From Pseudomonadota bacterium (GTDB taxonomy: Bacteria; CALINM01): a stretch of 41,685 bases of DNA. The DNA is taken from positions 1 to 41,685 of the forward strand of contig JAOAGA010000004.1 in NCBI GenBank assembly GCA_026415985.1, written 5' to 3'. The position numbers and the translations under genes were made by a program. Under the pieces are notes generated by a model. That model made no database searches. It worked only from the letters and a program-made list of their open reading frames with translations, and was not told the DNA's origin. Shown one piece after another: positions 1 to 41,685 of this stretch; positions within the stretch are counted from its first letter, which is position 1; the number at the start of each line of letters is the position of its first letter.

Positions 1-111
1 CTGGAAAAATTTCAATCTATGGGAATACCTACTATAAATTATGGTGTGTTTATCTCTAATTTTTATGAAATTGACAATAAAGCATTGGAACCATTCAGGA
101 GTATAAGATGA
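1..111 (+). CDS. C-terminal tail of an unidentified protein (5' end outside window)
   Basis: Frame 1 is open from the first base and ends at TGA 109-111, giving the last 36 residues of a protein (it ends in PFRSIR). The stop overlaps the start of the next gene as ATGA, so the two are probably cotranscribed and translationally coupled. I do not recognise the fragment. Because its neighbour is a hydrogenase-like sensor-regulator, this may be another part of the same signalling or redox unit, but that is inference from position only. Confidence 0.6.
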   Translation: MEKFQSMGIPTINYGVFISNFYEIDNKALEPFRSIR

Positions 112-2363
112 TCATACAGACAAAAGAAGGTTTGTGTAAAAAGTGTTATTCATGCATTAGAGGGTGTCCCGTTAAAGCAATAAAGGTACAGAACGAGCAG
201 GCGTATGTTCTGCAGGAAAACTGCATTGTCTGTGGAAACTGTATAAAGGTCTGCTCTCAGGAAGCAAAGGATGTAGAAAAGGGGTTAGCAGTTGAAGATG
301 CCCTGAAAAAAAACAAAAAGCTCGTGGCGCTTTTAGCACCATCCTTTGTCTCCTATTATCAGGAGGTACACCCTTTACAGGTTGTATCGGCTTTAAGAAA
401 ATTAGGGTTTAGTTATATCTACGAAGTTGCGTACGGGGCAGAAATAATTATAGATAAGTACAAAGATTTTATTATTAAAGCTAAAACAACTGAAAAGAAA
501 ACCTATCTATCCTCCCCCTGCCCTGCAATTGTTAATTTAATAACAAAATTTTATCCGGAATTAATAGGCAATCTCATACCTATCGCCTCTCCGATGATAG
601 CAATGGGGAGATTAATTAAAGAAAAAATAGATAAATCACTTATATTCTTTATTGGTCCATGTGTTGCCAAAAAAAATGAGATAAAAGATGATACATCTGC
701 TATTGATGCGGTCTTGACCTTTAAAGAACTCGATGAAGAGTTCATAAAAAGAGATATTAACCCTAAAAGAAAAAGTTTTTCAGACTTCGATGGATACTTC
801 CCTCGTGTAGGAAGATCCTTTGCCCTTTCCGGTGGACTTCTTAAAACCGCTTCAATCGGAACAGACATTCTTGACAGTGACATCCTTGTAATTGATGGAA
901 AGGATGAAGTTATCAGCTTTTTGCATTCCCTGAAAAATAACGAGATAAATCCAAAGTTTGTAGATATTCTTTTTTGCAAAGGTTGCATAGACGGTCCGAT
1001 AATGAAAGAAAAAGGAACAATTTACGAAAGGGCTGAAAAAGTAAAAAGGTATATTAAAGATTATTACTTTCAGGGAGAGTATGAAGAGAAGGTTTTGCCT
1101 CAAATGGGTTTAGAACGTACTTTCACACAAAAGGATAGATTAATTTTTATAGAACCTAAAGAAGAGGATATCAAAAAGATCTTAGATGAGATGAAAAGCT
1201 ATAACGGCGGAGAGAATTTAAACTGTGGCGCCTGCGGTTATGACAATTGTTATGAAAAAGCAAAGGCAGTGGTTATGGGGCTTGCAGAGATAGAGATGTG
1301 CCTGCCTTACCTTTTAAACAAGATATCTGTCAATAATATCAACCTTTTAAACGATTACAAGATAATTCAGAAAGAGCTCTATAAAGAAAAGGATTTTAGT
1401 TTTATACTCGGTAAGACTCAAAAAATGAGAGAGGTATGGGAACAGATTGAAAAAGTTGCCCTTACCAATACTACCGTTCTTTTAAGAGGCGAAAGCGGAA
1501 CGGGAAAGGAGATGGTTGCCACATTAATTCATCAGAAATCAATTCGTAACGACAGACCTGTGATAACCGTAAACTGTACAACCCTGACAGAACATTTACT
1601 TGAAAGCGAGCTTTTCGGACATATAAAAGGCTCCTTTACGGGTGCCATTGAAAACAAAAAGGGGCTTTTTGAAGTGGCACACAATGGCACGATTTTTCTC
1701 GACGAGATCGGGGATATGCCGATCAACCTACAGACAAAGCTTTTAAGGGTCTTGCAAAATGGTGAGATTAGACCTCTCGGGAGTAACGAAGTAAAAAAGA
1801 TTGATGTCAGAGTTATAGCAGCAACCAATAGAAACTTAGAGCAACTGATAGAAGAAGGAAAGTTTCGTGAAGATTTATATTACAGATTGAATGTTTTCAG
1901 CATTCATCTGCCACCTTTAAGAGATAGAAAAGATGATATTCCTTACTTTCTGCACTATCTCATAGAGACAAACTCAAAAAAATTAGGTAAAAAGATTGTA
2001 TCCTATGAAAAAGAGATTATTAAATATTTAAAAGCCTATAACTGGCCCGGTAATATAAGAGAGCTGGCAAATGTGGTGGAAAGGGCAATAATACTGGCTC
2101 AAGGTGACGAACTTAAGCTAAAAGATTTTCCAATCCACATACAATCAGTTACACCAGAAACTGAAATTATCGCTTCAAATAAAAACCTTTGGGAACAAAG
2201 AGATGAACAACTGGCATTATTTGAAAAAAATCTAATTAAGAGATACCTCAAACAAACGATGGGAAATGTCAAAAAGGCATCAGAATTGGCTGGAATTCCA
2301 AGACCCACATTTCACAATCTTATGAAAAAATATAGTATTAGAAGAGAGGACATTTTTCTATAA
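108..2363 (+). CDS. [FeFe]-hydrogenase-like iron-sulfur sensor fused to a sigma-54 activator
   Basis: A cytoplasmic one-component regulator, by domain content. Residues 1-60 carry two 4Fe-4S motifs (C10/13/16/20 and C39/42/45/49). Residues about 65-350 resemble the large-subunit C-terminal domain of [FeFe] hydrogenase, with H-cluster-like cysteines C138 (SSPCPA), C185 (GPCVAKKNE) and C290/C293 (FCKGCIDGP). A PF04060-type Fe-S domain follows (C373/376/381/398). Residues about 430-665 are a sigma-54-interacting AAA+ ATPase with Walker A GESGTGKE (461-468), the GSFTGA loop (508-513) and Walker B FLDE (to 533). A Fis-type helix-turn-helix ends the protein (about 712-745). AGGAG lies 6 bases before the ATG. 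The hydrogenase domain departs from catalytic enzymes (no second L1 cysteine, CxxC in place of CxxxC), so I infer sensing of H2 or redox state rather than bulk catalysis. Targets probably lie outside the window; I saw no convincing -24/-12 promoter here. Confidence 0.88.
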   Translation: MIIQTKEGLCKKCYSCIRGCPVKAIKVQNEQAYVLQENCIVCGNCIKVCSQEAKDVEKGLAVEDALKKNKKLVALLAPSFVSYYQEVHPLQVVSALRKLGFSYIYEVAYGAEIIIDKYKDFIIKAKTTEKKTYLSSPCPAIVNLITKFYPELIGNLIPIASPMIAMGRLIKEKIDKSLIFFIGPCVAKKNEIKDDTSAIDAVLTFKELDEEFIKRDINPKRKSFSDFDGYFPRVGRSFALSGGLLKTASIGTDILDSDILVIDGKDEVISFLHSLKNNEINPKFVDILFCKGCIDGPIMKEKGTIYERAEKVKRYIKDYYFQGEYEEKVLPQMGLERTFTQKDRLIFIEPKEEDIKKILDEMKSYNGGENLNCGACGYDNCYEKAKAVVMGLAEIEMCLPYLLNKISVNNINLLNDYKIIQKELYKEKDFSFILGKTQKMREVWEQIEKVALTNTTVLLRGESGTGKEMVATLIHQKSIRNDRPVITVNCTTLTEHLLESELFGHIKGSFTGAIENKKGLFEVAHNGTIFLDEIGDMPINLQTKLLRVLQNGEIRPLGSNEVKKIDVRVIAATNRNLEQLIEEGKFREDLYYRLNVFSIHLPPLRDRKDDIPYFLHYLIETNSKKLGKKIVSYEKEIIKYLKAYNWPGNIRELANVVERAIILAQGDELKLKDFPIHIQSVTPETEIIASNKNLWEQRDEQLALFEKNLIKRYLKQTMGNVKKASELAGIPRPTFHNLMKKYSIRREDIFL

Positions 2364-2371
2364 TTTTGTAT

Positions 2372-2387
2372 TTTGTAAAGTTACAAA
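2372..2387. repeat. 7-bp inverted repeat between convergent genes
   Basis: TTTGTAA and TTACAAA flank a two-base AG centre in the 105-base gap between the sensor-regulator and the convergent ferredoxin gene. It is AT-rich with a tiny loop and no strong T-run, so it is a poor terminator. It may be a protein site or chance. Confidence 0.25.
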
Positions 2388-2468
2388 GTCATTTTAACTA
2401 AAAAATTGTTTCTGCTTATAACTTGAAGATTAAAAACAGATTAGCTACACATGACAGGAAAAATTATA

Positions 2469-3323
2469 TTAGCCTAAACTTATAAATCTTTTTATCTTTC
2501 TCTTAAAACTATCTATCAGAAATGGAGTTAGTCTCTTTTTCTCCTTAAGTATTGATAAAAAAAGCTCCTTTCGGGTTGACGGTATCTCTTCCTTATCCTG
2601 TCTTTCAATAAGACTTATTGCACCAAAGTAACAACTACTTATACAGGCTCCACAACCCAGACATGCAGATTTATCTATCTTGGCTACTCTTTTTCTCTCA
2701 GTTTTTTCACAGGATATACACTTAATATTACAATTTTTTATGCATTTTCCACAAAAATCACACTTATCTCCATCAATTTCTGCAATAAATCTGGTTTTTG
2801 CAATACCACTTTTATAACCCATCATAACTCCTGCCATTAGCTCACAACAACAATTACAGCAATTGCATATAAAAGACTGCCTGTTTCTTATGTTATCGGT
2901 AACATGGGTTAACCCGTGTTCTCTTGCCTTATCAAGAACTTTTATTAATTCCTCTACCGTTAACTCCTTTGCAAACCCTCTTCTAACCATAAACTGTGCT
3001 GTAGATCCTAAAGATATACAAATATCTTCCATAGGTGCTGATTTTTTACAACTTTCATTCTGATGAAATTTTTTATGCCTGCAATAACAAAGGGAAACAC
3101 CGCCATAGCCAGCTTTTCTGATAATTTTTTTTGCATCTTCATAGGTTGTAATGTTTGATGTTACAGGTATCTTATCTTCATATACCAATGTTCTTGTAAG
3201 AGGTGTTTTTCCGCCAAAGAATTCTCTTGCCTGACCGATGTCATCATGAAGATATTCAGTCATTAGTCTGGCAAGTTCTTCCATCGGCAAATCTGTTCGT
3301 TTTTTCATAAAAGTAAGTTCCAT
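2469..3323 (-). CDS. 4Fe-4S protein, C-terminal part of a frame-split gene
   Basis: Cysteine-rich protein of 284 residues with a CYCRH motif (C79, C81, then C92), an unusual cluster FICNCCNCCCE (C153, 155, 156, 158-160) and two ferredoxin-type clusters (C188/191/194/198 and C221/224/227/231). As I remember this family, single proteins of about 400-500 residues carry an N-terminal winged-helix-like segment, then a GFFEF-type motif, then exactly this cysteine order. Here the N-terminal part is the adjacent upstream frame, overlapping by 19 bases. Reading through would give GLW-ELTFMKKR if one G were added to the GG at 3320-3321. This start ATG therefore probably lies inside the original protein. 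It could be a sequencing error, a real frameshift, or two coupled polypeptides. The role is electron transfer, partner unknown. The gene is convergent with the hydrogenase-like sensor. Confidence 0.8.
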   Translation of the reverse strand: MELTFMKKRTDLPMEELARLMTEYLHDDIGQAREFFGGKTPLTRTLVYEDKIPVTSNITTYEDAKKIIRKAGYGGVSLCYCRHKKFHQNESCKKSAPMEDICISLGSTAQFMVRRGFAKELTVEELIKVLDKAREHGLTHVTDNIRNRQSFICNCCNCCCELMAGVMMGYKSGIAKTRFIAEIDGDKCDFCGKCIKNCNIKCISCEKTERKRVAKIDKSACLGCGACISSCYFGAISLIERQDKEEIPSTRKELFLSILKEKKRLTPFLIDSFKRKIKRFISLG

Positions 3324-3634
3324 AAGCCGATGAATCCCGGAAGCAGTAAATAAAAAACTTCTTCTCCACAGGTGAAATCCATCACCAAACCTTTATCTGC
3401 CATCCTGTCAAGTATTGGTTTTAGTTCCTTTTCAGGGATTTTGCTATAAGATGATATTTCATTTATAGTAGCTTCCGTAAGAGGAAACTTAGACGCCACA
3501 TACGCCTCTTTTTCATCAAAAATCAAAGAAAGTATCTCTCTTAGCTTTTCGTTATCATATAAACCTATAGGATATTTATTCAGTCTATCAATCAAAGGAA
3601 TAAGAACTTCTTTAGAAAGTGATAAATGCCCCAT
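3305..3634 (-). CDS. N-terminal part of the split 4Fe-4S protein
   Basis: 109 residues with a helical, winged-helix-like region (about 25-95) and no cysteine cluster of its own. It ends PGFIGLWNLLL just after the point where the family continues in the other frame. The ATG overlaps the upstream stop as TAATG, and AGGA lies about 8 bases before it, so translation of this start looks genuine. The last four residues are probably out-of-frame read-through. Together with the following frame it would make a protein of about 390 residues. No slippery heptamer for programmed -1 frameshifting is visible near 3318-3330. An alternative is a natural split with translation restart at the ATG 19 bases before this stop. 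Confidence 0.7.
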   Translation of the reverse strand: MGHLSLSKEVLIPLIDRLNKYPIGLYDNEKLREILSLIFDEKEAYVASKFPLTEATINEISSYSKIPEKELKPILDRMADKGLVMDFTCGEEVFYLLLPGFIGLWNLLL

Positions 3635-4185
3635 TATTTTTGTCCTAACATTCCTTTTTTTAACTCTTCATCAACTGGTTTGTTACCAATATAGATAGAC
3701 AAAAGTCCAAAGGCAAGTCTGTTAGATTTTATAATCCCTAAGACCTTATTGTTGTGTTTTGTAATTACTGTCCCATCTGACAATAATACAAGTTCTAACG
3801 TATCTCCCACATTAAAGTCTGAATTAAATTGAGAAAAAAACTTTTTACCAGCCTCTGACTCCGGTATGTCTGGAGCAATGCTCTGAAAAGCTTCTTTAAT
3901 TGTATCGGTTACCTTATTCTTTTCAACTTTATGCAAAAAATCAAGCCTGATGACCTTATCTGAACCATCAGAAACAGCCTCGTCATAGTTTGTAACCTTT
4001 TTTGTTGTATATAGTGATGCAACATAAACCTTGACAAACCATTTTTTTCTGATGCCATAGCCATTTAATTTTAATTGATTGTTGTTTAAGGTAATTGTTT
4101 CCGATATATTAACACCTGAGACATTTAACCCATAAAGAGGTACTGATATGACTAATAATAAAAAAATTAAAAATATATTTTTCAT
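3634..4185 (-). CDS. Chalcone isomerase-like secreted protein
   Basis: 183 residues with a clear signal peptide (MKNIFLIFLLLVISVPLYG) and the family motif NGYGIRKKWFVKVYVASLY at about 41-59, typical of the bacterial chalcone isomerase-like domain (Chalcone_3 type). These bacterial proteins are exported, and their role is mostly unknown; fatty-acid or small-molecule binding has been suggested for the fold, and true flavonoid isomerase activity is not expected. Its stop overlaps the start of the ferredoxin N-terminal frame by one base (TAATG), so those genes share a transcript. A strong terminator separates it from fadL upstream, so it should have its own promoter in or near the 67-base gap. 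Confidence 0.75.
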   Translation of the reverse strand: MKNIFLIFLLLVISVPLYGLNVSGVNISETITLNNNQLKLNGYGIRKKWFVKVYVASLYTTKKVTNYDEAVSDGSDKVIRLDFLHKVEKNKVTDTIKEAFQSIAPDIPESEAGKKFFSQFNSDFNVGDTLELVLLSDGTVITKHNNKVLGIIKSNRLAFGLLSIYIGNKPVDEELKKGMLGQK

Positions 4186-4192
4186 AATCTAA

Positions 4193-4227
4193 TAAAAAAA
4201 ATTTACGGGGAGAAATCATTCTCCCCG
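4193..4227 (-). terminator. Rho-independent terminator of the FadL gene
   Basis: A perfect 9-bp stem, CGGGGAGAA / TTCTCCCCG (4206-4227) with loop ATCA. On the minus strand it is followed by TAAA and a run of seven T (4194-4200). It lies 26 bases past the fadL stop. Confidence 0.85.
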
Positions 4228-4252
4228 ATTAATTATAAAAGGAAGATATTAT

Positions 4253-5584
4253 TTAAAAATTATAATTTAGCTGTGCACTGAGGATTTTAACGTTACAATC
4301 ATAGGTGCCTTTTAAATTACCCCTCGTTGCGTTTTCATTAGTTGTTGTTGCTACCTGATTAATTTTGGGATCATTTACAAAAAGATACGCAGCGCCCAAA
4401 TCTAATGAAACTTTATCTGAAAACTTGTAACCAAGGCCGGCAGATATCCATTTTCTGCTTCCATCGGGTATCCTTGGAGTTCTGTATTCAGGGCTTGTTA
4501 CAGGCGTCTCATCATAGGCAATACCAAATCTGTAAGTCCTTTTGTCTGTTGCATAGTAGCTTAATCCCAAAGAGTAGCGGTAATTATCATCCCAGTTTTC
4601 AGTTGTCAAGATGTCAGAAGCACCATTACTACTCTTAACTCGAAGCTCTTTGAATCTGCTCCACTTTGTCCAACTTACATCTGCCATTACCGCCAACTTA
4701 GGTGTAATTTTTGAATAAAAAGAAGCAGAAGCGGTATCAGGAAGATCAACATCTGCAGTAACAGACCGGTTTTGTAAATTCAGATTTGATGCCAATAAGG
4801 GATGAACATTACTAAACTTTACATCGCCTTTCAAAGATTGCTGAACTCTTGAACGATAGGACAAACCAAAACGAGTATCCTTAGAGAACTCATAAAGTAA
4901 TCCTGCGTTATAGCCATATCCCCATGCATCTCCTTCCAATGAAGAATAGGCATCCGTTGCCACTGACCAAACACCTACGGGAGCTCCATTTGAAGCCAAA
5001 ATAAGTTTCTGATCTACAGCACTTGAAAGCTCTGCCTTAATATATTGAGCACTAACACCAAACCCAAAACTCAATTTGTCTGTAATTCTATAGGCAAAGG
5101 AAGGATTGATATTAATTGTCATCATGTCCGATTTTATAGCATGATACCTCCCAATCCAATCACTGGGATACTCTGTCCCAAGCCCAAAGGGAACATTTAT
5201 ACCTAATCCAAAGGCTGATTTATCTGACAATTTTCTCAAATAATAAATATTCGGAACAAACTTACTAACACCACCATCTCCACCATTATTCGAACCAAGA
5301 GAGCCGATTAAAGGATTTATACGAGAAGAGCCTTCATCATGAAATTTTGCACTGGGAGAGATGAAATGAATTCCTGCTATAAACTGATTATTTAATCTTG
5401 TCATTCCTGCTGGGTTAAAAAATATTGTTGTAGCATCTTCGGCAGAGGCAGAACCACCTGCATAGGCATTGCCCAATCCACTGACACTTTGTTCAATCAA
5501 CTGAAAGCCTGCACCATACACACTTCCATAACTCAGTATTAGAATGGTAAATACAGCCCAGAGCTTAAACCGCAACTTCTTCAT
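4253..5584 (-). CDS. FadL/OmpP1-family outer-membrane channel
   Basis: 443 residues. A signal peptide ends near VYG-AGF, and the mature N-terminus AGFQLIEQSVSGLGNAYAGG with the NPAGM motif is diagnostic of the FadL/OmpP1/TodX family. Alternating hydrophobic strands and a C-terminal phenylalanine (QLNYNF) fit a 14-strand outer-membrane barrel. The family takes up long-chain fatty acids or other hydrophobic compounds; the substrate here is unknown. GGAGG precedes the ATG by a short spacer. It has its own terminator downstream and sits 194 bases from the glutamate synthase gene, so it is likely a single-gene unit. I did not find a convincing promoter in that gap, although it is very AT-rich. Confidence 0.9.
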   Translation of the reverse strand: MKKLRFKLWAVFTILILSYGSVYGAGFQLIEQSVSGLGNAYAGGSASAEDATTIFFNPAGMTRLNNQFIAGIHFISPSAKFHDEGSSRINPLIGSLGSNNGGDGGVSKFVPNIYYLRKLSDKSAFGLGINVPFGLGTEYPSDWIGRYHAIKSDMMTININPSFAYRITDKLSFGFGVSAQYIKAELSSAVDQKLILASNGAPVGVWSVATDAYSSLEGDAWGYGYNAGLLYEFSKDTRFGLSYRSRVQQSLKGDVKFSNVHPLLASNLNLQNRSVTADVDLPDTASASFYSKITPKLAVMADVSWTKWSRFKELRVKSSNGASDILTTENWDDNYRYSLGLSYYATDKRTYRFGIAYDETPVTSPEYRTPRIPDGSRKWISAGLGYKFSDKVSLDLGAAYLFVNDPKINQVATTTNENATRGNLKGTYDCNVKILSAQLNYNF

Positions 5585-5753
5585 CCTTTTCCTCCTTTTT
5601 GTTTTTAGTCCATAGTATTTTCGTATAATTTTTCAATTTTGTCTTTAAATTTTTAAAAAAAACCAATTTTTCATTGTTAATTCAAGATTAGCAAAATATT
5701 AGGAAATTATTGGCAAGATTTAACATTATTAGATAGATTAATTATACAGAGCA

Positions 5754-5771
5754 GGGCACCTTGCGGTGCCC
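5754..5771 (-). terminator. Hairpin after the glutamate synthase gene, possible terminator
   Basis: GGGCACC / GGTGCCC with loop TTGC, just past the glutamate synthase stop. The stem is strong, but the minus-strand sequence after it is only mildly T-rich, so termination efficiency is uncertain. Confidence 0.5.
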
Positions 5772-5778
5772 CTTATGT

Positions 5779-7419
5779 TTAGCTACGAAGAATCTTTTTG
5801 GCGCTCTCGTCCAGAGCATCGGTAATAAATGGTATGCCTGTTTCTTGTGCTGTCTCACGGTTAGCTGAGAATAGATCATCTCTCGATATCTCTTTAAGAG
5901 TAAACTTTCTTGCACCTGCCAGCAACTGCTGTAAGCCTGCAGAAAGCTTATCCATAAGTGTCCATATTGCTAAGGCACCGAAAGGTACATTTTTCATCTC
6001 CTTTTTACCAACCTTCTTCTCTACATCGTAGTAAGATGCAAAAATTTCTTCAGGTTTTGTTCCGATGGCGGTTACAGAAGCAGGGAGCTTATCCCAGTTA
6101 CCATTTAGTTCTGCCCTCTTTTCTGGCTTTAACACTCCCTCTATGTTAGCACCTAGGAAACCGGGTATCATAGTTGCCCTACCCATACATACAAGTTTTG
6201 TAAAGGGCGCACCTAATGCTAAAGCTTTGAAGATATGGTCTTCTCTTGCCAGACCACCGGCAAATGCCATATCAATAACAGCCTTTCCCTGAGTGGCAAG
6301 TATTGATGCGTATTCATATGCCTTTGAATGGAGGAATATTGATGGAACACCCCAGGTTTCCATCATATTCCAGGGACTCATTCCGGTGCCACCACCTGAA
6401 CCATCAATTGTTAAGAGGTCTAATCCGGCCTCAGAGGCAAATTTAATTGACATAGCAAGTGCTTCCATACCATAAGAACCAGTTTTTAGCGTAATTCTCT
6501 TGTAGCCTAACTTACGAAGTCTCTTAACTTCTTTATTAAATGCTTCCTGAACCTCTGCCACATCATTAAGATCGGTATAACCTAATCTGCTATGTCTCGC
6601 AAAAGAACGAATTGCTTTATGTTTAAAGGCTTCCTGAACTTCCGGAAGGGTTGGATCCGGATCTACCACATAGCCTCTTTTCTTTAAAAAGAGGGCATAT
6701 TCCAGATCGGTAACCTGAATCTCTCCACCGATATCTTTTGCGCCCTGTCCCCATTTTAGCTCGATAATAACCTTATCGCCATATTTATCAATTACATATT
6801 CCGCAACGCCGTTTCTGGTATCTTCCACATTCATCTGAACAATAATGGCACCATATCCATCAAAATAGCGTAAAAATGTGTCAATTCTTCTGTCCAGCTC
6901 CGGAGCTTTTACAACCTTGCCATTTTTAAACTCTGCCTTTTTATCAACTCCCACTACATTTTCTCCTACGACTATTGGGAACCCTACCAAGGCTGCACCT
7001 GTTGCAAAGGACTCCCAATATCTTGCAGCAACAAAGGTTGAACCAAGTGCACCGGTCATTATTGGCACTCTTGATTTTGTTTTTACTTTGGTACCAAAAG
7101 AAGTTTCAATAGAAACGTTTGGGAAAATACAATCATCAGGAGAACTTGAAAGCCCCTTGGGCAACCCCTTTGAACCATAGTTGTAACCCTGAATTCTCAA
7201 GGCATTGTAATTAACACCTATTGCTGTGTTGTTTGCGCTTCCTGCAGTTACATAACCGAAATCACGGGGATAAAGCAATTTTCTTCCAACCATACTTGAT
7301 AGCCAAGTTTCACATTTACCCTGACAGTCGGCACGGCAAAGAGTACACAACCCAGACTCTGAAGGATTACCACGATTTGTAGTTCCTAAGACATCATTTG
7401 TTTTGGGCCACTGAATCAT
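5779..7419 (-). CDS. FMN-binding glutamate synthase family protein (archaeal-type, stand-alone)
   Basis: 546 residues matching the synthase domain of GltB, with no glutamine amidotransferase domain. The N-terminus has C25/28/32/36 (CxxCxxxCxxxC), an Fe-S-type motif. The central barrel carries LKWGQGAKDIGG and IDGSGGGTGMSP, the conserved FMN/2-oxoglutarate region of the family, followed by GGLAREDHIFKALALGA. Stand-alone versions occur in archaea and anaerobic bacteria; the nitrogen donor and electron donor are uncertain, and some relatives act on substrates other than glutamate. GAGGAGG lies just before the ATG. A TTGACA-16-TATTCT promoter lies about 180 bases upstream, overlapping the stop of the preceding gene, so read-through from the envelope operon is also possible. 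Confidence 0.85.
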   Translation of the reverse strand: MIQWPKTNDVLGTTNRGNPSESGLCTLCRADCQGKCETWLSSMVGRKLLYPRDFGYVTAGSANNTAIGVNYNALRIQGYNYGSKGLPKGLSSSPDDCIFPNVSIETSFGTKVKTKSRVPIMTGALGSTFVAARYWESFATGAALVGFPIVVGENVVGVDKKAEFKNGKVVKAPELDRRIDTFLRYFDGYGAIIVQMNVEDTRNGVAEYVIDKYGDKVIIELKWGQGAKDIGGEIQVTDLEYALFLKKRGYVVDPDPTLPEVQEAFKHKAIRSFARHSRLGYTDLNDVAEVQEAFNKEVKRLRKLGYKRITLKTGSYGMEALAMSIKFASEAGLDLLTIDGSGGGTGMSPWNMMETWGVPSIFLHSKAYEYASILATQGKAVIDMAFAGGLAREDHIFKALALGAPFTKLVCMGRATMIPGFLGANIEGVLKPEKRAELNGNWDKLPASVTAIGTKPEEIFASYYDVEKKVGKKEMKNVPFGALAIWTLMDKLSAGLQQLLAGARKFTLKEISRDDLFSANRETAQETGIPFITDALDESAKKILRS

Positions 7420-7534
7420 AAAAAAACCTCCTCTTTTTTTTCATCTCTTATATCACTAAAAATCCTTTAAAATCAATAACTTTTTTTACACATTTTTTAT
7501 GCAATAATAGGATAATAATGGAATTAAAACAAAA

Positions 7535-7557
7535 CAAAAATGATTTTTGCACAAAAA
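7535..7557. repeat. Nested inverted repeats in the leader of the glutamate synthase gene
   Basis: CAAAAA, TTTTTG and CAAAAA follow each other with 3- and 2-base spacers, so the middle arm can pair with either side. They lie within the predicted 5' leader (minus strand). All are A/T-rich and weak. Confidence 0.3.
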
Positions 7558-7596
7558 GTGGGCAATATGATTGATTTGTTGTTGGTAAAATATAGA

Positions 7597-7624
7597 AGAA
7601 TAAATTAAAACAAGTCTATGTCAA
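7597..7624 (-). promoter_or_regulatory. Candidate sigma-70 promoter for the glutamate synthase gene
   Basis: On the minus strand: TTGACA (7624-7619), 16-base spacer, TATTCT (7602-7597). The -35 is perfect and the -10 matches 4 of 6. The predicted start near 7590 gives a leader of about 170 bases. Confidence 0.45.
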
Positions 7625-7986
7625 GGCGTTTTTAAAATATTCAGTAGCTCCAAGGCATCTTTTGCCAGTGCAGAGTTTGGATATTTGATTAAGAATGTCT
7701 CCACTTCTTTCCTCACTTCTTCCTTTTCGCCTTTTTCGAGTTTATCAATCAAGCTTCTGAATGTTTCTAACTCGTCTTTTTTGACACTATCCTTGCCATA
7801 CCAAAAAAGTTCTTCTCCCTTCTCATCTTCTGCACCTCTGACACCTGCTATAGCGGTTGTCTCTTTAATATCGGAGACTTTAAACTTAGATATCCTTTCC
7901 TTGATTGTCTGAATTCTCTTGTCTCTCTCCTGACCATAAACTGATAGTGGCAAGATAAGAAACAAAATCAAAAAGAGACGATTCAT
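7621..7986 (-). CDS. Small secreted protein, last gene of the CsgG-like operon
   Basis: 121 residues: a signal peptide (MNRLFLILFLILPLSVYG), a charged middle, and a helical C-terminus that resembles one TPR-like hairpin (about 75-118: KEEVRKEVETFLIKYPNSAL). I do not recognise a named family. It starts 9 bases after the 1452-residue gene, so it is the third member of that operon. CsgG-DUF4810-DUF799 lipoprotein gene trios in Proteobacteria also include a small helical protein. The parallel in gene number and size is suggestive, but I see no clear sequence match to DUF4810. Confidence 0.65.
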   Translation of the reverse strand: MNRLFLILFLILPLSVYGQERDKRIQTIKERISKFKVSDIKETTAIAGVRGAEDEKGEELFWYGKDSVKKDELETFRSLIDKLEKGEKEEVRKEVETFLIKYPNSALAKDALELLNILKTP

Positions 7987-7995
7987 AAAGACCTC

Positions 7996-10900
7996 CTAAA
8001 AAACTTTAAGAAATGGTGCCAATTTTTCCAGTTTTAATTTATAAGTCTGATATTCATCTTCTTTTTTCATAATTTTAAGAGTTTTTAATATATTTATAAG
8101 AACCAAAATATTCTTCTCGTCCAGATCATAGGCCTTTTTGTAATGTCTGAGAGCCTCTTTATAATCCTTTTTGATAAAATAGAGGTTACCGATATCATTA
8201 ACAAAACCTGAACTCATTATATTTTTTCTCAAAAGAAACTGAGACAAGTCTAAAGCATCATCCAGTGAGCTGTTTTTATAGAGAAAATATATAGATTTTT
8301 CCGGCTCTATTTTTCCTGAGGTAATAAGGGTTAAGATCTCCTCGTTTCTCAACTGACCCAGCTCTGAGATAAAATTGTTTAAATTACTTTCAAAACCTGA
8401 CGGTAAATCTACACTCATTTTTAGTTCCAGGAGTGTGGGAGGTTTGTAAACCTCCCAAGATTTTTTTATACTTATGAACTTGATATTGTTGTTTTGATTA
8501 TCAATTACATTTTTTATACCCCTCTTCCAGGCATTAAAAAAATTATCATTAAGTAAAGTCAGCTCCACGGGTATCCATACAGAATTTTCATATATGACTA
8601 TATCTTTTTCCTTAATGCCAGACCTTTCAATATCATCAGGAGAGATACCGCTGTCAAACATAAGAAGTATATGACCGGGGTAATCGATGGCAATTGTACT
8701 TATACCTAAACTTTCAGCGATTGCAGAGTAAAGACTAACCAAATCATCACAATCGCCCGTCTTTCTTTTTATAGTCTCTCTTGGAAACTGAACATAATCA
8801 ATCTGATCTTCCTTTTCGGATACCACATTATAAGGATTATTCGGGTCTCTCTGATAGGTTATTCCTATGGCTCTCATAGCTTCAAAAATTGCCATACCAT
8901 AGGTAATATTTGTATTAACTACCTTCTTTTTTATATTTCTTACTATATTTCTTGAAAAATCAACAACTACCGGATCCTTAGGCGTGATAAATATGGCAAT
9001 TTTTCTTCTGTCTGACCAGGTCAATGCATGTTTTTCCATAACGGTTACTGGATGGGTTACGTTTATCTCCTTTTCTTCTCCAGATTTGAAATATTTTGCC
9101 TTAATATCAACCTGTATGGTAGAGCTCTCTGTTAACTCAAGAAGTTTGTTATTAAAAACACCTTCAACATCTACCTTTAATGTTTCTAATGGTGCCAGCC
9201 TTTCGATCTCTTTTTGAGTAGGAAAATCCATATACTCTTTCATCATGACCTGGATTTTTAATTTCTCAAAATCTTTGGAAGTATTGTTGGTAATAGCTAT
9301 TTTTAAAAAAGGTGACTTTTCATAGCTCTTATAATTATTTGCGAAAATCTGTTCTGCTTTAATAACCTTTATCTCAAGGGGTGATAAGAATTTCTCCGCA
9401 TAAAATAATTTTTTAATCTTTTTTCTATTCTCATCCTGAGATAAAACCTTTTCCAAAGATTTCAACTCTCTCTCAAAAGCCTCCCAAAGATTCTGAAACG
9501 AGTTTTTCAGAGCTAACTCCTTACCATCTTCTTCATTCATATGATAGATAGTAGCACCCTTTGAAAAACTAAAAAGAGGTTTTTTAAGATAGGAATCAAA
9601 GGCAGAAATATCCAAAGAAGAGTTAAAGGTCTTAAGATTTCCTCCCACAAGACTCTGACTGACTCTAACTTTCTCTTGTATCATAACGATAATATCAGCC
9701 TGTTTATCTACTGCTTGATCATAATAATTTGAGGGGTCACACTGTCCTATACCAAAATCTTCTATAGGATAGTTTAAGGGAGACAGGTTTTTTATAAGTA
9801 ATCTTTTTGAATACCCCATCCCACTGCAATCTAAGATAGCGATCTTTATCTCCTTATCCTTGCCTCCGAGAAGACCAACTTCTCTTAAATCGGCCAGCAA
9901 AAGCTCCCTATTGATAAAGGCCATAAAGAAACCATCAAACATTATATCAGTAATATTAGTGCTTATCGGAATGACCAAGGGAACATAATTTGAAAATTTT
10001 GGCATGATCTTCTCATTTACTATATTTATCTTATCACGTGTCATATCACCAATTAATGTTTCCACAAATGTTTTTACTGCTCTCCATTTAGCTCTCGTTG
10101 CCGAGACCTTATCTATATCATCCTTTTCTTTTATAAGAGAGAGCTTTACATCAGTAAAGGTCACAACATACTTCTGATCTTTTCCACTACCTCTCAAATC
10201 ATAGGATTTTTCAAAAAACTCTTTTCCTTTTAGGTTTTTGGAGCTTAATATGTTTTTTAGATTTTCTTCATTTTTTAGCTGATATGACAGGAAGTAAGCT
10301 ACATCAAGAAGATTTTCATACTCTTCATACCAGATTGACTGTATCTTTTTTAAGGTCTCGTAAGAATCCAAAAATCTATTTTTTAATAAATTTTCAGCGA
10401 GTTCTCTTTTAAGCTCCATTAATGTAAGCTCTTTTAGCTCCTCTATGTTTTTCGCAAAAGGAATTACCATCTTTATTTTGGGAGTCCCCTTTACCTTTTT
10501 TAAAAAATCGAGTTCTTTTCTCTCGTAAGTTTCTACTTCATCAATGTAAACATTGCCTTCTGCCTCAATTAAGTTTTCATTTCCCATTAAAATCAGCTTT
10601 TCACCACTGATTCTTACCTCCCCTTTCAATATCAGTGCAGTCTTTTTGCTATCTACCTTTGTTTCTTTAACAGTTAAATTAGAGCTGTTTAAATATATGC
10701 CAGAGTTATAAGAAGATATATTGACCTTTGTAAAGTTAACAAAAGACTTCCTGTCTGCCCTAAGAAACACATCAAAGTTTGATATTTCAGAGTTTGAGAT
10801 CAGAGAGGTGGAGTTTGATAAAATAATTTCTTTACCATTCTCAAAAATCCCGAAATCTATTACAAATGCACCTTCTCCTGCATCTTTAATCTCTATGATA

Positions 10901-12354
10901 TAATCGCTACCTTTAAAGGCAATTCTGCCATCCTTCTTTCCCTTGCCAATAATTTTTCCCATTGATACCAGTTTACTGTTTTTCCTGAACTCTATCACCA
11001 CGCCATCTTCTATTTCCAAAGTAACATCCTTTAGGATATTGACTTCACCATCTACTATATAAGGACTGCCTGCACTGAATAATGTTGTATTCTCTTTTAT
11101 CTTAGCAGGTAGAGCAGTAGGTCCCCTTTTAACAGCAGTAATTATTTTTTCTTCATACTTACTTAAGTTTTTTGCCCTGTCACGGGCATAAACTCTATAA
11201 AAGTACTTTTTTCCATAATCGATATTTTTATCTATAAACTCTGTAATTGACGTCGAACCAATTTCAACAAAATTAGGATTGTCCACCCCACCTCTCATTA
11301 CAACAAAATCCTTTAAATCATCGTCAGCAGGCGATTTCCAGTTAATCAGGATACCATCAGATACTGAAACAAGCTTCAAGTCCTTTACCGGACCAGGGGG
11401 GATTGTGTCTACAGTGACGGAATGAGGAACTATATAATTACTCTCCGTTTTTTCTTTTTGATTATACAAAAAGGCTGTTATAATCTGGTTTTTAAACAGA
11501 TCGCCTTCTTTAACGACATATTTACCAAGATACTCCCCAGGCTTTACCTCTGTGAGCTCAACTGCCTTTCTCTCATTTCCAATATTAAAATAGGCTGTCA
11601 AACCCTCTTGGGCACTTACAGAAACGAGTATCTCATCCTGTGCCTTGAAAGGACCATCAAGGGCATTTGTTATTACTGAATATATCTGAGGAGGTTTCTT
11701 GGCTTTAAGGGTTTTTGGCTCCGGTATTTCTTTAGCCAAATTTCTACAAAGTTTATCTGTCAAGGCAATCTTAACGCTTTCTCTTAATACAAGGGCAGAT
11801 GTTACCGCCGTTGATATGGCACCCCAGGGAGAGGTTGGTAAACCTCCGGATCTTTCCGTAACAGAGTCTTCTTTCTCCCAGATTATTTCTCCGTTTTCAG
11901 AAGATACAAGTTTAACCTTAAGCCTCAGAGTAAGACTTGCATAGAGAGCTGCATAGATCTTTTCTATGCCTAATATCTCAATATATATGAGCCCTTCAAC
12001 GTTAAGAATCTCTCCAAGCTCCTTAGGGGTTAATCTATCCCATTTCTTGCCTTTCTCTTTTTCTATAAGGTATAACTTGCTGTCAACATCATTGAGTTTT
12101 GATATATCATAGTTTTTATAACTTATATGATTGTAAAAGGTTGTTCTTATCTCCTTCTTATCCTCTTCTTCACCCTCTCCCGTTGCAGGTAAAACCGCTA
12201 TATTCTTTGGCAGTTTTTTTTCCTTTTTAAAGAGCCCGCTCCCAAGCTCAACAGCGCTATCTTTTATATCCTTCAGTTTTTCCAGAGGATCAAATGAATA
12301 AACATTCCCCGCAAGTATAAAGAAAATAAAAAGGGACAAAAAAAATCTAATCAT
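7996..12354 (-). CDS. Giant periplasmic multidomain protein (DUF799-like, FN3, beta-helix, transglutaminase-like, TPR)
   Basis: 1452 residues with a Sec signal peptide (to about residue 20) and no lipobox. Domains by eye: 48-215 resembles the DUF799/GNA1162 lipoprotein fold (KNIAVLPATGEG; the later part reads SSENGEIIWEKEDS); 225-312 Ig-like; 318-408 fibronectin type III (starts PPGPVKDLKL, ends KKYFYRVYARD); 426-608 right-handed beta-helix-like repeats; about 700-1010 resembles FlgT/LPP20-type periplasmic modules (KIAILDCSGMGYS, ADIIVMIQEK); about 1150-1290 transglutaminase-like (C1202 in TGDCDDL, H1228 in YPGHILLMF, acid possibly E1264 in WIPVELT); 1385-1450 TPR. It begins 3 bases after the CsgG-like lipoprotein gene, so the two are made together. 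A role in envelope assembly or surface structure is inferred. Domain boundaries are approximate, and the 700-1010 assignment is weak. Confidence 0.7.
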   Translation of the reverse strand: MIRFFLSLFIFFILAGNVYSFDPLEKLKDIKDSAVELGSGLFKKEKKLPKNIAVLPATGEGEEEDKKEIRTTFYNHISYKNYDISKLNDVDSKLYLIEKEKGKKWDRLTPKELGEILNVEGLIYIEILGIEKIYAALYASLTLRLKVKLVSSENGEIIWEKEDSVTERSGGLPTSPWGAISTAVTSALVLRESVKIALTDKLCRNLAKEIPEPKTLKAKKPPQIYSVITNALDGPFKAQDEILVSVSAQEGLTAYFNIGNERKAVELTEVKPGEYLGKYVVKEGDLFKNQIITAFLYNQKEKTESNYIVPHSVTVDTIPPGPVKDLKLVSVSDGILINWKSPADDDLKDFVVMRGGVDNPNFVEIGSTSITEFIDKNIDYGKKYFYRVYARDRAKNLSKYEEKIITAVKRGPTALPAKIKENTTLFSAGSPYIVDGEVNILKDVTLEIEDGVVIEFRKNSKLVSMGKIIGKGKKDGRIAFKGSDYIIEIKDAGEGAFVIDFGIFENGKEIILSNSTSLISNSEISNFDVFLRADRKSFVNFTKVNISSYNSGIYLNSSNLTVKETKVDSKKTALILKGEVRISGEKLILMGNENLIEAEGNVYIDEVETYERKELDFLKKVKGTPKIKMVIPFAKNIEELKELTLMELKRELAENLLKNRFLDSYETLKKIQSIWYEEYENLLDVAYFLSYQLKNEENLKNILSSKNLKGKEFFEKSYDLRGSGKDQKYVVTFTDVKLSLIKEKDDIDKVSATRAKWRAVKTFVETLIGDMTRDKINIVNEKIMPKFSNYVPLVIPISTNITDIMFDGFFMAFINRELLLADLREVGLLGGKDKEIKIAILDCSGMGYSKRLLIKNLSPLNYPIEDFGIGQCDPSNYYDQAVDKQADIIVMIQEKVRVSQSLVGGNLKTFNSSLDISAFDSYLKKPLFSFSKGATIYHMNEEDGKELALKNSFQNLWEAFERELKSLEKVLSQDENRKKIKKLFYAEKFLSPLEIKVIKAEQIFANNYKSYEKSPFLKIAITNNTSKDFEKLKIQVMMKEYMDFPTQKEIERLAPLETLKVDVEGVFNNKLLELTESSTIQVDIKAKYFKSGEEKEINVTHPVTVMEKHALTWSDRRKIAIFITPKDPVVVDFSRNIVRNIKKKVVNTNITYGMAIFEAMRAIGITYQRDPNNPYNVVSEKEDQIDYVQFPRETIKRKTGDCDDLVSLYSAIAESLGISTIAIDYPGHILLMFDSGISPDDIERSGIKEKDIVIYENSVWIPVELTLLNDNFFNAWKRGIKNVIDNQNNNIKFISIKKSWEVYKPPTLLELKMSVDLPSGFESNLNNFISELGQLRNEEILTLITSGKIEPEKSIYFLYKNSSLDDALDLSQFLLRKNIMSSGFVNDIGNLYFIKKDYKEALRHYKKAYDLDEKNILVLINILKTLKIMKKEDEYQTYKLKLEKLAPFLKVF

Positions 12355-12357
12355 AAA

Positions 12358-14373
12358 TTACATAGCTGACAGAGCATCAAGATATTTATTTATTTTCTCT
12401 TCGACGGTTTTGGTATCTTTGTTCTTTCTCTTTGACAGTATCAATGAATCGGTAAATCTTTCTATGGCTTCTCTAAGATTTCCGTCCCTTTCAAGTGCTT
12501 CTCCTTCTTTAAATAATCTGTTTTCTGGTTCGGAAAAAATTGCCTTCAACTCTGATGTGATTTTCAAGACCGCATCTTCCTGAGCCTTTTTCATAATTTC
12601 TGCATCAGTTGGTAACTGTGCCATCTTAAAAGGTATCTTAAAATCACCTATATCAACACCTTCACTGCCTTCGTCCTGAACATCCTTTTTGATATCAACC
12701 ATACTTGTATGAATAATTTTTCCCTTTGAAGTATCAACTACTCTATAGCTTATATTTAATATACCAACCTTCTTGTGATAGCTTATTTTATACTTGATAT
12801 CTTCATAGATTGGTTTTTCAATAAGTTTTGGCGGGGAAGGCGGTAAGGGCTTGCCTTCTGCCTGAAGCCTCTTGGCTAAAACAAGCCATTCGTCGTAATC
12901 CGGATTTGACAACATATCAACCTTAGTCTTTACTCTGACAACCTTATAACCTTCCTGAACTGAACTATCTATCTTATAATCAAGAACGTCTCCTAAAAGC
13001 AAGTAGTCAGCACTGGATATCTGAAATCCTGCACCATCTTTTTGAGACTCCTGCCCTTTTCCCGCAACGGTAAGTTCATACTCCCTCAGTAATACATCCA
13101 TAGATTCTCTTTCAATAATTCTCAAATCCTGCTTAAGTTCATTATATAGTGACAGCATTATACTTGAAGTAAAAATATTTCCTGCCTCAGGCGCACTTTT
13201 TGGACTTTTAAAAGGAATAACCGCCAGGCTCTTCAACGCTCTGTTAACAATCTTCTCTTCTACCTTTTTCAGATTTTCTCTTATCTCTGGATAGGAAGGT
13301 GATAAGAGATTTATTAGTTTATAGTAATTATAGGCAATCCCAAAATATCCTATATCTTCTGACTTTTTAGCCTTAATATACAGAGTATCAAAATATTTCT
13401 GCATCTCCTTTTTAGGAATATTTGCCAATCTGCGTTTATCTATTTCTAAAGAGTTAATAATATCGTAGGCCTTTTTAAAGTTATCATAGGCCTGCCTGAA
13501 AAGTTCCTGCTCCATTAACTCGATACCGGTCTGAAAATAAAAATCACTGAGATCTATTTTAGTCTGTAAAATCAGCTTTTCTGCTACATTTTTAGATTCT
13601 CCATAAACCATTGCCTTTTCATAATATCTGAGAGCTTCCTCATACCTTCTTTTTCTTTTGGCATCATCGGCCTTTTTAATAAAGTATTCTGCATTATCCT
13701 TCTGAAGAGCATCTTCATAAATCTTTTTGATATCTTTATAATCGGGATCTAATTTATAAGCCATTTCTATAAGCGGTCTTCCCTCTTTCCAGTTTTCATT
13801 TTCAACATACCTTTGTATCTGCGGATAAATATCCTTTAACCCCTCTTCCTTATATTCCCTGGCAATCCTCTCAAACTCCTCCGAACTTATAAATTTATTG
13901 TTCTGCAAGAAAGAGACCGCATCCAGGTATTTCCTTTCCTGAAAGAGTTTTTTAGCGTTATCAAGAACCTCTTTTCTCTTTTCTTCGGTTAGCCTTCTTT
14001 CGTTAGCTATCTGAGAACTTAAAATTTCTAAATCCTTTGATTTAACCTGATAATTCTCAATGTTTCTTAAATCAGCAGTGAACTGGTCGAGAGTTTTTAT
14101 AGGAATTATGGGATTTTCAGACTTTGCGAGAGAAAGTTTTTGAGACAGGCCCTTTAGTTCCATATCGAAAATTTTGTTTCTGACAACATTGTAGGTATCA
14201 CAATACTCCTTTTCCTGTGGTGCTTTCTGACAAAGATCTTTTAAAACATTATAGGCTTCTCTTATATTATCTCTTTGCATCATTATTTTGGCATTTTCAA
14301 AGCTCTGTCTTAACGGATCTGGAGCACAGGAAAAAAGAAACATGACAAATATTATTAAAAAAAACCTCAACAC
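12358..14373 (-). CDS. TPR lipoprotein with a CsgG-like domain
   Basis: 671 residues (GTG start, GGAGG upstream). The lipobox LFSC at 13-16 marks C16 for lipidation. Residues about 120-370 are TPR-like helical repeats (RRYEEALRYYEKAMVYG). Residues about 374-600 look like a CsgG/FlgT-type domain: KSLAVIPFKSPKSAPEAG, ERESMDVLLREYELTVAG, SSADYLLLGDVLDYK. A final TPR follows (about 620-665). CsgG-family lipoproteins form outer-membrane pores or periplasmic rings; whether this one forms a pore cannot be told, because the domain also carries an insertion (about 490-540). First gene of a three-gene operon (3-base gap to the next), with a candidate promoter 14413-14440. Confidence 0.75.
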   Translation of the reverse strand: MLRFFLIIFVMFLFSCAPDPLRQSFENAKIMMQRDNIREAYNVLKDLCQKAPQEKEYCDTYNVVRNKIFDMELKGLSQKLSLAKSENPIIPIKTLDQFTADLRNIENYQVKSKDLEILSSQIANERRLTEEKRKEVLDNAKKLFQERKYLDAVSFLQNNKFISSEEFERIAREYKEEGLKDIYPQIQRYVENENWKEGRPLIEMAYKLDPDYKDIKKIYEDALQKDNAEYFIKKADDAKRKRRYEEALRYYEKAMVYGESKNVAEKLILQTKIDLSDFYFQTGIELMEQELFRQAYDNFKKAYDIINSLEIDKRRLANIPKKEMQKYFDTLYIKAKKSEDIGYFGIAYNYYKLINLLSPSYPEIRENLKKVEEKIVNRALKSLAVIPFKSPKSAPEAGNIFTSSIMLSLYNELKQDLRIIERESMDVLLREYELTVAGKGQESQKDGAGFQISSADYLLLGDVLDYKIDSSVQEGYKVVRVKTKVDMLSNPDYDEWLVLAKRLQAEGKPLPPSPPKLIEKPIYEDIKYKISYHKKVGILNISYRVVDTSKGKIIHTSMVDIKKDVQDEGSEGVDIGDFKIPFKMAQLPTDAEIMKKAQEDAVLKITSELKAIFSEPENRLFKEGEALERDGNLREAIERFTDSLILSKRKNKDTKTVEEKINKYLDALSAM

Positions 14374-14412
14374 AGGTTCCTCCTTTTTAATATTGTTAAA
14401 ACATCATTTTAT

Positions 14413-14440
14413 AATTTACCTTATAGGTAGAAAAAGTCAA
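14413..14440 (-). promoter_or_regulatory. Candidate promoter of the CsgG-like operon with an embedded palindrome
   Basis: Minus strand: TTGACT (14440-14435), 16-base spacer, TAAATT (14418-14413). A 13-base palindrome, TACCT-TAT-AGGTA (14417-14429), fills the spacer and touches the -10, the position of a repressor operator. The nearest start codon is 40 bases downstream. Confidence 0.4.
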
Positions 14441-14552
14441 GTTATATCCGATAAACGTTGAAAAACCCGGTAAACAGACCATTAGTTAAGTTATGATTAG
14501 TGTAAGGCAGGTTCTTTTAAATTATAGATTTAATTACTCTTGGCCTTAGTTT

Positions 14553-15323
14553 TTAATAGTTTTTCATTCTTTTTCTAAAGATATACATATAAAATATCAA
14601 AATAATTCCGGTAATTACAAAAAAAATGCTTATCCACTGGGCAGTGGAATACCCTAAATAGACATCACGTAAATCACCCCTTAAAAATTCTATAAAAAAC
14701 CTTATTATCCCGTAACCAATCAGGTATAGTGATAGTAAGACACCTTCTACTTTAATCTTTTTTCTTAGTAAAAATAATATAAAAAATAATGATAGATTAG
14801 AAAAGGCTTCGTACAGCTGTGTTGGATGAAGGGGGATATTTTTTGGGGCCAATGTCAGAGGATTAGTAAATTTTACCGCCCAGGGTAATTCACAGACCTT
14901 TCCATAGCAACAGCCAGCAAAAAAACATCCCAACCTGCCAAAAAAATGAGCGAGAGGTATAAAAACAACAATAATATCAAGACAAGTCAGTATAGGTATC
15001 CTTTCTTTTTTAAAAGAGAAGATAACAAAAGGGATTGCAAACAGCAGTCCACCATGAAAAACAAGCCCCCCTTTCCATATCCGGAAAAATTCCATGGGAT
15101 CTTTTAGAAACTCATCGGGGAAATATATTACATAAAAAACCCTGCTACCTATAATTCCTATCCAGATTGCCCAAAACAGTATATCTATTATTTTCTGGCT
15201 ATCAAGAGCAGATTTCTTACATTCAATCTTTATAAAATAAAGGGCTAATATTATCCCGATGGCAATAAAAAGTCCGTAAGTGTGAACTGCCAGAGATCCG
15301 ATTCTAAATATTTCCGGAAACAT
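14553..15323 (-). CDS. lgt: Prolipoprotein diacylglyceryl transferase
   Basis: 256 residues, polytopic inner-membrane enzyme that transfers diacylglycerol from phosphatidylglycerol to the lipobox cysteine, the first step of lipoprotein maturation. Seen: WKGGLVFHGG (about 83-92), the Lgt signature variant GRLGCFFAGCCYGK (129-142) and HPTQLYE, with about seven hydrophobic segments. The cysteine-containing signature is a known subgroup variant of GRxGNFxN. The ATG directly follows the lspA stop with no gap. Last gene of queC-ileS-lspA-lgt. Confidence 0.95.
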   Translation of the reverse strand: MFPEIFRIGSLAVHTYGLFIAIGIILALYFIKIECKKSALDSQKIIDILFWAIWIGIIGSRVFYVIYFPDEFLKDPMEFFRIWKGGLVFHGGLLFAIPFVIFSFKKERIPILTCLDIIVVFIPLAHFFGRLGCFFAGCCYGKVCELPWAVKFTNPLTLAPKNIPLHPTQLYEAFSNLSLFFILFLLRKKIKVEGVLLSLYLIGYGIIRFFIEFLRGDLRDVYLGYSTAQWISIFFVITGIILIFYMYIFRKRMKNY

Positions 15324-15803
15324 TTACAGTATATGCTCCTTCCTGATAATCTGAAAGAAAAAGATCAGAACTATCCCGATAGTTATAAAGGTGTCAGCAA
15401 TATTGAATACAGGCCAATGAAAACTTTTATAATAAAGTTCAATAAAATCTACCACCGCTCCATAAAATACCCTATCATAAAGATTGCCGATGGCTCCACC
15501 AGCGATGAACCCAAATATAATTGCCCTTTTAACTAAAAATTTTTCTGAAGAATAAAACAGATAAAAAAGCAGACCTATGGCAAGAACCGTAAATATAAGA
15601 ATGATAAGATGTTTTAGATCTCCTCCCCTATGGAGGATGCCAAAGGCAATTCCTTTATTCTCCACAAAGGTTAAATTAAGAAAGGGAAACACCTTGAGCA
15701 CCTGGCCGGGGAGAAATATTTTTTTTATTATATGTTTGCTAATTTGGTCAGCAAAAAAGACCAGAAATATGGTAATAAAAAACAAAGAGTTTCTTTTAAC
15801 CAC
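15324..15803 (-). CDS. lspA: Lipoprotein signal peptidase II
   Basis: 159 residues with four membrane segments; an aspartic protease that cleaves lipidated prolipoproteins. Catalytic aspartates are D119 (VVDFI) and D137 (NIADTF), supported by ADQISK (18-23), NKGIAFG (49-55) and GGAIGNLYDR (102-111). It starts with GTG inside the last codons of ileS (8-base overlap), so it is translationally coupled; the ileS-lspA order is common in bacteria. Its substrates probably include the lipoproteins encoded elsewhere in this window. Confidence 0.95.
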   Translation of the reverse strand: MVKRNSLFFITIFLVFFADQISKHIIKKIFLPGQVLKVFPFLNLTFVENKGIAFGILHRGGDLKHLIILIFTVLAIGLLFYLFYSSEKFLVKRAIIFGFIAGGAIGNLYDRVFYGAVVDFIELYYKSFHWPVFNIADTFITIGIVLIFFFQIIRKEHIL

Positions 15804-18567
15804 TTACAACATCCCTGCATCTCTTGCAGATAGTTGGATGAGATGAATCTTCCCCAACGGTGGTATCAAATACCCAGCATCTTTCGCATTTTTTTCCATC
15901 TGCATTAAATATATCAATGCTTATACCGCTTAACTCTCCTTTATAGTATCCTTTCCCATCAAATTTTATCTCAATCTGAGAGAGTATGAAAATTTCCCTT
16001 AGTTCTTCAAAATATTGCGATATTACATCTCTAATTTCATCAGATATATAAAGTATTACTTTTGCATCGAGAGAATGACCTATAATCTTGCGTCTTCTGG
16101 CATCTTCCAGAGCCTTTTGAACATCTTCTCTTACCAATAGAAGACTGTTAAATGTTTTTTCAATATCATCATTTTCAAAAAATTTGGGAAGCTCACAGAA
16201 ACATTCTAAAAGAATGGAGTCTTTTTTATTGTTTAAATTAAAATGTTCCCAAACCTCATCGCAGGTAAAAGAAAGTATTGGAGAAAGTAAAAGAGCAAGA
16301 GTTTTTGTTATCTCAAAAACAACAGTCTGAGAGGCGCGCCTCTTTTTATCATCAGGTGACAGCACATACATTCTGTCTTTTAAAATGTCAAGGTATATTG
16401 AACTCAAATCCTTTACGCAAAAATTGTGAATACTATGAAAAACCGTATGAAACTCATAATTTTGATAGGCCTTTCTGACCTTTTTGTCAAGTCTGTAGAG
16501 ACGATTAAGAACTGCCTTATCAAGATAGGAAAGCTCATCGTAGGAGATATAATTTTTATTGCTATCAAAGTCAGCAAGAACTCCTAACATATATTTAAAA
16601 GTATTCCTGACTCTTCTGTAAGAATCTACCAGTCTTTCCAGTATTTCCTGTGATATCCTTATATCTTCCCTGTAATCTTCAGATGCCACCCATATTCTTA
16701 GTATTTCAGCACCGTATTTTGATATGATATCCTGAGGTGATATAACATTACCAAGAGATTTTGACATCTTTCTACCTTCTGCATCTACTACAAATCCATG
16801 TGTCAATACAGATTTGTAAGGTGCTCTCTTATAGGCAAGACAGCTTGCAAGTAGGGAGCTATGAAACCATCCCCTGTGCTGATCCGAACCTTCCAGATAC
16901 ATATCAACAGGATGTTCATAGCCATATTTACTCTTAAGGTATGAAAAGCTAACACCTGAATCAAACCAAACATCTAAAATGTCTTCTTCCTTTTCAAAAT
17001 CCTTACCACCACATTTGGGACATTTATAGTCACCAAGAAAAAAATCAGCTGTTTTCTCAAACCATATATCAGCCCCTTCTTTTTCGAACAAATCAGCTAC
17101 CTTTTCTATTAATTTAGTATCAAGGATATATTCATCACAACTTTTACAGTGAAAAGCAATAATTGGAACGCCCCAAGACCTTTGTCTTGATATACACCAA
17201 TCGGGCCTTCCCTCTATCATATTGTATATTCTGTCTCTACCCCACGAAGGTATCCATTTTACTTTATCTATCTCAGAAAGGGCTATCTTTCTTAGAGATG
17301 TTTTATCCATTGAAACAAACCATTGTTCTTCTGCCCTGAATATAACTGGTTCTTTACATCTCCAGCAGTGAGGATAGGAATGGGTTATACTCTGGGAAGC
17401 TATGAGCTTTCCTAACTCCTTCAGCTTTTTAATTATCTCTTCATTTGCAGAAAAGACCTTCATTCCACCGAAGTATTTAACGCTCTTATGAAATTTTCCT
17501 TCCTGATCTACAGGGGCATAGACCTCAATATTATGTTTCAAACCAAGTTCATAGTCTTCCTGACCATGTCCCGGTGCGATATGGACACACCCTGTCCCTG
17601 TATCAAGGGTAACAAAATCAGCGGTTAAAACTATCGAATCAACATCTTCAAAAGGATGCTGACATAATAAACCTTTAAGATTTTCTCCTTTAGTTTCAGT
17701 GATAATTTTAATTTTTTCTGGAAGAATTTCTGTGAATTTTTCAAGTAAATCCTTAGCTATTATAAAAACTTCCTTTGTGGATGTTTCTATAAAAACATAA
17801 TCGTAATCGGGGTGAACCGCAATGGCCCTGTTTGCAGGCAATGTCCACGGTGTAGTTGTCCATATTATTATGCTAACCTCTTTACCCTTTAGACTATTTG
17901 AAAAATTTGATATATCTGATTTAACCGGAAATTTAACATAAACAGACGGTGAGGTATGGTCATCATACTCTACCTCTGCCTCAGCAAGAGCGGTATTGCA
18001 GGATATACACCAGTAAACAGGCTTTTTGCTTCTATAAACCGCCCCTTCCTTTACAAAATTTGCAAACTCTCTTACTATATTTGCCTGATAGTCATAAGCC
18101 ATCGTTATATAAGGATTATCCCAATCACCTATTACCCCAAGTCTCTCAAACTCATCTGACTGAATCTTAACGTATTTTTTGGCATATTCTCTGCAAAACT
18201 TTCTTATTTCTAACTTTGTAACCTCTTTTTTATTTTTTCCGATGCTTTTTTCTGCCTGTAATTCAATGGGAAGTCCATGACAATCCCAACCGGGAATATA
18301 GGGAGTATCATATCCCTCCTTAAAAAAGTATTTAACTACTATATCCTTAAGAATTTTATTTACAGAATGTCCTATATGTATATTGCCATTGGCATAGGGA
18401 GGGCCGTCATGAAGATGAAAGAGCCTTTTCCCCTTTCTTTCTTCTCTCATCTTATTGTAAATATCCAATTTCTTCCATTTTTTCAGTCTTTCTGGCTCAT
18501 TTTGCGTAAGGTTAGCTTTCATTGGAAAGCTTGTTACCGGAAGATTAAGAGTTGATTTGTAATCCAT
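15796..18567 (-). CDS. ileS: Isoleucyl-tRNA synthetase
   Basis: 923 residues, the usual bacterial class I length. Charges tRNA-Ile with isoleucine. HIGH motif at 64-67 (GNIHIGH), KMSKS at 600-604, the editing (CP1) region between them, and a C-terminal zinc site C894/C897/C914/C917 (CERC...CKRC). The ATG overlaps the queC stop by one base (TAATG) and the gene end overlaps lspA by 8 bases. No T-box leader is present, as expected for a downstream operon gene. Confidence 0.97.
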   Translation of the reverse strand: MDYKSTLNLPVTSFPMKANLTQNEPERLKKWKKLDIYNKMREERKGKRLFHLHDGPPYANGNIHIGHSVNKILKDIVVKYFFKEGYDTPYIPGWDCHGLPIELQAEKSIGKNKKEVTKLEIRKFCREYAKKYVKIQSDEFERLGVIGDWDNPYITMAYDYQANIVREFANFVKEGAVYRSKKPVYWCISCNTALAEAEVEYDDHTSPSVYVKFPVKSDISNFSNSLKGKEVSIIIWTTTPWTLPANRAIAVHPDYDYVFIETSTKEVFIIAKDLLEKFTEILPEKIKIITETKGENLKGLLCQHPFEDVDSIVLTADFVTLDTGTGCVHIAPGHGQEDYELGLKHNIEVYAPVDQEGKFHKSVKYFGGMKVFSANEEIIKKLKELGKLIASQSITHSYPHCWRCKEPVIFRAEEQWFVSMDKTSLRKIALSEIDKVKWIPSWGRDRIYNMIEGRPDWCISRQRSWGVPIIAFHCKSCDEYILDTKLIEKVADLFEKEGADIWFEKTADFFLGDYKCPKCGGKDFEKEEDILDVWFDSGVSFSYLKSKYGYEHPVDMYLEGSDQHRGWFHSSLLASCLAYKRAPYKSVLTHGFVVDAEGRKMSKSLGNVISPQDIISKYGAEILRIWVASEDYREDIRISQEILERLVDSYRRVRNTFKYMLGVLADFDSNKNYISYDELSYLDKAVLNRLYRLDKKVRKAYQNYEFHTVFHSIHNFCVKDLSSIYLDILKDRMYVLSPDDKKRRASQTVVFEITKTLALLLSPILSFTCDEVWEHFNLNNKKDSILLECFCELPKFFENDDIEKTFNSLLLVREDVQKALEDARRRKIIGHSLDAKVILYISDEIRDVISQYFEELREIFILSQIEIKFDGKGYYKGELSGISIDIFNADGKKCERCWVFDTTVGEDSSHPTICKRCRDVVSG

Positions 18568-19247
18568 TATTTTTTCTCCCTATAGGGTATTTTGTCTTCA
18601 TATCCCGCTTCTTTAAAACCTTTCAGTCTCAGGATACAACTTTCACAAACTCCACAGGCAATATCTTCTTCAGAGTAGCAGGACCAACTTAACTCAAGAG
18701 GACTTCCCAAATGCATACCAATCTTTACAATTTCAGCCTTGCTTTTATGAATAAGAGGAGTAAAAATCTTTATCTCAGTATCAGGTTTTGTCCCCTTGTT
18801 AACAGCCTCCTGAAAGGCAACAAAAAACTCCTCTTTACAATCGGGATAACCTGAACTGTCTTCCTCTACTGCTCCTATATAAACTCTCTTAGCACCGATA
18901 ACTTCGGCCCATGAAACCGCTATTGATAACAAATGGGCATTTCTAAAGGGCACGTAGGTTGATGGCACACAACCTTTTGACAGACCACCCTTAGGAATCT
19001 CAATATTTTTATCTGTTAAGGCAGATCCTCCTATTTGTTTCAAATAGGATATATCAACTATAAGTTTTTTTACAGGTTTGAAGAAATTACATAAATCATT
19101 AAATGCCCTTTCCTCTCTTTTTTCAGTCCTGTGACCATAATTTACATGAAGAAAGGCAAGACTATAGTCAATAGATGCGATAGATGCAGTAACACAACTA
19201 TCCATCCCCCCCGAAACAAGAACAACTGCTAAATCCCTTCTGCACAT
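18567..19247 (-). CDS. queC: 7-cyano-7-deazaguanine (preQ0) synthase
   Basis: 226 residues. Converts 7-carboxy-7-deazaguanine to preQ0 with ATP and ammonia in queuosine synthesis. PP-loop SGGMDS (12-17) and a zinc site C190/C198/C201/C204 are intact, and the central region VPFRNAHLLSIA matches the family. It is the first gene of queC-ileS-lspA-lgt, all concerned with tRNA or lipoproteins. There is no clear Shine-Dalgarno before the ATG and no preQ1 riboswitch signature in the 149-base upstream gap. Confidence 0.95.
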   Translation of the reverse strand: MCRRDLAVVLVSGGMDSCVTASIASIDYSLAFLHVNYGHRTEKREERAFNDLCNFFKPVKKLIVDISYLKQIGGSALTDKNIEIPKGGLSKGCVPSTYVPFRNAHLLSIAVSWAEVIGAKRVYIGAVEEDSSGYPDCKEEFFVAFQEAVNKGTKPDTEIKIFTPLIHKSKAEIVKIGMHLGSPLELSWSCYSEEDIACGVCESCILRLKGFKEAGYEDKIPYREKK

Positions 19248-19396
19248 AGGAATTTAATATTTTAAATCTTTTATGTAGAAAATAAAAGGGAAAATTCCAC
19301 ATAAATGTGAGATTAGTCAACAGATTAAAGCTTTTGAGTAGATATATACTTATCTTTAGTAAGTTTACCCAATCCTTAAAATGAAGTGTTGTAAAT

Positions 19397-19987
19397 TTAC
19401 CTTAGAAGGTTTAACTGCGAGACCACAGCAAAACCTGTTTCATTAAAGCAAAAGTTTTCTCTTGAACAGAAAATTTTAGAATAGGTTCTATCAGGAAACT
19501 GATCGAACTCAAACTTTCCTAAAAGGTCTGTCGTATCCTGCTGATACCAGACATTGTTAATCTTAACCTCAACCCAGCTATGATCTATAATCTCATTTCC
19601 CATCTTTATCTGACCCACCATAATTCTCAAATCATCTTTTCCAATCCCTAAGGCTCTATAAAGGGACGCTAATAAAATTGCCTTTCCCATACAACTTGAA
19701 TATTTGTTGGAAAGTGTCGTCTTGATAGAGGTGTCAGATACCATCGGGAAAAAACCTATAAAATCTCTGACAAAATAATAGGCCTCGGGAAGACTGCGTA
19801 TTTTTTTAATAACTGGTTTCAGATCAGGTGAATCTGGACTTATAAGACTTTGATAATCAACCGGCTTAAAAACAAGAATCCCTTCAAACTTGGCATCTGT
19901 GTTTTTTTCAAACTTTATTAACTTCCAGCCCCCGAAAATAAGAATGCTAAATACAAAGGTCAAAATTAAAATTTTCTTAATTAGCAT
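19397..19987 (-). CDS. Membrane-anchored transglutaminase-like protein
   Basis: 196 residues: an N-terminal membrane anchor or signal (about 4-22), then a transglutaminase-like domain with a complete triad, C99 (SSCMGKAILLASLYRALGI), H136 (DHSWVEV) and D151 (QQDTT). Such domains in bacteria can be proteases, cross-linkers or amidases; nothing here fixes the activity. It is probably periplasmic. It stands alone, 149 bases from queC and divergent from the DUF2769 gene. No Shine-Dalgarno is seen; a TTTACT-17-TATGAT promoter sits so close that the leader would be only about 6 bases. A second transglutaminase-like domain occurs in the 1452-residue protein of the envelope operon. Confidence 0.75.
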   Translation of the reverse strand: MLIKKILILTFVFSILIFGGWKLIKFEKNTDAKFEGILVFKPVDYQSLISPDSPDLKPVIKKIRSLPEAYYFVRDFIGFFPMVSDTSIKTTLSNKYSSCMGKAILLASLYRALGIGKDDLRIMVGQIKMGNEIIDHSWVEVKINNVWYQQDTTDLLGKFEFDQFPDRTYSKIFCSRENFCFNETGFAVVSQLNLLR

Positions 19988-19999
19988 ATTTTAATTTAA

Positions 20000-20028
20000 A
20001 TCATAAAAAAACGTTTTTGTAAAGTAAA
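20000..20028 (-). promoter_or_regulatory. Candidate promoter of the transglutaminase-like gene
   Basis: Minus strand: TTTACT (20028-20023), 17-base spacer, TATGAT (20005-20000). Predicted start near 19993, about 6 bases before the ATG, which lacks a Shine-Dalgarno. Confidence 0.4.
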
Positions 20029-20038
20029 TTTTACCAGT

Positions 20039-20065
20039 TTGACAGTATAAATTTTAGGTTATAAT
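20039..20065 (+). promoter_or_regulatory. Candidate promoter of the DUF2769 gene (leaderless)
   Basis: Perfect TTGACA (20039-20044) and TATAAT (20060-20065) hexamers with a short 15-base spacer. The ATG begins 8 bases after the -10, where transcription should start, and no Shine-Dalgarno is present. This fits a leaderless mRNA. Confidence 0.55.
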
Positions 20066-20072
20066 TTCTATT

Positions 20073-20291
20073 ATGATAAACTACGATGACGAAAAGTTAG
20101 CTATTTGTCTATGTGAAGATTGTCCAACCTATTTGAAGCCTCTGTTTCCGAAAAGAGACGGTGTTTTCTGTGCCGTCGGTAAAGTTAAGGAAATCAGCTA
20201 CAAAAAAGGTTGCCTCTGCAAGATGTGCCCCCTCTATAGTGACTATGGTTTAAGGGGCTCTTTTTTCTGTATAGAGGGTCCCGCAGACTAA
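20073..20291 (+). CDS. Small cysteine-rich DUF2769-family protein
   Basis: 72 residues with the DUF2769 pattern: CLCEDCPTY near the N-terminus, then VFCAVGK, GCLCKMCPLY and a final FFCIEG, nine cysteines in all. Function unknown; the spacing suggests metal or Fe-S binding. Proteins of this family are common in methanogens and scattered in anaerobic bacteria. It is a single gene between the divergent transglutaminase-like gene and the next operon, which has its own promoter. The start is supported by the adjacent promoter rather than by a ribosome binding site. Confidence 0.75.
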   Translation: MINYDDEKLAICLCEDCPTYLKPLFPKRDGVFCAVGKVKEISYKKGCLCKMCPLYSDYGLRGSFFCIEGPAD

Positions 20292-20396
20292 AATTAGATA
20301 ATATTAGCCAAAAAGGTTTTAAAGCTTAGCTTAAAAAAATCTCTTTCATCTTTACTTTTTATCGTTTACTTATCACAGTTCACCAACAAAGTCTTA

Positions 20397-20425
20397 TTGA
20401 CTTTAGCACTTCTTTAAATTATATT
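20397..20425 (+). promoter_or_regulatory. Promoter of the TPR-paaK-GH57 operon
   Basis: TTGACT (20397-20402), 17-base spacer, TATATT (20420-20425). Both hexamers match 5 of 6 at optimal spacing. Predicted start near 20432, and AGGAGGAG (20449-20456) precedes the first ATG. Confidence 0.65.
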
Positions 20426-20458
20426 TATTGCTTATGAATTAGACTAACAGGAGGAGAG

Positions 20459-21106
20459 ATGGCAAAAAAGATTAAGATCTCCAAAAAATCGGCACTGAAG
20501 CAACCTGATGAGTTTATATCTTTCAGCGCGAGAATAATTCAGTATATTAAAGACAATGAGTCTAAATTTCTTATTGGCTCTGTTTTAATTGTTATTTTAA
20601 TCCTGATTATTAGTTTTTCCGTTTATTATACAAGGAAGGTTAATGTAATGGGGTTTGCTCAGCTTTCAAAAGCCCTTGAAGAACCCGATGTTACAAAAAG
20701 AAAAAAGCTCCTTAATGATGTTAAAAACACCAGATTTACCGATGCCAAAGCATATGCATCTTTTTTCTTGGCTCAGATATACAAAGAAGAAAACAATATC
20801 GCTAATGCCAAGATTGAGTTAGATAAAGCAGAAAATATTAAAGATGCCTATTTAAGAGGAAACGCAAGGATTATGATGGTTGACCTGTTAATGAAAGAGG
20901 GCAAACTTGATGAGGCCTTAAAATACTCAAAGGGCATAGATAAGGATACACCAAAATTTCTGAAAGATGAGCTACTCCTGAAAGAAGCCTTTATTCAGGA
21001 AAAGAAAAACAACCTGAATGAGGCAAAACAGATATATAAAACTCTTGAGACATCCAATCCGGAGTTTTATCTTCTAAAACTTGTTCAAACTAAATCCGCC
21101 CTATAG
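20459..21106 (+). CDS. Single-pass membrane protein with TPR-like repeats
   Basis: 215 residues: a basic cytoplasmic N-terminus (lysine-rich, 1-17), one membrane helix (about 37-58) and a helical TPR-like C-terminal domain (about 65-210, for example GKLDEALKYSKGI). The shape resembles YfgM/TPR_21 proteins, which face the periplasm and contact the Sec machinery or chaperones. That similarity is in architecture only, so no gene name is given. A strong AGGAGG precedes the ATG. It is the first gene of the operon, 12 bases before the paaK-like gene. Confidence 0.7.
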   Translation: MAKKIKISKKSALKQPDEFISFSARIIQYIKDNESKFLIGSVLIVILILIISFSVYYTRKVNVMGFAQLSKALEEPDVTKRKKLLNDVKNTRFTDAKAYASFFLAQIYKEENNIANAKIELDKAENIKDAYLRGNARIMMVDLLMKEGKLDEALKYSKGIDKDTPKFLKDELLLKEAFIQEKKNNLNEAKQIYKTLETSNPEFYLLKLVQTKSAL

Positions 21107-21118
21107 TAGAGCTTTGCT

Positions 21119-22426
21119 ATGAAGGTTAGATATTTTAATAAAAAAAGAGAGTGTATTTCCAGAAAAGAGCTTAAAGAGCTTCAGTTTGGGAGATTAAAGT
21201 ATGTATTGGAAAAGGTTTATAACAATGTCCCTCTTTATCGGCAGAAATTTGATAAAGAAGGGATTAAACCAAAAGATATAAAAAAATTATCAGACTTAGC
21301 AAAGCTACCTTTCACTACGAAAGATGACCTAAGAAAAGCTTTCCCCTACGGCCTCTTTGCAGAACCTCTAAAAAGGGTTGTAAGGGTTCATTCTTCCTCA
21401 GGCACAACAGGTCTACCTACTGTAGTAGGTTATACAAAAAATGATATAAAAACATGGTCTGAACTAACTGCAAGGGTACTTACAGCAGGTGGGTTAACAA
21501 ATGAAGATATTGTCCAAATTGCCTTCGGTTACAGTCTTTTTACAGGAGCATTCGGAATGCATTATGGGGCAGAAAGAGTAGGAGCCACCGTGATTCCGAT
21601 TTCATCCGGCAATACTCAAAGACAAGTTCTTACCATGAGAGATTTTAAGACAACCGCCCTTATCTGCACCCCATCCTATGCATTACAAATTTATGATACT
21701 TCAGTTGAAATGGGTATTGAGTTTAAGAAATTGGGGCTAAAACTTGGATTTTTTGGTGCTGAACCTTGGTCAGAAAGTATGAGAAAAGAGATAGAAGAAA
21801 AGATGGGGATCTTTGCTACAGACAATTACGGTCTTTCAGAGGTTATCGGTCCGGGTTTTTCAGGTGAGTGTATATTTAAAAGGGGCCTTCATATCTGGGA
21901 AGATCATTTTATTGCGGAAATTGTAGATACCGAAAATTTTGGTGTTCTTCCAGAGGGAGAAAAAGGAGAGCTCGTAGTCACATCTCTTACTAAAGAAGCA
22001 TTACCGGTGATTAGATATAGGACCAAAGATCTTACCGTTATTAACCATGAAAAATGTGAATGTGGCAGAACAATGGCCCGGATGGAGAGAGTTAAAGGCA
22101 GAAGCGATGATATGTTGATTATCAAAGGAGTTAATGTTTTTCCTTCGCAGATAGAAGATGTGGTTTTCTCTATTGCTGGTGTTCAGCACCAATACCAATT
22201 GATAGTGGACAAGAAAGGACGCCTTGACTTTCTTGAATTACAGATTGAGATTAATAATGAGATTTATGACAATCCCAAGAAGAAACAGGAACTATTTAAG
22301 ACCATAAAGGAAAGGCTACTTGCGGTTTTAGGATTGTCGCCTGAGATTACATTATTACGACAAGATTCATTGCCAAAGGTTGAAGGTAAAGCAAAAAGAG
22401 TAATTGATAAAAGGCAAAAAGATTAA
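21119..22426 (+). CDS. paaK: Phenylacetate-CoA ligase family protein
   Basis: 435 residues, normal length for the family. Activates phenylacetate (or a related aryl acid) with ATP and CoA. The AMP-binding loop SSSGTTGLPT, the YGLSE motif, the YRTKDLT hinge region and the C-terminal AMP-binding domain (SDDMLIIKGVNVFPSQIED) are intact. In anaerobes such ligases salvage phenylacetate and indoleacetate from amino-acid breakdown; the substrate is not proven here. No ferredoxin oxidoreductase partner is next to it. Its stop overlaps the GH57 start by one base. The Shine-Dalgarno is weak, so expression may depend on coupling to the gene 12 bases upstream. Confidence 0.9.
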   Translation: MKVRYFNKKRECISRKELKELQFGRLKYVLEKVYNNVPLYRQKFDKEGIKPKDIKKLSDLAKLPFTTKDDLRKAFPYGLFAEPLKRVVRVHSSSGTTGLPTVVGYTKNDIKTWSELTARVLTAGGLTNEDIVQIAFGYSLFTGAFGMHYGAERVGATVIPISSGNTQRQVLTMRDFKTTALICTPSYALQIYDTSVEMGIEFKKLGLKLGFFGAEPWSESMRKEIEEKMGIFATDNYGLSEVIGPGFSGECIFKRGLHIWEDHFIAEIVDTENFGVLPEGEKGELVVTSLTKEALPVIRYRTKDLTVINHEKCECGRTMARMERVKGRSDDMLIIKGVNVFPSQIEDVVFSIAGVQHQYQLIVDKKGRLDFLELQIEINNEIYDNPKKKQELFKTIKERLLAVLGLSPEITLLRQDSLPKVEGKAKRVIDKRQKD

Positions 22427-24594
22427 TGTCTTCTCATTACCCCTTAAACATTGCCATACTATGGCACATGCATCAACCAATGTACTATGACCCGGAAATA
22501 AAGAAATTTCGCATGCCTTGGGTAAGGCTTCACTGTACAAAAGACTATCTTGACATGCTCGAGATATTAGATGGTTTTAAAAAGGTCAGGCCGGTTTTTA
22601 ATCTTACACCTTCGCTTTTAAAACAAATAGATATGTACCTTCAGGGTGTGCCGGAATATCATTTAGAGCTAACTTTGAAGGATCCCCAGGACCTCACCCC
22701 CTATGAGAAGACTATTATTCTCAAAGATTTTTTTATGGCAAACTGGGATTTAATGATCAAGCCAATACCACGTTATTACGAGCTTCTGTCAAAACGTGGA
22801 AAAGATATTGACGAAAAAGGGCTTTTAGAAGCACAAAGATTTTTTTCAAAACAAGACCTTTTAGACCTGCAGGTGCTGTTTAACCTGGTCTGGACTGATC
22901 CAACCCATATTAAGAAAGACCCCTTCCTTTCGGAACTCAAAAAAAAGGGAAGAGGATACACAAGCAAAGAAAAAGAAGAGCTTATCAAAAGACATTATGA
23001 AATAATGGGCAGAATCATAAGCTCCTATAAAAAGGCATACTTAGATAATGAGATTGAGATAAGTTTTTCTCCCTTTTATCATCCCATCTTACCACTTATT
23101 ATAGATAACAGGATTGCAACTATATCGGATTCTTCCACAAAGCTACCCAAACCCTTCAGTTGGCAAGAAGATGCAAGAAATCATATAAAAAAATCGAAAG
23201 ACTACCTTAGAGAAAATTTTGGCAAAATACCGGTGGGGATGTGGCCGTCGGAGGGCTCTGTAAGTAATGAAGCTTTGAAAATAATGATCGAGGAAGAGAT
23301 TAAATGGACAGCTACTGATGAAACGGTTTTATTTAACTCCCTTAAACTCAGAGACAGGTGGTTAAATAGTCTTACACCTCAACAGCTTTTCAGATCCTAT
23401 CATTTTCCGGTGGGAGATAAAAAAATAGAGCTTTTTTTCAGAGATCACAGACTTTCCGACAATATTGGCTTTGTTTACAGCAAATATAATCCACGGGATG
23501 CCATTGAGCACTTCCTTAATAGTCTTAGAAATATAAAAAAGTTTATTAATTATGAAAATAACATAGTTTCAATAATACTTGACGGAGAAAACGCATGGGA
23601 GTTTTATCCCAATGATGGTTTTGATTTTCTGACGACCCTATACAATGCCATAGAAAAGGCAGATGACATCAATATGATTACTTTTAGCGACTATATTAAT
23701 AAATATCCTAACTCTGAACCACTATATGATATTCATCCCGGTTCATGGATAAACGGTAATTTTAAAATATGGATAGGTCATCCTGAAGACAATCAGGCTT
23801 GGGATCATTTAACTACAGCCAGAAATATAATTGAAGAGAAAAAAGATACCATAAAATCTGAAAAATTAGATGAAGTCATGGAAAGTCTTTACATCGCTGA
23901 AGGAAGTGACTGGTGCTGGTGGTATGGTGATGAACATTCAACTGAGTTCGAACTTGAGTTCGATGAACTTTTCAGAAAATATATAAAGGATATTTACATA
24001 AAGCTCGGTGTAAACTACCCCGAAAGCTTAAACTCCCCTATAGTGAAAAAGGAAAAAGATATCAAACCTGATAAGGAAATCTTAAGTTATATAAAACCTA
24101 AGATCGACGGTAAAATATCAAGTTATTTTGAATGGCTTGGTTCAGGTAGTTTTAATTTAACAAAATACGGTTTAGCAATGCATAGAAGCACAATATATTT
24201 TGAGGAATTACTGGTGGGTTTTGATCAGGAAAATCTATACCTCAGATTAGACCCTGAAAATGGCTTTTTAAATCATAAAGAGTATTTTCCTTTTGGTATC
24301 ACCATAACGATACCATCAAAGGGCATCTCAATCGAAGGCAGTATAGAAGAAAGCGGAAATACAAATTTTCTACTTAAAAACGAGAATAAAATTTTTGAGA
24401 TAGAGAGTGCCTTTCAAAAGATACTTGAGCTCCGGGTACCCCTATCTTTAATTGGTTTTTCTGAAGACGAGTTAATATCATTTTATATAAACGTTCAGTT
24501 AGCCACATCGGAAACAATTCGATTTCCCATCAGAGGTAATATTGTGGTTACGGTGCCGGCAAAAAATTTTGAAGACTATATCTGGCATGCCTAA
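22426..24594 (+). CDS. Glycoside hydrolase family 57 alpha-glucan enzyme
   Basis: 722 residues. GH57 motifs: WHMHQP (H14, H16), MWPSEGS with likely nucleophile E276, KWTATDE, and FRDHRLSDNIGF with likely acid/base D340; then the helical C-terminal part of the catalytic region (LDGENAWEFYP; further on GSDWCWWYGDEH). Residues about 545-720 form a separate beta-rich domain resembling glucodextranase-type C-terminal modules. COG1449-type members act as alpha-amylase, pullulanase or glucan-modifying enzymes; which one cannot be read from sequence alone. No signal peptide, so it probably acts on internal glucan such as glycogen. It is coupled to the paaK-like gene by a TAATG overlap and followed 20 bases later by the DUF1015 gene. 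Confidence 0.9.
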   Translation: MSSHYPLNIAILWHMHQPMYYDPEIKKFRMPWVRLHCTKDYLDMLEILDGFKKVRPVFNLTPSLLKQIDMYLQGVPEYHLELTLKDPQDLTPYEKTIILKDFFMANWDLMIKPIPRYYELLSKRGKDIDEKGLLEAQRFFSKQDLLDLQVLFNLVWTDPTHIKKDPFLSELKKKGRGYTSKEKEELIKRHYEIMGRIISSYKKAYLDNEIEISFSPFYHPILPLIIDNRIATISDSSTKLPKPFSWQEDARNHIKKSKDYLRENFGKIPVGMWPSEGSVSNEALKIMIEEEIKWTATDETVLFNSLKLRDRWLNSLTPQQLFRSYHFPVGDKKIELFFRDHRLSDNIGFVYSKYNPRDAIEHFLNSLRNIKKFINYENNIVSIILDGENAWEFYPNDGFDFLTTLYNAIEKADDINMITFSDYINKYPNSEPLYDIHPGSWINGNFKIWIGHPEDNQAWDHLTTARNIIEEKKDTIKSEKLDEVMESLYIAEGSDWCWWYGDEHSTEFELEFDELFRKYIKDIYIKLGVNYPESLNSPIVKKEKDIKPDKEILSYIKPKIDGKISSYFEWLGSGSFNLTKYGLAMHRSTIYFEELLVGFDQENLYLRLDPENGFLNHKEYFPFGITITIPSKGISIEGSIEESGNTNFLLKNENKIFEIESAFQKILELRVPLSLIGFSEDELISFYINVQLATSETIRFPIRGNIVVTVPAKNFEDYIWHA

Positions 24595-24614
24595 TAATAA
24601 AAAGAGGAGGATCT

Positions 24615-25907
24615 GTGAACGAAATAAAGCCTTTCAGAGGAATTTTGTATAATAAAGAATTAATAAAGGACCTGTCAGAAGTTCTGACTCCGCCTTATGA
24701 CATTATTGATAGTAAGATGCAGGAATACTTTTACAATAAAAATGAGTACAACTTTATAAGAATTGACTACGGACAGAAATTTGCTACCGATAATGAGTCA
24801 GGCAATGTCTACACAAGAGCCAAAAAATACTTTGATGAGTGGCTGAATAAAAACATATTGGTACAATCGCCTGTACCAGCCTTTTACATTCTTAAGCAAG
24901 ATTTTATTTTTGATAATAAGAATTATGAAAAATTGGGATTTTACGGTCTTTACAGGCTCTCTGATTACAGCCACGATACAATAATGCCCCATGAAAAAAC
25001 TCAGTCCGGTCCTAAAGAAGACAGATTTAAACTTACTTTAGCCTGTAACGCCTATTTTAGTGCAATTTACTCTGTTTATGAGGATGAAAATATGTTGATT
25101 GAGAATATTTTTAAAAACAACATATTTGAGGAGATTTTTTCTTTTACCGATTATCAGAATGTCAAAAATACTCTCTATCTGTCTGCTGATAATAATATTA
25201 ATGAACAAATTTCTAAGATACTTTCCCGAAAAAGGCTAATAATCGCCGATGGCCACCACAGGTATGAAACCGCACTGAGGGTAAAAAATGAGTTGAAAGG
25301 AAAATATCCAGATAACGATTCAATAAACTATGCTCTTATGTTTTTTTCCAACCTCTCTGACCCTAATACTTTGATACTTCCAACCCACAGATTAATAGAT
25401 GATGTGAGCTTTAATGAAACGGAGTTTATAGAGTTTCTGAAAACAAATTTCACTATATCCTTTCACCCAAAAAATGCCTTGAAAGATATTTTTCATAAGA
25501 TAAAAAGCGACCCTAAGGTTCAATTTATATGTCTTACGAAAGATAATTTGATTCTTATTGAAGCAGACAATAAAAAGATAGAAAAATTATTTCCCGAAGA
25601 TATGCAGGATATACTAAAAAATCTTGATGTAAATATACTTTTTTATGGAATTCTCAAACCAGCTCTGAAAATAACTGAGGAAGACCTGAAAAACCAGAAA
25701 AAGGTTTCCTATTGTAAAGATGCCCTGTCAGCGATGGAAATGGTATCCCGGGGAGAAAAAACATTAGCCTTTATACTGCAGAACCCCCGTTCTGAAAATC
25801 TAAAAAGGGTCATTGACATAAAAGAAACGATGCCTCAGAAGTCAACATACTTTTATCCTAAAATACCATCTGGAGCAGTTATATACACCTTTGATGAGCA
25901 CAACTGA
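24615..25907 (+). CDS. DUF1015-family protein
   Basis: 430 residues with the family hallmarks: FRGILYN at the start, LTPPYDII (about 23-30), MPHEKT, and ADGHHRYETALRV (about 212-224). The HH and surrounding charged residues suggest an enzyme active site, but no activity is established to my knowledge. Family members are cytoplasmic and of similar length. GTG start with GAGGAGG 4 bases upstream; no nearby in-frame ATG fits better. Fourth gene of the operon, overlapping the next start by 14 bases. Confidence 0.85.
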   Translation: MNEIKPFRGILYNKELIKDLSEVLTPPYDIIDSKMQEYFYNKNEYNFIRIDYGQKFATDNESGNVYTRAKKYFDEWLNKNILVQSPVPAFYILKQDFIFDNKNYEKLGFYGLYRLSDYSHDTIMPHEKTQSGPKEDRFKLTLACNAYFSAIYSVYEDENMLIENIFKNNIFEEIFSFTDYQNVKNTLYLSADNNINEQISKILSRKRLIIADGHHRYETALRVKNELKGKYPDNDSINYALMFFSNLSDPNTLILPTHRLIDDVSFNETEFIEFLKTNFTISFHPKNALKDIFHKIKSDPKVQFICLTKDNLILIEADNKKIEKLFPEDMQDILKNLDVNILFYGILKPALKITEEDLKNQKKVSYCKDALSAMEMVSRGEKTLAFILQNPRSENLKRVIDIKETMPQKSTYFYPKIPSGAVIYTFDEHN

Positions 25908-26574
25908 TTATATTAAAGATTTAGATTTAAAGATTTTCCAGCCTGTTAAATCTTACAGATATAATGAAGACTCTGTTCTGATTGCTGATTTTATAGAAAA
26001 CATTAAAGAGAATAGTAAAGTTGCTGATTTAGGTGCAGGGGTAGGAATTATCTCTCTTTTATTATGCAAAAAATTCAAAAATGTCAGTTTCTATCCTGTA
26101 GAAATACAAAAACAACTATTTGAATATCTCAAAAAAAATATAGTTGAAAACAATCTCTCTGATTTTTTTCAACCGATAAACTTAGATTACAGAAACTTAC
26201 CTAAAAATTTTAATCACTTTTTCAATGTAGTTGTATCAAACCCACCATATAGAAAAAGAGGAGAGGGCAGAGTAAGTAGTAACGAAGCAAATGCAATATC
26301 AAGACATGAGACCTATGGTGGCATTGAAGATCTTTTAATGACCTCTGAACGAATTTTAAAAGATAAGGGGCGTATATATCTGTCTTTTTTATCGGAGAGA
26401 TTGACAGATCTGATATACTACATGAGACATTTCAATATGGAACCCAAAAGGATAATACCCATATACCCCAAAAGAGATAAAAGCTCAAATCTTATAATAG
26501 TTGAAGGAGTTAAAAAAGGTGGCAAAGGATTAACTATTCTTCCTCCTTTTTTTCGTCGAGAAGCTTTCTCTTAA
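25894..26574 (+). CDS. trmN6: TrmN6/YfiC-like tRNA adenine-N6 methyltransferase
   Basis: 226 residues from ATG 25894; a TTG one codon earlier is in frame but less likely. The SAM motif is VADLGAGVGIISLLL, the catalytic motif VVSNPPY is typical of N6-adenine methylation, and the N-terminal SYRYNEDSVLIADFI matches the YfiC/TrmN6 family that modifies A37 of tRNA1-Val. A relative of different specificity is possible. Translationally coupled to the DUF1015 gene (14-base overlap). Its last 41 bases overlap the 3' end of the convergent dciA-like gene. Confidence 0.8.
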   Translation: MSTTDYIKDLDLKIFQPVKSYRYNEDSVLIADFIENIKENSKVADLGAGVGIISLLLCKKFKNVSFYPVEIQKQLFEYLKKNIVENNLSDFFQPINLDYRNLPKNFNHFFNVVVSNPPYRKRGEGRVSSNEANAISRHETYGGIEDLLMTSERILKDKGRIYLSFLSERLTDLIYYMRHFNMEPKRIIPIYPKRDKSSNLIIVEGVKKGGKGLTILPPFFRREAFS

Positions 26575-27010
26575 GAGCGTTAATAAAAAAACTTCTGAAT
26601 TTTTCCTTTAAAACCTCATCTCTGATAACATCAACTGCACTTTCTATAAACATCAAATCATCTTCTTTTAACTCAATCTCATCAAGATTAACATAATTAC
26701 TATCAACCGGTTTCTCCCTGCTGATCTTTACCTTTCCCGTCTTATATTTAATATCCTTTACAACCTCCTTACCACAGGTCTCATTAATTTTAAAAATAAT
26801 TTCATCTTTTAAAAGATTTAACTGATTTATCCAGATGGGATCCTTAACAGTAACATTAAGGACCCCCTCTTCGAGATAAGAAGGTGTTGATACCTTTGAG
26901 ATAATCTCGCCTGTTACCTCTTCCCATATTTTATAGATATTAAAATCAGGTATTCTAAGTTTTTTTGTAATTTTTTTAAAAACACTATCGATTTTATAAA
27001 TCTCTCCCAT
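26534..27010 (-). CDS. DUF721/DciA-like protein
   Basis: 158 residues. The N-terminal domain (about 8-100) has the DUF721 pattern: IWEEVTGEIISKVSTPSYL, then GVLNVTVKDPIWINQL and INETCGKEVVKDIKY. DciA members load the replicative helicase DnaB in bacteria lacking DnaC. The C-terminal half (about 105-158) is acidic then basic and helical, and is not conserved in the family as I know it. It lies 28 bases after a methyltransferase gene and shares 41 bases with trmN6 on the opposite strand. Confidence 0.75.
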   Translation of the reverse strand: MGEIYKIDSVFKKITKKLRIPDFNIYKIWEEVTGEIISKVSTPSYLEEGVLNVTVKDPIWINQLNLLKDEIIFKINETCGKEVVKDIKYKTGKVKISREKPVDSNYVNLDEIELKEDDLMFIESAVDVIRDEVLKEKFRSFFINALKRKLLDEKKEEE

Positions 27011-27038
27011 GGTTATTTCAAACTCACCTATGCTTAGA

Positions 27039-27944
27039 TTATACCTTTTTTGCTATTACAAGCATTGCCTGACCTTTAAGATTACTTATCTTTCCTGCAA
27101 TATAGAGCAAAACTCCTACAGGTAAAAAGACTCCCATCAATACCGGTTTTAAGATATTTCTCAGTCGAAAAAACCTTTCTTTGCCCTTTATATCCTCACC
27201 CCTTTGATGCTTAGAGTTTCTCCTTATTAATAACGTCTGCAAAAAAGTCCCGAAACTCTCGGTGCACTTTAAAACGGACAGTGGTTCCATAGCGGTTTTT
27301 ATTACTTCGAAACAACCTTCTTTAAGAAGATAGCCAATGCTTTTTTCATTCCATCTTGTTAAGTGATGAGGTGGATAATCCCAATGTTCTCTTTTTAAGA
27401 ACTTTAAATCTATCCTATGGGGGTTGGGGAAAGAAAGACACAAAAGCCCATTATGTTTTACCAACTCACTTATCTTAATGATAAAATTTTTAGGGTCTTT
27501 CAGATGTTCTATAACATGAAAAAGACATACAATGTCAAAATCCTGTTCCTTGCTTCCCGACAAAAAATCATCAATTGTTCCCGCAAAGGTGTTGTTTAAA
27601 CCAAAATTTTTCTGAGCAAAATCAATAGCTTTTTTATTAATATCAACCCCAAAAACAACAGCACCTCTTTTTTTTGCCATATCAAGAAAAAACCCCTTTC
27701 CACAACCAATCTCAAGAAGTTTTGTATTTTTTTTGTCTATTAAATCCAAAACCTCCCCAAACTCCCATCTGTAGCCATACCATTCAGCTATCTCATAATG
27801 TTTGCCTAAAGCCTCTATCATGTTGACAGAAAAAGATAATCCGCACAGGGGACATTCGTAAATATTGAAATCTACCCCAAACATAAAACCCTTTTCCTTT
27901 ATACTTATATTTTCTGAATTATTACACAATGGACAGACTATCAA
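27039..27944 (-). CDS. Zinc-ribbon class I methyltransferase
   Basis: 301 residues. N-terminal zinc ribbon C4/C7...C31/C34, then a SAM-dependent fold with LLEIGCGKGFFLD (about 75-87), GVDINKKAI and a VIEHLKDP motif. A hydrophobic stretch near the C-terminus (about 268-288) suggests membrane contact. Such proteins often modify sugars, lipids or quinone-like compounds; the substrate is unknown. Start is TTG, one base after the stop of the upstream methyltransferase, so expression depends on coupling. The next ATG lies after the first zinc-ribbon pair and would lose it. Confidence 0.75.
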   Translation of the reverse strand: MIVCPLCNNSENISIKEKGFMFGVDFNIYECPLCGLSFSVNMIEALGKHYEIAEWYGYRWEFGEVLDLIDKKNTKLLEIGCGKGFFLDMAKKRGAVVFGVDINKKAIDFAQKNFGLNNTFAGTIDDFLSGSKEQDFDIVCLFHVIEHLKDPKNFIIKISELVKHNGLLCLSFPNPHRIDLKFLKREHWDYPPHHLTRWNEKSIGYLLKEGCFEVIKTAMEPLSVLKCTESFGTFLQTLLIRRNSKHQRGEDIKGKERFFRLRNILKPVLMGVFLPVGVLLYIAGKISNLKGQAMLVIAKKV

Positions 27945-27945
27945 T

Positions 27946-28596
27946 CTAAAAACCCCACATTGAGATTCTGAAAAGCGTTATTGGCGGATAAAGTCTCTTT
28001 AATTTTAATAGTTTGAAACCACTTTCTGTAACTTCCTTTTCTATATCATAGATATTTTTAACATGATAATGCCCTTTAAAACCCGCCAGAAACCTACCTA
28101 TTTTATATATAAAGCTTTCCGTTGGGCCTGAAATAATAAGCTTGGTATCATTTTTTGATAACTCTTTAACCTTTTTCAAAATAGGCTCCAAATTATCTAT
28201 ATGTTCAAAAACATCAAGGGCAAAAACTATATCGAACTTAAGATTTTCTATATCCATAATATCTTTAAACACAGGTATCTTTAAATTTAAATCCTTTGCA
28301 ACCATCTCAGTAAGATCATAAAACTCCTTCTCACAGGCGTATATATTGGCACCCCTCTCTGATAAAAACTTAAAGCTTACTCCTCCACCCGCACCAAAAT
28401 CGAGGACATTCTTGTTTTTTAAATCATCAACAAAACTAAAGGCAGTCCATAACCTGTTCCAGAAAAGGTTTGCCATTAACCTATTTTTATGGGTATAAGA
28501 AGGTAGCGCCGCCTCATCGAAAAAATTTTTTGGAGATGAAGAAAGAATCCTTAGAAAAAGATTTTCATAAAAAATCCTGTAACCTCTATCTGACAT
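27946..28596 (-). CDS. Class I SAM-dependent methyltransferase
   Basis: 216 residues from ATG 28596; an in-frame TTG at 28605 would add three residues. The SAM-binding motif VLDFGAGGGVSFKFL and FALDVFEHIDN fit the Methyltransf_11/23 type. It contains a hydrophobic C-terminal half (about 155-215). Neither start has a good ribosome binding site. Together with the next gene it makes a tandem pair of related methyltransferases, probably from one transcript that also carries the dciA-like gene. Substrate unknown. Confidence 0.75.
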   Translation of the reverse strand: MSDRGYRIFYENLFLRILSSSPKNFFDEAALPSYTHKNRLMANLFWNRLWTAFSFVDDLKNKNVLDFGAGGGVSFKFLSERGANIYACEKEFYDLTEMVAKDLNLKIPVFKDIMDIENLKFDIVFALDVFEHIDNLEPILKKVKELSKNDTKLIISGPTESFIYKIGRFLAGFKGHYHVKNIYDIEKEVTESGFKLLKLKRLYPPITLFRISMWGF

Positions 28597-28701
28597 AAAT
28601 AACAAGTTACATCAATCAAATCATTTCGTCAAATAATTTCACCTGCCCGCTCCTCCGCTTACATTTATTAAAAATCACGGCAACCATTAACCAATTTATA
28701 T

Positions 28702-28731
28702 TTGCTAACAAAAGCATATATCTGTTATCAT
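28702..28731 (+). promoter_or_regulatory. Candidate promoter of hemB
   Basis: TTGCTA (28702-28707), 18-base spacer, TATCAT (28726-28731; 5 of 6). Predicted start near 28738. AGGGGG (28751-28756) precedes the ATG. Confidence 0.45.
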
Positions 28732-28761
28732 TAATATTAATCTAATTATCAGGGGGTATTT

Positions 28762-29742
28762 ATGCAATTTCCCGACTTAAGGTTAAGAAGGCTCAGAAGA
28801 ACCGAAAAGATAAGAAGCATGGTCAGAGAAACCGCTCTTTCTGTAAATGACTTAATCTATCCGCTTTTTGTCGTCTACGGGAAAAATAAAAAAGAAGAGA
28901 TTAAATCAATGCCGGGCATATACAGATACTCTGTTGACAGAATACTTGAAGAAGTGGACGAAGTTGTGAAACTGGGCATACCCGCTGTAATAATTTTCGG
29001 AATACCTGAAAAAAAAGACCCCGAGGGGTCATCAGCTCTCGATGATAACGGAGAGGTTCAACAGGCCGTTAAAAAGATTAAAAAGGCATACCCTGAATTA
29101 GTGGTGATAACAGATGTTTGCCTTTGCGAGTATACATCTCACGGCCATTGCGGTATATTGACTAAAAAGGGCGAGGTAGATAATGATGCCACTCTGGAGG
29201 TTTTGGCTGAAGAGGCCCTTTCCCATGCAAGAGCAGGAGCAGATATTGTGGCACCATCAGATATGATGGATGGAAGGGTTTTAGCCATAAGAGAGCTTCT
29301 CGACGAAAAAGGATACAGTCATATCCCGATCATGTCCTATTCAGTGAAATACGCTTCAGCCTTTTATGGACCTTTCAGGGATGCAGCAGAATCAACCCCG
29401 CAGTTTGGCGACAGAAAAAGTTATCAGATGGATCCCGCAAATATCAGAGAAGCAATCAGAGAAGCAAGCTTAGATATAGAAGAAGGAGCGGATATGATAA
29501 TGGTCAAACCTGCCTTGTCATACCTTGATGTCATATCTGCAGTTGCAGATGAGTTTCCCTACCCTATTGTTGCTTATAATGTCTCCGGTGAATATTCGAT
29601 GGTAAAATCCGCAGGGAAGATGGGTTGGATTGATGAAGAAAGGGTTATGATGGAGATACTTCTTTCTATCAAACGGGCGGGGGCGGATATGATAATAACC
29701 TATCACGCAAAAGAAGCAGCAAAGATACTTAACAGAAAGTGA
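28762..29742 (+). CDS. hemB: Porphobilinogen synthase (delta-aminolevulinate dehydratase)
   Basis: 326 residues. Condenses two 5-aminolevulinates to porphobilinogen. Schiff-base lysines are K196 (SYSVKYAS) and K249 (MVKPAL). The zinc-site cysteines C120, C122 and C130 ([13 protein letters not shown]) mark the zinc-dependent type. Length is normal. The ahbD-like gene follows after 80 bases, linking the first common step of tetrapyrrole synthesis with the last step of the siroheme-dependent haem route. Confidence 0.97.
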
Positions 29743-29822
29743 GGCTTAAGAAATCTTATATCGGAACTTTCACTTGCTCTAACATGCATTTTCACATATA
29801 TATAAACTAAAAGGAGCCAACT

Positions 29823-30917
29823 ATGCATCATATGGGAAAAAAACAGGGACATCCGGAAGGGACAGAAAAAAAATATCTACCTCATTTAATTGCATGGGAG
29901 ATAACACGTAGCTGTAACCTTAACTGTGTTCATTGCAGAGCTGCAGCACAGTATGGTCCCTATGAAGGAGAACTTTCCACTGAAGAATGCAAAAAACTTC
30001 TTGATAATATTGCCTCTTTTTCCAACCCGATTATAATTCTTACCGGTGGAGAACCCCTTCTTAGAAAAGACATCTTTGAGATAGCCCAATACGGAACAAA
30101 CTTAGGACTGAGAATGGTTATGGCGGTGAATGGTTTACTAATCACCGATGAGATAGCAAAAAAGATGAAAGAGGTTGGGATACAAAGAGTTTCCATTAGC
30201 ATTGATGGTGCCACAAAGGAATCACATGATAACTTCAGAAAGGTTGACGGAGCCTTTGAGGGTGCTCTTAGAGGTATTGAGATACTTAAAAAACATAATA
30301 TAGAGTTTCAGATAAATACAACAATTACAAAAAGAAATTTGGAAGAACTACCAAAGATCCTGAATTTGGCAATCGAGTTGGGCGCCGTTGCCTATCACCC
30401 CTTTTTATTAGTTCCAACAGGGAGGGGAAAAGAGCTTGCATCTGATGCCCTTACCGCAACTGAATATGAGAAAGTGCTTGAATGGTTTGAGGATATGAGA
30501 GACAAGGTTCCTCTTCAGTTTAAACCTACCTGCGCACCACACTACTACAGAATTATCAGACAAAAGGCTAAAGAAAAAGGTAAGACTGTAGATTTTAAAA
30601 ATTACGGACTTGATGCAATGACAAAAGGTTGTTTAGGTGGTCAAGGTTTTGCCTTTATATCTCATGTTGGTATAGTTCAGATATGCGGATACCTGGAAGT
30701 ACCTGCAGGCAATGTTAAAGAACAGGATTTTAAGACTATATGGGAGACCTCTCCACTGTTCTTACAGATGAGGGACTTAGACCATTATCACGGAAAATGT
30801 GGTGTTTGTGAATACAGAAAGGTCTGTGGTGGATGCAGGGCAAGGGCTTATGAAGCAACAGGCGGAAATTATCTTGCAGAGGAACCGCTTTGTACTTTTA
30901 TACCTTCTTGTAAATGA
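29823..30917 (+). CDS. ahbD: AhbD-like radical SAM haem synthase
   Basis: 364 residues. Radical SAM cluster C31/C35/C38 (CNLNCVHC), TGGEP motif, and a C-terminal SPASM-like region with CGVCEYRKVCGGCRARAY and a late cysteine (EEPLC). The motifs CAPHYYRI, TKGCLGGQGFAFIS and ICGYLEVPAGNV are those of AhbD, which oxidatively decarboxylates iron-coproporphyrin III to haem b in sulfate reducers, archaea and some other anaerobes. NirJ-type or other haem-modifying relatives remain possible. The adjacent hemB supports the tetrapyrrole role. AAAGGAG precedes the ATG. An inverted repeat overlaps its 3' end. Confidence 0.85.
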   Translation: MHHMGKKQGHPEGTEKKYLPHLIAWEITRSCNLNCVHCRAAAQYGPYEGELSTEECKKLLDNIASFSNPIIILTGGEPLLRKDIFEIAQYGTNLGLRMVMAVNGLLITDEIAKKMKEVGIQRVSISIDGATKESHDNFRKVDGAFEGALRGIEILKKHNIEFQINTTITKRNLEELPKILNLAIELGAVAYHPFLLVPTGRGKELASDALTATEYEKVLEWFEDMRDKVPLQFKPTCAPHYYRIIRQKAKEKGKTVDFKNYGLDAMTKGCLGGQGFAFISHVGIVQICGYLEVPAGNVKEQDFKTIWETSPLFLQMRDLDHYHGKCGVCEYRKVCGGCRARAYEATGGNYLAEEPLCTFIPSCK

Positions 30918-30944
30918 TTTAGTTTATACGTTGAGAAGGTATAA
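30898..30944 (+). repeat. 11-bp inverted repeat at the end of ahbD
   Basis: TTATACCTTCT (30898-30908) and AGAAGGTATAA (30934-30944) are perfect complements around a 25-base loop containing the ahbD stop. It is followed by TTATTTAAC, a weak terminator tail. The right arm contains TATAAT, so it could instead belong to a promoter or operator of the next gene. Confidence 0.45.
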
Positions 30945-31009
30945 TTATTTAACTTCAAAATTCTGTATGCTTTAACGATTAACAGCAAATAAATGGGGGA
31001 TAAGAAAAA

Positions 31010-32221
31010 ATGTACGGAAAGCTCAGATATCTGATTTTAATCTCTTTATTATTAATAGTAGCCTCCTGCACCAAAACAAAAGATATCGAAAAGAGAATAG
31101 ACAGCCTAATTAAAGCAAAAGATTATGAAAATGCTCTGTCTTTAATCAACGAAAAAATCAAAGAAGAACCATCAAATAAAAGATACAGGTTTCTTAAAAT
31201 CAAGATTCATTCACGCTCCGGCAATGCTGATTTAGCCTATGATGAGTTTCAAAGATACTATTCCCTCACCGGTAAGATTGACAGAGAAATACTTAAGGAG
31301 CTAATCATTTCAACTCAAACATCCTTTATCGCTCCCTATAAATTCAGTTCCTTAATAAATCTTGCTGAGTTAAACAAGTTAGAACCGGAATTCAGAAAAA
31401 ACCTGACGGACGCTTTAATGGACAGAGATGACACTGTTAAGGTCGGAGCGCTTTGGGCGGTAGGAAAATTAAAGATCAAAGAGGCCGAGGACAGAGTAAT
31501 AGAATTAGTTAAACACAAAAATCCCGGGGTTGTCTTTAACAGTCTATGGGCTTTAGGTGAGTTAAAGAGTGAGAAAGGTAAATCTGCTCTACTGGACTTT
31601 ATAAAAAATCCTAAGGATGAAACCTTTATACCTGAGGCAATCATTGCATTAGGTAAGATAGGTGATAAATCAATCCTGCCAGATTTAAAAAAATATACAA
31701 ACTCGACCAATAAAAGAGTTTCAGTTTCGTCTCTCACAGTTACAGAGTTTTTAGAAAAAGCAAAGGTTACAGATGTATATAATTACTATTTGTCAAGAAA
31801 AGATGATGAGGCTTTGAGTTTTCTTTATCTCATTGCAGGGGAACTAAAAATTAAAGATTTTGGTACTCTTCTAACAAACCAACTAAAAACAAAAAACTCC
31901 GCTTCTCGAGAGAGAGTAATAAGAGCTATAGCAGAACTCAATGAAAAGATTTCTCCTGATTTGCTAAAAAACTTTCTGAAATCTGAAGACAACGGCGAAA
32001 GAACCCAAAGTTACTATGCCCTTTACAAACTTGGTGCCAAGGACAAACAAGCCTTTTTAGAAGGGATAAAAGATAAACTACCTGAGGTAAGGAGATTCTC
32101 CTTTTTAGGTTTAGGAATGATTAATGATAAAGAGTCAAAGGAGTTACTTATCTCAAAGATGCTATCCACAAACATTTATGACAAGATAGCAATAACTTAT
32201 GCTCTTTACCTGAATGATTAA
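31010..32221 (+). CDS. HEAT-repeat lipoprotein
   Basis: 403 residues. The signal peptide ends in lipobox VASC (C20), so it should be membrane-anchored and periplasmic. Residues about 25-85 are TPR-like; residues about 125-400 are HEAT/PBS-lyase-type repeats (DDTVKVGALWAVGKL, NPGVVFNSLWALGEL, PEAIIALGKIGD, LPEVRRFSFLGLG). Such repeats bind proteins; the partner is unknown. Ribosome binding site GGGGGA. It precedes the PIF1 gene by 41 bases, probably cotranscribed, but with no obvious functional link. Confidence 0.8.
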   Translation: MYGKLRYLILISLLLIVASCTKTKDIEKRIDSLIKAKDYENALSLINEKIKEEPSNKRYRFLKIKIHSRSGNADLAYDEFQRYYSLTGKIDREILKELIISTQTSFIAPYKFSSLINLAELNKLEPEFRKNLTDALMDRDDTVKVGALWAVGKLKIKEAEDRVIELVKHKNPGVVFNSLWALGELKSEKGKSALLDFIKNPKDETFIPEAIIALGKIGDKSILPDLKKYTNSTNKRVSVSSLTVTEFLEKAKVTDVYNYYLSRKDDEALSFLYLIAGELKIKDFGTLLTNQLKTKNSASRERVIRAIAELNEKISPDLLKNFLKSEDNGERTQSYYALYKLGAKDKQAFLEGIKDKLPEVRRFSFLGLGMINDKESKELLISKMLSTNIYDKIAITYALYLND

Positions 32222-32262
32222 AATGATGTTACTTTAGATGATCCTTTTGAAGGAAATGATTT

Positions 32263-33804
32263 ATGAGCCTTAAACATATCGATTTTAATGAAGATTTTAT
32301 TAAGGCTCTTGATTTAATAGAAAACTCAGACAAATCAGTTTTTATAACAGGAAAAGCAGGGACCGGAAAGTCAACACTTCTTAAATATTTCAGGGAAAAT
32401 TCAGCCAAAAAGTTTGTAGTTCTTGCACCAACTGGAGTTTCTGCAATCAATGTAGAGGGACAAACGATCCATTCATTTTTTAATTTTAAACCAGACATAA
32501 CCCCTCTTTCAGCAAATAAAATTAAACCAATTGATAAAGAAATATATAAAGAGCTCGAGATGATAGTAATAGATGAGATATCAATGGTAAGGGCAGATCT
32601 TCTTGATTCCGTTGATGTCTTTCTCAGAAAGTATGGCAAGCACAGGTCAAAGCCCTTCGGTGGAATAAAAATGGTCTTTATCGGCGACTTATATCAACTG
32701 CCACCCGTTTTAACCAATAGAGACAGTTTAGCTTATTATGCCCATTACAAAAGCCCCTATTTTTTTGGTGCCCGGGTATTTAATCTTCTTGATATGGAGT
32801 TTGTTGAGCTTACAAAAATTTACAGACAAAGTGATAATACTTTTATAGAAATTTTAAATAAAATAAGAAACTATACCGTAACCGATGAAGACATTCTAAA
32901 ACTTAATAGCAGGCTTAATCCAGATTTTAAAGATGATGAAGGTTACATCTATCTTACAACGACAAACGACCTTGCCGAAGAGATAAACTCTACTAAACTA
33001 AAAAATTTAAACGGCAATTTATATAACTTTAAGGGAGAGATAAGAGGTAGTTTTTCGAAAGAAGATATGCCTACATTACCGGTTCTGGAGCTAAAAAAAT
33101 CTGCTCAGGTTATGCTACTTAATAATGATAGTTTAGGAAGATGGATAAACGGATCCATTGGTAAGATATTGGACTTTTACCCTGATGATGAGAAAATTGT
33201 TGTTAAACTTAATGATGGCAATGTTGTGGATGTTACTCCCTATAAATGGGATATATTTAGGTTTTATCTTGACAAAAGAGAAGACAAGATTAAGTCTGAA
33301 ACCATCGGCTCCTTTATACAGTATCCGCTAAAACTCTCCTATGCAATAACCATCCACAAAAGTCAGGGAAAAACCTTTGATAAAGTTATTATCGACTTAG
33401 GGAGAGGCACCTTTTCATCGGGTCAGCTCTATGTTGCATTAAGCAGATGCACAAGCTTAGAGGGAATTGTTTTAAAAAAACCTATTAATAAAGGCCACAT
33501 TAAATTAGACAAAGAAGTTATCAAGTTTTTGACAAACTATCAATATATGCTATCGGAAAAAAAGTTTCCACTACAGGAAAAGATTAAGATTTTAGAAAAA
33601 TCTCTTCAGGAAAAAAAATCCATAGAGATAGTTTATTTAAAAACCAGGGATGAAAAGACAAAGAGGAAAATAATACCGCTATTTATAGGTGAGCTTGAGT
33701 ATAACGGAAAGACTTTTTTAGGATTAACCGCTCACTGCCTGCTTAGAAATGAGGAAAGGGTTTTCCGAATCGACAGGATACTTGAAATAAGGGAACTTAA
33801 TTAA
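32263..33804 (+). CDS. PIF1-like helicase with C-terminal WYL domain
   Basis: 513 residues. SF1B helicase motifs: Walker A GKAGTGKST (30-38), APTGVSAINVEGQTIHSFF, VIDEISMVR, FIGDLYQLPPV, IYRQ, AITIHKSQGKTFDKV and LYVALSRC. PIF1 enzymes unwind DNA 5' to 3' and resolve G-quadruplexes or stalled forks. Residues about 446-513 form a WYL-like domain (IEIVYLKTR...IPLFIGELEYNGKTFLGLTAHC). A WYL domain is known at the C-terminus of Thermotoga PIF1, where it binds single-stranded DNA. AAGGAA lies before the ATG. Confidence 0.9.
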   Translation: MSLKHIDFNEDFIKALDLIENSDKSVFITGKAGTGKSTLLKYFRENSAKKFVVLAPTGVSAINVEGQTIHSFFNFKPDITPLSANKIKPIDKEIYKELEMIVIDEISMVRADLLDSVDVFLRKYGKHRSKPFGGIKMVFIGDLYQLPPVLTNRDSLAYYAHYKSPYFFGARVFNLLDMEFVELTKIYRQSDNTFIEILNKIRNYTVTDEDILKLNSRLNPDFKDDEGYIYLTTTNDLAEEINSTKLKNLNGNLYNFKGEIRGSFSKEDMPTLPVLELKKSAQVMLLNNDSLGRWINGSIGKILDFYPDDEKIVVKLNDGNVVDVTPYKWDIFRFYLDKREDKIKSETIGSFIQYPLKLSYAITIHKSQGKTFDKVIIDLGRGTFSSGQLYVALSRCTSLEGIVLKKPINKGHIKLDKEVIKFLTNYQYMLSEKKFPLQEKIKILEKSLQEKKSIEIVYLKTRDEKTKRKIIPLFIGELEYNGKTFLGLTAHCLLRNEERVFRIDRILEIRELN

Positions 33805-33867
33805 TAATGTGTTAAAGTAATCTTTCAGAGTTGCTTAAACTCCTTATCTTTAATAAATAACCATCCA

Positions 33868-35640
33868 TTAACAAATATATGCCTCTGTAACATATCTTCT
33901 CATCATTCTGTGGGTGTTAAAATAATAGGCAATCTTGCCAATGGAGTTTTTCATTATGTAAATCCATTTAGATTTGTCGTTGTAATAAACGGGTATAATC
34001 TTATTCTCAAGTTTGTTATAAAGATCCTCTGCATCCTTATCGTCAGTATCCTCTTCTAAGCTAACTTCCGAAGGCAAACTCCCTATAGACCAGCCGGTTA
34101 CATCCTCAATATGCCCTTCTATCCACCAGCCATCAAGAATTGAAAAATTTATTACTCCGTTATGGGCCGACTTCATACCGCTTGTTCCCGATGCTTCAAG
34201 AGGTCTTTTAGGTGTGTTTAGCCACACATCAACACCCGCAACAAGCATTTTTGCAACTGCCATATTATAGTTTTTCAGATAAACAATCTTTATATCCTTT
34301 TTAAGTTCTTTGCTCAATTTAATTATCTTTTTGATTATCTCTTTGCCCGGGAAGTCCTTCGGATGGGCCTTACCGCCATAAACAAACTGAACCTTGCCAC
34401 CGGCAATCTTAATTAATCTTTCAATATTGGAAAAAAGCAGGTCTGGTCTCTTATAAGCAGTTGCCCTTCTTGCAAAACCAATTGTCAGAATATTTAGATC
34501 AAAATCTTCTCCTGTTTCCTGCTTTATATAATCAAAAAGTTCCTTCTTTGCCTCCAAATGGGCATTATAAATCTCATCGTCGGGGATATTTTCTGCTCTG
34601 ACAAAAAGCTCCGGCTCATTTGCCCAACCGGGTATATATTTATCGTATACCTTAGCCATGTGTTTTGAAACCCATGTAAATGAATGAACACCATTTGTAA
34701 TTGCTGATATTTCATAGCCGGGAAAAAGCTTTCTCGAAACTTCTCCGTGTTTCTTGGCAACTCCGTTTACAAACTCAGACAAGTTCATTGCCAGAAGGGT
34801 CATGTTTAATTTATCTTCTCCGCCTAACCTTTTTAAAACCTTTAATGGTATATAATCTTCCCTGAGAATTTTTTGAACCAGATCATAGTCAAACTTATCA
34901 TGCCCTGCTTCAACAGGTGTATGGGTTGTAAATACGCATCTGTCTCTCACCGCCTCTGTGTCCCAGATCAGATCTTCATCCCAAACCTCTTCCACACTCC
35001 TTTTAAAATCGTTTAAAAGTTCGACCGTTAACAGAGCAGAATGTCCTTCATTCATATGATATCTTCTTATCTCAAGACCTAACTCTTTTAAAACCCTTAT
35101 CCCGCCTATCCCCAAAATTACCTCTTGTTTAAACCTGTACTCGTTATCACCACCATATAGATAATGACAAAGCTTTCTGTCTCTTTCATTATTTTCAGGG
35201 ATATCCGTATCAAGATAAAAAATCGGAACCTCACCACCAATGGGGCTTTTTACCGTATAAATCCAGGGGTTAATATAAACCTTTCTGCCTTCTAAGCTGA
35301 CATCAACAATAATATCAGTTGGTGTCATAATGCTTTCAGGTTTGAAATCAGATTCTTTCTCTATCTGATTGCCTTCACTGTCAATATCCTGTTCAAAATA
35401 ACCTTTCTTTGTAAGAAGGGTAATACCAATCAGCGGGACTTTCAGATCTGCAGCAGCTTTAATAGTATCTCCCGCAAGTATTCCCAAACCACCACTATAA
35501 GTAGGTATTAAGTGAGTTATACCAATCTCCATGGAAAAATAAGAGATATGGGGTCTGTCGTTTTTAATATACTGTTTCTTGTTCATAGAAAAATTTTGAA
35601 CTAAAAAGGATTTAAATTCAAGTTTTTTTGTGTCTGCCAT
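33868..35640 (-). CDS. glgP: Alpha-glucan (glycogen) phosphorylase, short GT35 form
   Basis: 590 residues, the short bacterial/archaeal form. Releases glucose-1-phosphate from alpha-1,4-glucan with pyridoxal phosphate. PLP lysine K490 lies in ASGTSGMKSAHNG; the YFSMEIG and HMNEGHSA motifs and the C-terminal glucan-binding face (FARRATAYKRPDL) are present. The ATG has only a weak ribosome binding site; a second in-frame ATG (residue 19) nearer the conserved start is an alternative. It is divergent from the barrel gene. A glucan partner enzyme (GH57) is encoded about 10 kb away. Confidence 0.93.
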   Translation of the reverse strand: MADTKKLEFKSFLVQNFSMNKKQYIKNDRPHISYFSMEIGITHLIPTYSGGLGILAGDTIKAAADLKVPLIGITLLTKKGYFEQDIDSEGNQIEKESDFKPESIMTPTDIIVDVSLEGRKVYINPWIYTVKSPIGGEVPIFYLDTDIPENNERDRKLCHYLYGGDNEYRFKQEVILGIGGIRVLKELGLEIRRYHMNEGHSALLTVELLNDFKRSVEEVWDEDLIWDTEAVRDRCVFTTHTPVEAGHDKFDYDLVQKILREDYIPLKVLKRLGGEDKLNMTLLAMNLSEFVNGVAKKHGEVSRKLFPGYEISAITNGVHSFTWVSKHMAKVYDKYIPGWANEPELFVRAENIPDDEIYNAHLEAKKELFDYIKQETGEDFDLNILTIGFARRATAYKRPDLLFSNIERLIKIAGGKVQFVYGGKAHPKDFPGKEIIKKIIKLSKELKKDIKIVYLKNYNMAVAKMLVAGVDVWLNTPKRPLEASGTSGMKSAHNGVINFSILDGWWIEGHIEDVTGWSIGSLPSEVSLEEDTDDKDAEDLYNKLENKIIPVYYNDKSKWIYIMKNSIGKIAYYFNTHRMMRRYVTEAYIC

Positions 35641-35745
35641 ACTCTTTCATTAATTTCTCAAAATAAGAAATGTGATTTAGGCACTTGCAATTTTGGTTTT
35701 TTTATGATTTGCTTTATAACAAAGATACAAATAAGGAGGGAAAAT

Positions 35746-37248
35746 ATGAGACGTTTATTAATTTTAATCTTGTTGCTTTTAACGACATCAACGGTCTTTG
35801 CCCTTGAGTTTCAGCCAATAGGTGCAAGACAACTTGGTATGGGTGGAGCGGGCGTAGCGTCAACAATGGATGTAACCGCTCAGTATTATAATCCTGCCAT
35901 TTTTGGTTTTTTCGGAAGAGAGACAAAAAAGGTTTTTAAAGACAAGGATTTTGGTATCAATGCCCAGATAGGTGCAGGCGTCAGATTAGAAAACAATCTG
36001 GCAGATAATATTGATGCTCTCGGAAAAATAGATTATGACAAGATTAAGCAAATCTCAACAACTACTGGACAAAATTTTACAAATGAAACTTATAGTGAAG
36101 CCTTAAAACTTCTGTCCATACTGCAGAAAATTGATAAAGATCAGGGTGCGATAACAGTTAACGCTGATACACTTCTTGCTACAAGAATAAAGAGAATAGG
36201 AATTGGTGTATATGGTTTAGCAGAAGTAAATGGCAAACCAAGCTTAGATTTAGAAAATGTTCGGATTGGTAGTAATAACAATGATATGAAAACCAAACTT
36301 AATAGCTATGCAGTTACTATTTCCGATCCGGGCCCTCAAAACTTTTTCACAACGACACAATATAATAATATTTTATCAGCTTTGAATAGTCTTGGAATCT
36401 CTAACTCAACGGCAGTTTTAAATCAAGCTGAATCTGAACTCAAAAAATACGGAAAGATAAGCCCTCAGGAAGCATATTCTGCTATGAATTTGTTTATTCA
36501 AGCATTGGGTGGAGCACCATTAGCTCCTGCTTCCATTAGGAAATCAGCTGTAACAGGTGGGATTGAGAATAATAAAACCTCTCTTGTAGCAAACGGTATA
36601 GGTCTTTTGGAGGTGCCTTTAACTTATGGTCATCCAATAGGAGATAGTATGGCAGTTGGTTTAAACCTCAAATATATTCAGGCAAGAGTTTTTAGTGCAG
36701 GTCCCGGTGATATTACTATTTTTAATAAAGATTCCGGAGACATCGCCGATGAGTTAGATAAATATTATAAAGAATCAACAAATTTCTCTGTAGATGCGGG
36801 ACTTCTTTTCCAGCCAGCAAACTGGCTTAAGTTAGGTGTAGTGGGTAAATATTTGAACAGTCCCGAGTTTGACCATCCATTGGGCGGAAAAGTGAAAATT
36901 AAACCGCAGGCAAGAGCGGGGATTGCACTAAATCCATGGGAAACCCTGACAATTGCAGCAGATATTGATTTAACAGAAAATGAGACTATGAACCCCGGAT
37001 ACAAAAGCAGAAACATTGGCGGTGGCATTGAATGGGACATCCTTAAATTTCTTGCTCTAAGAGCGGGTATTTATAAAAACTTAGCTGAATCAGATATAGA
37101 TATGGTCTATACCGCAGGACTTGGTCTTAATTTATGGCTTATGAGACTTGACGTTTCCGCAGCCATCTCCTCTAACAGAGGCAGATATGACGATAAATCT
37201 TTTCCTGAAGAGGCAAGAATACAGGCAAATCTATCTATTGAGTTTTAG
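35746..37248 (+). CDS. TraF-like outer-membrane beta-barrel protein
   Basis: 500 residues. Start chosen at ATG 35746, preceded by AAGGAGGG; a longer frame back to 35704 lacks a ribosome binding site and would bury the signal peptide (MRRLLILILLLLTTSTVFA). The mature start has GARQLGMGGAGVASTMDVTAQYYNPA, as in the conjugal-transfer TraF (TraF_2/PF13729) and FadL-related barrels, and the protein ends in phenylalanine (LSIEF). No conjugation genes are nearby, so a transport or surface role is likelier than plasmid transfer. It ends at a strong hairpin shared with xseA. Confidence 0.8.
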   Translation: MRRLLILILLLLTTSTVFALEFQPIGARQLGMGGAGVASTMDVTAQYYNPAIFGFFGRETKKVFKDKDFGINAQIGAGVRLENNLADNIDALGKIDYDKIKQISTTTGQNFTNETYSEALKLLSILQKIDKDQGAITVNADTLLATRIKRIGIGVYGLAEVNGKPSLDLENVRIGSNNNDMKTKLNSYAVTISDPGPQNFFTTTQYNNILSALNSLGISNSTAVLNQAESELKKYGKISPQEAYSAMNLFIQALGGAPLAPASIRKSAVTGGIENNKTSLVANGIGLLEVPLTYGHPIGDSMAVGLNLKYIQARVFSAGPGDITIFNKDSGDIADELDKYYKESTNFSVDAGLLFQPANWLKLGVVGKYLNSPEFDHPLGGKVKIKPQARAGIALNPWETLTIAADIDLTENETMNPGYKSRNIGGGIEWDILKFLALRAGIYKNLAESDIDMVYTAGLGLNLWLMRLDVSAAISSNRGRYDDKSFPEEARIQANLSIEF

Positions 37249-37285
37249 AGGCAAAAACTTTAAGATTTAATTAAAAACGTAAGCG

Positions 37286-37346
37286 AAAGCCTAATGGGTG
37301 AAACTTTTGATATTCTCTTTTCATCCATTAGGCTTTAACATTTTTT
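37286..37346. terminator. Bidirectional terminator between the barrel gene and xseA
   Basis: Arms 37286-37303 and 37319-37336 pair over 18 positions with a single G-T wobble or mismatch (AAAGCCTAATGGGTGAAA against its complement) around a 15-base loop. T6 follows on the + strand, and TTTTTAATT lies beyond the other side on the - strand. It serves both convergent genes. Confidence 0.85.
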
Positions 37347-37354
37347 AATCTTAG

Positions 37355-38689
37355 TTACTCCTTTCCTTTAACTTCCCCTACAAGAATACCCTTGAATAAT
37401 TTAATCTTAACGGAATCCCCTATCTCAACCAGACTTGCATCCTTTATAACTTTATTGCTTTTTAAGTCAAAAGTTATACTATACCCCTTTGAGAGAACCT
37501 TTAAAGGACTCAAGACATCAATTTTACCTGCAAATACCGCCACCTTTTCCTTCCTGATCATCAGTATTTTCTCAAAAGATTTCAAAATTTTTGAATGATA
37601 GGTGAAAATTTTCTCTTTATTAACCTTCAAAAGCCTTATCGGTGATAGTAGTGATAAATTTTTTTCAAAACCAAGTAATTTTTTCTTTTTTTTATCCAGT
37701 TGATTCTTAAAGGCCAGAATAAACCTCTCTCTGATCTCATAGGCACGTAGTATTCGCATTTTCATATTTATTATCGGAGATTTTAAAGCCCTTTCTTCCG
37801 AAATTAACCTTTTCTTTAAAAGGAGGATATGTTTTCGAGCCAGATACTTTAGCCTTCTGTAATTAATTCTTATAATTTTTTCAATATCTTCCTTTTTCTG
37901 CACCACAAGCTCTGCTGCTGCCGATGGAGTGGGCGCTCTGAGATCGGCAACAAAATCTGCAATTGTAAAATCTGTCTCATGTCCTATGGCAGAGATAATC
38001 GGTATCCTTGATTTATAGATGGCGTCAGCAACTATCTCTTCATTAAATGCCCATAGATCTTCTAAGCTTCCGCCACCTCTTGCAAGTATTATGACCTCTA
38101 TATAATCTGCAAATTTCTCATTGACAAACCTAATAGCATCGGCAATCTCTTCCCGTGCCCCCTCTCCCTGAACTTTAACGGGAATAATTATAATATGCAA
38201 ATTGTAATATCTTCTTCTCAAAATATTTAAAATATCCTTTATGACCGCTCCCTTAGGAGAGGTAATTATGGCAATTTTCTGAGGCAGAAAGGGGATCTTT
38301 TTCTTCCTGTCCTCATCAAAATAGCCCTTTTTTGATAATTTTTCTTTAAGCTCTTCATATGCTAATTTAAGAAGCCCAATGCCTAACGGCTCCATATAGT
38401 TAGCTATAAGCTGAAACTCTCCTCTTGCCTGATAGAGACTCAGAGTTCCCCTTACAATTACACTCATGCCATCTTTAGGATTAAATTTCAGACTATTAAA
38501 ATAGCCCCTAAACAAAACCGCCCTTATCTGAGACCTTTCATCTTTTAAGGTAAAGAAAAGATGATTCCCGTAGTTTTTAAGATTTGAAATCTCTCCCCTT
38601 ACCCATATAGAGGGAAAAGCGTTTTCTAAAACATCTTTCACAATCGATGTAAGCTCAGATACAGTAAAAATGTTTATCTCTTTATTCAT
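37355..38689 (-). CDS. xseA: Exodeoxyribonuclease VII large subunit
   Basis: 444 residues. N-terminal OB-fold (about 1-100, starting NIFTVSELTSIVK), then the catalytic domain with RGGGSLEDLWAFNEE and GHETDFTIADFVADLRAPTPSAAAE, then a long coiled-coil region (about 270-400) and a C-terminal beta segment. With XseB it degrades single-stranded DNA. XseB is not next to it, though the small subunit is easy to miss. The ATG overlaps the LuxR gene end by 8 bases, so it depends on that transcript. Confidence 0.95.
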   Translation of the reverse strand: MNKEINIFTVSELTSIVKDVLENAFPSIWVRGEISNLKNYGNHLFFTLKDERSQIRAVLFRGYFNSLKFNPKDGMSVIVRGTLSLYQARGEFQLIANYMEPLGIGLLKLAYEELKEKLSKKGYFDEDRKKKIPFLPQKIAIITSPKGAVIKDILNILRRRYYNLHIIIIPVKVQGEGAREEIADAIRFVNEKFADYIEVIILARGGGSLEDLWAFNEEIVADAIYKSRIPIISAIGHETDFTIADFVADLRAPTPSAAAELVVQKKEDIEKIIRINYRRLKYLARKHILLLKKRLISEERALKSPIINMKMRILRAYEIRERFILAFKNQLDKKKKKLLGFEKNLSLLSPIRLLKVNKEKIFTYHSKILKSFEKILMIRKEKVAVFAGKIDVLSPLKVLSKGYSITFDLKSNKVIKDASLVEIGDSVKIKLFKGILVGEVKGKE

Positions 38690-39986
38690 TAATCTTATGT
38701 CCTAATTTTTCTAAAAGTTCTTTCTTGCCTGCGACACCTTCCTTATCGAATATTCTTTTCATATAGGTTTTAACCGTTGACTCCGATAAACCTAACTCCT
38801 CTGCGATTTCTTTATATGTTTTTTTGGCAATAAAAAGCTTAAAAACCTCAAACTCTTTGGGAGACAATCTTCTTTTTAAAACCTTAAAATAGTTTTGACC
38901 ATCAAGGTATTCAATATTTTTTATAGAATCTTCCTTATTATTTTCAGTTTCTGCCTTATTTTCTTTTATTGAGTTTTCTGTTTTAACCTCTCCTTTGTAT
39001 TTTTTTCTTCTTTCTGTAAAAAGCAGTATCCCGGAAGATATGGTTAAAAAAATATTCCCAACTGTAGCAATTACGCCTGTATATTCAGATAAATATAAGG
39101 TTATAAAATTACCTGACAAAATCCCTAAACACATTGAGGTAAACAAAGCAGAGATAGCCCTATGCACCGGGCTTTGCTCTAAAACAAATACTAATATGAA
39201 TACTTCGATCATTCCAAAGGCAGACTGTAGAAAAAACATACTTATATTGTAAAAAATATTCTTTTCTATCTGAACAAAAGAAAAGGCGAGCATACCAAAT
39301 ATAATGCCACCAAAAATGACAACAACTTTATCAAACTTCATTAAAAGATACCCTAAAAAACAGGCAACTATATAATAAATCAACTCAAACCCTTCAAAAA
39401 AACAGGTCTTTTGATAGGCAGGCATGATAAAGCCGTACATTATTCCACCAATAAGATAGAAAAAATAAATAAAGGGTGTGTATGAGATGTTTAGTTTTTC
39501 CTGATAAAAATATTCATCTGTATTGTCTTTCTTATTGAAAAGGCTGACCAATGGTAGTATTCCTACAATAAAAAATCTCTCTTCTAAACTTAAAAAACTT
39601 AACTTACACATAAGAAATAGTAAAACCGTGCCAATAGAAAGCCCTAAGGCCGAATAAAGAGAGGGATTTTTGGAAAATTTTAGTTCAGAAACCACCTTTA
39701 ATACAAAAAATGCCGAGGTAAGTCCTATGAAAAACAACGAGATACGGTAAAAATATTTTGTATAGGGGAAAAAAATCGTCAACAGAGAAGTCAAGACTAT
39801 AAATATTGGAGCGGTCTTATTAATTATTTTTTTTTTAAACCAAAAAAAACCTAAAAGCATAATACTATGGCTCGTTAGAAAAAAGCTTATACCGTTATCT
39901 ATACCGCTCTCTGCAAGCAAAGAACCATTCATTGGAAAAGACCATAGCCACAATAAAAAAGAGATGAAAGAAATCAGCCCTAACAT
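38682..39986 (-). CDS. Membrane-embedded LuxR-type regulator (MFS-like sensor)
   Basis: 434 residues: about 11-12 hydrophobic helices (1-330), a charged linker rich in K/E/N (about 332-365), then a LuxR helix-turn-helix (374-428: LSPKEFEVFKLFIAKKTYKEIAEELG, KTYMKRIF). One-component membrane regulators with an MFS-like sensor and LuxR output are known in Eggerthella-type Actinobacteria, where they sense small molecules; the ligand here is unknown. TTGACT-17-GATAAT lies immediately upstream, giving a leader of about 5 bases and no Shine-Dalgarno. It is divergent from arsP, so regulation of that promoter or autoregulation is plausible. Confidence 0.85.
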   Translation of the reverse strand: MLGLISFISFLLWLWSFPMNGSLLAESGIDNGISFFLTSHSIMLLGFFWFKKKIINKTAPIFIVLTSLLTIFFPYTKYFYRISLFFIGLTSAFFVLKVVSELKFSKNPSLYSALGLSIGTVLLFLMCKLSFLSLEERFFIVGILPLVSLFNKKDNTDEYFYQEKLNISYTPFIYFFYLIGGIMYGFIMPAYQKTCFFEGFELIYYIVACFLGYLLMKFDKVVVIFGGIIFGMLAFSFVQIEKNIFYNISMFFLQSAFGMIEVFILVFVLEQSPVHRAISALFTSMCLGILSGNFITLYLSEYTGVIATVGNIFLTISSGILLFTERRKKYKGEVKTENSIKENKAETENNKEDSIKNIEYLDGQNYFKVLKRRLSPKEFEVFKLFIAKKTYKEIAEELGLSESTVKTYMKRIFDKEGVAGKKELLEKLGHKINE

Positions 39987-39997
39987 AATTTAGAATG

Positions 39998-40026
39998 ATT
40001 ATCACTTAAATAGATAAATTAGTCAA
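39998..40026 (-). promoter_or_regulatory. Promoter of the membrane LuxR gene
   Basis: Minus strand: TTGACT (40026-40021), 17-base spacer, GATAAT (40003-39998). Both match 5 of 6 at optimal spacing. Confidence 0.65.
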
Positions 40027-40031
40027 TATTG
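40024..40031. other. 8-bp palindrome between the divergent promoters
   Basis: CAATATTG is a perfect palindrome. It overlaps the -35 of the LuxR promoter and sits 9 bases before the -35 of arsP, a possible operator for the LuxR or ArsR protein. An 8-bp AT-rich palindrome can occur by chance. Confidence 0.35.
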
Positions 40032-40040
40032 CAATACCTC

Positions 40041-40069
40041 TTGACAGCCTGCAAAAATAGGTGTAAACT
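40041..40069 (+). promoter_or_regulatory. Promoter of the arsenic operon
   Basis: TTGACA (40041-40046), 17-base spacer, TAAACT (40064-40069). Predicted start near 40076. An ATATAAA/TTTATAT inverted repeat (40072-40091) lies on the start site and may be an ArsR operator. The promoter position rules out a gene start upstream of it. Confidence 0.6.
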
Positions 40070-40106
40070 TCATATAAAAAAAAATTTATATATTGGAAAA
40101 TTACCT

Positions 40107-41054
40107 ATGTTAGATAGATTTTCAAAATTCATTGTTTACAATATTCTTTCTCTTGAAAAAGGAACCCGCCTGTCCTCTGCCTTAGAGTTTTTTATTTATG
40201 ATACTATTAAGATCTTCTTTCTTCTTGCAGTTATTATCTTTATTGTGTCCTTTATAAGGAGTTTTTTTCCACCCGAAAAGACAAAGAAATATCTATCACA
40301 TAAAAAAGAATTTATAGGTAATATCCTTGCTGGTCTACTTGGCATTGTTACACCCTTTTGCTCCTGTTCAGCAGTGCCTTTGTTTATCGGTTTTGTTGAG
40401 TCCGGGGTTCCTCTTGGCGTAACCTTTTCATTCCTCATCTCATCACCTATGGTAAACGAAGTTGCTCTTGTCATGCTCTTTGGTCTCTTTGGCTGGAAGA
40501 TTGCCCTTCTTTATCTTGTAACAGGGCTTACCGTTGCCATTTTCGGAGGGATTGTTATAGGTAGATTAAAGTTAGAAAAATATGTTGAGGAATATGTATA
40601 CCAGATAAAAATGGGGGATGTAGAGGTTTTATCGCCATCATTCAGAGAACGAATAGGCTATGCAAAATTCAACACCCTTGATATTTTAAGGAAGGTCTGG
40701 CTTTACATAGTGATTGCCATTGCCATAGGTGGATTCATTCACGGCTATGTACCGGAGGATTTTCTCATAAAGTACGCTGGAAAAGACAATATTTTTGCAG
40801 TCCCTATAGCGGTCGCCCTTGGAGTTCCTTTATATTCAAACGCTGGCGGAGTAATACCTATCGTATATGCCCTTATGCATAAAGGTCTATCACTTGGTAC
40901 AGTCCTTGCCTTTATGATGGCAGTTACCGCATTATCACTCCCAGAGATGATAATTTTAAGAAAGGTATTAAAGCCTAAGTTATTGTATATATTCGTCGGA
41001 ATTATGACTGTAACCATAATCTTTGTTGGATATATGTTTAACTTAATACTTTAA
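40107..41054 (+). CDS. arsP: ArsP-type permease (DUF318/UPF0718)
   Basis: 315 residues with about eight membrane helices. The TPFCSCSAVPLFIGFVESGVP motif is typical of the permease family that includes ArsP, an exporter of trivalent organoarsenicals; other members may move other substrates. A second half-motif (GVPLYSNAGGVIPIVYALMHKG) fits an internally repeated transporter. Start chosen at ATG 40107, behind the promoter; a longer frame opening at 40029 begins upstream of the -35. The following ArsR and ArsC genes support an arsenic role. Ribosome binding site weak (GGAAAA). Confidence 0.85.
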   Translation: MLDRFSKFIVYNILSLEKGTRLSSALEFFIYDTIKIFFLLAVIIFIVSFIRSFFPPEKTKKYLSHKKEFIGNILAGLLGIVTPFCSCSAVPLFIGFVESGVPLGVTFSFLISSPMVNEVALVMLFGLFGWKIALLYLVTGLTVAIFGGIVIGRLKLEKYVEEYVYQIKMGDVEVLSPSFRERIGYAKFNTLDILRKVWLYIVIAIAIGGFIHGYVPEDFLIKYAGKDNIFAVPIAVALGVPLYSNAGGVIPIVYALMHKGLSLGTVLAFMMAVTALSLPEMIILRKVLKPKLLYIFVGIMTVTIIFVGYMFNLIL

Positions 41055-41096
41055 TGCCAAGGGAGAGTTTAGATTAAACCAAAAGGGAGGTTTATA

Positions 41097-41459
41097 TTGG
41101 CAATAAATGATTTACTAACAATTTACAAAGCCCTTTCAGATGAAACGAGACTAAAAATTTTAAAACTTCTTGAGCACGGCGAGCTTTGTGTTTGTGATAT
41201 TGTTTTTGCCTTTGATACGGTTCAGCCAAAAATCTCCTTTCATCTTTCAATATTGAAAGAAGCAGGATTAATTAAAGACAGAAAACAAGGCAAATGGTCC
41301 TATTACTCATTAAAGGATGATGAACTCTTTAAAAGACTTATTCTAATATCTACTATCGAGAGAATCGAAGAAGCTGATATTTCTATAGAAAAAGCAAGGC
41401 TTTCGAAATTCTTTGAAGAAAAGAAAATAAAAAACAGGGGAGAGGTATGCAAATGCTGA
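41097..41459 (+). CDS. arsR: ArsR-family arsenic-responsive repressor
   Basis: 120 residues. Winged helix with the arsenite-sensing ELCVCDI motif (C31, C33), QPKISFHLSILKEAGLIKDRKQGKWSYY recognition helix and wing, and extra cysteines at the very end (EVCKC). ArsR dissociates from the operon promoter on binding As(III) or Sb(III). Start is TTG with AAAGGGAGG 6 bases upstream; the nearby ATG is out of frame. It lies 42 bases after arsP and overlaps arsC, so it is in the same operon. The terminal cysteine pair could be a further ligand. Confidence 0.92.
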   Translation: MAINDLLTIYKALSDETRLKILKLLEHGELCVCDIVFAFDTVQPKISFHLSILKEAGLIKDRKQGKWSYYSLKDDELFKRLILISTIERIEEADISIEKARLSKFFEEKKIKNRGEVCKC

Positions 41460-41685
41460 AAATTATGTTTCTTTGCACTGGAAACTCCTGTCGAAGCCAG
41501 ATGGCAGAAGGACTTGCAAATGCTCTTGGGAAGGGAAAGGTAGTTGCCTATTCAGCTGGTTTAGACCCCGCGGGATACGTTCATCCAAAAGCAATAGAGG
41601 TTATGAAGGAGATTGGGATAGATATTTCCCATTATAAATCAAAACCCATAGATTTAGAGCTCTTAAATCAGATGGACTATGTGAT
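41453..41685 (+). CDS. arsC: Arsenate reductase, LMW-phosphatase type (3' end outside window)
   Basis: The first 77 codons are present. P-loop CTGNSCRSQ with nucleophile C8 and R14 (CX5R), plus C13; then SAGLDPAGYVHPKAIEVMKEIGID, as in thioredoxin-coupled ArsC. Reduces arsenate to arsenite. The catalytic distal cysteines lie beyond the window. The start overlaps the arsR end; an in-frame ATG at 41447 would add two residues. GGGGAG fits either start. An LMW protein tyrosine phosphatase is the alternative, but the ars context favours ArsC. Confidence 0.9.
   Translation, partial: MLKIMFLCTGNSCRSQMAEGLANALGKGKVVAYSAGLDPAGYVHPKAIEVMKEIGIDISHYKSKPIDLELLNQMDYV

Follow-up and report, generated by a model that had tools for sequence, protein, structure and literature searches.

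The 41,685 nucleotides of DNA analysed here as a whole (the window) contain a minus-strand locus that is very probably one gene for a single-chain iron–sulfur (Fe-S) protein, which has lost one base at codons 104–105 through recent mutation or sequence error and is now read as two frames (Table 1). In the ORF listing these frames overlap by 19 bases (3305–3323), as the original prediction had it; the stop-free overlap that they share is 88 nt long, and around 3340–3310, at the break, the coding signal abruptly leaves the first frame for the second. The stop of the first fragment, TGA at 3307–3305, overlaps the ATG at 3308 of the second frame. Where genes overlap elsewhere in the window, the pairs examined encode distinct domains. 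Translated intact, the split gene would yield a single chain some 390 residues long; as it now reads, it would yield a winged-helix fragment of 109 residues, ending at this TGA.

Table 1. Features of the split gene, its junction and the genes next to it in the window.
Feature	Position	Strand	Description
First fragment, 109 aa	3305..3634	-	Winged-helix domain and short out-of-frame tail; family residues 1–104
Second fragment, 284 aa	2469..3323	-	Cysteine-rich middle (SLCYCRHK, CNCCNCCC) and C-terminal 2[4Fe-4S] ferredoxin domain; family residue 105 to end
Break	3318..3328	-	Gly103 (GGC 3328–3326) to Glu106 (GAA 3320–3318): 5 bases, against 6 in relatives (codons 104–105)
ATGA	3305..3308	-	Stop of first fragment overlapping invariant Met110 codon of second; possible reinitiation site
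Chalcone isomerase-like protein gene	3634..4185	-	PF16036, E = 5.2e-40; 1-nt overlap (TAATG) of its stop with the first-fragment start
FadL/TodX-type outer-membrane fatty-acid transporter gene	4253..5584	-	PF03349, E = 5.8e-111

Homologues were collected with a profile scan, one genome per species and one peptide pattern, and the best 80 of 522 relatives were compared. These best 80 comprise 23 close orthologues (L036–L057 and L106; best-segment identity 52–62%) from Desulfuromonadales, Desulfobulbales, Neomarinimicrobiota and Nitrospinaceae, two close but partial members (L058 and L060) and 55 more distant ones. An uninterrupted frame runs across the junction in 78 of the 80, whereas the window has no such frame; this continuity in homologues shows that the two frames are no chance pair. 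The two exceptions are L060, where the gene runs off its contig, and L058, which has lost its N-terminal half, and in all 16 loci with an apparent internal stop this is a natural stop near the C-terminal end. Counts at the junction and by alignment column come from 31 of the 80 loci (33 aligned, minus L058 and L060, which are without the N-terminal half), the remaining 47 having been checked for an open frame only. The two frames are therefore the parts of a single family protein, about 390 residues long, whose gene has a net deficit of one base, as had been predicted: relatives among the best 80 are not encoded as two proteins, and the family alignment spans both frames. With the 23 close orthologues the window shares the MGH start, the winged-helix part, the GFFEFTFMK junction, the 2[4Fe-4S] domain and 51–69% identity per half; the orthologues differ in having one open frame instead of two. 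For the whole protein, no curated name was found in Pfam or NCBIfam.

Two loci of this family depart from the usual layout in other ways. At L058 (350–1200, a Desulfofustis metagenome-assembled genome), an upstream frame directly replaces the N-terminal half before the remaining Fe-S part; from its sequence we take this frame to resemble a recombinase C-terminus. At L009 (1453–1719), an 88-residue frame holds only the second ferredoxin motif and the C-terminus of the family (45% identity) and is perhaps the remnant of a deletion.

Both halves of the broken gene proved well conserved, in line with the original prediction: the first fragment is 53–69% identical to the 23 close orthologues (105 columns each) and the second 51–62%. 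All 18 family cysteines are kept, neither half contains an extra stop, and the window keeps 46 of the 48 columns conserved at 95% or more, one of its two departures being residue 104, at the break. Trees were built from 25 loci plus the window, omitting five distant rows and L057, which a contig end cuts; the root-to-tip distance of the window is not unusual in the winged-helix tree (0.71, range 0.37–0.88), nor is it in the Fe-S tree (0.47, the shortest of all). Even similarity, intact cysteines, so few departures and the lack of further stops mean that the break arose recently, is an error or is tolerated, and argue against a long-dead gene because more damage would then show. We infer that the loss is recent and its product impaired, recency being judged with one genome of the genus. 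Neither of the two other genomes examined from the phylum, both of the same family, has the Fe-S gene; no second intact copy was found in the source genome, a draft of 161 contigs that is 84% complete; and a 28-base junction pattern had no match in viral contigs.

The position of the missing base can be narrowed from the relatives, in which residues 103–107 are mostly GFFEF, with F104, E106 and M110 each present in 31 of 31 and residue 105 being F in 27, I in three and V in one. The missing base had been placed at GG 3320–3321, which leaves Leu104 where all 31 homologues have Phe, and this placement is probably a few bases off. On codon comparison, loss inside the Phe104 codon (window 3325–3324) appears more likely, although the exact base is not fixable from one sequence; such a loss would retain Phe104 and make ATG 3323 codon 105 (Met), and it is the more economical reading. 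The break lies in a short run of bases; a classic error site would be a long homopolymer.

The error rate of the assembly bears on whether the base was lost in the organism or in the consensus. Against 895 kb of the source genome, none of 148 aligned sister-genome genes (292 queried; at least 30% identity) was a frameshift candidate, and in the reverse direction one adjacent frame switch appeared among 199 aligned genes (753 queried), in a sister genome. Breaks of this kind are thus uncommon, and indels do not pervade the assembly, although a lone error somewhere in the genome is well within expectation. We consider the chances about even that the loss is real and recent on this lineage, perhaps a strain variant, and an error in the metagenome-assembled consensus somewhat unlikely.

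Programmed −1 frameshifting would also account for two frames: ribosomes would slip back one base before the TGA, so that full-length protein is made alongside the short fragment. A −1 slip anywhere from codon 104 to the TGA restores the family length, and 13 nt past the TGA begins a stable RNA stem whose z of −4.0 is the lowest of 154 windows in the region; however, six further window starts have z of −3.0 to −3.6, two holding the same stem and four lying elsewhere. Ahead of its stop, the first frame has no X XXY YYZ heptamer in the −1 register; the sole heptamer of that form, TTTTTTA at 3357, is in another register, with residues that are conserved in the first frame lying downstream of it, and the run of six A starts only at the A of the TGA. 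None of the best 80 of 522 relatives uses a frameshift. We therefore reject this mechanism, which lacks a slippery heptamer in register, as very improbable.

The intact architecture consists of a winged helix, a cysteine-rich part and a 2[4Fe-4S] ferredoxin domain. Pfam TrmB matches the first fragment weakly, below the cut-off, and winged-helix-like secondary structure is predicted in the model of a full-length relative, L051 (pLDDT 88.2, pTM 0.87; block means above 90 for residues 11–110). Pfam Fer4_7 matches the second fragment (E = 1e-07), which has two CxxCxxCxxxC motifs, the ferredoxin-type pair shared with 2[4Fe-4S] ferredoxins (Pfam Fer4_7/Fer4; HdrA, FwdF and clostridial ferredoxin). 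Compared on the L051 model, not on the window protein, the fold resembles these ferredoxins with VIA-align Z of about 9–11 within residues 274–356 (1fca, Z 9.4, rmsd 1.1, 55 aligned), and the likeness is limited to the C-terminal part of the family protein. Because the ferredoxin domain fills the fold list, the winged-helix and CxCCxCCC parts were barely probed by the fold search; neither gave a strong sequence match in Pfam or PDB, and the winged-helix half had no significant sequence match to a solved structure. The break maps inside helix 100–108 of the L051 model, between the winged helix and the Fe-S part. Modelled alone, the first fragment gave a poor result (pLDDT 63.3, pTM 0.49) compared with the full-length protein, hinting that the halves need each other, although the shorter alignment may explain the low confidence.

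This placement also makes it physically conceivable that two complementary chains do the work of one, since the end of helix 100–108 is where the first fragment stops and Met110 of the second lies. It is nonetheless improbable, in our judgement, that the split is real, fixed and tolerated, with two chains assembling into the usual fold and the second made by restart after the TGA at the overlapping ATG on Met110 or by initiation at ATG 3323. Conservation is seen in both halves; the mostly hydrophobic tail of the first fragment, equal in length to that of relatives, reaches the end of the helix and could complete it, Met110 coming after it in the model; and reinitiation is a known route, ATGA overlaps being described as supporting termination–reinitiation in PMC6728339. 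Yet the first chain loses Phe104 and Glu106, each invariant in the 31 relatives, ribosome-binding motifs are weak ahead of either candidate start (just one GGA, at −13 or −14), and no other homologue among the best 80 of 522 relatives is split likewise. The overlap itself does not speak for adaptation: the conserved Met110–Lys111 build it into the family, since an identical one-base loss would create ATGAA at the same distance in 22 of the 31 intact relatives, and we reject it as evidence of evolved coupling.

It is conceivable, if rather improbable, that a single step sufficed here, the lost base putting a stop on a conserved in-frame Met at a domain boundary and giving a translationally coupled pair whose winged-helix and 18-cysteine Fe-S subunits still assemble; by the same count, the family sequence is predisposed to such an outcome. 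Of the three outcomes originally offered (recent loss, error, or two tolerated chains), the first two are favoured, although the three are only partly separable. A single gene broken by the loss of one base remains our preferred reading.

In the window the Fe-S gene follows the FadL and chalcone isomerase-like genes; neither sister genome has the chalcone isomerase-like gene or the Fe-S gene. Within the flanks of the 23 close orthologues (up to 3 kb a side), Pfam names identified chalcone isomerase-like proteins in six, thioesterases in six, enoyl-CoA hydratases in seven and acyl-CoA dehydrogenases in eight, all as raw counts; FadL had no match in these flanks. From sequence, we also presume MerR in six of the 23 and a FadH-like oxidoreductase in six. 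Fold and neighbours tentatively suggest that the intact protein may be a redox-responsive regulator or an electron-transfer partner of fatty-acid beta-oxidation, in which the Fe-S clusters would sense or carry electrons and the winged helix would bind DNA or a partner protein.

Three other loci of the window may be recorded here. Convergent with the split gene is a gene (108–2363, plus strand) for a 751-residue protein with an N-terminal ferredoxin, an iron-only hydrogenase-like domain (PF02906), a sigma-54 activator and a Fis-type HTH, possibly a hydrogen- or redox-sensing regulator. The PIF1-like helicase encoded at 32263–33804 (plus strand) carries a WYL domain at its C terminus, and a 1452-residue protein at 7996–12354 (minus strand), for which Pfam gave no match at E 1e-5, adjoins a 671-residue protein with a CsgG-like stretch.

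We regard the locus as an ordinary frameshift in an interesting, uncharacterised family, and the two frames should be catalogued as separate genes only after a check of the reads. Were the split to prove genuine and fixed, a single base would have brought about a clean gene fission, with reinitiation ready-made. The uncharacterised single-chain family, often found beside fatty-acid oxidation genes, is a more useful lead than the frameshift.

Follow-up and report, generated by a model that had tools for sequence, protein, structure and literature searches.

Three adjacent minus-strand genes, here termed A, B and C, encode a set of envelope proteins that is real, conserved and, as far as searches of the open literature show, undescribed as a unit. 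They lie in a 41,685-nucleotide stretch of a Pseudomonadota genome (contig JAOAGA010000004.1, positions 1 to 41,685; hereafter the window). Their domain make-up, conserved order, fusion relations and gene linkage show a secreted scaffold protein, B, in which a CsgG partner (GNA1162-like, Ig, FN3, beta-helix and FlgT-like domains) is combined with a transglutaminase-like module genomically linked to CHASE2 receptors. Our preferred reading, a tentative one, is that the trio forms one complex for envelope sensing or remodelling, with the transglutaminase-like enzyme carried on a CsgG/FlgT-type assembly. The trio is assembled from known domain kinds and so does not amount to a wholly new category. 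The original prediction had proposed an undescribed secretion or surface-assembly system; an undescribed envelope system is what we find, but nothing in it is specific to secretion, and the strongest neighbourhood signal, seen among relatives, is CHASE2.

A conserved locus headed by a CsgG-like lipoprotein

Re-reading of the open reading frames returned exactly the predicted extent of the trio, 7621-14373, with gaps of 3 bases between A and B and 9 bases between B and C. Gene A starts with GTG, preceded by AAGGAGG. Along the minus strand the order is ileS, lspA, lgt, a 179-bp gap and then A, B and C, which places the first three genes (14553-18567) directly upstream of a lipoprotein trio; this adjacency is probably coincidental, since the neighbours of the trio differ in two distant genomes that carry it. 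Elsewhere in the window, a FadL-type outer membrane transporter (4253-5584) is followed by a chalcone-isomerase-like protein (3634-4185), and a 751-aa protein (108-2363) combines a [FeFe]-hydrogenase large-subunit-like domain (PF02906) with a sigma-54 activator domain and is possibly a redox or hydrogen-sensing regulator.

Table 1. Features of the trio and its upstream gap (window coordinates; residue ranges refer to the encoded protein)
Feature	Position	Strand	Description
Promoter-like site	14411..14440	-	Weak match to consensus only, between lgt and A
Gene A	12358..14373	-	671-aa lipoprotein; CsgG-like domain preceded by TPR-like helices and followed by C-terminal helices
A lipobox cysteine C16	14326..14328	-	LFS/C16; invariant among 5 aligned homologues
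A CsgG-like domain, ~377-640	12454..13245	-	PF03783 match and predicted fold; two predicted strands >30 residues
Gene B	7996..12354	-	1452-aa secreted multidomain protein; predicted signal peptide
B GNA1162/DUF799-like domain, ~46-215	11710..12219	-	Best conserved part, up to 76% identity
B Ig-like (~218-310) and FN3 (~312-405) domains	11140..11703	-	Profile/homologue evidence
B beta-helix-like region, ~410-585	10600..11127	-	NosD PF05048 in an aligned homologue
B FlgT-like N domain and second CsgG/GNA1162-type fold, ~728-970	9445..10173	-	Foldseek; homologues
B Ig-like and transglutaminase-like module (TGB), ~990-1285	8500..9387	-	Catalytic-type residues C1202, H1228, E1264
Codon of putative catalytic cysteine C1202 (GDCDD)	8749..8751	-	Invariant in 15 aligned sequences
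B C-terminal TPR, ~1350-1430	8065..8307	-	Profile search
Gene C	7621..7986	-	121-aa secreted mini-FecR/TPR protein
C AGVRGAE motif, 47-53	7828..7848	-	FecR-type signature

Protein A bears out its designation as a TPR-CsgG lipoprotein: besides the lipobox, it matches PF03783 (CsgG) above the curated cut-off (E = 1.5e-8, 34.7 bits against 20.8) and gives weak TPR matches in a profile search. An AlphaFold model built from a five-sequence alignment (mean pLDDT 86) comprises a long helical repeat region and then a domain with strands of 31 and 33 residues. Foldseek matched this model to the CsgG structures 4uv2, 4uv3 and 6l7a (probability 1.00, E ~3e-5); the low TM-scores reflect the use of a 671-aa multidomain chain as query. 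A sequence match to solved CsgG chains was not found, even with a profile search. A CsgG-type secretion channel is a nonameric pore to which each protomer contributes two transmembrane beta hairpins. In the model of A, one long hairpin is predicted, its tip replaced by a helical insert (residues 491-505), and the other hairpin falls short of its CsgG counterpart in length; given both features, we treat pore formation by A as a possibility.

These properties bear on the idea that the trio is a secretion or surface-assembly apparatus, with A as a CsgG-like outer-membrane pore, B as a periplasmic adaptor plus processing enzyme and C as an accessory protein. The CsgG domain and fold, the two long predicted strands at the position of the CsgG membrane hairpin and the analogy with CsgG-containing lipoprotein sets speak for it. 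Like the curli exporter CsgG, A has the domain fold and a long beta hairpin, but its hairpin tip is altered, it has no sequence match to the solved exporter chains, no curli genes were recognised and the trio has no neighbouring gene for a candidate secreted substrate. CsgG-type folds occur also in the non-pore proteins FlgT, GNA1162 and HpaA. We consider an exporter unlikely.

The trio recurs beyond the window. Complete A-B-C sets are found in genomes G388 and G391, of a distant class, where B has 1440 and 1442 residues and C has 126; identities to the window proteins are 47-48% for A, 37-39% for B and 36-43% for C. A contig from a named deltaproteobacterium (JACRET010000058.1, locus L180) repeats the A-B-C order with a B that is shorter and comprises the FlgT-like part, the module and the TPR; the E values are 8e-114 for A, 5e-115 for B (745-1424) and 1.5e-18 for C. 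Flanking genes in all three differ from those of the window. The order is thus kept in G388, G391 and L180, and both the CsgG/DUF799 similarity and the order conservation on which the original prediction was staked were found.

Partial loci are also present. A search for A homologues that covered one class of 48 genomes, taken with L180, gave proteins 29-48% identical to A in G250, G388, G390, G391, G400, G401, G404 and L180. The locus in G390 is cut by a contig end. In two related genomes, G401 (B split into two open reading frames; L234) and G402 (A and B both split; L236), the broken frames suggest decay or assembly frameshifts. G404 encodes A and a B that has lost its catalytic residues (GDYDS, no His), G250 encodes A and a 955-aa B that ends before the transglutaminase module, and G400 encodes A alone; the enzyme part is therefore dispensable in some lineages. 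A single-protein pattern scan of named genomes returned no B homologues, with patterns drawn from unconserved stretches.

Gene B unites a CsgG/FlgT-type scaffold with a transglutaminase-like module

By inspection, B and C have signal peptides, neither with a lipobox. The N-terminal domain of B had been called DUF799-like. B itself scores below the cut-off for PF05643 (DUF799 = GNA1162-like; E = 0.03, 14.2 bits against 25.9), whereas homologues of its N terminus match significantly (E = 0.0019 and 9e-6), a close homologue in G250 reaches 25.8 bits and more distant L038 proteins pass the cut-off (E = 1e-13 to 1e-14), the better-scoring of these aligning with B at E ~1e-26. By sequence, then, the B N terminus is related to the GNA1162/DUF799 family without being a formal member, and the earlier assignment stands for the relationship but not for the formal threshold. 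Two sister genomes encode separate 770- and 796-aa proteins that align with the N-terminal half of B over ~600 residues (E ~1e-60). In one such homologue GNA1162-like, FN3 and NosD-type beta-helix domains are recognised, and NosD (PF05048) is matched at E = 1.6e-7 in L034:1072-3462, which aligns with B; the predicted Ig/FN3 and beta-helix parts are borne out.

A FlgT-like part had also been predicted, and FlgT (PDB 3w1e, E = 2e-7) is the top Foldseek match of the B middle, followed by GNA1162 (4hrv, E = 4e-5) and CsgG, with a model whose first 195 residues are of low confidence. Homologues of this part occur in G250, G388, G391, G401, G402, G404 and L180. One alternative holds that the trio is a structural ring or wall-anchoring complex, akin to FlgT, FlgO or LpoB, which lends stability to the envelope, or to a motility or wall machine, sends no signal and uses its transglutaminase fold mainly for binding. 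The flagellar LPHT ring appears with FlgT at the top of the B middle fold matches, related lipoproteins give LpoB/FlgT-type matches, and the loss of catalytic residues in G404 fits a non-enzymatic part. B shares the FlgT-like tandem fold of the FlgT/FlgO/FlgP ring proteins, and FlgT_N proteins adjoin CsgG lipoproteins at sister-genome and G250 loci. Yet no flagellar context was seen for the trio (the scan of window genes recognised no flagellar ones), its FlgT-like part is fused to unrelated domains, the Cys-His-Glu set described below is invariant in 15 aligned sequences, and the repeated linkage of the module to CHASE2 genes with varied outputs is left unexplained. We consider a purely structural ring improbable.

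For the C-terminal part of B, transglutaminase Pfam profiles (PF01841/PF04473) fall below threshold in B itself (E = 0.009-0.03, 15-16 bits against 20.5-23) and score above cut-off in relatives, while Foldseek matched human transglutaminases, including transglutaminase 3. Across the 15 aligned sequences of the family built here, G-D-C-x-D, H and W-x-P-x-E-x-T are invariant. Judged from alignment and model, B holds a predicted Cys-His-Asp/Glu set (C1202, H1228, E1264) within a transglutaminase fold; together with the C-terminal TPR match, this substantiates the transglutaminase-like and TPR parts that had been proposed. The module is present in 63 of 386 diverse genomes, with ~27-30 strong loci.

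An intact catalytic set in the module would also suit protein cross-linking or adhesin processing, in which the transglutaminase-like domain matures or releases a surface protein in the manner of LapG and C serves as inhibitor or activator. Among solved sequences, the module profile touches only 4fgo, a periplasmic protein that we take to be LapG; at E = 0.6 this similarity is not significant. No adhesin gene was recognised nearby, and adhesin processing does not by itself explain the CHASE2 linkage. We regard this as the least probable of the readings considered, and very unlikely.

The Ig-transglutaminase unit also has a counterpart elsewhere: residues 1018-1233 of B match residues 14-235 of the 1903-aa ProA model (NCBIfam NF058533; E = 4e-10, 37.7 bits, far below the cut-off of 1500), which by sequence suggests that the unit is also used in a phage-defence protein. 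The likeness is confined to this segment, the rest of the model is unmatched and PADLOC gave no match to the trio, so an anti-phage function through ProA is not supported; a literature search for anti-phage ProA found no paper. One candidate source of the B module, a separate transglutaminase of genome G001 (L035:852-2534, PF01841 E = 6e-29), showed no relation to it on direct comparison; the evidence for fusion therefore rests on other genomes. Other arrangements of the module were seen. L037:8399-14331 encodes a barrel-transglutaminase-TPR protein and, immediately after it, a 1143-aa protein that combines WD40-type repeats with a caspase domain (Peptidase_C14); CHASE2 is absent from the stretch examined there. 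At L125:4214-11837, the module gene and a C-like gene are followed by an AlbA_2/Schlafen, NB-ARC and TPR protein in place of CHASE2.

Gene C and the linkage to CHASE2 receptors

The third gene had been described as encoding a small secreted helical protein. C is not featureless: it has an AGVRGAE motif and then a TPR-like end. Directly downstream of module genes, 25 of 54 small genes carry an AGVRG-type motif, compared with 9 of 611 other small open reading frames at the same loci, related loci being counted separately in both figures. Some members have diverged motifs (AVAGAKAAE and AVAGVKAEE in G388 and G391). In G057, the gene that immediately follows the module gene encodes a 164-aa protein that is 29% identical to C and carries the motif, and longer C relatives in the equivalent position at L127, L125 and L209 retain a FecR-type beta region before it; among these, PF04773 (FecR) is matched only in L127, below cut-off (E = 0.015). 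C itself gives no PF04773 match above the cut-off and is without the N-terminal beta part. From the motif enrichment and the longer FecR-bearing relatives, C is best read as a reduced FecR/TPR protein, derived from the FecR family rather than a member of it. A profile search found no DUF4810 match in C, and the FecR-type motif and TPR end replace its reading as a DUF4810 counterpart or an orphan helical protein. FoxR cleaves itself at a Gly-Thr site (PMC11637429); a similar site in C was rejected on comparison with its RG-A, at a position aligned by inference, as C has no threonine there.

Relatives of the module are repeatedly found beside CHASE2 genes. A CHASE2 gene lies near 12 of 31 module loci; from 278 CHASE2 matches in 280 genomes, chance predicts ~0.2 such loci, rising to 0.7 if pessimistic assumptions are made (P no greater than ~2e-12). 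The remaining 19 loci show no CHASE2 in the stretch examined, some being cut by contig ends. A frequent order is transglutaminase module, C-like gene and CHASE2 gene. The outputs of the linked CHASE2 proteins are adenylate/guanylate cyclase, sigma-54 activator, histidine kinase (HisKA) and SpoIIE phosphatase domains; because they vary, the shared element is the sensor side. Among the 280 genomes scanned, CHASE2 is encoded in all 15 of the other strong-module genomes, against 144 of 280 overall. We also collected 79 named loci from KSB1, Latescibacterota, Gemmatimonadota, Spirochaetota, Proteobacteria, Bacteroidota and others. CHASE2 occurs in 35 of 78, commonly as module, C-like gene and CHASE2-cyclase, a count that illustrates the order and is not an independent frequency because the query was built largely from CHASE2-linked members.

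The scaffold side shows a CHASE2 association of its own. In the sister genome G001, one cluster contains a FecR-TPR gene, a CHASE2-cyclase, a homologue of the N-terminal half of B, Crp, a FlgT_N protein, a CsgG lipoprotein and an SLH-domain lipoprotein, and continues with further genes including a different transglutaminase; the other sister genome, G002, has the same cluster as far as the FlgT_N gene, which is truncated where the contig ends. G250 carries a separate cluster of adjacent CsgG lipoprotein, FlgT_N protein and CHASE2 cyclase, and in G404 FecR, lipoprotein and CHASE2-HD genes stand in a row. Within the G250 class, phylogeny at family level confounds the presence of CHASE2 in A-positive genomes. 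Separate data thus connect CHASE2 with the CsgG/FlgT/GNA1162 side and with the transglutaminase side, and B combines the two sides. Neither a CHASE2 gene nor a full FecR gene is adjacent to the trio in the window, G388 or G391.

Known relatives and a model for the complex

CsgG-DUF4810-DUF799 (GNA1162) lipoprotein sets are known gene sets, and the original prediction had drawn a parallel with them. The trio shares their CsgG-domain lipoprotein adjoining a GNA1162-like protein, and this part of the parallel holds; GNA1162-like genes at L039 and L046 likewise adjoin other lipoprotein genes. The parallel is incomplete because C is FecR-type and DUF4810 is absent. Moreover, A has a long TPR region, and B continues from its GNA1162 part into fused Ig, FN3, beta-helix, FlgT-like, transglutaminase-like and TPR domains.

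A second likeness is to FecR/CHASE2 operons. PMC5192318 describes Burkholderia BiofilmReg, an operon of a FecR/LysM protein and a CHASE2 kinase in which a strain with a disrupted response regulator formed no biofilm, and PMC4439547 describes an MtxA gene followed by a CHASE2 cyclase gene in Magnetospirillum and magnetotactic bacteria. In these accounts a FecR-type or TPR-bearing secreted protein accompanies CHASE2, which is the setting of the relatives of the B module and C; the trio differs in having no adjoining CHASE2, and the portions available to us describe no transglutaminase module or CsgG/DUF799 part. A literature search for work joining CHASE2 and transglutaminase found no paper. The signal of CHASE2 receptors is stated in PMC5192318 to be unknown.

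In our preferred reading, A would assemble with the pair of CsgG/FlgT-type domains in B into a ring or platform at the periplasmic side of the outer membrane. The transglutaminase-like domain may be a cysteine peptidase or amide-bond enzyme with a periplasmic or wall-linked target, and C its regulator or substrate, so that the complex would report or repair the state of the envelope. In relatives, output would pass to the adjacent CHASE2 receptor (cyclase, sigma-54 activator, kinase or phosphatase). A bolder version is possible, though doubtful: that the trio and its relatives make up an undescribed class of envelope-sensing machine across many phyla, in which a FecR-type small protein gates the action of a transglutaminase-like enzyme on a CsgG/GNA1162/FlgT-type outer-membrane platform, and that action in turn generates the CHASE2 signal or gates it.

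CHASE2 receptors with unrelated outputs hereby gain a recurrent gene partner, a catalytic-looking transglutaminase-TPR protein with a FecR-type small protein, and in one lineage a physical fusion connects that partner with a CsgG/GNA1162/FlgT-type envelope assembly. What CHASE2 senses thus becomes a testable question. In the window genome, output might go to a single unlinked CHASE2 cyclase, or the receptor link might have been lost: this genome (G000, 84% complete) has a single detected CHASE2 cyclase, which is unlinked to the trio, adjoins a nitroreductase and resembles the solo cyclase of G001.
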